Of a stretch of 64,000 nucleotides of DNA, positions 1 through 64,000 are shown one piece after another. The position numbers and the translations under genes were made by a program. Positions within the stretch are counted from its first letter, which is position 1. Every line of letters starts with the position of its first letter. Location: the NCBI RefSeq assembly GCF_020091405.1, contig NZ_CP081903.1:2666501-2730500 (forward strand), read 5' to 3'. A model generated the notes under the pieces. The model was not told where the DNA came from. It did not search any database and saw only the letters and a program-made list of their open reading frames with translations. Source of the DNA: Bacteroides cellulosilyticus (lineage in GTDB: Bacteria; Bacteroidota; Bacteroidia; Bacteroidales; Bacteroidaceae).

Positions 1-1
1 G

Positions 2-460
2 TATAATTCCGTAGAAGCAGCTACCATCGTCCCTGATGATTTTGAAGTTCCTTTTGGGAAAGCGCGTATTCGTCGTGGGGGCAGTGATCTGAGTATTATC
101 ACCTATGGTAATACAACGCATTTCTGCCTGAATGTTGCCGAACGTTTGGAAAAAGAAGGTGGCTGGAGTGTGGAAGTGATCGATATCCGTTCTTTGATAC
201 CGTTGGATAAAGAAACCATTTATGAGTCTGTGAAGAAGACCAGTAAAGCCCTGATTGTTCATGAAGATAAAGTCTTTGGTGGCTTCGGCGGTGAGATAGC
301 AGCCAGTATTGGTACAGACTTATTCCGTTACCTGGATGCACCGGTGCAGCGTGTAGGTTCTACCTTTACTCCTGTAGGTTTTAATCCGATATTGGAACGT
401 GCCATTCTGCCGGGTGCAGATAGAATTTATGAAGCAGCCAAGAAGCTGTTGGAATATTAA
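2..460 (+). CDS. 2-oxoacid dehydrogenase E1 component, beta region (3' end only)
   Basis: The reading frame is open from the left edge and stops with TAA, so only about the last 152 residues are present. They match the C-terminal half of the E1 beta part of branched-chain 2-oxoacid/pyruvate dehydrogenases, the thiamine-diphosphate enzyme that decarboxylates a 2-oxoacid and passes the acyl group to E2. Seen: the transketolase C-terminal domain with VEVIDIRSLIPLD (about residue 57 of the visible part), the VHEDKVFGGFGGEIAA stretch, and the closing P-V-G-F-N-P segment typical of E1 beta. Upstream sequence, including the thiamine site, is outside the window. The specific substrate (pyruvate or branched-chain) cannot be decided. 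Seventeen bases separate it from the flavodoxin gene on the same strand, so co-transcription is likely and a redox link is possible. Confidence 0.85.
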   Translation, partial: YNSVEAATIVPDDFEVPFGKARIRRGGSDLSIITYGNTTHFCLNVAERLEKEGGWSVEVIDIRSLIPLDKETIYESVKKTSKALIVHEDKVFGGFGGEIAASIGTDLFRYLDAPVQRVGSTFTPVGFNPILERAILPGADRIYEAAKKLLEY

Positions 461-477
461 TTTAATAATAAGTTATT

Positions 478-981
478 ATGAAAGAGATAGGATTATTTTA
501 TGCAATGAATGCTGCCAAGACTTCTCATATCGCAGAGAAGATACGTGAGAAGCTCGGACATAAAGAAGTGGAAATGATTATGATAGAAAAAGCTTGGCAG
601 AATGATTTCCAGGCTTATGATAAACTGATAGTAGGTGCTTCTACCTGGTTTGATGGTGAATTGCCCACCTATTGGGATGAGATGATACCGGAGATAGAAA
701 GCCTCGATCTGAAAGATAAGAAAGTTGCTCTCTTCGGGCTTGGTGACCAAATCGGGTATCCCGATAATTTTGTTGACGGCCTGGGAATACTGGCTGCTGC
801 CTTTGAAAAGGCAGGGGCTGTTCTTGTCGGATTTACGTCTGCCGAAGGTTATTCATTTAACCATTCAAGAGCTTTGAGGGATGGTAAATGGTGTGGACTG
901 GTGATTGATATAGAGAACCAGTCGAAGCTGACGGATAAACGTATAACGGATTGGTGTGAACGGTTGAAGAAAGAATTCTAA
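478..981 (+). CDS. fldA: Flavodoxin
   Basis: Flavodoxins are small FMN proteins that carry one electron at low potential between cytoplasmic enzymes. The 167-residue length fits the long-chain type. Seen: N-terminal IGLFYAMNAAKTSHIAEKI where the FMN-phosphate loop belongs, ASTWFDGELPTYW (about residues 58-70) giving the first isoalloxazine-stacking aromatic, LFGLGDQIGYPDNF (about 88-101) giving the second, and the C-terminal W-C-x-x-L ending of the family. Odd: the loop usually reads T/S-x-T-G-x-T, and here the glycine is replaced (N-A-A-K-T). It follows the E1 beta gene closely and ends just before a strong terminator. The assignment as flavodoxin is firm; the partner enzyme is unknown. Confidence 0.92.
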   Translation: MKEIGLFYAMNAAKTSHIAEKIREKLGHKEVEMIMIEKAWQNDFQAYDKLIVGASTWFDGELPTYWDEMIPEIESLDLKDKKVALFGLGDQIGYPDNFVDGLGILAAAFEKAGAVLVGFTSAEGYSFNHSRALRDGKWCGLVIDIENQSKLTDKRITDWCERLKKEF

Positions 982-990
982 TAAATTATT

Positions 991-1028
991 AAGGAGGGTA
1001 TATTTGAATGAGTTAGTATACCCTCCTT
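991..1028. terminator. Bidirectional terminator hairpin
   Basis: AAGGAGGGTATA and TATACCCTCCTT form a 12-bp perfect stem with a 14-base loop, between the convergent flavodoxin and FAD-dehydrogenase genes. The stem is followed by GAATTTT on the plus strand. Confidence 0.85.
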
Positions 1029-1033
1029 GAATT

Positions 1034-2638
1034 TTATAGATTGAAATAACCGGCTACCGCTTCCGCGCATCGTTCCCCGTCAATACCGGCAGAAACAATA
1101 CCACCTGCATATCCTGCTCCTTCTCCGCATGGGAACAAGCCTTTTACTCTTACATGCTGCAAAGTTTCCCTATCTCTTATGATTCGTACGGGTGCGGAGG
1201 TACGTGTCTCTACGCCAATCATTACTGCTTCATTGGTCAGGAAACCGTGACTGTATCGTCCGAATTGTTGGAATCCTTTGCTGAGTCGTTCTGTAATGAA
1301 CGGTGGCATCCAGAAGTGTAGGGGAGAAGATATCAGTCCCGGAGCATACGAACTTTCCGGTAGATCATAACTCAGCTTTTTGTGTGTAAAATCCTGCATC
1401 CGCTGTGCAGGTGCTGTTTGTCGCATATTGCCTTGTTGCCAGCAATTATATTCCAATGCCTCCTGAAAGTACATCATGCTGAGTTGGGGATAGGTAACAC
1501 TATCATCCTGCATAGCTGTTCCTCTATTTTCTATCTTCAATCCTTCGTCTTCCAGATCTTCCGGCCTTAACTCAACGACCATTCCCGAATTGCTCCAACG
1601 AGAGCCACGGTTACTGGGACTCATTCCGTTCACTACAATCTGTTGCGGACCGCTGGCGGCAGGTACAACGAACCCACCCGGGCACATACAGAAACTGTAT
1701 ACTCCTCGTCCGTCTACCTGATTCACAAAACTATATTCGGCGGCAGGCAGATATTTACCCCGCCCGTTCTTGTTATGATACTGTATTTGGTCGATCAATT
1801 CTGAAGGATGCTCCAAACGTACACCGACTGCAATACCTTTAGCTTCAACCTCCACTTGATTGGCAGCCAACCAACGGTACACATCCCGCGCCGAATGTCC
1901 TGTTGCCAGAATCACCGGACCCAGAATTGTTTGTCCTGTATGGGTTTCGATACCTTTTATCTCGTCTCCTTCGATAATCAACGCCTCCATACGTGTCTCA
2001 AAGTGCACTTCTCCGCCACATTCGAGAATGGTGTTCCGCATATTCTCTATCACACGCGGTAGTTTATCCGTTCCGATATGCGGATGTGCATCCACTAATA
2101 TAGCTGTAGAGGCACCATGCTGGCAGAATACATTCAGTATTTTGTCCACATTCCCGCGTTTTTTGCTACGGGTATAAAGCTTTCCATCCGAATAAGCACC
2201 TGCACCTCCTTCACCGAAACTATAATTAGATTCCGGGTTCACAGTATGTTCCCGGCTGATCTGAGCCAAGTCTTTTTTTCGGTCGCGTACATTCTTTCCA
2301 CGCTCTACGATGATAGGGCGGAGTCCCAGCTCTATTAATCTCAGAGCAGCAAACAGTCCGCCTGGACCGGCACCTACGACAATAACCTGCGGTTTTCCTT
2401 CTACATTCTTATAGATAGTAGGCTGGTATTCATCGTCTTTGGGCATTTCGTTCAGATATACCCGTACAGTCAGGTTGACGAAGATGGTTCGTTGCCGGGC
2501 ATCGATGCTGCGCTTTAATATTCGCGTAGCGGTGATGTCACGTACATTCAATCCTTTTTCTTGTACGAGGTATTCTTTCAGTCGTTGCTCGTTGGCTGCC
2601 ACTTCGGGGAGCACACGTAGTTGGTATTCTTGTATCAT
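1034..2638 (-). CDS. NAD(P)/FAD-dependent oxidoreductase, YP-type FAD dehydrogenase
   Basis: A 534-residue cytoplasmic flavoprotein. Seen: a Rossmann dinucleotide-binding motif VGAGPGGLFAALRL about 85 residues in, followed by the E-R-G acidic strand end. Also present are SFGEGGAGAYSDGKL, ILATGHSARD (the ATG motif of two-dinucleotide-binding flavoproteins), and a C-terminal CGEGAGYAGGIVSAG that closes over FAD. The family is widespread in Bacteroidetes and Firmicutes as an uncharacterised 'FAD-dependent dehydrogenase', so no substrate is assigned. Start choice: an upstream GTG in frame would add 12 residues, but those codons are made of the CACAGAG repeat, so the ATG at 2638 (MIQEYQLRVLPEVAA) is preferred. 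The gene runs convergently with flavodoxin and is followed by a shared terminator. Confidence 0.85.
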   Translation of the reverse strand: MIQEYQLRVLPEVAANEQRLKEYLVQEKGLNVRDITATRILKRSIDARQRTIFVNLTVRVYLNEMPKDDEYQPTIYKNVEGKPQVIVVGAGPGGLFAALRLIELGLRPIIVERGKNVRDRKKDLAQISREHTVNPESNYSFGEGGAGAYSDGKLYTRSKKRGNVDKILNVFCQHGASTAILVDAHPHIGTDKLPRVIENMRNTILECGGEVHFETRMEALIIEGDEIKGIETHTGQTILGPVILATGHSARDVYRWLAANQVEVEAKGIAVGVRLEHPSELIDQIQYHNKNGRGKYLPAAEYSFVNQVDGRGVYSFCMCPGGFVVPAASGPQQIVVNGMSPSNRGSRWSNSGMVVELRPEDLEDEGLKIENRGTAMQDDSVTYPQLSMMYFQEALEYNCWQQGNMRQTAPAQRMQDFTHKKLSYDLPESSYAPGLISSPLHFWMPPFITERLSKGFQQFGRYSHGFLTNEAVMIGVETRTSAPVRIIRDRETLQHVRVKGLFPCGEGAGYAGGIVSAGIDGERCAEAVAGYFNL

Positions 2639-2649
2639 AATCTTTTTTT

Positions 2650-2679
2650 TCACCACAGAGGACACAGAGTTCACAGAGG
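2650..2679 (+). repeat. CACAGAG-family repeat, left inverted copy beside GxxExxY gene
   Basis: The 30 bases starting TCACCACAGAGGACACAGAG and ending TTCACAGAGG match the reverse complement of 3081-3110 at 28 of 30 positions. The copy lies immediately upstream of the FAD-dehydrogenase start and eight bases beyond the stop of the GxxExxY gene. Internally it is built from repeats of CACAGAG. Confidence 0.9.
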
Positions 2680-2686
2680 GTTAGGG

Positions 2687-3064
2687 TTATAAAATAAAAC
2701 GTTTAATACCGTATTTTAGACTTGGAACATTGAAGTTTAGTAACAGTCCATATTGCAGACCGCTTAGCTTCATGTAAGTAAGAAGCTGGGCGGAGTGAAC
2801 TGGCAGTAAGCTTTCAACGCTTTTTAGTTCTAATATTAATTTCTTTTCAATTAATAAATCAATTCTATAATCAGTATCCAATGTAATTCCTTTATAAATG
2901 ATTGGCAACTTCTTTTGCCTTTCTATTTTTATACCAGCTTTACTTAACTCATAAAATAAGCAGGCTTCGTATGTGCTTTCCAATAATCCGGGGCCTAATT
3001 GTGTATGTACTTCAAATGCATATTTTAATGTTGTCCCAGTCAATATATTAATATCTTCTTCCAT
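2687..3064 (-). CDS. GxxExxY protein, PDDEXK-like nuclease fold
   Basis: A 125-residue protein of the GxxExxY family (PF13366/TIGR04256), which occurs in multiple copies in many environmental and gut bacteria and has no established function. Seen: the signature GLLESTY (about residues 26-32) inside LGPGLLESTYEACL, then the nuclease-like core D-x-L-I near RIDLLI (about 69-74) and the E-L-K of ILELKSV (about 79-85). This fits the D...ExK spacing of PDDEXK enzymes. It is framed on both sides by 30-bp inverted repeats, and the unit sits alone between two housekeeping genes, which suggests a cassette rather than part of an operon. Nuclease activity is inferred from the fold only. The start is ATG, with no clear Shine-Dalgarno sequence, as is usual in Bacteroides. 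Confidence 0.85.
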   Translation of the reverse strand: MEEDINILTGTTLKYAFEVHTQLGPGLLESTYEACLFYELSKAGIKIERQKKLPIIYKGITLDTDYRIDLLIEKKLILELKSVESLLPVHSAQLLTYMKLSGLQYGLLLNFNVPSLKYGIKRFIL

Positions 3065-3080
3065 CTATAATATTTTAAAT

Positions 3081-3110
3081 CCTCTGTGCCCTCTGTGTCC
3101 TCTGTGGTGA
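3081..3110 (-). repeat. CACAGAG-family repeat, right inverted copy beside GxxExxY gene
   Basis: Reads CCTCTGTGCCCTCTGTGTCC then TCTGTGGTGA. Its reverse complement begins TCACCACAGAGGACACAGAG, as does the left copy at 2650-2679. It lies between the GxxExxY start (16 bases away) and the radA stop (next base). Confidence 0.9.
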
Positions 3111-3111
3111 A

Positions 3112-4479
3112 TCAACCGAACAGTACCCTGAACGCCTCTTCCACCTTCCGCACCGGTATCAGTTCTATCTTTATTTTCTTCGTATCAATTCCTTGCAGAT
3201 TGTATTTCGGCAGCACGAACCGTTTAAATCCTAGTTTCTCCGCTTCACCGATCCGTTGTTCAATCCGGTTTACCGGTCGTATCTCTCCGGACAAACCGAT
3301 TTCCCCCGCCATACAAACTTCCTGTTCGATAGCCGTATCCATATTGCTGGAGAGTATGGCACTGATGACTGCCAGGTCTATTGCCGGGTCGTTCACCTTC
3401 AATCCTCCGGCAATATTGAGGAACACATCTTTCTGTGCCAACTTGAAACCTACCCGTTTTTCCAGCACAGCCAGTAGCATATTCATTCTCCGAAGGTCAA
3501 ATCCCGTGGCCGAACGTTGCGGATTGCCATATACCGCACTGCTTACCAATGCCTGTGTCTCAATCAGGAACGGGCGTATCCCTTCTATAGCCGAAGCTAT
3601 CGCTATACCACTCATCCCTTCATGATCCTGGCTCAACAATAACTCCGACGGATTACTGACTTGCCGTAATCCATCCTGACGCATCTCGTAAATCCCCAGC
3701 TCTGCCGTACTTCCGAAACGGTTCTTGATACTGCGCAGGATGCGGTACATATAATGCTGGTCACCCTCAAACTGCAATACCGTATCTACGATATGTTCCA
3801 ACACTTTCGGTCCGGCAATGCTGCCTTCCTTATTGATATGCCCGATAAGCAATACCGGGGTATGCGTTTCTTTGGCAAAGCGCAGGATACTTGCCGAACA
3901 TTCGCGCACTTGTGCGATGCTTCCCGGGGAGGATTCAATGCTTTCCGTAGAAATAGTCTGTATAGAGTCGATGATCACCAACTCCGGACGGGTATTCTTG
4001 ATGTGAACAAAAATCTGTTCCAATGACGTTTCACAAACGATGAGGCAATCGGTGGAATTTTGTGATAGACGGTCCGCGCGTAATTTCAACTGACGGGCAC
4101 TTTCCTCACCCGATACATAAAGAACGCGCTTTTCAGGGATATGAAGTACAGTTTGTAGTACCAAAGTAGACTTACCAATTCCCGGTTCCCCACCAATCAA
4201 CACTAGAGAACCCGGAACCAATCCGCCTCCCAGTACCCGGTTCAATTCTTCATCATGCAAGTCGATACGCGGTTCATCATCCGCTTCTATTTCACTGAGA
4301 ACGATGGGTTTTGGCTTTTCTGTCTCAATTCCGGATACCGGACGTTTGTTTACGACTTCTTTTCGTATCACTTCTTCTACATACGTGTTCCACTCTCCGC
4401 ACGACGGACATTTACCTACCCACTTCGGAGACTCCTGTCCGCAGTTGCTGCACACATAAACCGTTTTTTCTTTTGCCAT
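3112..4479 (-). CDS. radA: DNA repair protein RadA/Sms
   Basis: RadA is a RecA-like hexameric motor that drives branch migration of recombination intermediates in the cytoplasm. At 455 residues it is full length. Seen in order: an N-terminal C4 zinc finger CSNCGQ...CPSCGEWNT (about residues 10-31), Walker A GEPGIGKST (about 97-105), Walker B LVIIDSIQT, the RadA-specific KNRFG motif within SIKNRFGSTAE (about 252-262), and a C-terminal Lon-like domain with LNIAGGLKVNDPAIDLAV. All key residues are present. It is transcribed alone towards the GxxExxY cassette, with a Bacteroides-type -7 box about 30 bases upstream of its ATG. The identification is secure. Confidence 0.97.
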   Translation of the reverse strand: MAKEKTVYVCSNCGQESPKWVGKCPSCGEWNTYVEEVIRKEVVNKRPVSGIETEKPKPIVLSEIEADDEPRIDLHDEELNRVLGGGLVPGSLVLIGGEPGIGKSTLVLQTVLHIPEKRVLYVSGEESARQLKLRADRLSQNSTDCLIVCETSLEQIFVHIKNTRPELVIIDSIQTISTESIESSPGSIAQVRECSASILRFAKETHTPVLLIGHINKEGSIAGPKVLEHIVDTVLQFEGDQHYMYRILRSIKNRFGSTAELGIYEMRQDGLRQVSNPSELLLSQDHEGMSGIAIASAIEGIRPFLIETQALVSSAVYGNPQRSATGFDLRRMNMLLAVLEKRVGFKLAQKDVFLNIAGGLKVNDPAIDLAVISAILSSNMDTAIEQEVCMAGEIGLSGEIRPVNRIEQRIGEAEKLGFKRFVLPKYNLQGIDTKKIKIELIPVRKVEEAFRVLFG

Positions 4480-4507
4480 AAGGAAATCTACTTGCTGAAT
4501 GATTTGT

Positions 4508-4515
4508 CAAAGATA
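4508..4515 (-). promoter_or_regulatory. -7 box for radA
   Basis: On the minus strand this reads TATCTTTG, a perfect match to the Bacteroides TAnnTTTG element, giving a predicted transcript start about 20 bases before the radA ATG. Confidence 0.6.
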
Positions 4516-4560
4516 CGAATTTAGCTGTTTACGAGGCAGAAAAACAGGACAATTTATTCC

Positions 4561-4650
4561 ACCTCGTACCTCCTTTATACCTCCTTCGTACTCTCTTCGT
4601 ATCTGCTTCGCTATTTTCATCCTTCTATAGAAGCGAAGGAAATGCGAACC
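4561..4650 (-). repeat. 11-bp-period array plus hairpin, copy 1
   Basis: Fills much of the 285-base gap between radA and the asparaginase gene. On the minus strand it starts with a hairpin part (TTTCCTTCGCTTCTATA ... AAAATAGCGAAGC, stem CTTCGCT/AGCGAAG). Four 11-base units follow: AGATACGAAGA, GAGTACGAAGG, AGGTATAAAGG, AGGTACGAGGT. The same hairpin and units recur at 53709-53797. No gene or other signal is seen in the rest of the gap. Confidence 0.85.
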
Positions 4651-4764
4651 GGGTACGGCTGAAAAGAGCTTTTGACCAAATATTAGTTTTTTCTTTGGTA
4701 TGTAGTGTTTATGTGTAATTCGGCATATCGCTGCATGAATCCGTGGAGAAAATGCGGTTTCTCT

Positions 4765-5805
4765 CTAAATCGTAGTGATTTCTCCCGCCATCGGAGTACG
4801 CATTCTTTTTCGTACCTCATCAGGCGTATAGCCGTGCCCCAGTAGAAACATCAGTTTAGTGACCGCAGATTCCGTCGTGCTGTCATATCCGCAAACTACT
4901 CCCGCCTGCATTAACTGATAGCCCGTTTCATAACGTTCCATCTCTACGGTTCCGGCACTGCACTGGGTGACGTTGACAATGACTATCCCTTGCTCGCAAG
5001 CATTCCGCAAGCGGCGTATGAACCACTCTTTACGGGGAGCATTTCCCGAACCGTAAGTTTCGAGCACGACAGCTTTCAATCCCTCAATGCCCAATATACT
5101 CGATACTACATTCTCCTGAATACCCGGAAAGAGTTTTAGGACAGCAACATTGGTATCTAATAGATAATGTGGCTTCAGCTCCCGTTCGACTTCCTTAAAG
5201 CGGATTTGCACATTATTATATTTAATATGAATACCTGCTTCTGCCAATACGGGATAGTTGAATGAACGGAATGCATTGAAGTTCTCTGCATTCATCTTGA
5301 TGGTACGATTGCCGCGCATCAGGTGATTCTCAAAAAAGATGCAGACCTCGGGTACAAGTGGATTGCCTTTTGCATCACGTGCACTGGCTATTTCAAGACT
5401 GGTAAGAAGGTTTTCTTTTCCGTCTGTACGGAGTACTCCGATAGGGAGTTGCGATCCGGTAAGGATGACAGGCTTGCTCAATCCTTCTAACATAAAGCTG
5501 AGGGCGGATGCGGTATATGCCATCGTATCCGTGCCATGCAGGATTACGAAACCTGTGTATCTATCGTAATGGTCACTAATGATATGCACCAGTTTACGCC
5601 AGGCTTCCGGATCCATATCCGAAGAGTCCATCGGAGGATCGAACTGGTAAGTATCGATATGGAATGTGAAATTTTGCAGCTCCGGTACGTGCTTTTTCAG
5701 CTGTTCGAGATTGAAATTCTCTAAAGCACCCGTTTCGGGGTTTTCTATCATTCCGATGGTTCCACCGGTATAGATTAGCAAAATGGAAGTTATATTTGGA
5801 CTCAT
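4765..5805 (-). CDS. ansA: Type I L-asparaginase
   Basis: Hydrolyses L-asparagine to aspartate and ammonia; type I enzymes are cytoplasmic. About 346 residues from the chosen start. Seen: the first catalytic threonine in YTGGTIGMI near the N-terminus, and the second in LHGTDTMAYTASALSFML (about residue 90), with TGSQLPIG after it. The C-terminal allosteric-type domain contains VVLETYGSGNAP and NVTQCSAGTVEM. No signal peptide is present, which supports the cytoplasmic type. In-frame ATGs at 5811 and 5805 and an alternative codon at 5865 are possible. 5805 is chosen because AAGAGA lies six bases upstream and family members start just before the TGGT strand. It stands alone, with array DNA downstream. 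Confidence 0.93.
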   Translation of the reverse strand: MSPNITSILLIYTGGTIGMIENPETGALENFNLEQLKKHVPELQNFTFHIDTYQFDPPMDSSDMDPEAWRKLVHIISDHYDRYTGFVILHGTDTMAYTASALSFMLEGLSKPVILTGSQLPIGVLRTDGKENLLTSLEIASARDAKGNPLVPEVCIFFENHLMRGNRTIKMNAENFNAFRSFNYPVLAEAGIHIKYNNVQIRFKEVERELKPHYLLDTNVAVLKLFPGIQENVVSSILGIEGLKAVVLETYGSGNAPRKEWFIRRLRNACEQGIVIVNVTQCSAGTVEMERYETGYQLMQAGVVCGYDSTTESAVTKLMFLLGHGYTPDEVRKRMRTPMAGEITTI

Positions 5806-6021
5806 ACGCATTCTCTTACGATAATTTAGTGCAAATATAATGATATATCTTGGATTTAATATCAAAATGTTATAAAACTGTGCCGCTGGTACTGGATTTT
5901 TGTGTAGTTATGTGTGAAAATGACACTTCGTCCTTTTGCATATTTCTGTCTCTTTTGAGGCCTTTCTATATTTTTATTACAAAAAAACCGCAAAATGTGA
6001 TAGATTGAATGTTTTTATTAT

Positions 6022-6029
6022 TACTTTTG
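6022..6029 (+). promoter_or_regulatory. -7 box for threonine operon
   Basis: TACTTTTG matches TAnnTTTG. The predicted transcript starts near 6036, giving a roughly 220-base leader before thrA that contains the small leader ORF. Confidence 0.6.
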
Positions 6030-6062
6030 CGACACTTATCAATAATGAAAGAAACAGAGAGT

Positions 6063-6125
6063 ATGAACAAGTACTATCAACATACAGTCACATCCATGTG
6101 CATGACCATGACCCTTAGGGGTTAA
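6063..6125 (+). CDS. thrL: Thr/Met-rich leader peptide of the threonine operon
   Basis: A 20-codon ORF with sequence MNKYYQHTVTSMCMTMTLRG, starting about 27 bases after the predicted transcript start and ending 130 bases before thrA. Four of 20 residues are threonine and four methionine, clustered near the end. This is the expected make-up for translation-coupled attenuation by end products of the aspartate pathway. An in-frame ATG at 6045 would lengthen it by six residues (one more Thr). After the stop there is a weak hairpin around 6126-6153 followed by a T-run at 6154-6158, and a second small hairpin (ACAGG/CCTGT) near 6196-6214. These could be the attenuator and its alternative, but the pairing is not strong. 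The leader-peptide reading is inference from position and composition. Confidence 0.6.
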   Translation: MNKYYQHTVTSMCMTMTLRG

Positions 6126-6255
6126 TGGATAGTATTTGTGTTTCTACGTGTTACACTATTTTTCAGCAGTTTTTCTTATTTAATTCAAGTCAATACAGGC
6201 ATATACGTCCTGTTCCCGACACATTGTATCAACCTTATCAATAGTAATAAAGGAT

Positions 6256-8688
6256 ATGAAAGTAATAAAATTCGGCGGAACGTCCGTAGGTTCCGCGAAC
6301 AGTATTTTGAGCGTAAAGAGAATTGTAGAAGCAGTAGAAGAACCGGTAATTGTGGTGGTTTCCGCACTAGGGGGCATCACAGACAAGCTGATAAACACGT
6401 CGAAAATGGCGGCTGCCGGTGATGCTGCTTACGAAAATGAGTTCCGTGAAATTGTTTACCGCCATGTGGAAATGATTAAAGAAGTGATTCCCGCAGGTGA
6501 GGGGCAAGTGGAACTGCAACGCCAGATTGGTGAACTGCTCAATGAACTGAAAGATATTTTCCAGGGTATTTATCTGATAAAGGATCTTTCGCAAAAGACT
6601 TCCGATACTATTGTCAGCTATGGCGAGCGTTTATCATCCATTATCGTTGCAGAGTTGACGGGAGCCAAATGGTTTGATTCACGCAAGTTTATCAAAACTG
6701 AAAAGAAGCACTCCAAGTATGTATTGGATACCGAGTTGACGAATGAACTGATTCGTGAAACATTCAGCACTTTGCCGAAGCGTGCACTGGTGCCGGGGTT
6801 CATCTCTACTGATAAGGTGACGGGAGATGTTACGAACCTTGGGCGTGGTGGTTCCGATTATACTGCTTCGGTTATTGCAGCGGCATTGGATGCCGACCAA
6901 TTGGAAATCTGGACGGATGTGGATGGTTTCATGACTGCAGATCCGCGTGTGATTTCTACTGCTTATACCATTAACGAACTGAGTTATGTAGAGGCAACGG
7001 AGCTTTGTAACTTCGGTGCCAAGGTAGTATATCCGCCGACTATTTATCCGGTTTGCCACAAGAATATTCCTATTTTAATAAAGAATACATTCAATCCCGA
7101 AGGAATGGGAACGATTATCAAGCAGGAAGTATCCGATCCGCGCACAAAAGCGATTAAAGGTATTTCTTCTATCAATGATACCAGTCTGATTACTGTGCAG
7201 GGTCTGGGTATGGTAGGTGTGATTGGTGTGAACTACCGCATCTTTAAGGCACTGGCAAAGAATGGTATCAGTGTGTTCCTTGTATCTCAGGCATCTTCGG
7301 AGAACTCTACGTCTATCGGTGTGCGTAATGCGGATGCCGACCTGGCATGTGAAGTGCTGAATGAGGAGTTTGCCAAAGAGATTGAAATGGGAGAGATTTC
7401 ACCGATACAGGCAGAGAAGAACCTGGCTACGGTGGCTATCGTAGGTGAAAATATGAAGCATACGCCGGGTATTGCCGGAAAGCTGTTCGGTACGTTGGGA
7501 CGTAACGGCATCAATGTGATAGCTTGTGCCCAAGGTGCTTCGGAAACAAATATCTCATTTGTAGTGGATTTCAAATCATTGCGTAAATCATTGAATGTTA
7601 TCCACGATTCATTCTTCCTGTCGGAATACCAAGTACTGAATCTATTTATTTGTGGTATCGGTACGGTGGGTGGCAGCCTGGTGGAACAAATCCGTTGTCA
7701 ACAGCAGAAGCTGATGATGGAGAATGGATTGAAGCTACATATTGTGGGTATCGCTGATGCTGACCGGGCTATGTTTAGCCGTGAAGGCTTTGATCTGACA
7801 GATTTCCGTGCAGAACTGGCAGAGAAGGGCAAACCGAGCACGCTGGAAACTTTGCGTGACGAGATTATCGGTATGAATATCTTCAACTCGGTATTTGTAG
7901 ACTGTACGGCAAGTGCGGCAGTTGCTTCCTTGTACAAAGACTTGTTGTTACACAACGTTTCTGTAGTAGCTGCCAATAAAATTGCCGCTTCTTCGGAATA
8001 TGAGAACTACCGTGAATTGAAACAGATTGCCCGTCAGCGTGGTGTGAAGTACCTTTTTGAAACGAATGTGGGTGCGGGACTTCCGATTATCAATACGATC
8101 AATGACCTTATTCATAGTGGTGACAAGATATTGAAGATTGAAGCTGTGCTGAGTGGCACGCTGAACTATATCTTTAATAAGATCAGTGCGGATATTCCTT
8201 TCAGCAAGACCATCAAGATGGCGCAGGAAGAGCGTTACTCCGAACCGGATCCACGTATCGACCTGAGTGGTAAGGATGTTATCCGTAAACTGGTGATCCT
8301 GGCACGTGAAGCCGGTTACAGACTGGAACAGTCGGATGTAGAAAAGAACCTGTTCGTACCCGATGATTTCTTTGAAGGTTCACTGGATGATTTCTGGAAG
8401 AAAGTGCCGAGTCTGGATGCGGACTTCGAAGCCCGTCGCAAGGTACTGGAAGCTGAGAACAAGCATTGGCGTTTTGTTGCTAAACTGGAGAATGGCAAAG
8501 CATCAGTCGGCCTGCAGGAAGTGGGTGTAAATCATCCGTTCTATGGTTTGGAAGGTAGTAACAATATCATTCTGCTGACTACGGAACGTTATAAAGAATA
8601 TCCGATGATGATACAAGGATACGGTGCCGGTGCCGGAGTGACGGCGGCAGGTGTATTTGCGGATATCATGAGTATTGCAAATGTTTAA
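6256..8688 (+). CDS. thrA: Bifunctional aspartokinase / homoserine dehydrogenase I
   Basis: Catalyses the first and third steps of threonine/methionine synthesis: phosphorylation of aspartate and NAD(P)H reduction of aspartate semialdehyde to homoserine. At 810 residues it is full length for the fused enzyme. Seen: kinase start VIKFGGTSVGSA (residues 3-14), LGRGGSDYTA (about 195-204), and the regulatory ACT pair with VGVIGVNYRIFKAL and VAIVGENMKHTPGIAGKLF (about 320-420). The dehydrogenase Rossmann motif is FICGIGTVGGSL (about 458-469), with VAANKIA and the E-x-V-L-S-G-T-L-N-Y active-site strand (about 630-640). It is the first structural gene of thrA-apgM-thrC, downstream of a leader peptide. 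ACT domains imply feedback inhibition by threonine. Confidence 0.97.
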   Translation: MKVIKFGGTSVGSANSILSVKRIVEAVEEPVIVVVSALGGITDKLINTSKMAAAGDAAYENEFREIVYRHVEMIKEVIPAGEGQVELQRQIGELLNELKDIFQGIYLIKDLSQKTSDTIVSYGERLSSIIVAELTGAKWFDSRKFIKTEKKHSKYVLDTELTNELIRETFSTLPKRALVPGFISTDKVTGDVTNLGRGGSDYTASVIAAALDADQLEIWTDVDGFMTADPRVISTAYTINELSYVEATELCNFGAKVVYPPTIYPVCHKNIPILIKNTFNPEGMGTIIKQEVSDPRTKAIKGISSINDTSLITVQGLGMVGVIGVNYRIFKALAKNGISVFLVSQASSENSTSIGVRNADADLACEVLNEEFAKEIEMGEISPIQAEKNLATVAIVGENMKHTPGIAGKLFGTLGRNGINVIACAQGASETNISFVVDFKSLRKSLNVIHDSFFLSEYQVLNLFICGIGTVGGSLVEQIRCQQQKLMMENGLKLHIVGIADADRAMFSREGFDLTDFRAELAEKGKPSTLETLRDEIIGMNIFNSVFVDCTASAAVASLYKDLLLHNVSVVAANKIAASSEYENYRELKQIARQRGVKYLFETNVGAGLPIINTINDLIHSGDKILKIEAVLSGTLNYIFNKISADIPFSKTIKMAQEERYSEPDPRIDLSGKDVIRKLVILAREAGYRLEQSDVEKNLFVPDDFFEGSLDDFWKKVPSLDADFEARRKVLEAENKHWRFVAKLENGKASVGLQEVGVNHPFYGLEGSNNIILLTTERYKEYPMMIQGYGAGAGVTAAGVFADIMSIANV

Positions 8689-8774
8689 TTAATGAAGAAT
8701 GATTAATGAAGAATTAGGCTGCGCTATCACACCGCATGGAAATTCTTCATTCTTCATTCTTAATTCTTAATTCA
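8689..8774. repeat. Hairpin repeat H1 (core GGCTGCGCTATCA) between thrA and apgM
   Basis: Arms are tandem AATGAAGAAT/ATTCTTCATT words: two copies on the left and about four on the right, able to pair with each other. They surround a core at 8717-8729 reading GGCTGCGCTATCA, followed by CACCGCATGG. The core recurs, inverted, in repeats H2 and H3, whose arms are unrelated to these. It occupies nearly the whole thrA-apgM gap. Confidence 0.85.
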
Positions 8775-8781
8775 ACTAACT

Positions 8782-10077
8782 ATGAAACATATAATCATAT
8801 TAGGCGATGGAATGGCGGATTGGCCTGTGGAGTCATTGGGCGGTAAGACGCTGATGCAATATGCCAAGACGCCTTATATGGATAAACTGGCGGGCATGGG
8901 ACGTACGGGACGCTTGAAGACTGTTGCCGACGGTTTCCATCCCGGTAGTGAGGTAGCGAATATGTCTGTTCTGGGCTATGACCTGCCGAAAGTTTATGAA
9001 GGACGAGGACCTCTGGAAGCTGCCAGCATCGGTGTGGATTTGAAACCGGGCGAGATGGCAATGCGTTGTAACATCATTTGCATTGAAGGCGATCATATTA
9101 AAAACCATTCTGCCGGACACATCACAACGGAAGAAGCCGATGTATTAGTGAAGTACTTGCAAGAACGTCTGGGTAATGAACGGGTGCGTTTCCATACAGG
9201 TGTTCAGTACCGTCATTTATTGGTGATCAAAGGTGGAGATAAGCGTATCGATTGTACGCCACCGCACGATGTGCCGTTGAAACCTTTCCGACCGTTACTG
9301 GTAAAACCTACAAGTGACGAGCTGCAAGCTACGAGTGCTATGCAGGATGATAGCGCAGCCCACTCGTCACTTGTAGCTGGTAGCTCGTCACTCTCTCCCC
9401 TGACTCCGCAACAAACTGCTGATTTGATTAATGACCTTATCCTGCGTTCGCAGGAGCTTTTGAAAAATCATCCGTTGAATCAGAAGCGAATGGCGGAAGG
9501 GAAAGACCCGGCTAACAGTATTTGGCCCTGGAGTCCCGGCTATCGTCCTAAAATGGAACGTTTGTCTGATAAGTTCCCACAAGTGAAACGGGGGGCAGTG
9601 ATTTCTGCTGTAGACTTGATCAATGGCATCGGATATTATGCGTACTTGCGTCGCCTGACAGTGGAAGGTGCTACCGGATTGTATGATACCAATTATGAGA
9701 ACAAAGTGGCTGCCGCATTGGAAGCCTTGAAAACGGACGATTTTGTCTATCTGCATATCGAAGCCAGCGATGAGGCCGGACATGAAGGGAATGTGGATTT
9801 AAAACTTCTGACGATCGAGAATCTGGATAGCCGTGCTGTAGGTCCTATATATGAAGCCGTGAAAGATTGGGAGGAACCGGTAGCTATTGCCGTATTGCCC
9901 GATCATCCTACTCCATGTGAGCTTCGCACACATACCAATGAACCGATCCCTTTCTTCATCTGGTATCCGGGTATCGAACCGGATAGTGTACAAACCTTTG
10001 ATGAAGTGTCTGTTTGCGAAGGAAGTTACGGATTGTTGAAGGAAGATGAGTTTATTAATGAATTTATGAAAAGCTGA
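8782..10077 (+). CDS. apgM: ApgM-like phosphoglycerate mutase family protein; probable homoserine kinase
   Basis: Belongs to the cofactor-independent phosphoglycerate mutase branch of the alkaline-phosphatase superfamily. Seen: N-terminal metal site IILGDGMADWP (residues 4-14), HPGSEVANMSVLGYD (about 53-67) with the phosphate-accepting serine region, LHIEASDEAGHEGN with metal-binding D and H (about 325-338), and the closing LPDHPTPCELRTH (about 373-385). Bacteroidetes usually lack a classical ThrB, and this gene sits between thrA and thrC. Genetic work in B. thetaiotaomicron assigned the orthologue as the missing homoserine kinase, so that role is favoured over glycolysis. Odd: residues about 176-204 (KPTSDELQATSAMQ... 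to SSSLSP) are encoded by hairpin repeat H2, an in-frame insertion. The gene ends two bases before thrC. Confidence 0.88.
   Translation: MKHIIILGDGMADWPVESLGGKTLMQYAKTPYMDKLAGMGRTGRLKTVADGFHPGSEVANMSVLGYDLPKVYEGRGPLEAASIGVDLKPGEMAMRCNIICIEGDHIKNHSAGHITTEEADVLVKYLQERLGNERVRFHTGVQYRHLLVIKGGDKRIDCTPPHDVPLKPFRPLLVKPTSDELQATSAMQDDSAAHSSLVAGSSSLSPLTPQQTADLINDLILRSQELLKNHPLNQKRMAEGKDPANSIWPWSPGYRPKMERLSDKFPQVKRGAVISAVDLINGIGYYAYLRRLTVEGATGLYDTNYENKVAAALEALKTDDFVYLHIEASDEAGHEGNVDLKLLTIENLDSRAVGPIYEAVKDWEEPVAIAVLPDHPTPCELRTHTNEPIPFFIWYPGIEPDSVQTFDEVSVCEGSYGLLKEDEFINEFMKS
9308..9394. repeat. Hairpin repeat H2, in frame inside apgM
   Basis: The left arm AAGTGACGAGCT...AAGCTACGAGTG pairs with the right arm CACTTGTAGCTGGTAGCTCG then TCACT. 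The inner stem GCTAT/ATAGC closes the loop GCAGGATG. On the minus strand the core at 9348-9360 reads GGCTGCGCTATCA, identical to H1. It keeps the reading frame open and adds about 29 codons rich in Ser, Ala and Thr. Confidence 0.88.
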
Positions 10078-10079
10078 TT

Positions 10080-11447
10080 ATGAAATATTACAGTACCAAC
10101 AAACAAGCTCCCGACGCCAGTCTGGAAGAAGCCGTAGTGAAGGGACTTGCTGCTGACAAAGGACTTTTCATGCCGTATAGCATTAAACCTTTGCCGCAAG
10201 AATTTTATGATAGTATCGATACTCTTTCTTTTCAGGAGATTGCTTATCGTGTAGCCGATGCTTTCTTCGGAGAAGATATTCCAGCCGATACGTTGAAGCA
10301 AATCGTATATGATACGCTGAATTTTGATGTACCTTTGGTGAAAGTGACAGAAAATATTTATTCCCTAGAACTTTTCCATGGCCCGACGCTTGCCTTTAAA
10401 GATGTGGGCGGACGTTTTATGGCCCGTCTTCTGGGATATTTCATCAAGAAGGAAGGGAAGAAACAAGTGAACGTGCTTGTGGCTACTTCCGGTGATACGG
10501 GAAGTGCTGTTGCAAATGGTTTTCTTGGTGTAGAAGGCATTCATGTATATGTGCTTTATCCCAAAGGAAAGGTCAGCGAAATACAGGAGAAACAATTTAC
10601 GACTCTCGGACAGAATATCACGGCCCTTGAAATAGACGGTACATTCGATGATTGCCAGGCGTTGGTGAAATCTGCTTTTATGGATAAGGAGCTGAATGAG
10701 CATTTGCAACTGACCAGTGCCAATTCCATTAATGTAGCACGATTCTTACCGCAGGCTTTCTATTACTTCTATGCTTATGCTCAACTGAAGAAAGCTACGA
10801 GTGACAAGCTACGGGCTACAAGTACTGTGCAGCATGACAGTGCAGCTCCCTCGTCACTGGTAGCTGGTAGCTTGTCACCGGTTATCTGTGTTCCGAGCGG
10901 TAACTTTGGAAATATCACTGCCGGATTGTTTGGTAAACGTATGGGATTGCCTGTGAAGCGTTTCATTGCTGCCAATAACCGTAACGATATCTTCTATCAA
11001 TATTTGCAAACCGGAGTTTATACTCCGCGTCCTTCTATCGCTACCATTGCCAATGCTATGGATGTGGGCGATCCGAGTAACTTTGCGCGTGTGCTCGATC
11101 TTTATGGAGGCAGTCATGCGGCCATTTCTGCTGAAATCAGTGGTACCACTTATACCAATGAACAGATTGCCGAAACGATGCGTGAGACGTGGAAAGAATG
11201 TCATTACCTGCTTGATCCGCATGGTGCCTGTGGTTTCCGTGCACTGAAAGAAGGATTGAAATCCGGTGAAACTGGCGTTTTCCTGGAGACGGCACATCCG
11301 GCAAAATTCCTCGAAACCGTAGAAGGTATAATCGGCGAAACCGTAGAGATTCCTGCGAAACTGAAAGCTTTTATGCAAGGTGAAAAGCAAAGCCTGTCGA
11401 TGACAAAGGAATTTGCAGATTTTAAAAGCTATCTGTTGTCGCTATAA
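10080..11447 (+). CDS. thrC: Threonine synthase
   Basis: A PLP enzyme converting O-phosphohomoserine to threonine in the cytoplasm. 455 residues, full length. Seen: N-terminal MKYYSTNKQAPDASLEEAV with GLAADKGLFMP, the PLP lysine in GPTLAFKDVGGRF (about residues 101-113), the phosphate-binding glycine-rich ATSGDTGSAVANGF (about 129-142), and the second cofactor contact VPSGNFGNITAG (about 271-282). Odd: residues about 238-267 (KKATSDKLRATS... to LVAGSLSP) come from hairpin repeat H3, inserted just before the VPSGNFGN strand. The same type of insert occurs in the gene before it. It begins two bases after apgM, so translation is probably coupled, and it is followed by a terminator. Confidence 0.96.
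   Translation: MKYYSTNKQAPDASLEEAVVKGLAADKGLFMPYSIKPLPQEFYDSIDTLSFQEIAYRVADAFFGEDIPADTLKQIVYDTLNFDVPLVKVTENIYSLELFHGPTLAFKDVGGRFMARLLGYFIKKEGKKQVNVLVATSGDTGSAVANGFLGVEGIHVYVLYPKGKVSEIQEKQFTTLGQNITALEIDGTFDDCQALVKSAFMDKELNEHLQLTSANSINVARFLPQAFYYFYAYAQLKKATSDKLRATSTVQHDSAAPSSLVAGSLSPVICVPSGNFGNITAGLFGKRMGLPVKRFIAANNRNDIFYQYLQTGVYTPRPSIATIANAMDVGDPSNFARVLDLYGGSHAAISAEISGTTYTNEQIAETMRETWKECHYLLDPHGACGFRALKEGLKSGETGVFLETAHPAKFLETVEGIIGETVEIPAKLKAFMQGEKQSLSMTKEFADFKSYLLSL
10793..10880. repeat. Hairpin repeat H3, in frame inside thrC
   Basis: GTGACAAGCTAC (left) and GTAGCTTGTCAC (right) are a perfect 12-bp inverted repeat. The inner GGGCTACAAGT pairs imperfectly with ACTGGTAGCTG. The apex stem ACTGT/ACAGT closes the loop GCAGCATG. 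On the minus strand the core at 10835-10847 reads AGCTGCACTGTCA. Compared with H2, both strands of the apex stem have changed together (GCTAT/ATAGC to ACTGT/ACAGT). Confidence 0.88.
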
Positions 11448-11477
11448 GAAGCGGAATTTCCTTAAGCAGGAAGAGAT

Positions 11478-11506
11478 AAATGCCCGAAAACTTGACTTCG
11501 GCATTT
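11478..11506 (+). terminator. Terminator after thrC
   Basis: AAATGCC-CGAA pairs with TTCGG-CATTT shortly after the thrC stop. The T-run is weak (TTTC). Confidence 0.55.
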
Positions 11507-11528
11507 CAATGTAGTATATTTGTATCTG

Positions 11529-11596
11529 TAATACTGATTTAGTTTTCAAGAACTACAGAGTAGAAGGGGAGAGGCGGTTGCTTCTCCTCTTTTTTG
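11529..11596 (+). ncRNA. Small RNA candidate A
   Basis: A TATATTTG box at 11515-11522 (TAnnTTTG) is followed about 65-70 bases later by a terminator hairpin (GGGGAGAG/CTTCTCCTC, 11566-11589) with a T-run at 11589-11595. No ORF is seen. It lies in the 400-base gap between thrC and the toxin gene. The length, about 68 nt, and layout resemble the candidate at 29318. Promoter-plus-terminator logic only; conservation not tested. Confidence 0.5.
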
Positions 11597-11668
11597 TATC
11601 TATGCCCTGATATTGCTTATTAACAGTATGATATAGGAATGGAAATATTCTTCATCAAGATAAAACAG

Positions 11669-11778
11669 ATCGTCTGAACGGGTGAAATGCATCATCTGTT
11701 TGGAACGAACATATCATCTGTTTAGGGTAAACATATCATCCGTTTGAGGCAAACAGACCATCTGTTTCTATAAGACAA
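11669..11778. repeat. 22-bp-period array I (TGTTTnnnnnAAACA units)
   Basis: Five degenerate 22-base units start at 11669, 11691, 11713, 11735 and 11757. The shared part is ATCATCTGTTT; the second half of units 2-4 carries AAAC or GAAC, so each forms a small inverted repeat (for example TGTTTAGGGTAAACA). AAACAG words continue to about 11812. It lies between small RNA candidate A and the RelE/ParE toxin gene. Confidence 0.85.
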
Positions 11779-11856
11779 AAACAGAAAGGCAAAACACTGT
11801 CTGTTCAGTTAATGTTTTGTAAATCTACCCTTGACAATATTTGAATTCAGGAAGCT

Positions 11857-12168
11857 CTATTCCTTTTTGGAAACCACCTTCAGTTCTCCCATTTTTAGTC
11901 GGTTGTCCCACAGTACAACAACTTCTATCTTCTTGAGACTATGTCGATAGAAAAGTGTATATCCTGGGTGAGGAATGATGTAGCGTATGTTCTCTATTTC
12001 CGTTGTTTGTCCGATGAATGGATTCATGCTGATACGGTGCAGCATGTTCTGCAATTGTACATAGAGTACTTCACCCAATTGGTTACTTCCATCCTTCAGA
12101 TTAAGTATCTGGAATGCCTCCTTCAACTGTTTCTTGGCGACGAGCGACCATATTACTTGCTTAGCCAT
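11857..12168 (-). CDS. RelE/ParE-family toxin
   Basis: A 103-residue basic protein of the RelE/ParE superfamily, whose members either cleave mRNA at the ribosome or inhibit gyrase. Seen: an N-terminal helix region WSLVAKKQLKEAFQIL, then MNPFIGQTTEI, and the C-terminal beta-sheet YIIPHPGYTLFYRHSLKKIEVVVLWDNR. The last stretch contains the usual arginine at the end of the final strand (LWDNR), typical of ParE-like members. It overlaps the upstream antitoxin gene by 16 bases, giving the usual antitoxin-toxin order. Which target it has cannot be told from sequence. Confidence 0.85.
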   Translation of the reverse strand: MAKQVIWSLVAKKQLKEAFQILNLKDGSNQLGEVLYVQLQNMLHRISMNPFIGQTTEIENIRYIIPHPGYTLFYRHSLKKIEVVVLWDNRLKMGELKVVSKKE

Positions 12169-12341
12169 TCTGCTACCTCCTTGTTTATTGTTAAGTTATT
12201 CTGTCCTTCGCGATTATCCAATTGGCAACAGGCAGTTTCAATCTCCCGGCGCAGTTGATGAGAGAATGTGAGCACTTGTTCTTTGCTCTTAGGTTCATCT
12301 TGGGCTTCGGTACGCAGTGTGTCTTTTTCTTTACTTTTCAT
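12153..12341 (-). CDS. Antitoxin of RelE/ParE pair
   Basis: A 62-residue acidic/polar protein overlapping the toxin start by 16 bases. The N-terminal 20 residues are charged and low-complexity (KSKEKDTLRTEAQDEPKSKE). The remainder (VLTFSHQLRREIETACCQLD...) looks helical and ends EVAEWLSK. I do not recognise a defined DNA-binding fold. The call rests on size, charge and the overlapping position. It probably neutralises the toxin and represses the pair. Confidence 0.65.
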   Translation of the reverse strand: MKSKEKDTLRTEAQDEPKSKEQVLTFSHQLRREIETACCQLDNREGQNNLTINKEVAEWLSK

Positions 12342-12468
12342 AGGGCTATCCTTTTTTGTTTTTCATAGAACATCCTAAAGATACGAATAGTTTTGGAATA
12401 TCCATGCACGTTGAACAATTTTCTTCTCCCTGCGTTCTCTGCCTTGAAACCAAAATTGCGATATCCGA

Positions 12469-13377
12469 ATGAAAGATAAGAAGCTGGAGGCCAATTTAAG
12501 TTTGGTAGTCTCACGAATATTTGCGGGATTGAATATGAATGCCCTGAAATATCTGCTGCCCGTGTGGATGGGTGCATTGACGGGCGTCACGGTGCGTTGT
12601 ACTTTTGCTGCTGTGGCGTTTTGGGTGACAGGCTGGTTTGTGAAAGAAGCACCTATCACACGGCGGCAGCGTATCGGGTTACTTTGCCTGGGGGCATTCG
12701 GCATGTATGGTTTTATGTTCTGCTATTTGCTGGGTATCAGTAAAACGACGCCTGTCAGTAGTGCCATATTCAATTCCCTGCAACCTATCTGGGTGTTTCT
12801 TATCTCCGTTCTCTTTCTGCACGAGCGGGCTACACTGATGAAAATCATCGGTATCTCTCTCGGTTTCGGTGGTGCATTGCTGTGTATATTGACTCAAGGC
12901 AGCGATGACTTGGCACATGATGCCTTTACAGGTAATATGTTGTGTCTGCTCAGTTCGGTGTTCTTTGCCATTTATCTGATTCTGAGTAAGAAATTACTGG
13001 AAGAGATCGGCTTGGTGACCGTAATGAAATATGTGTTTGGGGGCGCGGCGCTGTCCGGTCTGGTGATATCTACTATCCTGGGCTGGGACGCGCCGTTGTT
13101 CGCCGACGCAGCACATGGAACTTGGCACTGGATGCCGTGGGTGATTCTGGCATTCATTCTTATTTTCCCTACTTACCTTAGTTATTGGTTGATGCCCATC
13201 GGATTGAAATATCTGAAGACAACCGTAGTGGCCATGTATGGCTATCTGATACTGATTGTGACGACTGTCGTTTCTTATATCGTGGGGCAAGACCGCTTTA
13301 CCTGGGAACAGGGGGTGGCTATCGGGATGATATGTCTGAGTGTGTACTTTGTGGAGGTAGCGGAGAGAAGAAAATAA
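12469..13377 (+). CDS. EamA/DMT-family transporter
   Basis: A 302-residue inner-membrane protein of the drug/metabolite transporter superfamily, with ten predicted hydrophobic segments in two EamA repeats. Seen: first repeat beginning SLVVSRIFAGLNMNALKYLL, a segment with GICLGAFGMYGFMF-like composition (about residues 83-96), SSAIFNSLQPIWVFLIS (about 97-113), and the second repeat from MLCLLSSVFFAIYLILSKKL (about 155-175). It ends in YFVEVAERRK, a positive cytoplasmic tail. Likely an exporter or importer of a small metabolite; the substrate is unknown. It is transcribed alone, divergent from the toxin-antitoxin pair and convergent with the thiamine operon end (one base apart). Confidence 0.85.
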   Translation: MKDKKLEANLSLVVSRIFAGLNMNALKYLLPVWMGALTGVTVRCTFAAVAFWVTGWFVKEAPITRRQRIGLLCLGAFGMYGFMFCYLLGISKTTPVSSAIFNSLQPIWVFLISVLFLHERATLMKIIGISLGFGGALLCILTQGSDDLAHDAFTGNMLCLLSSVFFAIYLILSKKLLEEIGLVTVMKYVFGGAALSGLVISTILGWDAPLFADAAHGTWHWMPWVILAFILIFPTYLSYWLMPIGLKYLKTTVVAMYGYLILIVTTVVSYIVGQDRFTWEQGVAIGMICLSVYFVEVAERRK

Positions 13378-13378
13378 A

Positions 13379-14038
13379 TTAATAGTTTATCACTACCAAG
13401 TATTCCCCTTCTGCATGAATGGTGAATTCTGTTTCCGTACTTTCGTTCAGTGTACCTTGCCACCAGTTGGTGAAGTCACTGAGAGGGTATACCAAGCCTT
13501 CGCCTCGCAGATTGTGGGCACCAAAGTTTATGATTGAAATCTGTTGACCCGGTTGGCAGGGGAAAGAACAGGTATCATGGCAAGGAATGAAAATACCATA
13601 ATCTGTCAGCATGCGGACATGAGCTCCGGTATGCATATAATCAATGAGCAGGCTGATATTTCCTAAAGTATGGTCTTCGCGTTTACCTGTGGCTCCTACG
13701 ATAGCGATGTTTCTTTTGCCTTGTGATAAAAGGAAGTTTACGGCTTTGGTCTGGTCGTTGGTTTCCTGGTCGGAGATGTAATGAAGAATATGGTGATATT
13801 TCCGGCGGTTTTCTTCACTCAGGGAATCTCCGTCACCGATAATAACATCAGGTACGTTGCCGCGATCTATATAAGCATCTGCACCGCCATCACAACAAAC
13901 AAGATAAGGAGCGTTTGCCAGTATCTGCAAAGGTCTGGGATGGGTTGGATAATCACCATTGGCTAAAATTACTGCTTCGGGTTCACCACAGAGAACACAG
14001 AGTTCCACTGAATTCTTATTATTATTTTCTTTCATCAT
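13379..14038 (-). CDS. thiN: Thiamine pyrophosphokinase
   Basis: Transfers pyrophosphate from ATP to thiamine to give TPP. Seen: AVILANGDYPTHPRPLQIL near the N-terminus, CCDGGADAY (catalytic acidic strand), DVIIGDGDSLSEE with the paired aspartates, DQETNDQTKAVNFLL (the D-x-x-x-N-D-x-x-K-A motif) and VGATGKREDHTLGN. These make the assignment secure. It is the last gene of the TPP-riboswitch operon after the PnuT transporter, so the pair imports and traps thiamine. Odd: just before the conserved start of the domain, the codons for VELCVLCGE are made by a CACAGAG-family repeat. The start is uncertain: ATGs at 14038 and 14035 are both plausible, and an upstream GTG is less likely. Confidence 0.92.
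   Translation of the reverse strand: MMKENNNKNSVELCVLCGEPEAVILANGDYPTHPRPLQILANAPYLVCCDGGADAYIDRGNVPDVIIGDGDSLSEENRRKYHHILHYISDQETNDQTKAVNFLLSQGKRNIAIVGATGKREDHTLGNISLLIDYMHTGAHVRMLTDYGIFIPCHDTCSFPCQPGQQISIINFGAHNLRGEGLVYPLSDFTNWWQGTLNESTETEFTIHAEGEYLVVINY
13982..14006 (+). repeat. CACAGAG-family repeat, single copy inside thiN
   Basis: TTCACCACAGAGAACACAGA followed by GTTCC matches the arm of the repeats at 2650, 3081, 22794 and 24190. It is translated on the minus strand as part of the thiamine pyrophosphokinase N-terminus. No inverted partner is seen nearby. Confidence 0.85.
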
Positions 14039-14046
14039 TATTTCTT

Positions 14047-14070
14047 TTATCACCTTACCACCTTATCACT
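14047..14070. repeat. 8-bp tandem repeat at the pnuT-thiN junction
   Basis: Three units TTATCACC, TTACCACC, TTATCACT. The pnuT stop codon lies in the last unit and the ribosome-binding region of thiN directly beyond the first. Unit number could therefore alter spacing between the two genes. Confidence 0.7.
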
Positions 14071-14668
14071 CTACCGCTCTTTCCATCATCCTCTTCCATT
14101 TGAAGTAGCCAAAGATAGCGATTATTGTATAAAGAGCATACAGTCCTGCCGTGAAATCGAGGTCTTTGTAAACATAGAGTCCTGCACTGACAATGTCTAC
14201 CACAATCCATGCCCACCATTGCTCTACATATTTACGTGCCAGCATCCACATACCTACGATACTGAGAGCAGTGGTGAAAGAATCAAGCCAGGGTACATTA
14301 CTGTTGGTGAAACGAATGAGTATCCAGGCAATACAGACAAAAGTAACGGCAAATACAATGCCGAGGGGCAGGTAATATTTCATCGGCATACGGGTAATGG
14401 GAAGTTCCTGCTGCCCTTCTTTGATATGCAGATGAAGTTTTCGTCTTACAAAACTGCCGTATTTCCACATCATCCAACCGTAGACGGCTGCCCCCAGATA
14501 ATAGATATTTATTCCGAAGTCAGCATACAATCCGGCATCGTAATAGACGAAAATGTAGATAGCAGGCATGATGATGCCCGCTATCCAAAGATAGATACTC
14601 GCCCGGTATTCTAACCAAAGGTAGACAAGCCCGACGATGGTTCCGATAATTTCGAGAGTTTGTTCCAT
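14066..14668 (-). CDS. pnuT: PnuT-type thiamine transporter
   Basis: A 200-residue inner-membrane protein of the PnuC/PnuT family (NMN_transporter fold) with about seven hydrophobic segments. Seen: IIGTIVGLVYLWLEYRASIYLW near the N-terminus, YYDAGLYADFGINIYYLGAAVYGWMMW (about residues 48-74), and a C-terminal WWAWIVVDIVSAGLYVYK stretch with the W-x-x-x-D pattern that lines the ligand pathway in this family. PnuC proper moves nicotinamide riboside. The TPP riboswitch, the TonB receptor before it and the thiamine kinase after it make thiamine the likely substrate, with trapping by phosphorylation. That specificity is inferred from context, which is the established basis for naming PnuT. Confidence 0.9.
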   Translation of the reverse strand: MEQTLEIIGTIVGLVYLWLEYRASIYLWIAGIIMPAIYIFVYYDAGLYADFGINIYYLGAAVYGWMMWKYGSFVRRKLHLHIKEGQQELPITRMPMKYYLPLGIVFAVTFVCIAWILIRFTNSNVPWLDSFTTALSIVGMWMLARKYVEQWWAWIVVDIVSAGLYVYKDLDFTAGLYALYTIIAIFGYFKWKRMMERAVE

Positions 14669-14671
14669 GCT

Positions 14672-16981
14672 TTAAAAACTCAAAGAGATATGTGCCAGCG
14701 CATTGGTTCCGGCTTGTGCCGCATAAGTCGCATAGCTGTAACGTTCTTTTCCTCCTGCGTCATTGAGGGAATATCCGCTACCTGCGAAACCATTGTTTTC
14801 GTATGTTTCATTGAACAGATTATATACCGTGCAACCCACTGTGACAGACTTCATACGAGGCAGTTTGAAGGTATATGCCAGGTTCAGATTGCTAACGAAG
14901 TAAGCATCCAGTATCTGATCGTCACGTTTAGCATTGGTCATATATTGCTTGCTGACGTATTGGGATTGCAGGGCTGCTTCAAATCCTCTATACGTATAAC
15001 TGAAACGATTGTTCAGAATAAAGTCCGGTGAGAAAGAGATAGGAGTGTTGCCACGATCTATCTTCCAGGCTTCGGTAGTAGGGTCTTCCCATTCATACAG
15101 TGTTTCAGAGAAGTTCTCTACGCGGTTACGACTAAAGGTGGCATTGATATCCCATTGGAAACCACAGTTCAGTTTCAATCCGGCCATGAGTTCTATACCC
15201 ATGCGGTAACTGTCGGGTACATTGGCTGCAACAGCTTCGCCAATCTCATTCATTTCGCCTGTCAATACCAGCTGGTTTTTATAATCCATATAATAGAGAT
15301 TAGCGCCCAAATTTAACCATGAATTGGCAAAGGTATATCCCAGTTCATAGTCGAATAAGCGTTCTGCTTTGGGATGTTCGGTAAGCTTTCCGTCAGTATA
15401 GTTATTGCGTGTAGGCTCTTTGTGGGCTACGCTGAATGAACCATATAGACGGTTATTAGTATTGATCTGCCAGAACAAACCGGCTTTCGGATTGAAGAAG
15501 TCGAACTTATCTTCAATATGCAGGGTTTGAAGTGCATTCGTTTCATCATTCCATTTGTCATTCTGGCCATGCATCTTGTAGGTGATGTGACGGTATTGCA
15601 AATCGGCGTATGCGCTGACACCGCCGCCTAACTCGTAGTTGGCTTTCAGATAGATGTTGCCATCGTTTTTAGTAGCGTTGTTGCGGTAGTAATCATTATC
15701 TGGGTTTAGTTGTCCCAGATAGTTTTTCACCCACAGAACTTTACCAAAATGGTCGCCATCATAACGATTCAATCCGCCACCCAATGAAGCATTCAGTCGG
15801 TCGTTGGTGTAATTTACCGAGAAGATTCCTCCACCAAACCAGTTATCCATTGCTTTTTTACGAACAAGGTCACTTTCGGTTACGTTTTCTCCATCTGCTT
15901 CATAAGGTTTCATTCCATATTCTACCAGTTTGCGCCCAATTTTGTATTCCTGATAGTATCCATCTCCTTTTGTATAGTGCAGACCGGCATTCAGATGCCA
16001 TTGCGGAGTGAAAGTATGGTTGACTAACAGGTGATAGTTCTTTTGTACATAGTTATCCGTCTGGTCATCATAGAAGTGGAAGGTACCACCATTCTTGATT
16101 AGCTGACCGGCTTCTTTGACACCGTAGTCGTAATCAATTTCCGGCTGGTGTATTCCACCGTTTTTATCTTCAATATACATGTAGCCGCAAGAATTGAAAC
16201 GGCGTCCGAATGCTGCCATTTGGTCCTTACTGGCATAATTCCATGCATGATAAGTGCGCTCTTTCCCGCCGAAAGTAATCAATTTTACCGATGTGTTGTC
16301 ACTATAATATCCGCCTTGGGCATAGTAGGAATTTAAACCAACGGATGCCCGGTCTATATAGCCATCCGAACTGATATTGGATAGCCGTACATCAAAAGAC
16401 CAATGTTCGTTGATAAGTCCGGTACCTACTTTCACCGTCTCTTTGTGAGTATTGAATGAGCCGTAAGATGCGTTGATTTCGGCATACGGTTTCAATGAGA
16501 AATCTCCTGTCTGCATATTGATACTACCACCGAATGCACCTGCACCATTGGTAGAGGTACCTGCACCCCGTTGTACCTGTAAGTCTTTTACGGAAGAGGC
16601 AAAGTCTGGCAGGTTTACCCAGAATACAGTGTGGCTTTCTGCATCATTGATAGGAATACCGTTGGCGGTGACATTGATTCGTGTGCCATCTGTGCCACGT
16701 ATGCGTAAGGTGGTATAACCGATACCGGCACCTGCATCACTTGTTGTAATGGCAGAAGGTATCATGCTTAATAGATAGGGCAGGTCTTGCTCGAAATTCT
16801 GTTTCTTAAGTTGTTCTTTACTAACATTGGTAAACGCCACAGGTGTGGTTCCCGTGGCACGGGTAGAGATAATTTCTACTTCCTGCAGGCTTATCACCCG
16901 CAAGCTGTCTTTCTCATGCGTCTGCGCACAGACACCCAGCGTTGCCATCAACAGGCAGGCCGCCATTGCATGTTTTTTCAT
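14672..16981 (-). CDS. TonB-dependent outer-membrane receptor for thiamine
   Basis: A 769-residue energised outer-membrane transporter. Seen: signal peptide MKKHAMAACLLMATLGVCAQ; a TonB-box-like SLQEVEIISTRA (about residues 31-42); plug domain from VAFTNVSKEQLKKQNFEQD through LRIRGTDGTRINVTANGIPIND and DLQVQRGAGTSTNGAGAFGGSI (about 90-155); then a barrel of alternating aromatic strands ending in the typical C-terminal aromatic, ALAHISLSF. It is the first gene after the TPP riboswitch and is followed three bases later by pnuT. Thiamine (or a phosphate ester) is the inferred cargo from this control and company. In Bacteroides such receptors are long known by comparative genomics. Confidence 0.9.
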   Translation of the reverse strand: MKKHAMAACLLMATLGVCAQTHEKDSLRVISLQEVEIISTRATGTTPVAFTNVSKEQLKKQNFEQDLPYLLSMIPSAITTSDAGAGIGYTTLRIRGTDGTRINVTANGIPINDAESHTVFWVNLPDFASSVKDLQVQRGAGTSTNGAGAFGGSINMQTGDFSLKPYAEINASYGSFNTHKETVKVGTGLINEHWSFDVRLSNISSDGYIDRASVGLNSYYAQGGYYSDNTSVKLITFGGKERTYHAWNYASKDQMAAFGRRFNSCGYMYIEDKNGGIHQPEIDYDYGVKEAGQLIKNGGTFHFYDDQTDNYVQKNYHLLVNHTFTPQWHLNAGLHYTKGDGYYQEYKIGRKLVEYGMKPYEADGENVTESDLVRKKAMDNWFGGGIFSVNYTNDRLNASLGGGLNRYDGDHFGKVLWVKNYLGQLNPDNDYYRNNATKNDGNIYLKANYELGGGVSAYADLQYRHITYKMHGQNDKWNDETNALQTLHIEDKFDFFNPKAGLFWQINTNNRLYGSFSVAHKEPTRNNYTDGKLTEHPKAERLFDYELGYTFANSWLNLGANLYYMDYKNQLVLTGEMNEIGEAVAANVPDSYRMGIELMAGLKLNCGFQWDINATFSRNRVENFSETLYEWEDPTTEAWKIDRGNTPISFSPDFILNNRFSYTYRGFEAALQSQYVSKQYMTNAKRDDQILDAYFVSNLNLAYTFKLPRMKSVTVGCTVYNLFNETYENNGFAGSGYSLNDAGGKERYSYATYAAQAGTNALAHISLSF

Positions 16982-17025
16982 TACAATTTTAACTATTAAA
17001 GATGAATACAGAAAAGGGGAGCTTT

Positions 17026-17105
17026 TCTTCTTTTCCCTCCGCCGGCACTACCCGGATCAGGTCAATGGGTATGATCTCAGCCCGTCATATTAGGGCACCC
17101 CTTAG
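17026..17105 (-). promoter_or_regulatory. TPP riboswitch (THI element)
   Basis: On the minus strand the sequence runs GGGGTGCCC, GGCTGAGATCATACCC, then ACCTGATCCGGGTAGTGCC and GGCGGAGGGA. These are the conserved P1/P2 strand, the CTGAGA pyrimidine-sensing loop and the ACCTGATC-GG pyrophosphate-sensing helix in correct order. It lies in the leader of the TonB receptor-pnuT-thiN operon. Between it and the ATG a small hairpin (AGAAAAG/CTTTTCT) may form the expression platform. A TAATTTTG box about ten bases upstream on the minus strand (17121-17128) gives the promoter. TPP should shut the operon off. Confidence 0.97.
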
Positions 17106-17254
17106 TTGAAATCGGGGGCAAAATTAAGTGTTTTCGTTGAAACACGCAAATCGAGTGAACGATAACCGGAAATATTTGTTAATTTTGTAGGCCAGCGGGT
17201 ATTCCATAATCCTGCTGGGAAAATATAATTATTAACTTCAAACGAACAAATATT

Positions 17255-18127
17255 ATGTTATTATTATTACAAGCGGCGGCTCCTGCTGCCGAAACTATTG
17301 TAGAAGATGGTTTTAGTAAATTGCAGGTCTTTCTCCAACAACTGATAGACTGGGGAGTAAATGCGGGTGGTCATATCATCGGCGCTGTGCTGATTTTCAT
17401 TGTTGGACGTTTCCTGATATCTTTCCTTAATAAAATGGTAGCCAGATTGTTGGCCAAACGACATGTGGATGCTAGTATCCAAAGTTTCGTAAAGAGTCTG
17501 GTGAACATCTTGCTGACTATCTTATTGATTATTGCCGTTATCGGTAAATTGGGAGTAGAAACGACTTCATTTGCTGCCTTGCTGGCATCCGCCGGTGTGG
17601 CTATCGGTATGGCATTGTCCGGTAACTTGCAGAACTTTGCAGGTGGTCTGATTGTATTGCTGCTCCGTCCTTATAAAGTAGGTGACTTGATTGAAAGCCA
17701 AGGCATCACGGGCACGGTTCGTGAGATTCAGATTTTCCATACGATCCTGACTACCGGTGATAATAAGATTATTTATATTCCGAATGGTGCGTTGAGCAGT
17801 GGTACTGTGACTAACTACAGTCGTGAAGCTACCCGTCGTGTAGAATGGATAATCGGTGTGGAGTATGGCGAAAATTTTGATAAGGTGGAAGAAACGACCC
17901 GTCGTATCATTGCCGAAGACAAGCGGATTCTTAGTGATCCGGCTCCTTTTGTCGCCCTTCATGCACTGGATGCCAGTAGCGTGAATGTGATTATCCGTGC
18001 CTGGGTGAAGAGTGAGGACTATTGGGGAGTTTATTTCGATATGAACAAGACCGTCTACTCTGTATTCAATAAGGAGGGTATCGGTTTCCCTTTCCCACAA
18101 CTGACGGTACATCAGGCAAAGGATTGA
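17255..18127 (+). CDS. mscS: Small-conductance mechanosensitive channel (MscS)
   Basis: A 290-residue inner-membrane tension-gated channel that releases solutes on osmotic downshock. Seen: an N-terminal periplasmic stretch, three hydrophobic helices with HIIGAVLIFIVGRFLISFL (about residues 40-58) and NILLTILLIIAVIGKLGV. The pore helix TM3 ASAGVAIGMALSGNLQNFAGGLIVLLLRPYKVGD (about 112-145) has the Gly/Ala ridge and the N-L-Q-N-F signature. The cytoplasmic beta domain follows with IYIPNGALSSGTVTNYS. Length fits the compact MscS type. It has its own TAATTTTG box in the gap to the thiamine operon and ends in a very strong terminator, so it is monocistronic. Confidence 0.94.
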   Translation: MLLLLQAAAPAAETIVEDGFSKLQVFLQQLIDWGVNAGGHIIGAVLIFIVGRFLISFLNKMVARLLAKRHVDASIQSFVKSLVNILLTILLIIAVIGKLGVETTSFAALLASAGVAIGMALSGNLQNFAGGLIVLLLRPYKVGDLIESQGITGTVREIQIFHTILTTGDNKIIYIPNGALSSGTVTNYSREATRRVEWIIGVEYGENFDKVEETTRRIIAEDKRILSDPAPFVALHALDASSVNVIIRAWVKSEDYWGVYFDMNKTVYSVFNKEGIGFPFPQLTVHQAKD

Positions 18128-18152
18128 TAGTAGTCTGGAATTGATAACCGTA

Positions 18153-18198
18153 AATGAATAAAGGGCATAACAAATTGTTGTTATGCCCTTTATTCATT
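18153..18198. terminator. Bidirectional terminator with 21-bp stem
   Basis: AATGAATAAAGGGCATAACA plus A pairs perfectly with its reverse complement around the loop ATTG. It separates mscS from the convergent small gene. Confidence 0.92.
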
Positions 18199-18231
18199 AT
18201 TGTTAATACTCGTGATAGTTTTTATTGTAAA

Positions 18232-18480
18232 TCACATTTCATATACTCCGAGTTCTTCCTCTATGGCTTCGCATTCATCTTTCTCTATATGCAGTAAGCG
18301 ATTGATTTCCCTTCGCTTTTCGAGATCAGTGAAATAACTTTCTACTACGGTATACAGGTCGAATCCTTTGGTGGAACCTGCTGCCATGTCTAATGACTCT
18401 ACCATTTTCTCTACTTCCCTGTGAATGCGTTCCTTGTTGATGAAATGCAACTCATTACTATGAATCAGATACTTTTCCAT
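18232..18480 (-). CDS. Small conserved-looking protein of unknown function
   Basis: An 82-residue protein, acidic, no signal peptide and no membrane segment, probably all helical. Seen: MEKYLIHSNELHFINKER at the start, then VEKMVESLDMAAG, YTVVESYFTDLEKRREINRLL and a strongly acidic tail DECEAIEEELGVYEM. I do not recognise a family. It lies alone between two strong terminators, downstream of (and opposite to) mscS. Codon choice and the typical Bacteroides ATG context make it a likely real gene. No function is offered. Confidence 0.6.
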   Translation of the reverse strand: MEKYLIHSNELHFINKERIHREVEKMVESLDMAAGSTKGFDLYTVVESYFTDLEKRREINRLLHIEKDECEAIEEELGVYEM

Positions 18481-18540
18481 GATCGTTGGTATTTAAAGTT
18501 CTATTGATATAACGTCTGCCGTGAACGGTTAGTTCATACA

Positions 18541-18586
18541 AAAGCTATTAATTCCTCTCTGAGTTAAAAGAGGAATTAATAGCTTT
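18541..18586. terminator. Terminator downstream of TonB receptor
   Basis: AAAGCTATTAATTCCTCT and AGAGGAATTAATAGCTTT form an 18-bp perfect stem. T-rich DNA follows on both strands. It lies just past the receptor stop. Confidence 0.88.
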
Positions 18587-18592
18587 AATATA

Positions 18593-21220
18593 CTAAAAGT
18601 AAATCTTATAACTGATATTCGGAATCATACCCGATCCGTTTTCTTTCTCTATCTTATGAGTCTTTTCGTTATACTGGTAAAAATGCATTCCTGTGCGCAT
18701 GCCTACATTTAGCATTTTAATGGAGAACTCATGAGATATTTTCTTCTTGTTGATCCTATAGCTGAAAGAAATATCACCATTGAGAGAAGGATTAAATTTC
18801 TTGCTGTAAGCTTTGGTCTCATCAAATTTGATGTCATGTTCTATCATACTTTTTTCCTCATCTACAGGGGTATATCGATCACCACCTTGGAAGAAGATAC
18901 GTCCGTTGAGGCTTAGTACATTTTGTTTATTGCGTCCCACCATCCATTCTTTTCCGGCAAGCAGATTCAGGAGATAGTTTTTGTCCAACCGTGTATTACG
19001 CCAGATGTTATCCCCGGCTTTGTATTTTGATTTAAAAAGAGAAGCCGTTATCATATAGTAGAAACCATTTTTCATATACTGTTCCAAAGTGATATCTATA
19101 CCGTAATTCACACCGGAACCTCTATTCTTCAGTATTCTGTCCAGATAAAAATCCTGATGGTTGATGATGGAAAAGGAAGAATTCTCTTCAACAGGTATTC
19201 GGAATAGATATTGATAATAGGGTTCTACTTTTAAGTGCATGTACGAGTTGATGTTCCAGTCGTATGTAAGTCCAAAGTGATGGGCCTTAGAGAAATTCAG
19301 GTATCTGTTGGATTCAGTTTTTCCATTGACCTTCTGTTCCACAAAGTAGTAGTCAAGCTTTTCCCTGCGACTGTGCAGACCGTATGCCAGTGCCAAGGCG
19401 TGTTTCGGATTGAAACTCCATTTAAGGGCTGCCCTGGGTTCTACGGTCCAGTTCTTATTTAGGGTGAAGTACTGTGCGGTGATGCCCAGGCTGGTAGTAA
19501 GATGATTGTTTAGGTTGATGACGGAACTGCTGTATGTCGACAGTACACAACTTCCCCCATTCCCTTTTGAAATCTGTTCCATAGGTACATCTAAACCGAA
19601 GTTAGGACTGATTTTGTAATCCAGGTCATATTTGAGTCCTGTAACTGTGATACCTGTGCGGTTGATATGGTTGGAACTGAATTTCTTGTTCAGATAGGAA
19701 TTAAAGACTATGTCCCATTTGGAATTCCGGATATCTCCTACATGGACCAGTTTGTCATCTTCCGTTATCTGATCAGCTCGCGTGTGGTCTTCCGAATAAG
19801 TGGCGGCTAATGAAGAACGGATATACGTGTCTGCGTTGATCAGGTACTTGTGTGTAAACCCTCCTGCTGCTTTGTCAAAAGCTGTATTTCCGGACTGTCG
19901 GTCACCTTGTGTCTCCCATTCATCACGGTCGATGGCCTCCGGTTTATAACGGTCAATCAGTCCGATTCCCCAAATAGAGAAAGTTCCGGCCTTCCGGGTA
20001 GGAAAATTTAATTTGAATGACAAGTCCTGATATTTCAGATTCATATCATTCTTCGTGGCCAGGGAAGTGGTAGAGAAGCGGTAATTGAAGATATAGGAAC
20101 TTCCATGTTTCCTGCTTATCGGACCTTCCGATGCCAGGTCAATACCCAGAATACCCAACTGAAATGTATGTTCGTACTTCTGATTGTTGCCATTTCGTAT
20201 TTGCATGTCGAAGATGCCCGATAGCGCATTGCTATATTCGGCAGGGAACGCACCGTTGTAAAAATCGGAGTTACCGATCACCTGCGTACTCAGGGCCGAA
20301 AGAAAACCTCCACCCAGCCCGGTAAGGTCGGCGAAGTGAGTCGGGTTGGGAATTTCTACACCTTCCAGCCTCCATTGGGTAAACTGGGGTGAATTTCCTC
20401 TGATAGCTACAGCATTGGTTCCTACATCTCCTGCCACGCCTGCAAATGCAGAACTCAGGCGTGCCGGATCATCAAAACCATTGGCAAATCTGCCTGCTTC
20501 TTCCATACTGATCATGCGTCCACCGGTGATGGCCATTGCATTCAGGGGCTTGTCTTTCTTTATCTCCGGTTGTATGATGACTTCCGCCAACGAGTGAATG
20601 TTTTCATCCAGAGTGATTTCCATATATACTTCCTTGGAAGAGGTTACAGGTATTTCATTGAAAATATTGGCATTATATCCTACATAGGAGGTTTGTATAT
20701 TGCATCGTCCCACAGGAACATTGTCTATCCGAAATCTCCCCAGACTGTCTGTTGTGCTGCCCAAAGAACCGACATTCATAATTCTTACGGTAGCAAACTC
20801 TATGGGTGCATTGGTTTTGGAATCCAGTACAATTCCTCTGACTGTTTGGGTAGGTTTCTCTGTTTTTTCCTTGGTGGATTTCTGTAGTTCGTTGCCGGAT
20901 GGAGTGATAATGATATGGTAGCCTGTTATTTTGTACGAATAGCGGGTGTCTTTCAAGATTTGCGATAACGCCTTGTCAATGCTCTGGGCTTCTAACGACA
21001 GGGATATTTTCCTCTTTACATCTACGGCCGATAATTCATAGGCTATGCTGTATCCGGTTTGTAGTTCTATCTCGGCAAAAGCTTCTTTCAGTGATATGTT
21101 TTTATTCTGTATGGTGATTTGCTTTCTGTCATTCTGTGCTGTGGCATTAAATGAGAGGAAGGCAAAAAATAAAAAAAGGAGTATCTTATCTGTTTCTTTA
21201 TTAATGGTTATTCGATTCAT
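18593..21220 (-). CDS. TonB-dependent receptor with STN signalling domain
   Basis: An 875-residue outer-membrane transporter/transducer. Seen in order: a signal region ending NATAQ (about residue 29); a secretin/TonB N-terminal (STN) domain ITIQNKNISLKEAFAEIEL...YKITGYHIIITPSG (about 35-108) of the type that contacts a FecR anti-sigma factor; a carboxypeptidase-like regulatory domain VRGIVLDSKTNAPIEFATV (about 127-215); a plug with ITGGRMISMEEAGRFANGFDDP and VAIRGNSPQFTQWRLEGVEIP (about 232-300); and a long barrel ending ISYKIYF. The FecR gene lies 201 bases upstream and the ECF sigma gene further upstream past the IS110 element. No SusD follows, so iron or another non-glycan ligand is possible. 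The ligand is unknown. Confidence 0.9.
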   Translation of the reverse strand: MNRITINKETDKILLFLFFAFLSFNATAQNDRKQITIQNKNISLKEAFAEIELQTGYSIAYELSAVDVKRKISLSLEAQSIDKALSQILKDTRYSYKITGYHIIITPSGNELQKSTKEKTEKPTQTVRGIVLDSKTNAPIEFATVRIMNVGSLGSTTDSLGRFRIDNVPVGRCNIQTSYVGYNANIFNEIPVTSSKEVYMEITLDENIHSLAEVIIQPEIKKDKPLNAMAITGGRMISMEEAGRFANGFDDPARLSSAFAGVAGDVGTNAVAIRGNSPQFTQWRLEGVEIPNPTHFADLTGLGGGFLSALSTQVIGNSDFYNGAFPAEYSNALSGIFDMQIRNGNNQKYEHTFQLGILGIDLASEGPISRKHGSSYIFNYRFSTTSLATKNDMNLKYQDLSFKLNFPTRKAGTFSIWGIGLIDRYKPEAIDRDEWETQGDRQSGNTAFDKAAGGFTHKYLINADTYIRSSLAATYSEDHTRADQITEDDKLVHVGDIRNSKWDIVFNSYLNKKFSSNHINRTGITVTGLKYDLDYKISPNFGLDVPMEQISKGNGGSCVLSTYSSSVINLNNHLTTSLGITAQYFTLNKNWTVEPRAALKWSFNPKHALALAYGLHSRREKLDYYFVEQKVNGKTESNRYLNFSKAHHFGLTYDWNINSYMHLKVEPYYQYLFRIPVEENSSFSIINHQDFYLDRILKNRGSGVNYGIDITLEQYMKNGFYYMITASLFKSKYKAGDNIWRNTRLDKNYLLNLLAGKEWMVGRNKQNVLSLNGRIFFQGGDRYTPVDEEKSMIEHDIKFDETKAYSKKFNPSLNGDISFSYRINKKKISHEFSIKMLNVGMRTGMHFYQYNEKTHKIEKENGSGMIPNISYKIYF

Positions 21221-21315
21221 TGTTGTATGTTTTTATAAGATAAGCTGCATTTCGGCATAACTTTTTCATGTAAGCATGAAAGTTCTGCACTCAATTTGCA
21301 TTATCTTTGTATAGT

Positions 21316-21403
21316 TAATACTTTGTTTTACTTTACGGTTTGATGGAGCATTAGCATTTCAGAACCGGGTTGAGGGTCTCAAGCTGCAATCCGGTTCTTT
21401 TTC
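21316..21403 (+). ncRNA. Small RNA candidate B, opposite the fecR-receptor operon
   Basis: TATCTTTG at 21302-21309 fits TAnnTTTG. A terminator hairpin AGAACCGG/CCGGTTCT (21361-21398) is followed by TTTTTCTT on the plus strand only. Both flanking genes run on the minus strand, so the signals belong to an independent plus-strand transcript of about 88 nt. No ORF is seen. Conservation is untested. Confidence 0.5.
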
Positions 21404-21421
21404 TTCATAGGCAGTTTCTTT

Positions 21422-22393
21422 TTATTGTTTTTTGATTAGTTCCACTTTGTTTCCCTGTTTCTGATAACTGAAGCCGATCATCTCACTCAATACAGGCAGT
21501 ACTTCTTCCAGATTTTCATTTTTCAGGAACCGGACGGTATATCGTTTGGAGGCGGGAACGTTCATTGTATGATTGATAGTTACATTATAACGTCTCTCTA
21601 ATGTTTGCAGGATCTCGGTGAAAGGTGCATCGGTAAATATCAGTTTTCCCGTGATCCAGCCATCTGCATCGGTTGGAGAAACTTCGGTAATGTTGACGGT
21701 GGATGTTTTTTTATCGTACGTCAACTGTTCATTAGGTTTCAGTATCCGCGAGTCGTGAGAGGGAGGGGTAACTTCAACTTTTCCACTTGTCAGGGTAGTG
21801 GTCACCAGTTCATCATCAGCGTATGCCTTTACATTGAATTGGGTTCCTAATACTTTAACAGAGAGTTGGGGCGTTTCTACAACAAACGGTTTTGTGGCAT
21901 CTTTCCGAACAGAAAAATAGGCTTCACCATCGAGGTGCACAAGGCGCTGTGCTTTCGGGAACTTTTCCGGGTATTTGATTACTGTTCCTGCATTCAGCCA
22001 TATTTCGGAGCTATCAGGTAATAGGAAGTGCTTTTTATCACCGTATACAACAGATATCTCAATCCATTTATCCTTCGTGGAAGTATAGTACAGATAACTT
22101 CCTGTAATAATCAGTAGCGGAATCAGGGCTGCTGCAATACGCATTCGTTTTTGATAGAAAGGTCGGGGCACTATTTTCCTATAACCGATCTTTTGGTTTA
22201 CTCTGTTTAATGCAAGTTTAGTGTCCGGGTCTGTTTTTGTTTCCAATTGATCCCAATATTCCAATGAAGCTTTTTCTTTTTCTTCAGTGTCTTTATCTTT
22301 AATGATCCATTTCTGAACCTTCTCTTCCGTTTCGGGAGAGAAGCGGCCGGATAAATATGTTCCGATGATTCTAACGATATTATTCTTCTCCAT
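21422..22393 (-). CDS. FecR-family anti-sigma factor
   Basis: A 323-residue inner-membrane regulator. Seen: a cytoplasmic N-terminal segment with helices RIIGTYLSGRFSPETEEKVQKW (sigma-binding part, about residues 8-29), one membrane helix MRIAAALIPLLIITGSYLYY (about 83-102), the periplasmic FecR domain VYGDKKHFLLPDSSEIWLNAG with LVHLDGEAYFSV and FNVKAYADDELVTTTLTSGKVEV, and a C-terminal DUF4974 domain LIFTDAPFTEILQTLERRYNV. It should hold the sigma factor inactive until the STN domain of the adjacent TonB receptor signals. The sigma gene is now about 1.8 kb upstream because of an inserted IS110 element and repeat DNA. Confidence 0.94.
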   Translation of the reverse strand: MEKNNIVRIIGTYLSGRFSPETEEKVQKWIIKDKDTEEKEKASLEYWDQLETKTDPDTKLALNRVNQKIGYRKIVPRPFYQKRMRIAAALIPLLIITGSYLYYTSTKDKWIEISVVYGDKKHFLLPDSSEIWLNAGTVIKYPEKFPKAQRLVHLDGEAYFSVRKDATKPFVVETPQLSVKVLGTQFNVKAYADDELVTTTLTSGKVEVTPPSHDSRILKPNEQLTYDKKTSTVNITEVSPTDADGWITGKLIFTDAPFTEILQTLERRYNVTINHTMNVPASKRYTVRFLKNENLEEVLPVLSEMIGFSYQKQGNKVELIKKQ

Positions 22394-22576
22394 TCTGTTG
22401 CATTTACTATATATACAGTCAACGGATGAAAAACTCAGTGAGGAAATGAAACTTTTATTGCGGTTATCCTAATCAATATGTAAATGTCGCATATTTTCAT
22501 CTCTGCATCTTTTTACCTAAAGCCGGAACATCAATGTCCAAATCACCTCTACAGTGCCTTCTGAGAGGGGGTAAGG

Positions 22577-22665
22577 AAAGGTAACGACTTTGGGGTAGGA
22601 AAGGTAACGACTGAGGCACCCAAAGGTAACGACTGAGGCTGGCAAAGGTAACGACTTTCCCTAAC
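22577..22665. repeat. 22-bp-period array II (AAAGGTAACGAC units)
   Basis: The word AAAGGTAACGAC starts at 22577, 22600, 22622 and 22644 (spacings 23, 22, 22). The other ten bases of each unit vary (TTTGGGGTAGG, TGAGGCACCC, TGAGGCTGGC, TTTCCCTAAC). It lies about 185 bases upstream of fecR. The 160 bases between fecR and the array, and the 130 bases after it, hold nothing I recognise. Confidence 0.85.
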
Positions 22666-22793
22666 ACAGGTTTTCGGAAGGTTTCAAAGCAAGTGAAGCA
22701 CTCCCTTTTGTACTATTTAATCATCAAGGAATAAAGTTTTTTATATATTGATCCTTTGGGGACATTTATTCATTTTTGAGCGGTTATGAATCT

Positions 22794-22814
22794 TTTCACC
22801 ACAGAGGACACAGA
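22794..22814 (+). repeat. CACAGAG-family hairpin, left fragment cut by IS110
   Basis: TTTCACCACAGAGGACACAG plus A directly abuts the IS110 left boundary. It is the mirror of 24190-24213 across the element, and the missing inner part lies at 24139 onward. Confidence 0.85.
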
Positions 22815-22865
22815 ATTCTAAGACCTGAGCAAATAATTCGGTCTAAAAACACTGTTAATAAAACC

Positions 22866-22902
22866 AAACGAGTAGTGGAGCGTAATGCTTCCCTGCTCGT
22901 TT
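22866..22902 (-). terminator. Terminator hairpin after IS110 transposase
   Basis: AAACGAGTAG pairs with CTGCTCGTTT (nine of ten) overlapping the transposase stop. A T-rich stretch follows on the minus strand. Confidence 0.6.
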
Positions 22903-23902
22903 ATTCTTTATACGTGATTAAATCAACAAAGGGTGTCCCTCTTCTGACTACTGCAAACATTCTGCACACAAGTTTAAACTTTACCGCATTCAGCACTACT
23001 CCATGTTCTTTTCCCTCTTTTCTTTTCCTTTCATAATACTCTTTGAGTTCCTTATCCCATACAACGGCCGATCTTGCAGCCTGCGATAGATCCGCTTTCA
23101 ATAGTCTGGCTCCCGTAGCACATACCCTTGTTTTCCCTTTCACACTGGTTCCTGAAGAATGTTCAAAAGGGGCAATACCCAGATAACAGGCATATTGCCG
23201 TGCGGTTTCAAATGCCTTGAAATTATTAGTATGTATGATTGTATTGATGGCATTAACACTACCAATCCCTTTAATGCTGTTAAGAAGCTGATAGTTTAAG
23301 TTCATAGTCGGATCAGAGCTGACAATCCCGTGCATCTCATCTTCTACGCTTTGAATTTGTTTTTCCAGAATCTTAACCATTTCTTCTGCCCGCCTGCTCG
23401 TAGAGGTGGACTCCCGGTCTTTTCTGTCCGTGATAAATCCCTTGTTTTCAGTCAGATGCTTAACCAGGCGTTTCCTTTCGGACGACAAGTCACGCAAGAT
23501 AAGGACAGCACTGCCGGAAAGTTTGGAATAGGTCAATTCATCCCGATGCAAGTAACCGTAGTAAGCTATCCGCTCGGCATCCACACGGTCATTCTTTCCA
23601 CGGACAAGCCCCAGAGAACGCTTTAAATCCAGAGGAGTGAAAGAACTGTAATCTTGTTTACATGACTCTAAAAACAGACATAAATCATAGCTGTAAATGC
23701 CTGTATTCTCCAAGCAGATGACAGTCTGTTTAGGAGAAATACGCTTCTGCTTCATCCAGGCAAACAATGCTTGATAACCCGTTTTATTATTCGAGACTTG
23801 CTTGTAGTTTGTCTCATCCGCATGTTTCTTTGCGGGATCGTAAATAACAACATCAAGTGTTTTTTTACTGATGTCAATGCCAATAAACCATTTCTTTTTC
23901 AT
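22901..23902 (-). CDS. IS110-family transposase (RuvC-like DEDD plus Tnp20 domain)
   Basis: A 333-residue recombinase. Seen: N-terminal RuvC-like domain with WFIGIDISKKTLDVVIYD (first Asp at about residue 9), VICLENTGIYSYDL (Glu about 64) and RGKNDRVDAERIAYYG (the D-x-x-D pair about 105-108). A coiled-coil-like middle region follows, then the Tnp20 domain with LNSIKGIGSVNAINTII (about 209-225) and FEHSSGTSVKGKTRV carrying the catalytic serine candidates (about 248-262). All expected motifs are intact and the length is normal, so the enzyme looks functional. In the IS110 family this protein works with an element-encoded bridge RNA that pairs with both donor and target DNA; a candidate lies immediately upstream. 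Confidence 0.95.
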   Translation of the reverse strand: MKKKWFIGIDISKKTLDVVIYDPAKKHADETNYKQVSNNKTGYQALFAWMKQKRISPKQTVICLENTGIYSYDLCLFLESCKQDYSSFTPLDLKRSLGLVRGKNDRVDAERIAYYGYLHRDELTYSKLSGSAVLILRDLSSERKRLVKHLTENKGFITDRKDRESTSTSRRAEEMVKILEKQIQSVEDEMHGIVSSDPTMNLNYQLLNSIKGIGSVNAINTIIHTNNFKAFETARQYACYLGIAPFEHSSGTSVKGKTRVCATGARLLKADLSQAARSAVVWDKELKEYYERKRKEGKEHGVVLNAVKFKLVCRMFAVVRRGTPFVDLITYKE

Positions 23903-23903
23903 A

Positions 23904-24086
23904 ACTTCGCATTACTTATTTGAAGTTAACCATAGGTTGAACTCACTAAATCCTTTAATAGGCCAACGACCTAAAATTCTAATTGGGACGATTCAACTGA
24001 AAAGGGAGGCAGGACTAGTTCTGTGTATAGGGCTTCTGCCTAGATCTCACAATAGGTCACCCGCTTCCCTTGGTTAACTCTTATTA
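23904..24086 (-). ncRNA. IS110 bridge RNA
   Basis: A non-coding region between the left end and the transposase ATG, with its own TACCTTTG box. A closing stem GTTAACCA/TGGTTAAC (23925-23932 with 24071-24078) encloses two stem-loops. Target loop (first in the transcript): TGTGAGA (minus strand of 24045-24051) equals the transposase-strand flank at 24140-24146, and ACACAGA (minus strand of 24020-24026) equals the complement of the other flank, 22808-22814. Donor loop (second): TTAGAATT (23975-23982) equals the right-end sequence at 22814-22821, and TAAAGGA (23951-23957) equals the complement of the left end at 24132-24138. An inner helix TAGGC/GCCCTA with an AGAA loop tops the target loop, and GTTGAA/TTCAAC (23936-23941 with 23992-23997) closes the donor loop. 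Order and strand pattern follow the IS621 model. Confidence 0.85.
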
Positions 24087-24090
24087 ACTA

Positions 24091-24098
24091 CAAAGGTA
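24091..24098 (-). promoter_or_regulatory. -7 box for bridge RNA / transposase
   Basis: Reads TACCTTTG on the minus strand (TAnnTTTG), inside the element's left end. The predicted transcript start is about 24086, just before the closing stem of the bridge RNA. Confidence 0.65.
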
Positions 24099-24138
24099 AT
24101 ATTTCAACCCTAAGTTTTAGTAATGCAAATCTAAAGGA

Positions 24139-24213
24139 GTCTCACAGAGTTTAATCAATTTGAAATCAAAAGAATAGAACTTCGTGAGACTCTGTGTTAC
24201 TCTGTGGTGAAAA
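24139..24213 (-). repeat. CACAGAG-family hairpin, right fragment cut by IS110
   Basis: Contains GTCTCACAGAGT at the IS junction and, further right, GTGAGACTCTGTGTTACTCT followed by GTGGTGAAAA. GAGTCTCAC at 24137-24145 (its first two bases being the junction GA) and GTGAGACTC at 24184-24192 are perfect inverses. With 22794-22814 it forms a palindrome of about 95 bases once the IS is removed. Confidence 0.85.
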
Positions 24214-24228
24214 CTCATTTCTGCACTA

Positions 24229-24780
24229 TTATGCCAGCAATAAGAAGAAGTATGAAATAGTTTTCCGTATCTCTTTCAGAGCGAGGCTTAACTGACTTTC
24301 CACATTTCTCTTGGTAGTATTCAGTCGTACGGCTATCTCTTCATTGCTTAGGCCCTCGTTGCGACTTAGCATGTATATCTTTCTCCGTTGTTCCGGCATT
24401 TTTTCTACCGTGTCGTCTATTAGTAATCCGAGTTCTTTGGCTATCAGATCTTCTTCCGAAGTAGAACTACATTCCTGCTGCTGGACATTACTCAGATAAG
24501 TATCCTCTACATATTTGTGTTTCAGAAAGTTGATGGCAGAATTTCTGGCAATTGTATGCAGGTAAGAATCAAATGATTTGGAGATATCGACAGAGTGGCG
24601 GTTCATCCAGAGGTTTACAAATAAATCCTCTGTCAGTTCTTCAGCATCCGGACTCGACTTGATGTAGCCCTGTATAAAGGCTTTTGTCTTACCGTAATAA
24701 GTGATAAAAACCTCCTCGAAGGCCTCATGGCTATCTTGTCGTAAAGCCTCCAAGGTTTTTATATCAATCTTATTGCTCAT
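24229..24780 (-). CDS. ECF-type RNA polymerase sigma-70 factor (FecI-like)
   Basis: A 183-residue sigma factor. Seen: region 2 with AFEEVFITYYGKTKAFIQGYI and AEELTEDLFVNLWMNRHSVD (about residues 18-60), a short linker, and region 4 with MPEQRRKIYMLSRNEGLSNEEIAVRLNTT, whose recognition helix TTKRNVESQLSLALKEIRK is the usual ECF form (about 125-170). It ends in a hydrophobic ISYFFLLLA, common in the Bacteroides members. It should direct transcription of the fecR-TonB receptor set downstream and be held by FecR. An IS110 insertion and repeats separate it from fecR, so readthrough may now be reduced and the downstream genes may depend on another promoter. Confidence 0.94.
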   Translation of the reverse strand: MSNKIDIKTLEALRQDSHEAFEEVFITYYGKTKAFIQGYIKSSPDAEELTEDLFVNLWMNRHSVDISKSFDSYLHTIARNSAINFLKHKYVEDTYLSNVQQQECSSTSEEDLIAKELGLLIDDTVEKMPEQRRKIYMLSRNEGLSNEEIAVRLNTTKRNVESQLSLALKEIRKTISYFFLLLA

Positions 24781-24930
24781 TTATGGTCCGGTTTTGTTTT
24801 TTGACGGGAGCAAAAGAAGTGATTATTTGTTTGATGAAGCTATTCTTTTGGATTAATTAACCATGTCTGTTTTATTTTCTATTCTCAGTTTTTGATTTCA
24901 GACACATTCTACAATGTTTCCGTATTGCTC

Positions 24931-26568
24931 TTATTTCAGATACTTCTTCAGTGGGCAGTCCGTAGCTTTTAATCCTTCGGCTATACTTCGGGCATTCATT
25001 CGCGCCCCCTTCAAAGATGTATGTGTATGATCTGTATTATAGAAAGCAGCTGATTTTTTTGCTCCCATCTTCTGGAGTTTATCTGCGGATATTTTATTCA
25101 GATCAATAAAGCAGGCTCCGGTTGCTTCTGCCGCTTCACGTGTCCATTTACCGTAACTCTCGCTATTGCGTTCTATTTGTTCGTCTTTCCACTTATTGCG
25201 GGGCGTGTGGCTCAATACAATTGGGATTGCTCCTTTTTCTTGTGCATCCCTGATGAACTTGCGGAGATACCAGCCAAAAGTATAGACTACCTGGTATTTT
25301 CCGGTCTTTTCCATCAGAAAGACTTTGCTTTCATCTCCCGAACCGTGTAATTCACCACGGGCTTTTCCGGTATTGATATCTCCTCCGTCATTATGTCCGA
25401 ACTGGATAAGTACGAAATCTCCTGGTTTAAGTGCATTATACACTTTGTCCCAGCGCCCTTCGTCCAAGAAAGTACGGGCACTGCGTCCGGCCATAGCACA
25501 ATTTTCTACAGATACCTTCTTTGAATTAAATATCTCAGTTATTACACTTCCCCATCCCCACATACCGTCTTTATCATCATCTTTATTCTTTACCGTACTG
25601 TCACCGATAGTGAATACCACCGGGCATCCTTCTTTCCGGCTGGAACCGGTAATTGTATCCTGCTCAACCGGTTTCAAATAGTTGGCCAGTTCTAACCTTT
25701 CATAGTTTCGGATACCTTCAGTTGCAGATTCTGCATTCACTTTTGCCCCGAAGGCACTGGTGTGGATACGGTCTAAGTAGAACATATATTTCACTTTTTC
25801 CTTGCCGAATTTCTCAAATTTGGAGGCGGTGATATCATTCAGGTCTATAAAAGGGACTTCTTGTTCTTCGGCTATTTGTTTGGCCCACAGGCCGAAAGTT
25901 TGGTTGACGCGTGTGATAATTGTACTGTCTTTATCTTCCCAAGCATTGCGTGGAGTCAGTGAGAACAGGATAGGGTGGGCACCTTTCGCCTTTACATCCT
26001 GCACGAAGCGACGCATATATTCTCCATAGGAATATACAGTTTCCTTCACTCCGGTTTCCTGGATCGTTACATTCAGGCTATCTTTACCGATTCCCGGTAT
26101 GGAAGCGCGTGCGCGCCCGCTGTCATAAGGGCCGTTGTCATTATGTCCCAGCTCGATGATCACCCAATCGCCTGCTTGGACCCCTTTTATAACATCCGGC
26201 CAGAAGCGATTGTAGAATGTACGGCTGCTTGTTCCTCCCAATGCATGGTTTTCTACGGTAATCCGGTCTGATTCGAAATAATCACCGGCATAATATCCCC
26301 AGCCCCATTGACCGTTATTCCCATTTCCCAAGGTTCCGGTACGCATGGTAGAATTACCCACCAAAAACAAAACGGGATTATTTCCTTTTCGGCTTGAACC
26401 GGCCACAGGTCTTGCTGTACGGGCCTTATTCAAACTGTCCAGTGTATTGTCAATCACGTGGTTGACATCCTTCATCGGTGCAGATACCTTATTCTGAGCC
26501 TGTGCCGAGAAAACAAAAGCGAATGCCATTCCTAAAATCAGATAGCTGTGAAATGTGTGTTTATTCAT
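24931..26568 (-). CDS. Tandem SGNH/GDSL acetylesterase (rhamnogalacturonan acetylesterase-like), two domains
   Basis: A 545-residue exported enzyme (signal peptide ending SAQAQ) with two copies of the CE12-type rhamnogalacturonan acetylesterase fold, which removes acetyl groups from pectic or related glycans. Copy 1 (about residues 65-300): FLVGNSTMRTG, ENHALGGTSSRTF, IIELGHNDNG and the C-terminal D-x-x-H in LDRIHTS. Copy 2 (about 315-545): FTIGDSTVKN, ENCAMAGRSARTF, IQFGHNDGGD and NTDHTHTS. All four SGNH blocks are present in both, but copy 1 has Asn for Asp next to the nucleophilic serine (GNST versus GDST). The linker carries a second SSRK motif like the one before copy 1, suggesting an internal duplication. 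It lies 150 bases downstream of the sigma gene on the same strand. Confidence 0.88.
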   Translation of the reverse strand: MNKHTFHSYLILGMAFAFVFSAQAQNKVSAPMKDVNHVIDNTLDSLNKARTARPVAGSSRKGNNPVLFLVGNSTMRTGTLGNGNNGQWGWGYYAGDYFESDRITVENHALGGTSSRTFYNRFWPDVIKGVQAGDWVIIELGHNDNGPYDSGRARASIPGIGKDSLNVTIQETGVKETVYSYGEYMRRFVQDVKAKGAHPILFSLTPRNAWEDKDSTIITRVNQTFGLWAKQIAEEQEVPFIDLNDITASKFEKFGKEKVKYMFYLDRIHTSAFGAKVNAESATEGIRNYERLELANYLKPVEQDTITGSSRKEGCPVVFTIGDSTVKNKDDDKDGMWGWGSVITEIFNSKKVSVENCAMAGRSARTFLDEGRWDKVYNALKPGDFVLIQFGHNDGGDINTGKARGELHGSGDESKVFLMEKTGKYQVVYTFGWYLRKFIRDAQEKGAIPIVLSHTPRNKWKDEQIERNSESYGKWTREAAEATGACFIDLNKISADKLQKMGAKKSAAFYNTDHTHTSLKGARMNARSIAEGLKATDCPLKKYLK

Positions 26569-26679
26569 CTTTCTATAACCTTAATTCTTTGTTTGTGCAA
26601 AAATAGGTGAAATCTGAGTCTCTGCGAATGGAATATCATTCAGAATTGCTGTCTTTTTGTGCAATTGAGTGGGATTTCC

Positions 26680-27204
26680 TTAAAATAGGATTCCTAATTT
26701 AACTGAAATGGAGTTATGGTGTAGCTTTTCATGGAATTCTGCCGTATAATTATTATTCTCGTATTTCTTCAGGCGTTCCAGATTTTGTATCTCATATCCG
26801 ATGCCCAACAATAATTTTACTTTGCCATGTATTGCATATTGCATACCGGCTGATGGATTAAAAAAATATCCTCCATTCGTATGCTTGTCAGGGGCAAATG
26901 AATATCCGATACTGCATTGCAGGTAAGGAATCCATTTGCCAGGTACTGTCAGTTGATATCTGATATCTGTAAAGACTGGTATCAGTGCTTTTTCATAAAA
27001 AGACAATCCTGTGCCAATTCCGGCAGAAAAGCGTTCCGTTACTTTATAATGCCCTGCTATTTGCCATGTGAATGGAGTAGAAGAAGGCTCATTTATCGGG
27101 ATGCCTGTTCCGAGTGTTGTAATATAGGTGAGACGGTCTGATATCTGACCATGCGCTGTCGATACCAACAGGATGGATATGAATATAAGAATTGTTTTTT
27201 TCAT
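26680..27204 (-). CDS. Small outer-membrane beta-barrel protein, unknown function
   Basis: 174 residues with a signal peptide (MKKTILIFISILLVSTAHG) and then alternating beta-strand patterns rich in aromatic and glycine residues (FTWQIAGHYKVTERFSAGIGTGLSFY, WIPYLQCSIGYSFAP, KVKLLLGIGYEIQN), ending SVKLGILF with a C-terminal phenylalanine. This is the pattern of a small eight-stranded porin-like barrel. Its ATG overlaps the stop of the upstream lipoprotein gene (four bases), so the two are translationally coupled and probably act together at the outer membrane. No specific family is recognised. Confidence 0.7.
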   Translation of the reverse strand: MKKTILIFISILLVSTAHGQISDRLTYITTLGTGIPINEPSSTPFTWQIAGHYKVTERFSAGIGTGLSFYEKALIPVFTDIRYQLTVPGKWIPYLQCSIGYSFAPDKHTNGGYFFNPSAGMQYAIHGKVKLLLGIGYEIQNLERLKKYENNNYTAEFHEKLHHNSISVKLGILF

Positions 27205-27923
27205 TGTACATTTACAGTTATTCGTTCTACGATATAAAGGGCTGTAGTCAGGGTAGACAGATCGGCATTTATTTCACCGGAACTTCCGTCAGGACTGCTA
27301 TGCCCAAGCAAAGTTGCTTCGAATGATTTTTGTCCGGATGCCAGATCTATGTCTGCGGAGTAGACTACTGCGGGTTGTCCGCTACCTTCCTTACCACCGG
27401 AGTAATTTGCATCACCTTCTTGAGCCGATTTGGGGTAGTAATCATTGAAATCAGTTGAATGATTGATTTCTACTTTAATTCTGAATTGCTTCAGTTTGTC
27501 TGTCAGGTGTAGTTTTACATCAAAGCTGCTGCGGGGAGTCGCGCCTGAAATGCCATCTGTGAGAGGTTCTTTTTGAGTGGGTAGATAGAGCCCGTCTTCA
27601 TACTTCACCCCGCGTGAATAACACCAATGTGGAAGTGCCTCTTTTCTCCGATTACCTCCCGCACTTTGCCAGGACTGCGTGGCAATTTTATGACTGGCAT
27701 AAAGAGTTGATAAATAATTACCATTCATATCTTCCATCCAGATTACAATCTGAGGTGGGTTTTTCTTTTTGATTCCTAAGAATAGCGGAAAGTCATGTAG
27801 CCATTCATCGCCTTCTTCTATACACACTTTTATATCTCCTGCTTCATACTCAATCAGGTCCTTCTGGCAGGAACAGAAGCTGAATAGCGATACACACAAC
27901 CATGTCATAATCATTTTCTTCAT
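27201..27923 (-). CDS. Exported lipoprotein, DUF2271-like
   Basis: A 240-residue lipoprotein: MKKMIMTWLCVSLFSFCSC with a lipobox cysteine at about residue 19. The body resembles the DUF2271 periplasmic family: PPQIVIWMEDMNGNYLSTLYASHKIATQSW (about residues 57-86), RKEALPHWCYSRGV, DGISGATPRSSFDVKL and a C-terminal TTALYIVERITVNVQ. DUF2271 proteins often accompany PepSY/flavin redox or iron-uptake genes, but no function is established. It is coupled by a four-base overlap to the barrel gene after it, and it lies downstream of a TetR regulator gene read in the same direction (97-base gap). Confidence 0.7.
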   Translation of the reverse strand: MKKMIMTWLCVSLFSFCSCQKDLIEYEAGDIKVCIEEGDEWLHDFPLFLGIKKKNPPQIVIWMEDMNGNYLSTLYASHKIATQSWQSAGGNRRKEALPHWCYSRGVKYEDGLYLPTQKEPLTDGISGATPRSSFDVKLHLTDKLKQFRIKVEINHSTDFNDYYPKSAQEGDANYSGGKEGSGQPAVVYSADIDLASGQKSFEATLLGHSSPDGSSGEINADLSTLTTALYIVERITVNVQ

Positions 27924-28019
27924 TCTTTAATTCATTTAATTGTTACTATATTTACTTTGTTACCGAGTGGGAACACTGGGGCCATAAAATATCCGGATGC
28001 TGATCCCTTATTGGGTAAG

Positions 28020-28628
28020 TCACATCCGAAGAAGCTTATCTATAAGAGTGTTTATTCCCTCAATAATCTGCTTCCAACCTGCATCTTTGTTTAAAGGTAT
28101 CCCGTTATAAACCGGACAGAACTCTTCCAGCATTACGAGGTAGGTGATAGATGCTGTCAGGATGGTGGCTAATGGTGCAAGTTCCTCCAGTGAATAGCCT
28201 GTCAGTTCGCTTATCTTTGTCAGGCGTTGCATGCCGGCTTTCTCTCGTTGTTCCTTTAATGTCATTACTATTGCATTGTCGGAAGATAATTCCCATCGGT
28301 AAAGCCTTTTTAAAGTTGGGTTGCTGCGCAGTTGTTCAATCTGTTCCTTAAACATATTTTTAAGAAATGCCGGTAACTGGTTACGGTCAGGGAGTTCCTG
28401 TGGAAAGTTTATCCAGAAATCGTGTTGCCGGATATAAGCAGCCATAAGCCCTTCTACCGAACCGAAATAACGGTATATTAATATTTTGGATACACCGGAT
28501 TGACTGGCAACCGCATTGATTCCTATCTTCTCGAAGCCGCTTTCAGTTATCATTTGCCCGATGGTGTCCAGCAAGCGTCTTTCTGTGGTTTCTCTGTCTC
28601 TTTCGGTAGGGGTAGTCTTTGTTTTCAT
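28020..28628 (-). CDS. TetR/AcrR-family transcriptional regulator
   Basis: A 202-residue repressor. Seen: an N-terminal helix-turn-helix domain ETTERRLLDTIGQMITESGFEKIGINAVASQSGVSKILIYRYFGSVEGLMAAYI (about residues 13-66), with the recognition helix SGVSKILIYRYFG. The all-helical ligand domain follows and is unlike any I can assign to a ligand. Two palindromic sites of 18 bp lie 10-50 bases upstream of its ATG and are the likely operators, giving self-repression. They also sit over the promoter of the divergent DUF1622 gene. The lipoprotein-barrel pair downstream on the same strand may be in the same regulon. Confidence 0.88.
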   Translation of the reverse strand: MKTKTTPTERDRETTERRLLDTIGQMITESGFEKIGINAVASQSGVSKILIYRYFGSVEGLMAAYIRQHDFWINFPQELPDRNQLPAFLKNMFKEQIEQLRSNPTLKRLYRWELSSDNAIVMTLKEQREKAGMQRLTKISELTGYSLEELAPLATILTASITYLVMLEEFCPVYNGIPLNKDAGWKQIIEGINTLIDKLLRM

Positions 28629-28638
28629 AATAATGGCA

Positions 28639-28680
28639 TGTTACTAATCGGGAACAAAGATGTGTTACCGATCGGAAACA
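28639..28680. promoter_or_regulatory. Two TetR-type operator palindromes
   Basis: TGTTACTAATCGGGAACA (28639-28656) and TGTTACCGATCGGAAACA (28663-28680). The second is a near-perfect palindrome (TGTTwCCGATCGGwAACA) and the first differs in the centre. Centres are 24 bp apart. The second site overlaps the expected -33 region of the plus-strand promoter at 28699. Confidence 0.75.
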
Positions 28681-28698
28681 TGCAAGGAAAACAAGAAA

Positions 28699-28706
28699 TA
28701 AATTTG
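28699..28706 (+). promoter_or_regulatory. -7 box for DUF1622 gene
   Basis: TAAATTTG fits TAnnTTTG. Transcript start is predicted near 28713, with about 70 bases of leader before the gene. Confidence 0.55.
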
Positions 28707-28782
28707 TAAGTGGAGTGTATTTTACCTTGAAATTCAAACATTAAAGCTTTTTACGATGTTATATTAATAAACTTCAATCGAC

Positions 28783-29133
28783 ATGCTTACTACTTTCTTA
28801 AATGCATTAGCCACTATAATCAGTGTGACAAGTCTTCTCATCGTCACTTATGGGGCATTAATTGGGATAATTTCTTTTCTGGTCAATGAGTTCAAAAGAT
28901 TCACGGGCAAGTACTCAACTACCAATATCCGGAAGTTACGGGCTACTTTCGGAACTTATTTGCTACTTGGACTTGAATTTCTTATCGCATCAGATATCTT
29001 AAAGACCGTACTGGAACCAACTTTGAATGAACTGGCAATTTTGGGTGGTATAGTCGTTCTGAGAACTATCTTATCCGTCTTTCTAAACAGAGAAATCAAA
29101 GATTTGGAGGCTGAAGGTGAAAAAGAGCAATGA
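28783..29133 (+). CDS. DUF1622 membrane protein
   Basis: A 116-residue inner-membrane protein with three hydrophobic stretches: IISVTSLLIVTYGALIGIISFLV (about residues 12-34), ATFGTYLLLGLEFLIASDILKTVL (about 54-77) and ELAILGGIVVLRTILSVFLNREI (about 84-106). The layout and the motif around LLLGLEFLIASDILKT match the DUF1622 family, which has no known function. It is divergent from the TetR gene, with the TetR operators over its promoter region, so it is probably under that repressor. The tail DLEAEGEKEQ is charged and should be cytoplasmic. Confidence 0.8.
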   Translation: MLTTFLNALATIISVTSLLIVTYGALIGIISFLVNEFKRFTGKYSTTNIRKLRATFGTYLLLGLEFLIASDILKTVLEPTLNELAILGGIVVLRTILSVFLNREIKDLEAEGEKEQ

Positions 29134-29317
29134 TTCTTGGGAAGTAAAAAGCACTATTAAATCCCTTCTTTAACATATTATCTGAATTGTGTTAATCGTT
29201 AACATAACGAATCTGAATAGTTAACAACCTCCTTTATTCTATTAAACCATGTTATAAATGCTCCTGTCTGGATCTGAAAATTTGGAGATATCCTCAAAGT
29301 CCGTATCTTTGCAATGT

Positions 29318-29383
29318 GTTTTTCATAGTATTAGATTTAAGGTTAACAAAAGATTGGCTGTCTGGGATAGATAGCCTTTTTTT
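29318..29383 (+). ncRNA. Small RNA candidate C
   Basis: TATCTTTG at 29304-29311 (TAnnTTTG) followed by about 66 bases ending in the hairpin GGCTGTCT/AGATAGCC (29356-29376) and seven Ts. No ORF is seen. It lies in the gap between the DUF1622 gene and the convergent RlmJ-like gene. The internal part is A/T-rich (GTATTAGATTTAAGGTTAAC). Length and layout match candidate A. Confidence 0.55.
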
Positions 29384-29395
29384 ATGTTGATATGT

Positions 29396-30244
29396 TTACT
29401 TTATCCTGTCTCTATACAATCCTCCATCGTAATCCTTATATTTAATGTTGCTGTAGATGCAGACTAACATATTGCTATATTCCAAAATCGTGGTATTGGA
29501 TTCTTGAGATAAATTTGTAGCTAAGATGCCACTACCTAATATTCCCGGATTACAGATAATCGTATCTTTCCTTATTGAATTCATTATTAGCTCAACGCAA
29601 GTATATTCTTCAATATCTTCTTCTTTGAGTCTGTTTATGATATATTGGTTGATGTGCCTTTTGTCATCTTCAGTCATAAAACCATACCACAACAAGCACT
29701 TTATGCCTGCCTGGGTGGCTTTTATTAATATATCTAAGTAACTTATTCCCGATATTCCTTTTTTGTCGATTTCATAAGGATCAATATGAAGAAAAGAAGA
29801 ATTGGAAAGCGTGGGTAGCAGTTTTATAACTCCTTCGAGAGAATCTGCATGATATGTTTGAATATGTGTTTCTAACTCTATTTGTCTGGCGTAAAGTTCT
29901 ATGTTTTCTAAAGCATCCTTTTCAATATCAAAGAAGATATATTGGGATGCTCGTTTTTCTAGTATATTCATAGCTAAAGCCGGAGATCCTAAATAATTTC
30001 CTTTTTCCGTTTCTATACTTTCCAGCTTATAATAAATAGAATCTCTAAGAAACTTTTCATTATTGGCTTTTTCCAGAAAATGATAAATACCATATTGTTG
30101 TTCCACAGTATGTGACATTTGATAAATGGCAGATGCCGAATTTGTCTCTACGTACATTTGTGGTTTTTCGATTTGAAGAATCTCACAGAGTACCAGATGT
30201 TTAAATACATCTGCTTGTTTCCCGAAATGAGTATAAGTGGTCAT
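29396..30244 (-). CDS. RlmJ-like (DUF519) methyltransferase homologue, divergent
   Basis: 282 residues. The N-terminal THFGKQADVFKHLVLCEIL (about residues 5-23) matches the opening H-x-G-N-x-A-D-V-x-K-H of RlmJ, the enzyme that methylates A2030 of 23S rRNA. NYLGSPALAMNIL and a later FLHIDPYEIDKKG (about 150-162) correspond to the substrate and catalytic strands. Odd: RlmJ has D-P-P-Y-E, while here one proline is missing (DPYE), and the N of the GNHADV opening is a K. The activity may therefore differ; the three-Cys-motif partner family also has a D-P-Y-G motif and is an alternative. It stands alone and is convergent with small RNA candidate C. Confidence 0.6.
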   Translation of the reverse strand: MTTYTHFGKQADVFKHLVLCEILQIEKPQMYVETNSASAIYQMSHTVEQQYGIYHFLEKANNEKFLRDSIYYKLESIETEKGNYLGSPALAMNILEKRASQYIFFDIEKDALENIELYARQIELETHIQTYHADSLEGVIKLLPTLSNSSFLHIDPYEIDKKGISGISYLDILIKATQAGIKCLLWYGFMTEDDKRHINQYIINRLKEEDIEEYTCVELIMNSIRKDTIICNPGILGSGILATNLSQESNTTILEYSNMLVCIYSNIKYKDYDGGLYRDRIK

Positions 30245-30319
30245 ATTTTTATGATTAATGTTTATGGCAGCAATATTAGGCTATATAAAAGATAAAAGCC
30301 TTGACCAAAGTCAAGACTT

Positions 30320-30889
30320 TTAAGTATACAGTTGTTTTTTTCGTATTCTGCTGAGGGTTTCGGGGGTAATGCCGAGAAACTGGGCTATTTCTTTTAAAGA
30401 AAGTTTTTCTTGTAAATCGGGACATCGTTTCATTAATGACTGGTAACGTTGTTCGGGACTATCGCAATAGAAGCCTAATAAGCGTTGGTATATCTCGGCA
30501 AACATGGCTTCGGCTATCTGCCTGCCTAGTCGTTGGGTATCCATGTCTGTTTCCCAGAATTGATTAAGCCGGTTTAAGCTAAGAAGATAAACTTCACATT
30601 CGGTAGTAGCCTGTATATTGACCGTAGAAGTTGCCTGTTTTATAAAAGAGGGGTAGTCACAGACGAAATCGTTTACGAAGCTGTAACCGACAATCCATTC
30701 ATTGGCGTCTGCATCTATATGTGATAAGCGGAACATGCCGGACTTGATAAAACCTATCTGATTTGTTTTTTCATTTTGCCGTACCAGATATTCATTCTTC
30801 TTGAATTTAGTAAATACCCCTTCTTCCAGAAATAATTTTTCGAGCCTGGAAATATTGGGGTGACTATCTTTTATGTTAAATTTGTCCAT
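30320..30889 (-). CDS. Crp/Fnr-family transcriptional regulator
   Basis: 189 residues. N-terminal cyclic-nucleotide-binding-like beta roll: FKKNEYLVRQNEKTNQIGFIKSGMFRLSHID (about residues 28-58) and VNIQATTECEVYLLSLNRLNQFWE (about 92-115). The C-terminal winged helix is LSLKEIAQFLGITPETLSRIRKKQL (about 161-185). The R-x-S/T phosphate-binding pattern of true CRP is not evident, so another effector or none is likely. The gene has a TACCTTTG box about 25 bases upstream (30913-30920, minus strand). It lies next to, but runs away from, the large GH2 gene at 31091, so it could regulate the glycan region; this is only positional. Confidence 0.88.
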   Translation of the reverse strand: MDKFNIKDSHPNISRLEKLFLEEGVFTKFKKNEYLVRQNEKTNQIGFIKSGMFRLSHIDADANEWIVGYSFVNDFVCDYPSFIKQATSTVNIQATTECEVYLLSLNRLNQFWETDMDTQRLGRQIAEAMFAEIYQRLLGFYCDSPEQRYQSLMKRCPDLQEKLSLKEIAQFLGITPETLSRIRKKQLYT

Positions 30890-31090
30890 AGCTATTGTAT
30901 TAGTACATATGGCAAAGGTACAAAGATTACAGAAAAAATCATGTATTAATCGAAAAGTGCTGAAATATGGGAAATTAATGTATTTTTAATTCAATATTAA
31001 TATTGTTTCGGCTAACTTTTTAATGCTGCTCCGTTTACTTTGCAAACAGGAAAACAAATATGTCTAATACCTAATTAATAGTATTCTTAA

Positions 31091-34000
31091 ATGAAACGAA
31101 ATGCAATTTTATTAAGCTTGCTGACGGCTTTGTTCTTGCTACCGGGAAAGGCAGTGGGGCAAACCACATCAAGCGATGGTAAATTGGTGTATAATTTCCC
31201 GTTTGCACCAAGTGAGGGTCTTGTAAATAGGACAGAAAAGGAGTATAGGAAAGAAGTTTGCCTGAATGGTTACTGGGACTTCCAACCTGTGGCTTTGCCG
31301 AGTAGCTACGTGCAAGGTAAAGGAGTTGCACCGGAACTGTCGTTGCCTAAAGAAGGGGCTTGGAGCAAAACCCGTATAAAAATACCTTCTCCCTGGAATA
31401 TTAATTCCTTTGCCAACCGAGATGTGGAAGGTCCCGATCATCGCAATTACCCGTCTTATCCGAAAGAATGGGAGCAAGTGAAAATGGCATGGATGAAGAA
31501 AATGATAACGATTCCTGCTGACTGGGATGGTCAACAGATAAAACTTTATTTTGAGGCTGTATCCGGCTATACTGAAGTTTATATTAATAAGGAGAAGGTG
31601 GGAGAAAATTTTGATATTTTCCTTCCGTTCAGTGTGGATATTACGGATAAAGTGAATGCAGGTGAGACAGCTGAAGTATGGGTAGGCGTTCGCAGTCAGT
31701 CTTTGTTTGAAAACAATTCTACGATTGGTCGCCGCATTGTTCCTGCCGGTTCTATGTGGGGATATCATATTGCCGGTATCTGGCAGGATGTATATTTGCT
31801 GGCATTGCCCAAAGTGCATGTGGAAGATGTATATGTGAAACCGTTGGTTTCTCAAAATATGCTTGAACTGGAAGTGACTGTACAGAATAATACGGAAAAA
31901 AAAGCTGATCTGCAACTTCAAGGTAAGATTAATGAATGGGTAAACCTGGCTGGGACAGATGTTAATTCTGCTCCTGTACCTGCATGGAAACTTGGACAGG
32001 AAGCTTTGAAAGTGGCCCCTGTTAAAGTTAGTATCCCTGCCAATGCTTCAACAAAAGTTGTGTTGCAGGTTCCGGTATCCGGTGAGTTGAATTACTGGAC
32101 TCCTGAACAACCGAATCTTTATGCCGTATTGCTTTCATTGCAGGCTAAGAAAGAAACCCTTGATATGAAATATGAGCGTTTCGGATGGCGTGAATGGACA
32201 TTGCAAGGTACCACACAGTACCTGAATGGTAAACCTTATCAGTTGAGAGGTGATTCCTGGCACTTTATGGGTATTCCGCAAATGACACGTAGATATGCGT
32301 GGGCATGGTTTACTGCCATTAAAGGTATGAATGCCAATGCAGTCCGTCCTCATGCACAGATATATCCTCGTTTCTATATGGATGTAGCTGACGAAATGGG
32401 TATCTGTGTGTTGAATGAAACAGCTAACTGGGCGAGTGATGGTGGTCCGAAACTGGATTCCGAACTCTTTTGGGAGGCATCTAAAGAACACTTGAGACGT
32501 TTTGTACTCAGAGACCGCAATCATGCTTCTGTTTTTGGCTGGAGTATCAGTAATGAGAATAAACCGGTGATTCTGCATGTTTACAACCGGCCTGAGCTTA
32601 TGCCTCAGCAGAAGAAAGCCTGGGAAGACTGGAGGGATATTGTTCGTGCTAATGACCCGACCCGCCCGTGGATTTCTGCCGATGGAGAAGATGATGGAGA
32701 TGGTATATTGCCGGTTACAGTAGGTCACTATGGCGATATGGGCTCAATGAAACATTGGGTTGAAATTGGTAAGCCTTGGGGAATTGGCGAACATAGTATG
32801 GCTTACTACGGTACTCCCGAGCAGGTTGCCAAATATAATGGTGAAAGAGCTTATGAATCGCAGTTGGGACGTATGGAAGGACTAGCTAATGAATGCTATC
32901 ATCTGCTTGCTAACCAACGTAATATGGGCGCTTCTTATAGTACGGTTTTCAATATGGCATGGTATTCCTTGAAACCACTGCCATTGGGTAAAAAGGATAT
33001 GACTACGCAACCGGATATAAATAAGGATGGTATCTTCTTCACAGAATATAAAGAAGGTGTTCCGGGGGTACAACCGGAACGTGTAGGCCCCTATTGCACT
33101 ACATTCAATCCTGGATATGATCCAAGTCTGCCTTTGTATGATCCGTGGCCTATGTATAATGCTATGCGTGCAGCCAATGCACCGGGACATCCTGGTTGGT
33201 CTGCTTATGCCAATATCGACAAGAAACAATATGAAGCGCCAGCCGCTACTCCGGCAGAGAAATATAAAGAAGTCATTTTCATTGGAGGAGATGACAGTAA
33301 GCTGAGGAATATTCTGGATGCGCAAGGTGTGAAATTTGCGACTAAAGTAACTGCTCCTGCACGGATGCTTTATATTGTGGACGGTACTTATGTTTTGTCT
33401 GCTGCTGAAAAGAAGAGTATGTTGGCTAATATAGCTAAAGGTGCTGATGTCTGGATTTGGGGATTGACACCTCAGACTGTGAATGTGTACAATGAGATTC
33501 TGCCTCTTCCGGTGGCTTTGGATAATCTTAAACGTTCTTCTTTCCTGCCGGTTCAGAAATCATGGATACGTGGTTTGAACAATTCAGATTTCTATTTCTG
33601 TGAACTTCAAAGAGCTGATGCCTCGGAATACTCGCTGACAGGCGCTTTAGTGGAAGAAGGAGATGTATTGCTGAATGCATGTAAGACTGATTGGAGAGCT
33701 TGGAATAAACGTCCGGAGGAGCTGAAAACGGCCAGTACGGTACGGAGTGAGTACGAATGTACAGCTGCTACTCCTGTATTTGTGAAATATCAGGATGGAG
33801 CTTCTTGTTTTTACATCAGCACGCTGAAAGAGTTTACTAATTCAGAAAAGGGATACAATACATTGGGAGTTATTTTGAAGAATGCCGGAATTGACCGTAA
33901 TGAGATTGAGGTGAAATCAAATGAAGTTTTCTTTTTGCGTGATAACCAGTTAATGTTCCCGACTGCTGTAAAAGATAAGTTAGTGAAAATGTCGGATGGA

Positions 34001-34318
34001 TGGACTTTGGATATCTATGTATTTAGTCCACGTCCTTTGGATGACTTGTTGATTGAACCGAATATGCCGAAACTGACTTTGGTTGTGAAAGCAAGAGAAT
34101 GCCAGCTCGCTATTAATGACAAAGCGTATGCTGCTGCTTCACAAAACAGGCATGAGGCTACTTATAAAGAACTGCCCTTGTTGCAAGGTTGGAATAAGAT
34201 AAGCATAAAAATAGGACAAAGAGATAAGAATGAATTCACAGGTAACTTCAGATGTGATAATAGAAATGAATTCCTTTCTTCTTTGAAAGTGATGTATATT
34301 AATCCTGAAGCTAAATGA
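31091..34318 (+). CDS. GH2-family glycoside hydrolase, large exported form
   Basis: A 1,075-residue exported enzyme (signal peptide ending KAVGQ). Seen: sugar-binding jelly-roll domain KEVCLNGYWDFQPV ... YFEAVSGYTEVYINKEKVGEN (about residues 55-180), immunoglobulin-like domain (about 200-370), and TIM barrel from YLNGKPYQLRGDSWHFMG (about 378-395). The acid/base is in WSISNENKPV (Glu about 488) and the likely nucleophile in WGIGEHSMAYYG (about 560). A long C-terminal extension of roughly 350 residues follows. Retaining beta-glycosidase activity is expected; the sugar cannot be read from sequence. It is followed by a strong terminator shared with the convergent lyase gene, so it forms its own unit. 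Confidence 0.82.
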   Translation: MKRNAILLSLLTALFLLPGKAVGQTTSSDGKLVYNFPFAPSEGLVNRTEKEYRKEVCLNGYWDFQPVALPSSYVQGKGVAPELSLPKEGAWSKTRIKIPSPWNINSFANRDVEGPDHRNYPSYPKEWEQVKMAWMKKMITIPADWDGQQIKLYFEAVSGYTEVYINKEKVGENFDIFLPFSVDITDKVNAGETAEVWVGVRSQSLFENNSTIGRRIVPAGSMWGYHIAGIWQDVYLLALPKVHVEDVYVKPLVSQNMLELEVTVQNNTEKKADLQLQGKINEWVNLAGTDVNSAPVPAWKLGQEALKVAPVKVSIPANASTKVVLQVPVSGELNYWTPEQPNLYAVLLSLQAKKETLDMKYERFGWREWTLQGTTQYLNGKPYQLRGDSWHFMGIPQMTRRYAWAWFTAIKGMNANAVRPHAQIYPRFYMDVADEMGICVLNETANWASDGGPKLDSELFWEASKEHLRRFVLRDRNHASVFGWSISNENKPVILHVYNRPELMPQQKKAWEDWRDIVRANDPTRPWISADGEDDGDGILPVTVGHYGDMGSMKHWVEIGKPWGIGEHSMAYYGTPEQVAKYNGERAYESQLGRMEGLANECYHLLANQRNMGASYSTVFNMAWYSLKPLPLGKKDMTTQPDINKDGIFFTEYKEGVPGVQPERVGPYCTTFNPGYDPSLPLYDPWPMYNAMRAANAPGHPGWSAYANIDKKQYEAPAATPAEKYKEVIFIGGDDSKLRNILDAQGVKFATKVTAPARMLYIVDGTYVLSAAEKKSMLANIAKGADVWIWGLTPQTVNVYNEILPLPVALDNLKRSSFLPVQKSWIRGLNNSDFYFCELQRADASEYSLTGALVEEGDVLLNACKTDWRAWNKRPEELKTASTVRSEYECTAATPVFVKYQDGASCFYISTLKEFTNSEKGYNTLGVILKNAGIDRNEIEVKSNEVFFLRDNQLMFPTAVKDKLVKMSDGWTLDIYVFSPRPLDDLLIEPNMPKLTLVVKARECQLAINDKAYAAASQNRHEATYKELPLLQGWNKISIKIGQRDKNEFTGNFRCDNRNEFLSSLKVMYINPEAK

Positions 34319-34382
34319 TGTATAGGTAATGATTAGAAAGGTATAGTTTTTAATAGGGTCTTTTTCGATAAGTTCAGTGTTA

Positions 34383-34422
34383 CAATCCAGTGGCATGCGT
34401 ATTATTGGCATGCACTGGATTG
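34383..34422. terminator. Bidirectional terminator between GH2 and lyase genes
   Basis: CAATCCAGTGGCATGC pairs with GCATGCACTGGATTG (one bulge) around a nine-base loop, between converging genes. Confidence 0.88.
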
Positions 34423-34433
34423 TTGTTTATTCA

Positions 34434-36503
34434 CTATTCTCTACCGTTATGAAGGCTTCTGTTATCTTTGATATTTAGTTGGATGGCTGTTTGGGCATCA
34501 ATACCGCGATATCTGTTATTTTGTACGGTGTTCTGATGGATTGTAATGTCTTTACAAGGGTTCATTTGCTTCTCAATGAATATTCCGTGCTCATTGTTAC
34601 CTTCAGCAAGACTATTGTTGATGCTTATCCGGTTACTTTCTGCACATCGTATGCCTGAGAGTCCGTTACGGGCCATCTCTGAGTTGATAACTTTCACATT
34701 CTGGCAGAAAGTAGCATTTATACCGTTTCCGTAGGGGGAGGTATCGAAACGACTACTTGTTATATCACAATTTGTGATGTATGACAAATGAAGATTATGA
34801 TGGAAACCGGCACCTGGCACTACGCTGGCACCATTATCACTGAAATCACATTGGTTAATACGAATATTCTTTCCACCAACTATGGCTACACCGTTTTTGG
34901 TGAAATTCTGTATGGTAATATTGTCAAATGTAATGTTCTGTATGCCATCTTTCTCTTTTGATTTGAAAATGACGCCTTCCCGGCTGGGAGCGTTCATATA
35001 TGAGCGGCTACGACGGTCGTGATTAGGATCGGCATTTTCGGTTACTTTAGTGGCACCTTCTATCAGAAGATTGCGAATAGTGACGTCAGAGAGAATATTT
35101 TCTCCATTAATGATTGCAGTTTCTGTTTGTGGAGCCGGAAAGATTATAGTTTCGCGTCCCTGACCAGCAAGGAGGGTGCCACTATATATCTTTAGAGGAG
35201 CTTTCAATGTATGTACTCCTGCTTCCAAAATAATCCATTTGCCACTCTTTTGATTGGAGTCTATGGCTTCTTGTATGGACTCTCCCGGTTTTACAAAAAT
35301 ACTGTTGGCAGGAAGTTTTTTTGATTTGCCTTTTAAAGCTCCGATTACTGTTGGTTTCAGGAATTTATCGAAACCTGTATAAAGAGATGTTTTTGCCGGA
35401 GCATTGGGAAGCGGAGCTTTGGCAGCCGTCAGAAAACCTACTGATGACTTCGGGCGTGTATGTTGTTTTATTGCTTTCTCGGTATATGGCAGTAATAGGC
35501 CTTTGGTATTTTTGTAATGCTGGTATATGGATTCATAGATATCTCTGAATTTGTCGTTATCTCTGTCTGTAAAGACTCCGAATAAATCAATATGTTCTCC
35601 TAACATGAAACGTGCTGTATATTCGAAACCTTGTGCCAGCCTGTCATCAGCTACACTATAAAAATCTAATCCCTGCGTGTCGGCGGTTTGTGCTGCTTTG
35701 GCAAATTCACCTATACCTAATTGTACATGTCCCCAGTCGCGAGTTGTCTCTTGGCATTGTCCACCCGGATAGAGATAACGGGTGATGCCGGAGTTACCTT
35801 CTCCCCGGTAGAATCTTTCTACTGCCCGGTTGAAAATTTCGTGATTATCAGTAAAAATGCCGATACACATGATGGTACTAATCATGGATGCATCCCAGTT
35901 ACCGTTAGCTTCGGTAAAGAAGCCTTTAATAGTGGGATAAAGGACTGTAAGGACCATTTGCGTGAATTGTTGCAGGTCTTTGGGCGCCCAGCCGGAATCG
36001 GTATGTTTCAGAATTTCAGCAGCATTGAGGTAGTAATATCCGAATAAACCTACATTCAGCTTGGCATTGTTTGCATCGAATCCCCGGAGAACATAACTCC
36101 ACGCATTCAGGATTTCAATGGCTTTATGCGCATAGGCTTTGTCTTGGGTTATATACCACATTAATGCATGGTTATAGGCTGTTTCTGCACTTTCGGAAAA
36201 CTCACGTCCGCCTATGCTGTTTGTTCCATAGGGACCTACTGATATTTCAGCAAATGGTTTGGGGATAAAATCTAAAGAAGTGTTTTTCTTTAAATTCTCA
36301 AAAGCGGTTTTCCAGGGTTGTATGCCTTTTACTACCATTTCGCGCATATAGTCGAGGTCCTGTTTGCTTTGAGCCATGCCCGGATGCACGAAAGCCTTGG
36401 TTAGAAACTCTGGGTTAGAACTCTTTTCCGGTTGGGCTGCTATACTGTGTACTAAGGTACACAGTATGCATATTAATAAGAGTATTCTTTTTCTCATGTT
36501 CAT
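34434..36503 (-). CDS. Alginate-lyase-fold (PL38-like) lyase fused to parallel beta-helix
   Basis: A 689-residue exported protein (signal peptide ending SIAAQ). The N-terminal part (about residues 35-340) fits the alpha/alpha-toroid alginate_lyase fold (PF05426) as in PL38 enzymes: HPGMAQSKQDLDYMREMV, ETAYNHALMWYITQDKAYA with the catalytic-type Asn-His, EANGNWDASMIST, and YLYPGGQCQETTRDWGHVQLG. From about residue 400 the chain becomes a right-handed beta-helix: IFVKPGESIQEAI, then NLLIEGATK, ITFDNITIQNFTKNGVAI, ITNCDITSSRFDTSPYGNGI and repeated N-x-I/V coils. The lyase half should cleave a uronate-containing glycan by beta-elimination. The helix may bind or cleave the same glycan. It lies 25 bases after the esterase gene, in one operon. 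Confidence 0.75.
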   Translation of the reverse strand: MNMRKRILLLICILCTLVHSIAAQPEKSSNPEFLTKAFVHPGMAQSKQDLDYMREMVVKGIQPWKTAFENLKKNTSLDFIPKPFAEISVGPYGTNSIGGREFSESAETAYNHALMWYITQDKAYAHKAIEILNAWSYVLRGFDANNAKLNVGLFGYYYLNAAEILKHTDSGWAPKDLQQFTQMVLTVLYPTIKGFFTEANGNWDASMISTIMCIGIFTDNHEIFNRAVERFYRGEGNSGITRYLYPGGQCQETTRDWGHVQLGIGEFAKAAQTADTQGLDFYSVADDRLAQGFEYTARFMLGEHIDLFGVFTDRDNDKFRDIYESIYQHYKNTKGLLLPYTEKAIKQHTRPKSSVGFLTAAKAPLPNAPAKTSLYTGFDKFLKPTVIGALKGKSKKLPANSIFVKPGESIQEAIDSNQKSGKWIILEAGVHTLKAPLKIYSGTLLAGQGRETIIFPAPQTETAIINGENILSDVTIRNLLIEGATKVTENADPNHDRRSRSYMNAPSREGVIFKSKEKDGIQNITFDNITIQNFTKNGVAIVGGKNIRINQCDFSDNGASVVPGAGFHHNLHLSYITNCDITSSRFDTSPYGNGINATFCQNVKVINSEMARNGLSGIRCAESNRISINNSLAEGNNEHGIFIEKQMNPCKDITIHQNTVQNNRYRGIDAQTAIQLNIKDNRSLHNGRE

Positions 36504-36528
36504 TCCTTTTGTTTTGTTAATCAGTGTT

Positions 36529-38004
36529 CTACCAATTGTCTGTTCTGAAGGGAGCTACGGGGATACCATAGATGTTGAATACGCTTGCTTGGGTATAATT
36601 CTTATAAGCATATCGGACGGCTACCGGATGCTGTACTTTATCGCATGATACGGCAAGACGGGTAGTTTTGGTTTCTATTTCAGCATGGGCCGGGTAGAAA
36701 ACTTTGTCTTCACCGGCAATTTCAAATCCTTCGAGTGGGGTCCACATAGGACAAAGACCACGCTGTGCGTTGTCCACATTGATGTATATTTTGTTACCTG
36801 ATATTTCCATGGATTTATAAACAGGAGTGGCGTAACCGAATCCTTTTCGTCCATAAGTTTGGGCAAGTGCCCAAAGAGCAAGGCGATTACCTACCGTTTC
36901 TTTATCTGTAGGATGGATAAAGACCGGATGACCTATATCCAGAGTGGTAACCATTCCACTATTAGGAATATCCTTCATATTTTGTTGTTGGACTTCACGC
37001 ATGCGGGCGGCTGAGGTGCCATCGGCCCCTTCATAATTAAAGGGGGCAATCTCTACGAAGTAAAAAGGGAGTTCTCCTATATTCCATTTACTGCGTAAGT
37101 CTTTGACAAAAGCAGGCATCAGACTTTGGTATAAATTAGCATTGTCACGATTACTTTCGCCTTGATACCAAAGGAAGCCTTTAATGGTGAAATTCGTGAA
37201 AGGAGCTATTTTCCCATTATAGAGTACACATGGAGTATCTGTGATGTTTTTTACAGGTTCATCATTGTCGAGTATGGCTAAATCAATACTTTTAAATGGG
37301 CTTATGGCTTCCCGGCTCATCCATGCTTCTACTTTTGATCCTCCAAGAGAAGATACAATAATACCGACTGGTACTTCCAGTACTTCCTGAATATATCGGG
37401 CGAAAAAGTAGGCTGTTGCACTTGTGTGGGATACGTTGACTGGAGTATTCTCTAACCACTCACCTTTACAATCTTCCTGTGGGGTTTTGCTATATTGCCG
37501 TACCCATCTTCCATCTTTGGAATCGGTGTTGTAGATGCGGATTGGGGTAGAGGCTTTCGCTTTGGCTATGATATCGTTTGTGCCCTGAGTGGGTTGGCGG
37601 TCGAAACCACTCATGGGCATTTCCATGTTCGATTGTCCGGAGCAGAACCAGACTTCACCTATTAATATATTTTTCAATGTTAAAGCCTCTCCATCGCTGA
37701 ATGTAATTTCATAGGGGCCTCCGGCTGTTGGTGTGGAGACATTTAATAACCATTTTCCTTGCTTGTCTGCAGTTGTTTTATAGGTTCTGTTATCCCATGA
37801 TGTTTTTATGGTAACAGACGAGTTTTCTTTGGCTTTTCCCCATAGCTTTATATTTGCTTGTTGTTGCAATACCATGTTGCTACTAAGTACGGAGGGTAAT
37901 TGTACTTTGGCTTCTACGAATGTGGAGACAGATAAAAAGTGTGTTAATAGTAAAAAAGTAATCAACGATTTTACTTTCATGTGACTAAAAAAAAGTTTTT
38001 CCAT
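36529..38004 (-). CDS. Sialate-O-acetylesterase-like (SASA) carbohydrate esterase
   Basis: A 491-residue exported esterase. Seen: beta-sandwich opening LPSVLSSNMVLQQQANIKLWGKA (about residues 36-58), the SGNH/SASA nucleophile in FCSGQSNMEMPMSGF (about 118-132), WYQGESNRDNANLYQSLM (about 280-297), and the C-terminal His in HPVFIHPTDKETVGNRLA (about 372-389). The family takes acetyl groups off sialate but in Bacteroides glycan loci also off plant or other acetylated sugars. No sialidase is near, so another acetylated glycan is more likely. Start: the ATG at 38004 is used; an in-frame ATG at 37980 (MKVKSLITFLLL) gives a cleaner signal peptide and may be the true start. It heads the esterase-lyase operon, divergent from the regulator. 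Confidence 0.85.
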   Translation of the reverse strand: MEKLFFSHMKVKSLITFLLLTHFLSVSTFVEAKVQLPSVLSSNMVLQQQANIKLWGKAKENSSVTIKTSWDNRTYKTTADKQGKWLLNVSTPTAGGPYEITFSDGEALTLKNILIGEVWFCSGQSNMEMPMSGFDRQPTQGTNDIIAKAKASTPIRIYNTDSKDGRWVRQYSKTPQEDCKGEWLENTPVNVSHTSATAYFFARYIQEVLEVPVGIIVSSLGGSKVEAWMSREAISPFKSIDLAILDNDEPVKNITDTPCVLYNGKIAPFTNFTIKGFLWYQGESNRDNANLYQSLMPAFVKDLRSKWNIGELPFYFVEIAPFNYEGADGTSAARMREVQQQNMKDIPNSGMVTTLDIGHPVFIHPTDKETVGNRLALWALAQTYGRKGFGYATPVYKSMEISGNKIYINVDNAQRGLCPMWTPLEGFEIAGEDKVFYPAHAEIETKTTRLAVSCDKVQHPVAVRYAYKNYTQASVFNIYGIPVAPFRTDNW

Positions 38005-38051
38005 AATACTGTTTTAATTTGATGATAGAACAAGCTTTTTGTCCTTTGCAA

Positions 38052-38059
38052 CAAAAGTA
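38052..38059 (-). promoter_or_regulatory. -7 box for esterase-lyase operon
   Basis: Reads TACTTTTG on the minus strand (TAnnTTTG), about 45 bases before the esterase ATG, in the 202-base gap shared with the divergent regulator. Confidence 0.55.
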
Positions 38060-38174
38060 AACCAGAGATATTACTTCTCTGATTAATTTGTTATTAATTT
38101 GCGCATAATATCGGTTTAATTGAATTCAGATTCCAAATTCTCGTGTCCTTTATTTGTTATGGGGGATTTTTTTA

Positions 38175-38182
38175 TACCTTTG
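38175..38182 (+). promoter_or_regulatory. -7 box for membrane regulator gene
   Basis: TACCTTTG (TAnnTTTG) 25 bases before the ATG at 38207. The rest of the gap shows no clear operator repeats. Confidence 0.6.
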
Positions 38183-38206
38183 CAGAGTGTTCTTTAACGA
38201 GATACT

Positions 38207-40726
38207 ATGAAAAGTAAATTGCTAATTTGGATATTATGTTTCTTCTCATTGGGAAATATGAAGGTGTTGGCTTCTACAGATTATGGCCTTCATTTCAAAT
38301 CTCATTCTGTGCCAGGCAATGAACGCACCTCTTTGTCTCTTGATGGGAACTCTCCTTTTTATGTGGAGAAGGAGTTTATTATTGATTTTCAAATGTGGGT
38401 TCGTAATGAGCCTGATTTCGGGGCTATTCTTCATTTATGTACGAATGAAAATCAATTTCTTCATTTTGTTTTTGCTGCAGGTGATAATAACAGGAATTTT
38501 CCAGCTCTCGTTTTCAATGAGGGAATGTTTGCTATTAATACCAATATTGAAAAAGGTAAATGGGTTCCTGTGTCTTTACACCTTAATATAAAGGAGAATC
38601 AAATTGATTTGAAATATGATAGTAGGGACACTACGATGGTAGTGCCATTGCGTGGTACCAAAGATATTACAGTTTCGTTTGGAAAATCTCCATATTTCTC
38701 GGCAGATGTAGTTCCTATGAATATTAGGGATATAAAGATTATCCGGGATGGGGAACTGATAAGATATTGGAAGTTGTGGAAGCATAATGGCGATGTTTGT
38801 CTTGATGAAGTTGAAGGGGCTGTGGCATTAGCTTCTTATCCTTCATGGCTCATTGATAATCATATTGAATGGCGGAAAATATATACAGAGAAAACATCAG
38901 GTCGTTTGGATGTCGCTTTTAATGCCCGTGATGCCTTATTCTATCTTGTGCGACAAAATAAAATAGAAATATTAAATGGTATTTCCGGTGACCGGAACGA
39001 GGTCTCTATTGTGGAGGGATATCCGGCTATGGAATATACAGATCACATGGTTTATGATACACTGACTAATCAGTTATTGTCTTATTCTTTACACGAAAAG
39101 TTGGTTTCAGCTTTGTCTGTCGATGAAGGGAAATGGAGTCTGAATGAAAGACATTTGGATGAGCCTCGTTACTACAACCATGCACGTACGTTTAGTCCGT
39201 CTGATTCTTCATTTTATTTTTGGGGAGGATATGGATTCTACCAATATAGGAATAACCTATATCGGTTGAAAGTGGGTATGAAACAGGTTGAAGAAGTTGC
39301 ATATACCCCTGTTATTTCTCCTCGTTACTCATCTGCAGCAGCTATAGTAGGCGATGAACTGTATATTTTTGGTGGTCGTGGAAATAAACAGGGAAAGCAA
39401 GAATTCAATGCTCATTTTTATTATGAGTTGTGTGCCATTAATCTGAAAACGGGAAAGTCTCGTAGTGTATGGAAGAAAAAACAATCTACAGATATGTTGT
39501 TGATGGCATCTTCCATGTACTTTGAACCTTCGGACAGTTCTTTTTATGCTGTTAGTTTGAAAGACGGAGGCAGCCTTTGGAAGGTTTTCATGAATGATTC
39601 TGCTTGGGTAGAGATATCGAAGCCTATTCGTAATGATTTGGTTCATCAGGATTGTGATTTTAGCTTTTATTCCTCTCCTGCCCATCATAAACTGTATCTG
39701 GTGATGGATAAAATTTTGAGTGACCGTACACATGATGTGGCTATTTATTCTATCAATACTCCTTTGTTGAATGATAATGAAATTGCGCAGACGGCGAATA
39801 AGGACTTTTCTACGGTGTGGTTATGGGGCTCATGTGGTATCCTGTTATTGGGAGGATCAGTATTCCTTTTTTACCGGATAAAGTACAGCAGGAAGAAAGT
39901 CGAACTTGAAGATACAAAAGAAGATAATACTCAGGTGGAGGTTCTTCCTGTTAATGAAACGGTAGAGGAGGTTGCAGCGGCAGAAAAGTATTTTGATCGC
40001 AGTCGTTCGGCAATCTCTTTGTTGGGCACATTTAATGTTCGTGATAAAGATGGTAATGACATAACAGGAGCTTTTACACCACGGTTGAAAAGCTTGCTTA
40101 TATTGCTGGTGCTTTATACAGAGAAGAACAAGCAAGGTATCTTGACTAAAAAAGCTACCGATATTCTGTGGTCGGACAAAGAAGAGGAGTCTGCTCGTAA
40201 TAACCGTAATGTGACTTTGCGTAAGTTGCGTGTATTGTTAGAAAAAGTAGGTGATGTGGAAGTTGTCAGTGATGCGGGATTTCTGTGTATCAGATGGCAT
40301 GAGGGAGTATTTTGTGATTATCGGATGGCGCTGGATTGTATTCGTCAATTTAAGGAAAATGGTGAACATGGGAATGATAAGCTTCTGAATCAGATATTGG
40401 AAATTTTATTGTATGGTCCGTTGCTGTCAAATACCATTGTTGATTGGTTGGATGAATTTAAAGATTCTTATTCCAGTCTTTCTATTGATTTGCTGAGGAA
40501 TTTGTTGGATGTACAACGTAATAATTACGATACAGTACTGCGTATTGCTGATATCCTATTCTTGCATGATCCTCTGAATGAAGAAGCTTTGGCTGCTAAA
40601 TGCTCTATTCTTTTTATACAAGGTAAAAAGGGTATTGCAAAGAGTGTATATGACCGTTTCTGTAAGGAGTATAAAGATTCATTAGGAGAGGAATATAAGG
40701 TCCCCTTATGTAATTTATATAAATGA
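38207..40726 (+). CDS. Membrane-spanning regulator: exported LamG/Kelch sensor plus cytoplasmic winged-helix/TPR output
   Basis: An 839-residue protein with unusual layout. Seen: signal peptide ending VLAST; a beta-sandwich like LamG (about residues 25-200; FIIDFQMWVRNEPDFGAILHL, WVPVSLHLNIKENQIDLKYD); Kelch-type propeller repeats (about 230-520; FYFWGGYGFYQYRNNLYRL, SSAAAIVGDELYIFGGRG); one membrane helix WLWGSCGILLLGGSVFLFY (about 538-556); and a charged linker. The cytoplasmic part (about 600-839) has an OmpR/SARP-like winged helix (LLGTFNVRDKDGNDITGAFTP, LKSLLILLVLYTEKNKQGILT, NNRNVTLRKLRVLLEKV) and a BTAD-like helical-repeat tail. This is a one-protein transmembrane regulator, analogous in logic to a hybrid two-component sensor but without kinase parts. 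It sits between the esterase-lyase and GH-SusCD arms, which are its likely targets. Confidence 0.75.
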   Translation: MKSKLLIWILCFFSLGNMKVLASTDYGLHFKSHSVPGNERTSLSLDGNSPFYVEKEFIIDFQMWVRNEPDFGAILHLCTNENQFLHFVFAAGDNNRNFPALVFNEGMFAINTNIEKGKWVPVSLHLNIKENQIDLKYDSRDTTMVVPLRGTKDITVSFGKSPYFSADVVPMNIRDIKIIRDGELIRYWKLWKHNGDVCLDEVEGAVALASYPSWLIDNHIEWRKIYTEKTSGRLDVAFNARDALFYLVRQNKIEILNGISGDRNEVSIVEGYPAMEYTDHMVYDTLTNQLLSYSLHEKLVSALSVDEGKWSLNERHLDEPRYYNHARTFSPSDSSFYFWGGYGFYQYRNNLYRLKVGMKQVEEVAYTPVISPRYSSAAAIVGDELYIFGGRGNKQGKQEFNAHFYYELCAINLKTGKSRSVWKKKQSTDMLLMASSMYFEPSDSSFYAVSLKDGGSLWKVFMNDSAWVEISKPIRNDLVHQDCDFSFYSSPAHHKLYLVMDKILSDRTHDVAIYSINTPLLNDNEIAQTANKDFSTVWLWGSCGILLLGGSVFLFYRIKYSRKKVELEDTKEDNTQVEVLPVNETVEEVAAAEKYFDRSRSAISLLGTFNVRDKDGNDITGAFTPRLKSLLILLVLYTEKNKQGILTKKATDILWSDKEEESARNNRNVTLRKLRVLLEKVGDVEVVSDAGFLCIRWHEGVFCDYRMALDCIRQFKENGEHGNDKLLNQILEILLYGPLLSNTIVDWLDEFKDSYSSLSIDLLRNLLDVQRNNYDTVLRIADILFLHDPLNEEALAAKCSILFIQGKKGIAKSVYDRFCKEYKDSLGEEYKVPLCNLYK

Positions 40727-40743
40727 TAATTTATAAACATAAG

Positions 40744-40778
40744 AAAAAGCGCTTAATCATAACAATTAAGCGCTTTTT
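40744..40778 (+). terminator. Terminator after membrane regulator
   Basis: AAAAAGCGCTTAAT pairs with ATTAAGCGCTTTTT around a seven-base loop, 18 bases past the stop, followed by Ts. Confidence 0.9.
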
Positions 40779-40901
40779 TAATGTCCAATTAATAAAGGAT
40801 GGCTCTGTTTTTTAAGACTAAGGCTTTTATTTTGCATTCGTGGAAGTATTCCTCTTCCATATGAGAGAAGTCAAACTGATGTCTAATTTAGTCTTTAAAC
40901 T

Positions 40902-42812
40902 ATGAAAAAGCACTTGTTGATAGGATTGTTTTTATTAGGTATGTTTATCTATCCTATTAAGGCCATTTCAGGTAACACTCCTGAAGAATTATATGAGAAT
41001 TTGCAAAAACGATTGGCTTCCGGTTGGAACACCTGGGATACCCGTAGTGTGCTGACTCATGTATTTCTTCCTTATGGTTTTGCTGTCGACCTGAATATGA
41101 TGGATACAGATGGAAGTCGTGTAAAGAAATTCAGAATCGGAGATAGAGTTAAAGGGGCGCCATTATTGCAGCCGGGACCTCATTCATTTGATGGAGCTTA
41201 TACTCAAATGACCATAGATTGGAGAGGATATAAGTTGCAGGTAGAAAGTGCTGCTATGGGACTTAAAAACGTAATTCTAATCAGACCACTGACTGAGACG
41301 AAGAAAGGAGGACGATTGGTGGTTATCCCTGAAAGTCTTTGGAAACGGGGCAATACACTTAGCGTGGATAGTTTAGGATTTACATTGGCATCACGTGATA
41401 AAGTTGTTGAAATAAAAACTTCTATAGAAGGTAAACTTCTGGAAAAAAAAGGAAGGGAGTTTATTCTGTCTTTAGATACTCCGGTTGCTATCTGTTGCGG
41501 AGAAAATATGGAATTGGATGAGGCAATTGCTTTCATTAATGACCGTGCCCGGGATTTTATTAATTCTAATCAGAAACAATTTGGTGAAAATTATGATTGC
41601 TATAATGCCATGCAGAGTGTTTTGGCTTGGGATAATATATATGATCCTGGCATTAGGAGGGTGATTACTCCTGTAAGTCGGATTTGGAGTTCCGAATGGT
41701 TTGCCAGTGAAGATTTTGGTGGTTTCACACTGTTCTGTTGGGATACCTATTTTGCATCGATGATGCTTTCTGTTGGCAATAAAGAGTTAGCCTATGCAAA
41801 TGCTGTAGAGATAACTAAGGCGATAACAGAGAGTGGATTTGTACCTAACTGTTTTTATAGCAATAATTTTAAATCAAGAGATCGTTCTCAGCCTCCTGTT
41901 GGCTCTTTGGCTGTCTGGACAATATATAAACAATATCAAGAAAAATGGTTCTTGGAGTTATTATATAAAGAATTACTAACTTGGAATCGCTGGTGGAGCC
42001 GGAATAGAGAGGATGGAGGGTTATTATGCTTAGGTAGTAATCCTTATGAAAAGGTTACTTATTTCAGGTCTGAGTTTGATACGGATTGTCACTATGGTGC
42101 TGTTTTGGAATCAGGATTGGATAATTCTCCAATGTATGATGGAGTACTTTTTAATAAGCAAAAACATTTGTTGGAACAACATGATGTAGGCATGTCTTCT
42201 TTGTATGTAATGGATTGTGACTATCTGGCTTTAATAGCGGAAGAACTCGGGTATAAAAAAGATGTAACTGAACTTAGAAAACGCGCGGAATATTATCGCA
42301 ATAATTTAGCAGGGTTGTGGGATGATAAGACTGGATTTTACTATAATCGTTCTACCAGAGATCTGAAATTTAATTATCGCACTTCACCCACTTGCTTTTA
42401 TCTATTGCTGGCAAAAGTACCTACAAAGAATCAGGCTGAGAGGATGATAAAAGAGCATTTACTGAACACTGATGAGTTCTGGGGGGAGTACGTAATTCCT
42501 TCTGTACCTAAAAATGATCCTGCATTTAAAGATAATGAATATTGGCGGGGACGCATTTGGGCTCCATTGAATTTTCTGGTATACTTAGGATTGAATAACT
42601 ATGAATTTCCGGAAGTGAGACATGCCTTTGCCGAAAAATCCCAAAAATTATTATTGAAATCCTGGTTATCACATGGATATGTCTTTGAAAATTACAATGC
42701 CCTCACTGGTGAAGGTGATGATGTTGTGCGAAGTGATAAGTTCTATCATTGGGGGGCATTGCTGGGATATATTTCCCTTATAGAGAATGGAGTTGTAAGT
42801 AAATGTAATTAA
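40902..42812 (+). CDS. GH63/GH37-type (alpha/alpha)6 glycoside hydrolase
   Basis: A 636-residue exported enzyme (signal MKKHLLIGLFLLGMFIYPIKA). The N-terminal beta-domain covers about residues 30-220. An (alpha/alpha)6 barrel follows with FGGFTLFCWDTYFASMML (about 282-299), ESGLDNSPMYDGVLF (about 404-418, the acid D-N-S-P-M region), EYWRGRIWAPLNFLVYLGL (about 545-563) and a closing FYHWGALLGYISLIE with the catalytic-type tryptophan/glutamate surroundings. This motif set is that of GH63 and related trehalase-fold enzymes (inverting alpha-glucosidases). Alpha-linked glucose or mannose is the usual target. It has its own promoter after the regulator's terminator and begins the GH63-GH31-unknown operon; the GH31 gene starts 12 bases later. 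Confidence 0.82.
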   Translation: MKKHLLIGLFLLGMFIYPIKAISGNTPEELYENLQKRLASGWNTWDTRSVLTHVFLPYGFAVDLNMMDTDGSRVKKFRIGDRVKGAPLLQPGPHSFDGAYTQMTIDWRGYKLQVESAAMGLKNVILIRPLTETKKGGRLVVIPESLWKRGNTLSVDSLGFTLASRDKVVEIKTSIEGKLLEKKGREFILSLDTPVAICCGENMELDEAIAFINDRARDFINSNQKQFGENYDCYNAMQSVLAWDNIYDPGIRRVITPVSRIWSSEWFASEDFGGFTLFCWDTYFASMMLSVGNKELAYANAVEITKAITESGFVPNCFYSNNFKSRDRSQPPVGSLAVWTIYKQYQEKWFLELLYKELLTWNRWWSRNREDGGLLCLGSNPYEKVTYFRSEFDTDCHYGAVLESGLDNSPMYDGVLFNKQKHLLEQHDVGMSSLYVMDCDYLALIAEELGYKKDVTELRKRAEYYRNNLAGLWDDKTGFYYNRSTRDLKFNYRTSPTCFYLLLAKVPTKNQAERMIKEHLLNTDEFWGEYVIPSVPKNDPAFKDNEYWRGRIWAPLNFLVYLGLNNYEFPEVRHAFAEKSQKLLLKSWLSHGYVFENYNALTGEGDDVVRSDKFYHWGALLGYISLIENGVVSKCN

Positions 42813-42824
42813 TAATAATCGATC

Positions 42825-45485
42825 ATGAAAAATATAATTTTGATTATCAGCTTTTTGTTTTGTACAGTTTCTATTGTATATGCCCAGAAACAGCCTTTTT
42901 TAAAGGATTCCTGGAAAGGGGATATGACCTCTATAAAGCAAGAAAAAGGAAACTCGCGTTTGGGCTTTTCATTTGAGAAAGGTAATAGTGAAAAACTATT
43001 TGTTGAAGTCAAACAGACGCAGGAGCCTCAGTTGGTTGTAGTACGTATCGATTTTTCTGAAAAGGCTGATAAGGCATATGTTTTTTATAGCCCTACCGCA
43101 GCTTCTGTTCCTGATTTGGAAAATGCCGAGTATACTTTATCGGGTAAATTTGATTTTGACCGCATTAGAATCATAGCAGAAAAAGGGAGCAAAGGGATTT
43201 TTAGCGATGTCTCTTTGGGTGAGAATTATCAGGATGTAGTACATCCTAATGTCTTACAAGTTGTAGCCAAGGAAGGACAACCACAAACAGTTCTTTCCTG
43301 GGAAAAGAAACAGCAGGCTTTGTGGATTCATACTTCAGGTGGAACTTTGTATTTGCAACCTTATAATATAGGAAGTGTACATGTGATGTTCGGCTCTGAG
43401 AATGAAATAAAAGAATATAAGAGTTTTGCCGTAACGCAACAGGCAAAAGTGGCAGAGTTTAAAGTGGAGGATACTCAGGAAGATATTGTATTACGTTCTT
43501 CCCGTTTAGTTGTTACTGTAAATAAGAATAAAGGGTATATTAGTCTGCTTGATGAGGCTGGAAAAATCTTACTGAAAGAGTTCCCGGAAAAGGCGAGAAT
43601 GAATATATATGGAGATTCTGTCAATGCATATTGTAAGTTCCAGTTACGGGATGAAGAAGCTTTATATGGTTTGGGGCAGTTCAGAGATAACTTAATGAAC
43701 TTGCGGAATGCAAAGCGGGAACTGGTTCAGTTTAATACGCAAGCTGCGGTACCGGTTATTTATTCTACTGGCCGTTGGGGATTGTTTTGGGATAATCCTT
43801 CCCGGACTATTTATACAGACAATAGTACTGGTATGAGTTTTGCCTCTGATTATGGTAAGATCGTTAACTATTATCTTTTTGTAGGTGATAAAATGGATAA
43901 TTTGGTAGCTGCATATCGTTCTTTGACAGGAGTGGCTCCAATGTTGCCCGATTGGGCTTTAGGTTATCACCAAAGCCGTAACCGTTATGCTACGCAAAAA
44001 GAGGTGATGGAGATAGCTAAAAAGATGAAGGAAGAGGATATTCCTGCAAGTACTATCTTTATAGATTATCATTATTGGGGTAAGTACGGAACAGGTTCAC
44101 ATAGGTTTGATGAAACTTTATTCCCTGATGTTCCTTCAATGTTGGACAGTCTCCATAACGTTTATGATATGAAGGTAGTTTTGACAATGTGGCCCTGCTT
44201 CAAACCGGGTATCCCTAATTATAATGAAATGTCACAAAAAGGGTATATATTGGAAGGAGCCAAAGCTATTGACGGCTATATATATGATACTTTTAATCCG
44301 AATGCAGCCAAAATGTATTGGGATAAGGTTTCTTCTTTAGTGGACTTGAATATCGATGGCTGGTTTTTAGATGGACCGGAACCTGACCATGTAGCCTCAT
44401 ACTTGCCACTTAATACTTATGCCGGACTAGCTCAGAAGGTACGAAATGTATACCCTTTGGTTCATGCATCACATTTTTATGAAGGAATAACCAAAGCTCG
44501 TCTCGGTATCCGTCCTTATATGTTGACCCGTTGCGCGTGGGCTTCTCAACAAAAGTGGGGAACGGCTGTATGGTCTGGTGATATTCCAACGACATTTGCC
44601 GAATTACAAACACAGGTAGCAGCAGGATTAAACTTTACAGCAACAGGAATCCCCTATTGGACTACAGACATTGGTGGTTATTCAGGAGGAGACCCTTCTA
44701 AAAAAGATTATCAGGAGTTGTTTGTACGTTGGTTTCAGTATGGAACATTCTGTCCCGTTTTTCGTTGCCATGGACGTCGTTATCCGGGAGATACGAAAGC
44801 ACCGAATGAGTTATGGGCATACGGTCCAGAGGTACAACGTATCTGTACTGATCTTATAAAATTACGATATCGGCTTTTGCCTTATATTTATACCCTATCA
44901 GGTAAAGTTACTCACGAGCATTATACACCAATGCGCTTACTGGCTTTTGATTTTGCTCATGATCAAAATGTATTAGACTGTAAAGATCAGTTTATGTATG
45001 GACCTGCTCTCCTGGTTTGCCCCGTTTTGGAGGCAGGAGCAACTTCCCGCTCTGTATATCTGCCACAAGGATGTACTTGGGTAGATTTCTGGACCGGTGC
45101 AATCTACCAAGGAGGAACTACAATTACTGCAGAAGCACCTCTGGATAAAATGCCTTTGTTTGTGAAGTCTGGTTCTATCATCCCCTATTATACTTCTGTT
45201 GAGAAAAATATTAATGTTGATGTTCCGCTTGAGATTCATGTCTTTGGTGGGGAAAACGCAAGTTTCAATTTATACGAAGATGATGGTGAGACGTTGAAAT
45301 ATAAAAATGGCAATTATAGTACTATTCCGTTTAAGTGGAATGATCGTACAAAGGAATTTATAGTTGGAGAACGCACTGGCGATTATGCTGTAAAGGACAG
45401 GGACCTTATTATTAAACTCAAAGGTAAAGATGTGATAAAGAGGATAAAATATAGTGGTAAAGAAATAAAAGTTATATTGAAATGA
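42825..45485 (+). CDS. GH31-family alpha-glycosidase
   Basis: An 886-residue exported enzyme (signal MKNIILIISFLFCTVSIVYAQ). Unusually there is an extra N-terminal beta domain of about 190 residues (a carbohydrate-binding-like sandwich) before the standard GH31 N-domain. Seen: YGLGQFRDNLMNLRNAKRE (about residues 282-300), barrel entry LGYHQSRNRYATQKEVMEIAKKMKEEDIP, nucleophile Asp in IDGWFLDGPEPDH (about 516), acid/base region TRCAWASQQKWGTAVWSGDI, FRCHGRRYPGD, and a C-terminal DUF5110-like domain with LYEDDGETLKYKNGNY. Activity is alpha-glucosidase, alpha-xylosidase or relative. It overlaps the next gene by four bases (ATGA), so expression is coupled. Confidence 0.9.
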   Translation: MKNIILIISFLFCTVSIVYAQKQPFLKDSWKGDMTSIKQEKGNSRLGFSFEKGNSEKLFVEVKQTQEPQLVVVRIDFSEKADKAYVFYSPTAASVPDLENAEYTLSGKFDFDRIRIIAEKGSKGIFSDVSLGENYQDVVHPNVLQVVAKEGQPQTVLSWEKKQQALWIHTSGGTLYLQPYNIGSVHVMFGSENEIKEYKSFAVTQQAKVAEFKVEDTQEDIVLRSSRLVVTVNKNKGYISLLDEAGKILLKEFPEKARMNIYGDSVNAYCKFQLRDEEALYGLGQFRDNLMNLRNAKRELVQFNTQAAVPVIYSTGRWGLFWDNPSRTIYTDNSTGMSFASDYGKIVNYYLFVGDKMDNLVAAYRSLTGVAPMLPDWALGYHQSRNRYATQKEVMEIAKKMKEEDIPASTIFIDYHYWGKYGTGSHRFDETLFPDVPSMLDSLHNVYDMKVVLTMWPCFKPGIPNYNEMSQKGYILEGAKAIDGYIYDTFNPNAAKMYWDKVSSLVDLNIDGWFLDGPEPDHVASYLPLNTYAGLAQKVRNVYPLVHASHFYEGITKARLGIRPYMLTRCAWASQQKWGTAVWSGDIPTTFAELQTQVAAGLNFTATGIPYWTTDIGGYSGGDPSKKDYQELFVRWFQYGTFCPVFRCHGRRYPGDTKAPNELWAYGPEVQRICTDLIKLRYRLLPYIYTLSGKVTHEHYTPMRLLAFDFAHDQNVLDCKDQFMYGPALLVCPVLEAGATSRSVYLPQGCTWVDFWTGAIYQGGTTITAEAPLDKMPLFVKSGSIIPYYTSVEKNINVDVPLEIHVFGGENASFNLYEDDGETLKYKNGNYSTIPFKWNDRTKEFIVGERTGDYAVKDRDLIIKLKGKDVIKRIKYSGKEIKVILK

Positions 45486-47218
45486 GCCTCAGGAGATTGA
45501 TAATAGTTAGTTTCTTTTTCTTATCTTTCTTTGCAAATATTTTTGCAGATGGAAGTGTTAGGGGATGGATTATTCTGTCTGACAATATGGAACGTGCTAT
45601 CCGGACAATAAAAACAGCAAAAGAGTATAATATCAATCAGCTTCAGTTGTCCCATGAGATCATCCATGATTTAAAGGCCATTAAAGAAGAAAAGGTATGT
45701 GAACAGGTTAATAAACTCATTCGTCTTGCACATTTAGAAGGTATTGATGAAGTGTTGCTTTGGGATCATAGCTTATATTCTCTGGATTATTATCCATCGT
45801 GTTTTAGAACAGGACCTAATGGTACAATAAATCTGGATAATCCTAAATTCTGGGAATGGTTTAAAGATGACTATCGCCGGATGCTCAACAGGGCTCCTGA
45901 AGCAGATGGACTTGTGCTAACATTTATTGAAACTGGAGCTTATGCGGAAAAGCAGTACTCAATGAATATGAAAACCCCTGAGGAAAAACTGGCAGCTGTT
46001 GTAAATGCTATTTCCGATGTCGTTATTGGTGAAAGAGGAAAGAAACTCTGTATTCGTACTTTTGCTTATTCGGAAGAAGAGTATAAGAGTACTGTTGGAT
46101 GTATAGAGCATATAAAGAGTGATAAGGTCATTTTAATGATGAAAGAAACCCCTCATGATTTCTTTCTGACACATCCGGATAACTCCTATATCAGAAAGAT
46201 GAATAGACCTACAATTGTAGAGTTTGATTCTGGTAATGAATACAGTGGGCAAGGTGTTGTTGCTAACACATGGCCTGAATATACAATGAAAAGATGGGGT
46301 AGTTATATTAACTGTCCCAATGTTACCGGATATGTTGCAAGGACGGATCGTTATGGAGATACCAGCATAGTAGGAACAGCTAATGAAATTCAGTTGTATG
46401 CACTGAAGCGGATGACGGAAGAACAAACTGTATCTCCAATGCAAATCTATAATGAATTTATTACGTCGAGGTATGGTGAGGATGCTTTGTTGCCCATTAG
46501 AAAAGCGTTTCAAAATGCATATGATATAGTTACATCTGTTTTTTATACCTTAGGAACAAATCTAACAGATCATTCTTCTCTAAATTATGAAAACAATAAA
46601 TGGGGATATAGCAGGCATGTGTCTGGAAGATGGATTGATCCGCCTATGGTTCTTGTTAAGCATGATATAAATAAAACATTTCATTATTGGAAAGATATTA
46701 TAAATCATATTGCTCCTGTACACTTTAAGTCATTATCATCTCCGTTAGCTGTTGAAGTGAAGACCGTTTTTGATAATCAATGGATAGAACCTGATGAAAA
46801 AATGGATAGTGTATATTATAATTATATTCTAACGGAAAAACAGTATGGAGTTAAACTAGCTTCCGAAGCAGTCGCTGAAATAGAAAAGGTAAAGCCTTTA
46901 TTAGAATCTGCGACATATAATGATTTATACCAGCTGTTTTATCGTACTTATTTGACTGCATGTTTGCATGAAGCTGTATGCACGGCATATTATGGTTCCA
47001 GAATCTATGTCAGAGCTAAGCAGTTTCATCCTAAAGGTTTGAAGGAACGTATTTTTTTATCACTAAAAAAAATAGAACAAGTTTCGGAGGATATGAATTT
47101 ATTGGTGAATACATATCCTGTCGGTCAATATGACTGGTTGAATGATGTAAAGATTGCTTTAAGATGCAGGAGTAGAGTTCTGAAGATGTTGAATTCAAAA
47201 TCGCTCCAAAATGAATAA
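45482..47218 (+). CDS. Exported TIM-barrel-like protein of unknown family, candidate glycoside hydrolase
   Basis: A 578-residue exported protein (signal MSLRRLIIVSFFFLSFFANIFA). The first 330 residues alternate hydrophobic strands and helices as in a TIM barrel: RGWIILSDNMERAIRTIKTAKEY, NQLQLSHEIIHDL, DEVLLWDHSLYSLDYYPSCF, ADGLVLTFIETGAYAEKQ, KKLCIRTFAYSEEEYKSTVG, RPTIVEFDSGNEYSGQGVV. The Glu of TFIETGAY (about residue 157) and that of IVEFDSGNEYSG (about 245) are at positions where barrel hydrolases keep catalytic acids. The C-terminal 240 residues look helical. It is vaguely like alpha-glucuronidase-type proteins, but I cannot place it in a family. It overlaps GH31 by four bases and precedes susC, so it is part of the glycan system. 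Confidence 0.6.
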   Translation: MSLRRLIIVSFFFLSFFANIFADGSVRGWIILSDNMERAIRTIKTAKEYNINQLQLSHEIIHDLKAIKEEKVCEQVNKLIRLAHLEGIDEVLLWDHSLYSLDYYPSCFRTGPNGTINLDNPKFWEWFKDDYRRMLNRAPEADGLVLTFIETGAYAEKQYSMNMKTPEEKLAAVVNAISDVVIGERGKKLCIRTFAYSEEEYKSTVGCIEHIKSDKVILMMKETPHDFFLTHPDNSYIRKMNRPTIVEFDSGNEYSGQGVVANTWPEYTMKRWGSYINCPNVTGYVARTDRYGDTSIVGTANEIQLYALKRMTEEQTVSPMQIYNEFITSRYGEDALLPIRKAFQNAYDIVTSVFYTLGTNLTDHSSLNYENNKWGYSRHVSGRWIDPPMVLVKHDINKTFHYWKDIINHIAPVHFKSLSSPLAVEVKTVFDNQWIEPDEKMDSVYYNYILTEKQYGVKLASEAVAEIEKVKPLLESATYNDLYQLFYRTYLTACLHEAVCTAYYGSRIYVRAKQFHPKGLKERIFLSLKKIEQVSEDMNLLVNTYPVGQYDWLNDVKIALRCRSRVLKMLNSKSLQNE

Positions 47219-47361
47219 ATTCCTCCAATGGATAAAGTTGGATCATAAGTTTGTTCCCCAATCGTTCTATGTATTAACAAAGAAGCGATTAATCTTTTAA
47301 TTTAATTCAAAATTAAGCACCAGATAAGCGTGATATCACTCAATTTTTAATCTTAGGCATG

Positions 47362-47369
47362 TAATTTTG
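47362..47369 (+). promoter_or_regulatory. -7 box for susC operon; long leader
   Basis: TAATTTTG (TAnnTTTG). The predicted start near 47376 leaves a leader of about 195 bases before the SusC ATG. The rest of the 353-base gap (47219-47571) is A/T-rich with no clear hairpin terminator or ORF, so readthrough from the upstream genes is also possible. Confidence 0.5.
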
Positions 47370-47571
47370 CCATATCAAAACGATAATAATAGGTTCGATA
47401 ATAAGTTCTTTTTTTAAGAATAAAATACAAGATTATATTTAGGATAACAATTTAAAAAAGATAAGTAAATTGAAAGAATACATAACTTTAAAAGAAATGC
47501 ATATGAAAGATACAAGTTAACCAAAGACACATCCTTCCTACTTATTTGATCTAAAGGATACGTTATTTTTT

Positions 47572-50500
47572 ATGAAAAACAATTTTAAAAGTGAGATTAT
47601 GAAACACATGAAAAACAAATCTAATTTTGTGAAAGTTAGCAAATACACTTATTGGTGTGTGCTAATGATGTTCTTGATGGTGCTTACTCCGATGCGTGCA
47701 CAAACTTCCCGAAGTATATCCGGGCAGGTTGTTGACGAATTGGGTGAAGCAATTATTGGTGCTAATGTGACTGTAGTTGGAAATAAGTCATTAGGTACTA
47801 TAACTGATATTGATGGAAATTTTACTCTAACGGTTCCTCAAGGAACAACATTGGAAGTTTCTTATATTGGTTATGTGAATAAAAAAGTGGCAGTGGATAA
47901 CAAAACCAGCTATAAAATTACTTTAAAGGAAGACTCTGAACAATTGGATGAAGTAGTGGTAGTAGGATATGGTACTCAGAAGAAAGTGAATTTGACGGGT
48001 GCTGTGTCTGCTATTACTAATGAAGAGTTAGTTGCTACCAAAAGTCAAAATGCTCAGAATATGTTGACTGGTAAGGTTCCTGGCGTTCGTGTAATCCAAA
48101 AAACATCTGAACCGGGTGAATTTACTAACCAGTTTGATATCCGTGGTTTTGGTTCTCCACTAATCGTAGTTGATGGTGTTCCTCGTGGCAATTTACAACG
48201 TATGGACCCGAATGAAATTGAATCAATTTCTGTTTTGAAAGATGCTTCGGCTGCTATATATGGTGTACGTGCGGCTAATGGCGTTGTCTTGATTACTACA
48301 AAGAAAGGTGAAAAGAATAAGCCAAAGATTGAATACAATATGTATTATGGTATTCAAACTCCGGCAGAAATGTTGGAGCCTGTAGGTGCTGTAGACCGTA
48401 TGAGACTATTTAATGAAAAGTCAATGCGTAATCTGACAAATCCGCAGCTTACTTATTCAGATGAGCAGATTGAAGAGTATCTGAATGGAACATTGAAATC
48501 TACTGATTGGTATGATGCGGTAATTCGTAATTCAGCTCCCCAGCAGCAACACAATGTTTCATTGAGTGGTGGAAGTGAAAAAACTGATTATTATGTAAAC
48601 TTCGGTTATACAGATCAGGAAGGTTTCTTCAAGTCAAAAGCAATGGATTATAACCGTTATAATCTTCGTGCAAATTTGAATGCAGAAGTAGCTAAGAATT
48701 TGAAGGCTTCAATTAAAATAAATGGTATAATTGATAGTAAACAACGTCAGTACTTATCAACTTGGGAGGTTTATAAAGCTTTGTGGCGTGCAAGTCCTAA
48801 TGAGAAATTGTATGCTAATGATAATCCGGAATATTTCCAAAAGATGTCATCCGACCAGTTGAATCTTCTGGCAGCAACAGATCCTGATGTTTCCGGTTAT
48901 AATAAGACAACAAATAAAATCTTCCAGTCTACGATGGAACTTGAATATGCTGTGCCATTTGTAAAAGGTCTGAAGGTGAAAGGCATGTTCAGCTATGATA
49001 CTTCTATAGCTGATAATACCATATATAAGAAAGAGTATAATGAGTATACTTATAGTGAAGCAACTAATACGTATACTGCTTATGCTATGCAGTCACCGAC
49101 TAATCTGGAACGCTATTATGGTAATTCATGGACTACTTTGTGGCAAGCTTCTGTAAGCTATGAGAATACTTTTGCATCAAATCATAATGTATCTGGATTG
49201 TTGCTGTTTGAAGAAGCACACAGTGTAGGTGATAACATTCGTGCAGCTCGTGATTTCTCTATTCCTTTGCCTTATTTATTTGCAGGTAATTCAGCTAATC
49301 AAGTTGGTACAGCTAATGCAAATGGATTGACAGAAAGTGCTTCTCAGGCGTTGGTTGGTAGATTTAATTATGATTATAAAGGACGTTATTTGTTAGAATT
49401 CGCCTTTCGTTATGACGGTTCTTCCAAATTCCCGTCACATAGCCGTTGGGGCTTTTTCCCCAGTGCTTCTGTGGGGTGGCGTATGAGTGAAGAAACTTTC
49501 ATAAAAGATAAATTGCCGTTTGTTAACAACCTGAAACTTCGCGGTTCTTATGGTAAGATGGGGGATGATTCTGTTGCTGATTATCAATTTATTTCCGGAT
49601 ATGATTACCCGAATACCAGTGGTGATAAATTTAATAAAACTCCGAAAGGATATTTTTTCAATGGCTCATTCATGAATTCATTAGGTTTCCGTGCGGTAGC
49701 CAATCCTAATATTACGTGGTACACTGTTAAGACTCTGAATGTGGGAATTGATGCTGATTTGTGGAATGGCCTATTAGGTGTTTCTTTTGATTTATTTCAG
49801 CGTGACCGTGATAACCTGATGGCTAATCGTATTGCTACTATTCCAGGAACATTCGGTGCTGCAATGCCTAAAGAGAATTTGGAGAGTGACCGTACAAAAG
49901 GTTTTGAAGTTGAACTAAGACATCGCAATCGTGTGGGGCAGGTTAATTATAGTGTTTCTGGAAACATTGCTATTACTCGTTCCATGTGGCGTTACAAAGA
50001 ACGCACCCCGTCAGGTAACTCATATGATAACTGGAGAAATAACTTAACTAATCGTTATAATGACATTTGGTTTGGTTATGGGGCAGACGGTCGCTATACC
50101 TCATGGGAACAAATTGCTAACTCGCATATATTTGCTGGTAATGCAACTCTTCCTGGTGATTATATTTATGAAGACTGGAATGGTGATGGTACAATTGATG
50201 ATATGGATAGATATCCTATTGCTACAACTACTAATTCTACTGCTGCTAATTTCCAGGATAAGAAAAATTATCCGTTGATGAACTTTGGTTTAACTCTTTC
50301 TGCTCAATGGAAAGGTTTTGATGTTAATATGACTTTCCAAGGTGCTGCAATGTCCTATGTATCTTATGGTGAACAGTTGTCAGCCCCCTTGCAATTTAAT
50401 GGTAATGCTTTGGATATGTTCTTGGACAGATGGCGTCCAGTTGATACAAAGCAAGATCCCTACGATCCTTCTTGCCAATGGATTTCAGGATATTATTCAT

Positions 50501-50769
50501 ATGGTGGTACAACTCCGGATGTTAATTCTGAATTCTCTATTCAGAAAGGTACTTATTTGCGTTTGAAGACGGCTGAAATAGGTTACACTTTACCAAAGAA
50601 TTGTTTGTCATTCGTAGGTATAAAGAATTTGAGAATTTATATGAATGGATATAACTTGTTCACTATAACAGGTGTGAAAGGTGTCGATCCGGAAAGACCG
50701 GCTGAACTCTATGGATATATGTATCCGTTGAATAGAACATATAACTTTGGTGCAAGTGTTACATTTTAA
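47572..50769 (+). CDS. SusC-like TonB-dependent oligosaccharide receptor
   Basis: A 1,065-residue outer-membrane importer. Seen: signal segment YWCVLMMFLMVLTPMRAQ, carboxypeptidase-like domain ISGQVVDELGEAIIGANVTVVG (about residues 50-125), TonB box EQLDEVVVVGYG (about 124-135), plug with NAQNMLTGKVPGVRV, DIRGFGSPLIVVDGVPRG and DPNEIESISVLKDASAAIYG (about 160-232), then a 22-strand-type barrel ending RTYNFGASVTF. Together with SusD it forms the lidded transporter that takes up oligosaccharides using TonB energy. Internal ATGs at 47599 and 47608 are alternative starts, because the first nine residues are not typical of a signal peptide. susD starts 18 bases after it. Confidence 0.96.
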   Translation: MKNNFKSEIMKHMKNKSNFVKVSKYTYWCVLMMFLMVLTPMRAQTSRSISGQVVDELGEAIIGANVTVVGNKSLGTITDIDGNFTLTVPQGTTLEVSYIGYVNKKVAVDNKTSYKITLKEDSEQLDEVVVVGYGTQKKVNLTGAVSAITNEELVATKSQNAQNMLTGKVPGVRVIQKTSEPGEFTNQFDIRGFGSPLIVVDGVPRGNLQRMDPNEIESISVLKDASAAIYGVRAANGVVLITTKKGEKNKPKIEYNMYYGIQTPAEMLEPVGAVDRMRLFNEKSMRNLTNPQLTYSDEQIEEYLNGTLKSTDWYDAVIRNSAPQQQHNVSLSGGSEKTDYYVNFGYTDQEGFFKSKAMDYNRYNLRANLNAEVAKNLKASIKINGIIDSKQRQYLSTWEVYKALWRASPNEKLYANDNPEYFQKMSSDQLNLLAATDPDVSGYNKTTNKIFQSTMELEYAVPFVKGLKVKGMFSYDTSIADNTIYKKEYNEYTYSEATNTYTAYAMQSPTNLERYYGNSWTTLWQASVSYENTFASNHNVSGLLLFEEAHSVGDNIRAARDFSIPLPYLFAGNSANQVGTANANGLTESASQALVGRFNYDYKGRYLLEFAFRYDGSSKFPSHSRWGFFPSASVGWRMSEETFIKDKLPFVNNLKLRGSYGKMGDDSVADYQFISGYDYPNTSGDKFNKTPKGYFFNGSFMNSLGFRAVANPNITWYTVKTLNVGIDADLWNGLLGVSFDLFQRDRDNLMANRIATIPGTFGAAMPKENLESDRTKGFEVELRHRNRVGQVNYSVSGNIAITRSMWRYKERTPSGNSYDNWRNNLTNRYNDIWFGYGADGRYTSWEQIANSHIFAGNATLPGDYIYEDWNGDGTIDDMDRYPIATTTNSTAANFQDKKNYPLMNFGLTLSAQWKGFDVNMTFQGAAMSYVSYGEQLSAPLQFNGNALDMFLDRWRPVDTKQDPYDPSCQWISGYYSYGGTTPDVNSEFSIQKGTYLRLKTAEIGYTLPKNCLSFVGIKNLRIYMNGYNLFTITGVKGVDPERPAELYGYMYPLNRTYNFGASVTF

Positions 50770-50787
50770 GTAAAAGGAGATTATCGT

Positions 50788-52833
50788 ATGAAAAAGCTAA
50801 GAAATATATTGATGTGTGTTGCTATAGGAGGTCTGTTTGTAGGATGCCAGGATTTGGATATTCCTCCTAAGAATATTCTGTCGGGAGAAGATATATATAA
50901 TGAAGGTGGTATTACAGCCTATATGGCAGGTTTGTATAGTCAGTTGCCGATGGAAGATTTTAATATGTCAAATGATGGTGATTACAATGGTTTTTATAAC
51001 TGGAATTGCATTATTTGGGATATGCTCAGCACGGGTGAAACTGTAAATCGTAACAATACAGGTATTTATATTCCCCAAAAGGGATATTGGAGTATGGGTT
51101 ACAAAACGATTCGCCAGGCTAATGATCTGATTGCTAATCTGCCTGCATATGTGGGAAAGCTGAAAGGTGCTGAATCATGGATTGCTGAAGCAAAGTTTAT
51201 TCGGGCTTATGTTTATTTTGCGATGGTAAAACGCTATGGCGGTGTACCTATTTTGGAAACACCACAGGAAATGACTGATGATGAGAAGGCATTGTGGGTA
51301 GCGCGTAGTAGTCATGAAGAGTGTATAGACTTTATTCTTTCAGATTTAGATTATGCCATTGAGAATTTAGGTAAAACCAAAGTGGCAGGTCGTGCAAATA
51401 ATACTTATGTAGCAGCAGCTTTCAAGTCGCGTGTTGCTTTGTATGCTGGCTCTGTTGCCCGTTATGGACAAACATTTAATTATTCAGGAAGTGAAAGTGG
51501 CAAGATGCTTACTGGTATTCCTGCAGGGAGAGCCAATGATTATTTTATGCAGGCTTATAAAGCATCCAAGATTGTAGAAGAAGGTGGTTATAAATTATAT
51601 GAAGGTAACTCTGATAAAGAAGCCAACTTCCGTGAGATATTTGCGAATGCTGATAAGAGTGATGAATCTATTCTTATCCGTCAGTATAGTAAAAATGACT
51701 TTGTTCATAGTTTTGATGCTGTATATTGTCCGCCTCGTATGACAGCAACTTATGGTGACCGTTATAATGTAACATTGGATTGGGTAGAACTGTTTGATGG
51801 TCTGCCTATTGATCCTGCAACAGGATACTTGAAAACAACGGATGACGATGGTAATTATATTGTTTACAATGATGTTAAAGACTTATTAGACAATGCAGAA
51901 CCTCGTTTAAGGGGCTCTATCTTATTACCTGGACATACTTATAAAGGAGTTGAACTGGATATTCGTTTTGGTATAATAAAGGAGGAAATTGATCCGTCTA
52001 CACCTATTGCCAAGTTTATAAAGGATGATGGACAGACTACCGCCAATTATACAAGTAATGATTGGTTCAAGAATAACGTTTTGACAACAGCCGAGAATAT
52101 AAAAGAACAAAAGCCTTATGAGACTTCTACAGGTGCGAAACTTAATAAGAGTGGAATGGATGGTCCGGCTAATGGTGGAACGAGTAATACATTGACAGGC
52201 TTTCATGGAGCTAAATGGTTGAATTTGAACTGGACTATTGCCGAAACACAGTTGCATAGTTCCACACAATCTTGGATTGATATTCGTTATGCCGAAATAT
52301 TATTGAATCGTGCCGAAGCTGCATTGGAACTTTACCAGAATGGTGTTACTAGTATCGATGAAAAAGATCTGCAACAGGATGCTTACGAATGTATCAATAA
52401 GATACGCTCAAGAGCTGGTGCTGAGTTGCTGACCAGCCCTGCAGAATTATCCAATGTATCACGTGATGGTATTGAACGTGGACAAGGTATCCGTTCGTTT
52501 GTATTTGCTCCGAATGAAGGTATGCATATCATTCGTGTAGAACGTTATAAAGAATTGGCTTTCGAGCATAAAATTTATTGGGATCTGCGTCGTTGGTTTA
52601 CTTTCGATTCACAGATTTATCAATATCGCCGCAGAATGCTGTCTCCATTCTTGTTTGCCAAAGGAGCAACAGTAAATGAAGCTGGCAATCCGGTGGGTAA
52701 GTATATTTTTGACACCCGTGTTTGTGAAAGAGCTAATAACTCATTGACATTTGCTACTAAAAATTACTATGATAAGATTCCTGATGGTGAACGTAAGGTA
52801 AATCCGTTACTTGAGCAAAATAATCAGTATTAA
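50788..52833 (+). CDS. SusD-like glycan-binding lipoprotein
   Basis: A 681-residue surface lipoprotein: MKKLRNILMCVAIGGLFVGC with the lipobox Cys at about residue 20. Typical SusD/RagB features follow: DIPPKNILSGEDIYNEGGITAYMAGLYSQL at the N-terminus, tetratricopeptide helices with AESWIAEAKFIRAYVYFAMVKRYGGVPIL (about 129-157), and the C-terminal DIRYAEILLNRAEAALEL and INKIRSRAGA, then IIRVERYKELAFEHKIYWDLRRW (about 580-602). It is longer than average for the family (about 550-600). It acts as the lid and binding partner of the SusC barrel encoded 18 bases upstream. Glycan specificity cannot be inferred. Confidence 0.95.
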   Translation: MKKLRNILMCVAIGGLFVGCQDLDIPPKNILSGEDIYNEGGITAYMAGLYSQLPMEDFNMSNDGDYNGFYNWNCIIWDMLSTGETVNRNNTGIYIPQKGYWSMGYKTIRQANDLIANLPAYVGKLKGAESWIAEAKFIRAYVYFAMVKRYGGVPILETPQEMTDDEKALWVARSSHEECIDFILSDLDYAIENLGKTKVAGRANNTYVAAAFKSRVALYAGSVARYGQTFNYSGSESGKMLTGIPAGRANDYFMQAYKASKIVEEGGYKLYEGNSDKEANFREIFANADKSDESILIRQYSKNDFVHSFDAVYCPPRMTATYGDRYNVTLDWVELFDGLPIDPATGYLKTTDDDGNYIVYNDVKDLLDNAEPRLRGSILLPGHTYKGVELDIRFGIIKEEIDPSTPIAKFIKDDGQTTANYTSNDWFKNNVLTTAENIKEQKPYETSTGAKLNKSGMDGPANGGTSNTLTGFHGAKWLNLNWTIAETQLHSSTQSWIDIRYAEILLNRAEAALELYQNGVTSIDEKDLQQDAYECINKIRSRAGAELLTSPAELSNVSRDGIERGQGIRSFVFAPNEGMHIIRVERYKELAFEHKIYWDLRRWFTFDSQIYQYRRRMLSPFLFAKGATVNEAGNPVGKYIFDTRVCERANNSLTFATKNYYDKIPDGERKVNPLLEQNNQY

Positions 52834-52852
52834 TTAGAAAAAGGAAAATAGT

Positions 52853-53590
52853 ATGAAAAAGATATTTAATTTGCTGTTAGTTACTGCATTAGTTTTAGGC
52901 TTTTCATCGTGTGAAAAGGATAATTATGATGCACCGGAAGCTGGTGTTTTCGGGCAGGTCGTAGACCATAATGGTAAACCTCTGCAAACAGCTATGGGAC
53001 AGGGAAGTATGAAGATACAGATTACGGAATTGAGTTATGCGGGTGGTGATGAATCGATTGTTGTGACGAATCAGAACCTCAATATGAGGCAGGACGGTTC
53101 ATATTCCAATTCTAAACTGTTTGCAGGTACTTACCGTATGATTCCGTTGGAAGGCGCATTTTATCCTTATGATGCAGAAGGAGAAACGGTGGAACTGAAG
53201 AACGGGAAAATGGCAGAACGTAACTTTACTGTTACTCCTTATCTGGAAGTAGAATGGGTTACAGAACCTTACTTGACTTCTGATAATTTTTTGAAATGTG
53301 CAGTGAAATTTAAGAGAATAGCAAAAGAAGGAATTGTTATGCCTGATGTAAACAACATACAATTGTATATTTCGCATACGCAGTATTGTGGAACAGAATC
53401 TGACGGAAATTATACTCCCGGTTCTGTGAAAATAACTAATGATCAGGAGGGCACAACTATCGAGTTAACTTCTAAAGCTGCTATTAAATATTCCAATACC
53501 TATTGGGTAAGAGTAGGTGCGTGCTGTAATGACACTTACAAGAAGTATAACTTTACTGATATCAAGAAAATCGATCTGAAATTGAATTGA
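52853..53590 (+). CDS. DUF3823-family lipoprotein, probable surface glycan-binding protein
   Basis: A 245-residue lipoprotein (MKKIFNLLLVTALVLGFSSC, Cys at about residue 20) with two Ig-like beta domains. Seen: APEAGVFGQVVDHNGKPLQTAMGQGSMKIQITELSY (about 31-66), SNSKLFAGTYRMIPLEGAFYPY (about 83-105), FTVTPYLEVEWVTEPYL and a C-terminal YWVRVGACCNDTYKKYNFTDI. DUF3823 proteins follow SusD in many glycan loci and are thought to act as extra binding or scaffold proteins at the cell surface. It lies 19 bases after susD and is the last gene before a terminator, so susC-susD-DUF3823 is one unit. Confidence 0.88.
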   Translation: MKKIFNLLLVTALVLGFSSCEKDNYDAPEAGVFGQVVDHNGKPLQTAMGQGSMKIQITELSYAGGDESIVVTNQNLNMRQDGSYSNSKLFAGTYRMIPLEGAFYPYDAEGETVELKNGKMAERNFTVTPYLEVEWVTEPYLTSDNFLKCAVKFKRIAKEGIVMPDVNNIQLYISHTQYCGTESDGNYTPGSVKITNDQEGTTIELTSKAAIKYSNTYWVRVGACCNDTYKKYNFTDIKKIDLKLN

Positions 53591-53612
53591 TTAAATAAGT
53601 AGGTAGGTAAGT

Positions 53613-53656
53613 AAGGAGAGTATTTGTTTCCGTAATAAGTGCTCTCCTTCTTTTTT
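53613..53656 (+). terminator. Terminator after susC-susD-DUF3823
   Basis: AAGGAGAG pairs with CTCTCCTT (53613-53620 with 53642-53649), followed by CTTTTTT. It splits the glycan region into separate transcripts. Confidence 0.85.
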
Positions 53657-53708
53657 GAACAAAATTTTAATACTGCTTTTGGTCAGAAGCTCTTTTGTGA
53701 TATACCCA

Positions 53709-53797
53709 GTTCGTATTTCCTTCGCTTCTATACACAGCTAAAAATAGCGAAGCGGGTACGAAGCAGGTACGAGGAGGGTATATACCTGATACGAAGC
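53709..53797 (+). repeat. 11-bp-period array plus hairpin, copy 2
   Basis: The same element as 4561-4650, on the opposite strand. TTTCCTTCGCTTCTATA and AAAATAGCGAAGC form the hairpin part. Units GGGTACGAAGC, AGGTACGAGGA, GGGTATATACC and TGATACGAAGC (11 bases each) start at 53754, 53765, 53776 and 53787. It lies between a terminator and the promoter of the next glycosidase operon. From 53800 to 53985 nothing else is seen. Confidence 0.85.
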
Positions 53798-53988
53798 GGC
53801 TCATTTTGTTCTATTTATCGGTTACAAATCTGATTAGGGAATATGTACCTTATCCCGAAGCTGATTATCATGGCAACATAACATAATTTAAAAGTTTATT
53901 TGATGAATTGTAATGGTACCAGCTACGATTAATTGCTTTTTAATGTCTAATTAATTATTTATTTCACTTTCTGTTAATGAGTCGAGGT

Positions 53989-53996
53989 TACATTTG
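53989..53996 (+). promoter_or_regulatory. -7 box for GH2-GH3-GH2 operon
   Basis: TACATTTG (TAnnTTTG). Transcript start is predicted near 54003, about 20 bases before the ATG at 54024. Confidence 0.6.
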
Positions 53997-54023
53997 CAGA
54001 AAATAATATTATATTTTAATATC

Positions 54024-57000
54024 ATGAAGAATTTCTATACAGTCTTTTGGACTGCCGCATGCCTTTTGATTTCATTATCCGGATATGCGCAATCTGAATG
54101 GAAAAATAATTTCTCCGATCAGGGAGAAATACTGAAAACAGTAGGACGGGGTGAATGCAGCATTGCAGACGGGGTGTTCCGTTCAAAAGGTTCTTATGCT
54201 TGTTTCGGTAATCCTGAGTGGAAGAACTATACCATGTCCTTTAAAGCGCGCGCTCCCCAAGAAGCGGAACAAGTTCAAATCTGGGCAGGATTTCGTGCCA
54301 ATAATCGTTTTGATCGTTATGTAGTCGGTATAAAAGGCGGATTGCAAGATGATTTATACCTGATGCGCATGGGATATATGGGTACGGATGAATTTATGGG
54401 TGTTCGTCCGTTAGGATTTCATCCGGTACCGGGTCAATGGTATCAGTTAAAAGTAGAAATCTGTGGTAGCCGTATTCGCGTTTTCTTGAATGATGAGAAG
54501 GAACCACGGATGGATATCACAGATAAAAACAGCAATTTGGCGCCTTCCGGTCCTGTGACTTTGGGAGGCGGTTGGATTGAAACAGAGTTTGATGACCTTG
54601 TTGTTACTCCGTTGGAAGAAAATGCATTGAACAATGTGAAAGTTGCAGAATATCGCAAAGTGGCAACGCAACAAGAAAAAGAAAGCAAGCGCCAGCTTGA
54701 AAGAGCAAATTATGCGTCTGTGAAAGTGAATAAACTGGAGGAAGGACGCACGGATATTTCATTGGATGGTAATTGGCTCTTTATGCCCGGATATCAGTTG
54801 GACGATAAAGAGAAAGCTGTATCCACGGCTACGGACGATAAGAATTGGCATGTAATGTCTGTGCCTAATTTCTGGAACCCAATCCGTATCTGGTTACATG
54901 GAGAAACCATGCCCTCACCTACAGGCCCTCAGCCCAAAGGAGTCTCGGATACCTATTATCAGCAGGAAACCGATCGTTGCGAGGGCTATACATTCGATTA
55001 TAGAAAGACGAACGCTGCCTGGTATCGTCAGTGGATAGAGCTACCTGCTGGCATTGAAGGTAAAAATGTGACTTTGACTTTTGATGCTGTTTCAAAAGTT
55101 GCGGAGATTTATATTAATGGAGAGCTGGCAGGTTCGCATATCGGTATGTATGGCGAAATACAAGTAGATGGAAGCAAGTTACTGAAACCCGGCAAAAATC
55201 TGGTAGTAGTGAAAGTGACCCGTAAGGCGGATGGAAGTGCTTCTGAAAACGGTAGTGCAGCTATTGATTTCTTCTATTCTTCTGTTCGCGAAAGTGAAAA
55301 AGAAGGCGGAAAGGTAGCTATGAAGAACAATATCCTGAAAGATATAGCACATGGATTTTATGGCGATGAGCCTGCAGGTATCTGGCAGCCGGTAAAACTT
55401 ACTATCACCAACCCGGTGAAGGTGGAAGATGTCTTTATTAAACCTACTCTGGAGGGAGCTACTTTTGACCTGACGGTAAAGAATCATAGCGGTAAGAAGA
55501 ATCAGTTTGATCTCTATACTGACATTGTGGACAAAGAGACCGGTTCTGTGCTTTACAGCAGTCTTTCTTTGCAAAAACTGGTGCTGAATGCTGATGAAGA
55601 AAAGATGTTCACTTACAGTGTAAATGGACTTAAACCTCGTCTCTGGACACCTCATCATCCCAATCTATACGATTTCCGCTTTAGGCTGGTTACTGCCAAA
55701 GGTGTTGAATTAGACTGTCTGGCAGAAACTTCCGGTTTCCGTACTTTTGAGGTGAAGGAAGGGTTGTTCTTCCTGAACGGTAATCGCTACTGGTTGCGTG
55801 GTGGTAATCATATTCCGTTTGCCCTTGCTCCGAACGACTTGAATCTGGCTAATACTTTCATGCAGTTGATGAAAGCTGGTAACATAGATGTCACCCGTAC
55901 TCACACCACTCCGTGGAATAAACTTTGGATGGGAGCTGCTGATAAAAATGGTATTGGCGTTAGCTTTGAAGGTACTTGGCCCTGGCTGATGATTCATTCC
56001 ACCCCGCTTCCTGATGCAAAACTGATTGAGATGTGGAAGGAAGAATTCCTCACCTTGCTGAAAAAGTATCGTAACCATCCTTCACTGCTTTTCTGGACGG
56101 TGAATAATGAAATGAAGTTCTACGATAATGATAATGACCTGGAACGTGCTAAGGAGAAATACCGTGTGATTTCGGATGTGGTAAAAGAAATGCGTCGCAT
56201 TGATCCTACACGCCCCATTTGCTTCGACTCCAACTATCAGGCAAAGGGCAAAAAGGAAAAGTATGGTGCTGCCTTTATGGATAGCATAGATGATGGAGAT
56301 ATTGATGATATGCATGCGTATTATAACTGGTATGATTTCTCACTCTTCCGGTTCTTCAACGGAGAATTCCAGCAGAGGTTTAAGATGCCCGAACGTCCGC
56401 TTATCAGCCAGGAGATGTCAACCGGATACCCGAATAATGAAACCGGACATCCTACCCGCTCTTACCAGCTGATTCATCAGAACCCTCAATCCCTGATAGG
56501 CTATGAATGTTATGACTTCTCAGATCCTAAGTCATTCCTTAACGTGCAGGCGTTCATTACCGGAGAATTGGCTGAAGCGCTCCGCCGTTCCAACGATCAG
56601 GCATCGGGTATCATGCATTTTGCCCTACTCACCTGGTTCCGTCAGGTTTATGATTATCAGAAGATTGAGCCATATCCAACGTATTACGCTTTGAAGCGTG
56701 CTTTGCAACCTGTATTGGTAAGTGCCGAGTTGTGGGGACGTAATCTTTATGGTGGAGATAAGCTGCCGACACGTATTTATGTAGTAAATGACCGCGAGGA
56801 TGGTACAGCCCTGAAACCTACTTTATTGCGTTGGGAAGTACAGGATGAAACCGGAAAGAAACTGGTTTGGGGCAGTGAGGAACTCCCGGCTGTGAAGCAT
56901 TATGGACGCTACTATATTGAACCGAATATCCAATTACCGGTTAACTTGCCGGCCGACAAGGTGAAAGCTAAATTGGTATTGAAGTTGACTGAGAATGGCT

Positions 57001-57713
57001 TACCGGTATCGGAAAATGAATATAACTTGCTGTTGGCCCGTAAAGACTGGAACATCAACCAAGTAGCAGAAGGTAAAAAAGTGCTTCTTCTGGATAAAGA
57101 GGGTATGAAAGACAAATTTGATTTCCTTCATATAAACTATCAGGCGGTTTCTACTATAAAAGAAATGATGAACCCGAAACTGAAAGCTAACCTTTGCATT
57201 ATTTCCGGATTGACCGAGTGTACGAACGAAGAAAAAGAAATGCTTCGCTCTTATCAGTCAAAGGGAGGAAAATTGCTTTTACTGAATAGTAAAGAAGTTG
57301 CGAAGACCATTTATCCGGAACATATCACGAGTTGGATTATCCCGACAGAGGGTGATATCGTGAATATGGAACGCAATGATGCACCGGTGTTTGATGGTAT
57401 TGATGTATTGGAACTGCGTTATTTCAATAATAATAAGAGAGAAATTCCTTTGGCTTGTAATGCTACCCTGAAGGTAAACCGGAATGAAAACCTGATAGAA
57501 TTGGCAGGGCAGATGAAAATACATGCCTATATCGATGGTGGAAAGCCGGAAGACCGTATTCGTAAAATCGATTCGATGCGGGGGTTAACCTTATTGCAGA
57601 TAAAGGATGGAAAGGGATTGGCTACAGTTTCTACCATGTGTACGGAAAAAGCTGATACCGACCCGATAGCTGGAAAGCTGTTAGTGAACATGATAAATGA
57701 ATTATTGAAATAG
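54024..57713 (+). CDS. GH2-family glycoside hydrolase with N-terminal beta-sandwich domain
   Basis: A 1,229-residue exported enzyme (signal ending SGYAQ). The N-terminal 200 residues form a concanavalin-like sandwich as in DUF1080/3-keto-disaccharide-hydrolase or LamG modules (WKNNFSDQGEILKTVG ... ETEFDDLVVTPL), probably glycan binding. Then the GH2 set: jelly roll (ISLDGNWLFMPGYQL, VTLTFDAVSKVAEIYINGELAG), immunoglobulin-like domain, and TIM barrel from FFLNGNRYWLRGGNHIPF. The acid/base is in LLFWTVNNEMKFY (Glu about 694) and the nucleophile in RPLISQEMSTGYPN (Glu about 796). A C-terminal glutamine-amidotransferase-like stretch (KVLLLDKEGM...LLLLNSKEVAK) follows. Start: the ATG at 54024 is chosen because an upstream TTG start would add ten residues before the signal peptide. 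It is the first gene of a three-glycosidase operon. Confidence 0.86.
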   Translation: MKNFYTVFWTAACLLISLSGYAQSEWKNNFSDQGEILKTVGRGECSIADGVFRSKGSYACFGNPEWKNYTMSFKARAPQEAEQVQIWAGFRANNRFDRYVVGIKGGLQDDLYLMRMGYMGTDEFMGVRPLGFHPVPGQWYQLKVEICGSRIRVFLNDEKEPRMDITDKNSNLAPSGPVTLGGGWIETEFDDLVVTPLEENALNNVKVAEYRKVATQQEKESKRQLERANYASVKVNKLEEGRTDISLDGNWLFMPGYQLDDKEKAVSTATDDKNWHVMSVPNFWNPIRIWLHGETMPSPTGPQPKGVSDTYYQQETDRCEGYTFDYRKTNAAWYRQWIELPAGIEGKNVTLTFDAVSKVAEIYINGELAGSHIGMYGEIQVDGSKLLKPGKNLVVVKVTRKADGSASENGSAAIDFFYSSVRESEKEGGKVAMKNNILKDIAHGFYGDEPAGIWQPVKLTITNPVKVEDVFIKPTLEGATFDLTVKNHSGKKNQFDLYTDIVDKETGSVLYSSLSLQKLVLNADEEKMFTYSVNGLKPRLWTPHHPNLYDFRFRLVTAKGVELDCLAETSGFRTFEVKEGLFFLNGNRYWLRGGNHIPFALAPNDLNLANTFMQLMKAGNIDVTRTHTTPWNKLWMGAADKNGIGVSFEGTWPWLMIHSTPLPDAKLIEMWKEEFLTLLKKYRNHPSLLFWTVNNEMKFYDNDNDLERAKEKYRVISDVVKEMRRIDPTRPICFDSNYQAKGKKEKYGAAFMDSIDDGDIDDMHAYYNWYDFSLFRFFNGEFQQRFKMPERPLISQEMSTGYPNNETGHPTRSYQLIHQNPQSLIGYECYDFSDPKSFLNVQAFITGELAEALRRSNDQASGIMHFALLTWFRQVYDYQKIEPYPTYYALKRALQPVLVSAELWGRNLYGGDKLPTRIYVVNDREDGTALKPTLLRWEVQDETGKKLVWGSEELPAVKHYGRYYIEPNIQLPVNLPADKVKAKLVLKLTENGLPVSENEYNLLLARKDWNINQVAEGKKVLLLDKEGMKDKFDFLHINYQAVSTIKEMMNPKLKANLCIISGLTECTNEEKEMLRSYQSKGGKLLLLNSKEVAKTIYPEHITSWIIPTEGDIVNMERNDAPVFDGIDVLELRYFNNNKREIPLACNATLKVNRNENLIELAGQMKIHAYIDGGKPEDRIRKIDSMRGLTLLQIKDGKGLATVSTMCTEKADTDPIAGKLLVNMINELLK

Positions 57714-57767
57714 CAAGCAACGAATAGTTTGATACGATTCTGATTTTACTGATACAATCAAAATACT

Positions 57768-60365
57768 ATGGTCAAGAAAATTCTGATATCCTTTTGTTTG
57801 AGTGCTGTAGCCCTGGTGGCTACAGCACAAAATGAACCCTACAGAAACCCGGATTTATCACCTTCCGAACGGGCGTGGGACTTGTTGAAACGTATGACTC
57901 TGGAAGAGAAAATCAGCCAGATGAAAAATGGCTCGCCAGCCATTGAGCGCCTTGGAATACCGGCATATGACTGGTGGAATGAAGCACTGCACGGAGTGGC
58001 GCGCGCCGGAAAAGCAACTGTTTTTCCTCAGGCGATAGGACTTGCCGCCACTTTTGATAATCAGGCGGTTCATGAAACCTTCAGCATCGTATCGGATGAA
58101 GCCCGTGCCAAATACCATGATTTTCAACGTAAGGGTGAGCGGGATGGTTACAAGGGATTGACGTTTTGGACTCCGAATATTAATATATACCGTGATCCGC
58201 GTTGGGGACGGGGCATGGAAACTTATGGTGAAGACCCGTATTTGACATCTCTGATGGGATTGGCCGTAGTGAAAGGCTTGCAGGGGGATGGCACCGGAAA
58301 ATATGACAAGACACATGCTTGCGCCAAGCACTATGCCGTGCACAGTGGCCCGGAATGGAACAGGCATAGTTTTGATGCCAAGAATATTTCCCAGCGCGAT
58401 TTATGGGAAACCTACCTGCCCGCTTTTAAAACTTTGGTGACGGAAGGGAAGGTAAAAGAGGTGATGTGTGCTTATAACCGCTATGAAGGAGAACCGTGTT
58501 GTTCTAACAAGCAATTGTTGATTCGTATCCTGCGCGAGGACTGGGGATATGATGATATTGTGGTTTCAGATTGTGGGGCTATCGGAGATTTCTACTATCC
58601 TGATCATCATGAAACCCACCCTACGGCTGCTGCAGCTTCGGCTGACGCTGTTGTTTCAGGGACAGACCTGGAATGTGGCGGTAGTTATTCTTCTTTAAAT
58701 GAAGCGGTACGGAAAGGACTGATATCAGAAGACAAAATCAATGAATCGGTTTTCCGTTTATTGCGCGCTCGTTTCCAGTTGGGCATGTTTGATGATAATA
58801 CACTTGTTTCGTGGTCTGAAATACCATATTCGGTGGTAGAGTCAAAGGAACATGTAGCCAAGGCTTTGGAGATGGCACGTAAGAGTATGGTATTACTGAC
58901 TAACAAGAATAATATCTTGCCGTTGAGTAAATCTGTTCGTAAAGTTGCCGTGCTGGGTCCTAATGCCAATGACTCCGTGATGCTTTGGGCAAACTATAAT
59001 GGTTTCCCTACTAAGTCTGTCACCATCCTTGAAGGCATTAGAAGTAAACTTCCCGAAGGAGCTGTATATTATGAGAAAGGCTGTGATTTTGTAAATACAC
59101 AGACTGTTTTTAGCTACTTCGACTGTTGCTCGTATGATGGGAAGAAAGGCTTTAAGGCAACCTTCTGGAATAATAAGGAATTGGAAGGTGAAGCGGTGGC
59201 TGTCGGTCATTTTAGTGAGCCGCTGAACTTTGGTAATGGGGGCAACACCGTATTTATGCCGGGAGTAAATTTGCACGATTTCTCGGCGCGCTTTGAGTCG
59301 GTATATACCCCGAAGGAGTCCGGCGAAGTCTCTTTCATTATTTCTGCGGATGATGGTTCCCGGCTGTTCATTGATGGAAAAGAGGTTTATTCTGAGTGGC
59401 ATAATGGAGCTACAAGAGAGAAAATGTATAATCTGAATGCAGTGAAAGGCAAAGCCTATAAGGTTGTATTAGAGTATTTCCAGGCTGGCGGAGAAGCTTC
59501 ATTGAAATTTGATATAGGTATTAAGAAAGAAATAAATTATAAGGAAGTGGCCGATAAAGCGGCTGAAGCTGATGTGATTATCTTTGTTGGAGGGCTTTCT
59601 TCTTCACTGGAAGGTGAAGAAATGCCGGTGGACCTTCCCGGGTTTAGAAAAGGTGACCGCACCAATATCGATCTGCCTCAGGTGCAGGAAGAGATGCTGA
59701 AAGCTCTGAAAAAAACAGGTAAACCGGTTGTTTTTGTCTTATGTTCCGGCAGTACGCTGGCATTACCTTGGGAAGCGGAAAACCTGGATGCGATTATTGA
59801 AGCATGGTATCCCGGTCAGCAGGGAGGAACAGCCGTTGCAGATGTCCTGTTTGGTGATTATAATCCTGCCGGACGCTTGCCGCTTACTTTCTATGCATCG
59901 AGCAGTGATCTACCCGATTTTGAGGACTATGATATGAGCAACCGTACATACCGCTATTTCAAGGGAAAACCTCTGTTTCCTTTTGGACATGGATTGAGCT
60001 ATACCACTTTTGACTATGGTAAGGCTAAGGCGGATAAGAAAATACTTCGGGCAGGTGAGGGGTTGACTTTAACCATACCGTTGAAGAACATCGGTAAACT
60101 GTCGGGAGATGAAGTTGTGCAAGTCTATCTGCGTAATCCCGGTGATAAGGATGGGCCGATTAAAACATTGAGAGCTTTCCGCAGGATTTCTCTGGAAGCT
60201 GGTCAGGCGGAAGATGTTCTGTTTGAATTGCCCGCCTCAACATTTGAATGGTTTAATCCGGCTACAAACCGCATGGAGGTTCTTCCTGGTAAGTATGAAC
60301 TGCTCTATGGCGGAACTTCGGATGAGAAAGCGCTACAGAGACTAACAGTTACGTTGAAGAAATGA
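57768..60365 (+). CDS. GH3-family beta-glycosidase with PA14 insert
   Basis: An 865-residue exported enzyme (signal ending LVATAQ). Seen: GH3 N-domain with MTLEEKISQMKNGSPAIERLGIPAYDWWNEALHGVARAG, ACAKHYAVHSGPEWNRHSFDA and nucleophile Asp in IVVSDCGAIGDFY (about residue 267). The second GH3 domain (RKVAVLGPNAND) is interrupted by a PA14 module (about 490-600; YTPKESGEVSFIISADDGSRLFIDG), followed by ALPWEAENLDAIIEAWYPGQQGGTAVADVLFGD and a C-terminal fibronectin-III-like domain. The layout fits beta-glucosidase/beta-xylosidase members that use PA14 for substrate choice. It lies 54 bases after the GH2 gene and 185 bases before another GH2, within the same apparent operon. Confidence 0.92.
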   Translation: MVKKILISFCLSAVALVATAQNEPYRNPDLSPSERAWDLLKRMTLEEKISQMKNGSPAIERLGIPAYDWWNEALHGVARAGKATVFPQAIGLAATFDNQAVHETFSIVSDEARAKYHDFQRKGERDGYKGLTFWTPNINIYRDPRWGRGMETYGEDPYLTSLMGLAVVKGLQGDGTGKYDKTHACAKHYAVHSGPEWNRHSFDAKNISQRDLWETYLPAFKTLVTEGKVKEVMCAYNRYEGEPCCSNKQLLIRILREDWGYDDIVVSDCGAIGDFYYPDHHETHPTAAAASADAVVSGTDLECGGSYSSLNEAVRKGLISEDKINESVFRLLRARFQLGMFDDNTLVSWSEIPYSVVESKEHVAKALEMARKSMVLLTNKNNILPLSKSVRKVAVLGPNANDSVMLWANYNGFPTKSVTILEGIRSKLPEGAVYYEKGCDFVNTQTVFSYFDCCSYDGKKGFKATFWNNKELEGEAVAVGHFSEPLNFGNGGNTVFMPGVNLHDFSARFESVYTPKESGEVSFIISADDGSRLFIDGKEVYSEWHNGATREKMYNLNAVKGKAYKVVLEYFQAGGEASLKFDIGIKKEINYKEVADKAAEADVIIFVGGLSSSLEGEEMPVDLPGFRKGDRTNIDLPQVQEEMLKALKKTGKPVVFVLCSGSTLALPWEAENLDAIIEAWYPGQQGGTAVADVLFGDYNPAGRLPLTFYASSSDLPDFEDYDMSNRTYRYFKGKPLFPFGHGLSYTTFDYGKAKADKKILRAGEGLTLTIPLKNIGKLSGDEVVQVYLRNPGDKDGPIKTLRAFRRISLEAGQAEDVLFELPASTFEWFNPATNRMEVLPGKYELLYGGTSDEKALQRLTVTLKK

Positions 60366-60412
60366 AACTCTGCATTTTGCAATGATATTTAAACGCTATT
60401 TGAACAATCCTT

Positions 60413-60500
60413 AACTACCTGTAGGTAATCTACTGACTACTACGTAGTAGTTGGCAAACTACCTATAGGTAATCGGGTAACTACTTATAGGTAGTTTTAT
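60413..60500. repeat. 22-bp-period array III (ACTACCTATAGGTA palindromic units)
   Basis: Four 22-base units start at exactly 60413, 60435, 60457 and 60479. Each centres on a palindrome: CTACCTGTAGGTA, ACTACTACGTAGTAGT (perfect 16-mer), CTACCTATAGGTA, CTACTTATAGGTAG. It fills half of the 185-base gap between the GH3 and GH2 genes. No terminator with a T-run is formed. Confidence 0.9.
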
Positions 60501-60550
60501 CACTTATCCCGCACGATTCGTAATAGATTGAACCTTTAACACTGATATTT

Positions 60551-63500
60551 ATGAAGAAGTATTTTCTTTTTATGTTCTTTTTCCTTTTTGTCCTTTCTGT
60601 TAATGCCGGAGAAGGAAGATATACCCTCCCGTTGACAGGAGGAGGCTGGTCGCTATGGCTCGATAAGGAAGCGAACTGGCAGAACGATCGCCTTTACCTT
60701 CCGCACGAGATAACTGACTTGTCTTTGCTGCCTGTGAATCGTCCCACAGGTGGCTGGCAGGTTTTGAGTAATAATCCTGATGCCGTCTCTGTCGGAGTAC
60801 CGGGTACGGTGGAAGAATATCTCACCGGTTCTGATAATCCCCGTCCGGAAGATTTCCGGGGAGTCAGTTGGTGGTATCGTAAGATTAAGATTCCTGCTGA
60901 CCAGAAGAATAAACGCTTTATAATTTACTTTGAATCAGTCAGAATGCGTGCAGAAGTTTATCTTGACGGTAAACTCATGGCTTACGACCTGATTGGTGAA
61001 ACTCCTTTTCAGGTAGACATTACCGATGAGGCCAAGCCGGGGACAGAACAATTACTGGCAGTACGTGTCACCAATCCCGGAGGTAATTTCCATTGGCAGG
61101 ATTTTGATATACTGAAATGGGGCGAGTATAATATTCCTCCTGCAAGAAGTTTCAGTGGAATTATCGGCAGGGTCAGGCTGGAGAGTGTGAACCCTGTGTT
61201 TATTTCTGATATTTATATGCAGAATACTCCTGAGTTGACAAAAGTAAATGCTATTGTTTCTTTCACTAACGAAACGCCTGCTGATGTGAAGCAGGATGTT
61301 GAACTTACAGTGAGCGAAAAAGCGAATCCTGATAAAGTTGTGTTCCGGCAAACACTGAAAAAAGTTTCTTTTCCTTCGGGAAATCATGAGGTGACAATAC
61401 CTGTAAATGTCCCCGATGCCAAGCTATGGGACCTCTCAACCCCAGAGTTGTATACCTGCAATATTCAGATAAAGAAGGGTAAAAAGATACTCGATCAGGA
61501 CCAGAAGAACTTCGGTTTCCGCTGGTTTACCGTAGATGGCGTAGGGAAGGATGCAGTATTACGTCTGAATGGTCGCCGCGTGATGCTGAGAAGCGCAATC
61601 AGTTGGGGATACTTTCCGGTTACGGGATTGATAGCAACGACCGAGATGGCCGAAAAGCAGATTCTTACGGCTAAGAAGTTGGGCTTGAATATGTTGAATT
61701 TTCATCGCTGCATAGGTAGTCCGGTGGTTCTTGAAAAAGCGGATGAGTTGGGATTACTCTATTATGAAGAACCGGGTTCATTCCATTCAGCCAATCATGA
61801 CCCGTTTATCCGTACAATTGTGAATGAGAAACTGAAACGTATGGTTCACCGTGACCGTAGTCATCCGAGTCTCGTAATCTTTAATCTGATTAATGAATTT
61901 GGCGGCCGGTTGTCACAGGATAAAGAGCTTGTTGCTAAGCGTATGAATGATATGCGTGAGGCACATGCTGTAGACCCCAGCAGAATTATGACGTTTACGT
62001 CCGGTTGGGCAGGCAGTGAAGACAAAGAAGAGGATTCCAAAGCACACATGTTGCCGTTTGACACGACGTTGTACCGGAAAGGATGGCACGATAATCATCG
62101 TGCCGGAGGGCCGGAGACTTGGGTGGAAAATTACTATAAAGGACCGAAGGATAATATCATGTATACCGGCAACCGAACAGAAGTCTTTCTGCGAGGTGAA
62201 GAAGGAGCGATATCTACTCCTCCCCGCATTCAGTTGATAAATGATGAGGTAGAACGTACCGGTAAGACCGGCTGGGATGGCCTTTTCTGGAAAAGCCAGT
62301 ATAAGGCTTTCACTGATTATTTCCAGAAGAAAGGGCTGGCGTCCCACTTCGGTACTCTTGATGATCTGACACGTTCTATGGCTAATGTGTCATTCGAACA
62401 TCAGGGCAGGCGCATTGAGGGGATGCGAATGCAGAATCTGGGTGATGCCTACATGGTGAATGGCTGGGAAGCGATGCCTTATGACAATCATTCCGGCATT
62501 GTAGACATCTACCGCAATCCCAAAGGGGATGCTTCTATATTGGCGTACTATAACCAACCGCTGTATGTAGCCGTTGCTTCGCGCAATCAGGTTGTAAAAC
62601 TCCCGGGCAGTGCAATCGTAGATTTCTATATCGTGAATGAGAAGAACCTGAAAGGCAATCATACTCTGGAGATAAAAGTGATTGCTCCCGATGGAAAAGT
62701 GGTTTATACCCGGAATGAAACAGTCAGCATCGAAGGCGGTGAAACGTTTGGACAGCTTTTGCTGGAGAATGTGGAGGTTCCCGTAAATGGTAAAGAAGGA
62801 ACTTACCGCATACTGGCTGATATAAAAGCTGATAATCAGCAGATATGCGCCCAGGGGCACGATGAAGTAGTAGCTGTAGGCTGGCAGGCAAATGACCTGG
62901 CTGGCAATGGAGCTTATTATGGAAGTGAGAATGATAAAGTGGCCGCTTTCTATAAGGAGACTACCGGAAAAGAACTTCCGGCCTTTACTTCCGAAACCGG
63001 TAAATTGGACTGGCTTGTTGTGAACCGTTCATCGTTGGATGAACCTGTTGTCATACCATCAGACTTTTTCAAGGATAAGAATGGAAATTCCACTTTGAAA
63101 GCCACCTGGTATAGTGAACCAGATATGAATATTGTAGCTTCCATTAAGCCGGATGCGGAGCTTAACCGGACTTTTGTAGACGGTGCGCAGCCTGATGAAT
63201 CTGTTCCTGCCAATCAGCCTTTCTCGGTAATATGGGAAGGTGAACTATATCCGCCTGAATCCGGACAGTATTTGCTGGGTGTTGAAACCAATCGTGGCGT
63301 GCGTATGTACGTTGACGACAGACAGCTGATTGATGAGTATTATAATGCTTCTCCTATGAAGCAGGACAGACCTGTGGTTATGGAGGCCGGAAAGCCGGTT
63401 AGGGTGAGGGTGGTGTATCGCCAGACTCATCAGTCCGGTCAGATACAATTGAAATGGTCCCGGCCGAGTGCAACCGCCATTGCTCCGCAAAAGTTATTTG

Positions 63501-63955
63501 AGCGGGTGAAGAATGAGGGTACCACTTTGATTTTGCTTGGCTCCACCGAAACCTGGATGAAGGCTGTGGCAGAATATACGAATACTGTATATAACGGTTA
63601 TTATAACGTCGGAAAGAACTGGATTGGCGGAATTCATTTTGTGAAAGAGCATCCTTTGTTTGCAGGGCTTCCGGTGAACGTTGCCTTGAACTGGCCTTAC
63701 CAGGCGGTAGTGAAGAATGGCGACCAGAGGTTTGGCTTCCGTATGCAAGGAGAAGAATTGGTAGTTGGTTCCTATCGGAGCACTCCGTTTGAGTTAGGCA
63801 CAGCCGTAGGAATCATTCCTTGTGGAAAAGGAAAGATTATTTTCTCTTCACTGGATATTGCAGACAATCTGGATGACTCGTCGGGACCTGCAGAAGTGGC
63901 TAAGAAAATATTGTGTAACTATATCAAATACTCTTTTCATGAAAACATCTTCTAA
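60551..63955 (+). CDS. GH2-family glycoside hydrolase with C-terminal PA14-like domain
   Basis: A 1,134-residue exported enzyme (signal MKKYFLFMFFFLFVLSVNA). Seen: sugar-binding domain (WSLWLDKEANW, RFIIYFESVRMRAEVYLDGKLMAYD; about residues 35-150), immunoglobulin-like domain, and TIM barrel with LRLNGRRVMLRSAISWGYFP and LGLNMLNFHRCIGSPVVLEKADELG. The acid/base is in LVIFNLINEFGGRLS (Glu about 448) and the likely nucleophile in NRTEVFLRGEEGAIS (about 546-550). There are further beta domains and a PA14-like module near the end (VIWEGELYPPESGQYLLGVETNRGVRMYVDDRQL; about 893-930). The active-site surroundings differ from those of the other two GH2 genes here, so a different linkage is likely. 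It overlaps the following gene by 17 bases. Confidence 0.85.
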   Translation: MKKYFLFMFFFLFVLSVNAGEGRYTLPLTGGGWSLWLDKEANWQNDRLYLPHEITDLSLLPVNRPTGGWQVLSNNPDAVSVGVPGTVEEYLTGSDNPRPEDFRGVSWWYRKIKIPADQKNKRFIIYFESVRMRAEVYLDGKLMAYDLIGETPFQVDITDEAKPGTEQLLAVRVTNPGGNFHWQDFDILKWGEYNIPPARSFSGIIGRVRLESVNPVFISDIYMQNTPELTKVNAIVSFTNETPADVKQDVELTVSEKANPDKVVFRQTLKKVSFPSGNHEVTIPVNVPDAKLWDLSTPELYTCNIQIKKGKKILDQDQKNFGFRWFTVDGVGKDAVLRLNGRRVMLRSAISWGYFPVTGLIATTEMAEKQILTAKKLGLNMLNFHRCIGSPVVLEKADELGLLYYEEPGSFHSANHDPFIRTIVNEKLKRMVHRDRSHPSLVIFNLINEFGGRLSQDKELVAKRMNDMREAHAVDPSRIMTFTSGWAGSEDKEEDSKAHMLPFDTTLYRKGWHDNHRAGGPETWVENYYKGPKDNIMYTGNRTEVFLRGEEGAISTPPRIQLINDEVERTGKTGWDGLFWKSQYKAFTDYFQKKGLASHFGTLDDLTRSMANVSFEHQGRRIEGMRMQNLGDAYMVNGWEAMPYDNHSGIVDIYRNPKGDASILAYYNQPLYVAVASRNQVVKLPGSAIVDFYIVNEKNLKGNHTLEIKVIAPDGKVVYTRNETVSIEGGETFGQLLLENVEVPVNGKEGTYRILADIKADNQQICAQGHDEVVAVGWQANDLAGNGAYYGSENDKVAAFYKETTGKELPAFTSETGKLDWLVVNRSSLDEPVVIPSDFFKDKNGNSTLKATWYSEPDMNIVASIKPDAELNRTFVDGAQPDESVPANQPFSVIWEGELYPPESGQYLLGVETNRGVRMYVDDRQLIDEYYNASPMKQDRPVVMEAGKPVRVRVVYRQTHQSGQIQLKWSRPSATAIAPQKLFERVKNEGTTLILLGSTETWMKAVAEYTNTVYNGYYNVGKNWIGGIHFVKEHPLFAGLPVNVALNWPYQAVVKNGDQRFGFRMQGEELVVGSYRSTPFELGTAVGIIPCGKGKIIFSSLDIADNLDDSSGPAEVAKKILCNYIKYSFHENIF

Positions 63956-64000
63956 GTTAGGGGCGGCGGCTATATTGATTCTGCTGGCGTTGCTCCCTAT
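63939..64000 (+). CDS. Start of another exported protein (truncated by window edge)
   Basis: ATG at 63939 in a different frame, overlapping the GH2 end by 17 bases, opens a frame to the window edge. The visible residues MKTSSKLGAAAILILLALLP are a signal peptide or lipoprotein leader. It is presumably the next gene in the glycosidase operon; its identity cannot be told. Confidence 0.6.
   Translation, partial: MKTSSKLGAAAILILLALLP

Follow-up and report, generated by a model that had tools for sequence, protein, structure and literature searches.

Among the described systems closest to the element studied here, IS621 of E. coli carries its RNA in a long left end, with the target loop placed before the donor loop, the left target and left donor guides (LTG and LDG) pairing with the bottom strand and the right target and right donor guides (RTG and RDG) with the top strand (PMC11208160, PMC11208158). 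Its nine-base LTG takes in the core together with seven left bases, its LDG spans seven plus one (PMC11208158), and guide stretches of eight or nine bases are reported for IS621 orthologues (PMC11208160). The recombinase is of the DEDD and Ser type (PMC11208160, PMC11208158), with catalytic residues D11, E60, D102, D105 and S241, and a T is preferred at the second core base in IS621 and related orthologues (PMC11208158). Furthermore, the joined ends form a sigma-70-type promoter (PMC11208160), and REP-type repeats serve as targets (PMC1525189). In ISEc21 (IS110 group), the upstream non-coding region gives a seekRNA matching both target strands, a circle with a junction promoter is formed, transposase genes of certain IS3-family elements contain the target, and altered guide bases naturally redirect the 72%-identical ISMch6 (PMC11187229). 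All copies of ISPpu9, ISPpu10, ISPa11 and ISRm19 (7/7, 7/7, 6/6 and 4/4) were found in one extragenic palindrome family in 2006, when guides were not known (PMC1525189), and IS4321 and IS5075 target the terminal inverted repeats of Tn21 (PMC11208160, PMC11187229).

The element described here lies in a 64,000-nucleotide stretch of Bacteroides cellulosilyticus DNA, which was analysed as a whole (the window). It resembles IS621 in the placement of the predicted RNA, the loop order, the strand pattern of the predicted guides, an LDG of seven bases plus the first core base, the type of recombinase, a promoter at the joined ends (here a motif only) and the use of REP-type repeats as targets. It differs in a TC core where IS621 has a near-invariant T as the second core base (PMC11208158), in a -33/-7 promoter motif of Bacteroidota type, unlike the sigma-70 type of IS621 (PMC11208160), and in an LTG shifted by one base (PMC11208158). 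With ISEc21 it shares the upstream non-coding origin of a predicted RNA matching both target strands and, at the level of motifs, the junction promoter, but the target here is a hairpin repeat. As in the REP-associated elements, all copies occupy one palindromic repeat family, although host phylum and repeat sequence differ. Like IS4321 and IS5075, it would be an element whose site is an inverted repeat belonging to a different genetic unit, except that those two belong to the IS1111 group and that the hairpin here is known only as a repeat, not as a part of a mobile element.

We are confident, from the sequence evidence assembled below, that this is a recently active IS110-group element moving by bridge-RNA-guided recombination. 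It would add a new, well-supported case to a mechanism originally demonstrated in E. coli, with unusually good support from natural variation. Target identity, site census, family-wide covariation, natural retargeting, junction promoter motif and core are new relative to the initial annotation of this DNA, and in the open-licence literature searched we found no description of the element, of its repeat (string ACCACAGAG) or of the unit of PF13366 gene and arrays considered further below.

The element and the predicted guides in its leader

The element, its gene, its junctions and the predicted guides map as follows.

22813-24136, equivalently 22815-24138, minus strand: IS110-group element, 1,324 bp with one copy of the core; six identical copies with the same ends
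22901-23902, minus strand: DEDD transposase/recombinase, 333 aa; PF01548 and PF02371 (over cut-off), NF033542
24137-24138, minus strand: left core dinucleotide TC (from the copies, re-read by script)
22813-22814, minus strand: right core dinucleotide TC (from the copies, re-read by script)
24139-24146, minus strand: left target flank TGTGAGAC (from the copies, re-read by script)
22808-22812, minus strand: right target flank TGTGT (from the copies, re-read by script)
23922-24080, minus strand: predicted bridge-RNA region (fold; 26-sequence alignment with compensatory pairs; covariance-model hit at 23931-24074)
24045-24051, minus strand: LTG TGTGAGA (exact match, re-read by script)
24020-24026, minus strand: RTG ACACAGA, core GA included (exact match, re-read by script)
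23975-23982, minus strand: LDG TTAGAATT (match to the right end, with the first core base included)
23951-23957, minus strand: RDG TAAAGGA, core GA included (exact match, re-read by script)

The recombinase matches the solved chains of ISCro4 (9t56, phmmer E 9.7e-25) and IS621 (8wt6, E 1.5e-22). Its D10, E65, D105, D108 and S250 are invariant in a 20-sequence alignment, and we infer from the printed ISCro4 alignment that they are equivalent to the catalytic residues of IS621. A DEDD RuvC-like domain together with a Tnp domain holding the catalytic Ser places the element, as judged from its sequence, in the IS110 group of the IS110 family. The layout agrees, with non-coding ends of 234 bp on the left and 86 bp on the right (cores excluded) and the RNA region upstream of the gene. 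We rejected membership of the IS1111 group, which is marked by an RNA in the right end and subterminal inverted repeats of 7-17 bp, as the RNA here lies in the left end and the right end measures 86 bp. The junctions have only TC in common, with no target duplication beyond this core dinucleotide, and long terminal inverted repeats are absent as judged by reading only; the presence of the uninterrupted target site elsewhere in the genome supports the ends. Neither Rfam (no match up to E 1) nor viral contigs (19 pattern matches, no relative among them) yielded a counterpart, and 1,514 plasmid records gave only matches below 60% identity.

The initial annotation had proposed that the region upstream of the transposase folds into two loops whose four guides match the ends and the target of the element, in the order and strand pattern of IS621 and with every match touching a junction. 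All four matches are present on the minus strand, and the order holds, with two loops, four guides and the target loop first. The matches of RTG, LDG and RDG include core bases and do touch the junctions, but that of the LTG ends one base (a C) short of the core. The bridge-RNA reading as a whole is thus right in all essentials, with this one correction of register. The four exact 7-mers occurred together in none of 20,000 dinucleotide-preserving shuffles of 200 leader bases; three occurred in 2 of these shuffles, two in 74 and one in 2,087.

While the LDG fits the IS621 scheme, the LTG has 7/9 matches in register -1 versus 2/9 in the IS621 register, the C beside the core being unmatched, so that a nine-base LTG in register with target and core is not found in this element. 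Across 30 guide clusters, 21 have a run of at least six, which lies in register 0 in 12, -1 in four, +1 in three and elsewhere in two. Given that guide stretches vary between eight and nine bases among IS621 orthologues (PMC11208160), we read the shifted LTG as variation within the known scheme rather than as exclusion from it. The contiguous site TGTGAGATCTGTGT (TGTGAGA-TC-TGTGT) occurs nowhere in the genome at zero mismatches and at one place with one mismatch.

Folded by itself, the leader is only moderately more stable than its shuffles (z -2.11; 7/200 as good), and the structural case therefore rests on relatives. In an alignment of 26 sequences, this element among them, from which the covariance model was built, 16 of the 19 predicted pairs carry two-sided changes that preserve pairing. 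Paired cells reach 94.7% (71.3% shuffled, at most 58.1% slid), cells with two-sided changes number 154 versus 50 in shuffles, and the structure score is 0.778, where shuffling gives 0.293 and sliding 0.247 or less. Two further counts do not rise above shuffles, namely pairs showing any two-sided change (16 vs 14.0; 54/500 shuffles as high) and pair types (38 vs 35.7; 72/500). Prediction of the structure from the same alignment favours it, and the margin on the other measures is still large. The RNA secondary structure thus appears conserved, with strong compensatory change. Of 393 genomes from the order, the covariance model matches 23, counting this one, in which it finds the six copies and nothing else at E ≤ 0.01 among the 150 of 1,769 first-look candidates that were scored.

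Copies, target repeat and site occupancy

The genome searched (6.94 Mb, a single contig) holds six copies of the element, represented by one distinct 1,324-bp sequence, loops included. Each insertion interrupts TGTGAGAC-TC-TGTGT, always at an identical position within a dispersed hairpin repeat, of which one arm serves as the target, and TCTGTGT is the right junction in all six. In the window, the interrupted repeat comprises two parts.

24139-24213, no strand assigned: larger part of the interrupted hairpin repeat, with the other arm, the loop and the start of the target arm (six copies and 20 empty-copy stretches, L121-L140, aligned)
22793-22812, no strand assigned: remainder, the outer end of the target arm (copies aligned against empty repeats)

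The repeat is about 93 bp long, spanning 81-94 bp from outer end to outer end in the 12 empty copies measured and 92-94 bp in 10 of them. In the window, hairpin and element sit between a gene for a sigma-70-type (ECF-like) factor (24229-24780, minus strand) and a FecR-type gene (21422-22393, minus strand), which would normally adjoin in one transcription unit. Between hairpin and FecR gene, at 22569-22656, a unit of about 22 bp ending in AAAGGTAACGACT is present in four tandem copies.

The initial annotation had read the target rule as TGTGAGA(C)-TC-TGTGT, to be abandoned should identical loops turn up in copies at unrelated targets. The five other copies are identical, and although their genomic locations are unrelated, the insertion site is TGTGAGAC-TC-TGTGT in every case, as the rule states. 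An alternative view of this shared target is that the six copies descend from one insertion carried along with its hairpin by recombination or by mobility of the repeat, in which case the common site would say little about guidance. The identity of all six elements and the dispersal of the repeat itself fit such a course. We nevertheless regard it as unlikely, as the copies have unrelated outer flanks (identity no higher than 47% across 30 bases on the left and 36% across 80 on the right), and as the repeat bases just outside the element differ between copies, reading TGTGTCC or TGTGTTA on the right and showing variants of the other arm on the left, as separate insertions would give. The covariation across relatives described below is, moreover, independent of this genome.

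A whole-genome search found three guide-perfect sites and 23 sites with one mismatch unoccupied, and occupied left junctions only at the six copies, all exact, besides two unrelated strings with three mismatches. Guide-perfect sites are hence occupied in six of nine cases versus none of the 23 one-mismatch sites (Fisher 9.3e-5, a figure that is only a guide, since several sites are two arms of one repeat and not independent). Nine of the 23, all empty, read CGTGAGAC, as the opposite arm typically does, three of them lying in the other arm of occupied repeats. Of 118 genomes in the genus, 15 contain the string CACCACAGAGnnACnCAGAG, eight of them with 20-30 matches and seven with at most three, a hairpin with both arms counting twice; the reversed control string gave none among the matches listed.

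Guides and flanks among relatives

Relatives were collected by a protein search (1,215 homologues at E ≤ 1e-60, 120 of them listed, without genomic context) and by a scan of genome contigs (218 relatives, the best 80 of 218 kept), to which searches of genus and family added more. Among them, an IS110 at L012, in a genome assigned to the same genus as this one, agrees in all 300 bases upstream with L094 of Bacteroides fluxus YIT 12057, which makes Bacteroides the most likely genus. From 120 loci, two had no transposase and five were the element's own copies; among the remaining 113, all left anchors were found in 42 and failed in 71. The frame motifs used as anchors were picked by eye from the same loci, and identical windows were applied to true and permuted pairs. 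A free search for four guides without fixed positions gave the correct top answer for this element (28/28 bases) and was dropped as a test, because right ends exchanged between loci still scored 22-28, the 28 being reached with an end taken from another copy of the same element; positions fixed by the conserved frame motifs replaced it.

Guides covary with flanks across these relatives. For the left guide and its own flank, the longest runs summed over 23 clusters reach 157 versus 76.6 (sd 5.8) in permuted pairs, and for the right guide 98 versus 49.2 (sd 4.8) over 17 clusters, values that no permutation out of 20,000 reached for the left or for the right. The own flank was best or tied in 20/23 clusters on the left and 15/17 on the right. 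Poor matches are L079 (run of 2) and L047 (4) on the left, and L046 and L096 (3), L010, L052 and L064 (4) on the right; the right ends of L046 and L096, for which the first motif match was taken, are probably miscalled and are still included in the permutation counts. The covariance search added 27 new loci, 16 of them with guide anchors, and duplicates were removed before clustering. These later loci, a small set, gave 37 versus 21.5 on the left (six clusters; 52/20,000 permutations as good) and 28 versus 14.5 on the right (four clusters; 823/20,000). The left flanks of L148 (run of 3) and L154 (4) are unmatched, and among seven later loci read by eye, L147 and L153, in which the left-end anchor had failed, do match.

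One relative from the same genus, L010, has a protein that is 74% identical and keeps the ends and both donor guides. It has other target guides, which fit the flanks of L010 itself apart from a single wobble-type mismatch per side, and its site is a different CACAGAG-type hairpin with a 30-base inverted repeat; the CACCACAGAGnnACnCAGAG pattern, which misfits this hairpin, occurs twice in its genome. We read L010 as a probable natural retargeting, akin to that of ISMch6 relative to ISEc21, except that both target guides differ here (PMC11187229). At L039, with guides and flanks identical in L043, 8/9 left-guide bases match at a TCTGTGATT-TC-TGTGT site, and L087 adjoins CTCTGTGAGTTCTGTGG, its left guide being poor (run of 4) and its right flank missing.

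We rejected hairpin targeting as a general rule in this set, since an inverted repeat of at least 14 was present in only 3/16 rebuilt sites (L001, L010 and L086). The other 13 have 8-11, where swapped flanks have a median of 9 and a 95% point of 21, inflated by L010's own half-hairpin. Separately, the distant IS110 relatives L052, L055, L060 and L092 have right flanks of the type ACAGGCAGG or ACGGGCAGG, which their right guides match fully or nearly so; this suggests another shared repeat target in other Bacteroidota.

That all six copies fall into one repeat family could also mean that the recombinase protein itself reads the CACAGAG hairpin, the loop matches being a by-product such as captured flank sequence, and the transposase does appear responsible in some other palindrome-targeting IS families (IS1397, ISKpn1; PMC1525189). 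Such a reading would leave unexplained why loops match each element's own flanks across 23 guide clusters, why only guide-perfect sites are occupied within the repeat family, why L010 changed its target guides while its donor guides stayed constant, and why the four short segments never met in 20,000 shuffles; we consider it very improbable. Least credible of all is a leader that acts only as a structured mRNA leader or transposase regulator with no guiding, as its position directly upstream of the gene might suggest, for among relatives its loops change along with the flanks, within a conserved frame.

Junction promoter motif, core and inverted arrays

Three further motifs bear on how a bridge RNA would be transcribed.

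24126-24133, minus strand: TAGATTTG, -7-type box at the left end (TAnnTTTG at the start of the left end in 18/23 guide clusters)
22830-22833, minus strand: TTTG, right-end box of the -33 type, at 20 bp from TAGATTTG in the joined state only
24091-24098, minus strand: TACCTTTG, second TAnnTTTG just upstream of the RNA (from sequence; -33 box not identified)

The promoter consensus of B. fragilis combines TAnnTTTG at -7 with TTTG near -33 (PMC7366714; PMC4747536), the -33 motif being reported as not found in Flavobacterium johnsoniae (PMC7366714). With ends joined, the left-end TAG is preceded at exactly 20 bp by a TTG in 15/17 elements (15/15 if the doubtful right ends of L046 and L096 are dropped), whereas the chromosomal flank supplies it in 0/17 in the inserted state, and about 6% of nearby transposase and right-end positions have such a spacing. 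At the level of motifs, the joined ends would be the Bacteroidota counterpart of the IS621 junction promoter. The second box, present near the RNA in 10/23 clusters, may act as a promoter while the element is inserted.

The second core base is C in 40/42 left junctions (21/23 clusters) and in 31/32 called right junctions. Left and right core agree in 18/32 loci (8/17 clusters), and most others have only this C in common, the first base differing in L045, L052, L055, L060, L063, L066, L073, L089, L092, L097 and L098. The CT core of IS621 with its near-invariant second T is thus not what is found here, where the core is TC, and an NC core, as opposed to the NT of IS621 and related orthologues, points to a different subgroup (PMC11208158).

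Taken together, bridge-RNA-guided movement would proceed as follows. The element ends would join in a circle, whose junction would bring the right-end TTTG to 20 bp from the left-end TAGATTTG and thereby create a promoter for leader RNA and transposase. The RNA would fold into two loops, of which the donor loop (TTAGAATT and TAAAGGA) may pair with the joined ends and the target loop (TGTGAGA and ACACAGA) with TGTGAGAC-TC-TGTGT in one arm of the dispersed hairpin repeat, and the DEDD/Ser recombinase would then swap strands at the TC core. Ends, core, guides, conserved fold, guide-flank covariation, site occupancy and junction promoter motif are read from the DNA itself; transcription, RNA-protein binding, circle formation and catalysis we infer from IS621 and ISEc21.

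The target repeat may have a wider history. A PF13366 (PDDEXK_3) nuclease-like gene at about 2696-3040 (minus strand), of a family whose product name we take to be GxxExxY, is bracketed at 2650-3110 by inverted arrays, each made of three 9-bp words of CACAGAG type, and these share their sequence with the outer arms of the dispersed hairpins. Exact inverted repeats of at least 12 flank 26 of the 31 PF13366 loci examined in the genus (31 of 69 matches), compared with 8/500 random windows of the 64-kb window; eight of 13 PF13366 loci share one chromosomal address and are therefore not independent. The array word varies (CACAGAG, CACAGATTA, CGCGGATTA), and in this genome the other PF13366 copy lacks CACAGAG and has different arrays. 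A single array, TTCACCACAGAGAACACAGAGTTCCAC, lies at 13980-14010, with no CTCTGTG partner nearby within the window. Four related elements with different guides sit in CTCTGTG-type sequence, at L001, L010, L039/L043 and, less surely, L087. Tentatively, and with the balance of probability against it, one may suppose that the hairpins are gene-less relatives of the PF13366 unit with its inverted 9-bp arrays, and that Bacteroidota bridge-RNA elements follow such arrays between genomes by changing only their target guides. If so, one RNA-guided element would be following the repeats of a second genetic unit as these change.

With six insertions, nine guide-perfect sites and 23 one-mismatch sites, this genome offers a natural experiment on bridge-RNA stringency and a sequence-only rule for forecasting where such elements may land. 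Furthermore, its relatives supply a compact RNA alignment, a subgroup-specific NC core and a Bacteroidota junction promoter motif, which are needs for studying and using such recombinases in gut Bacteroidota.
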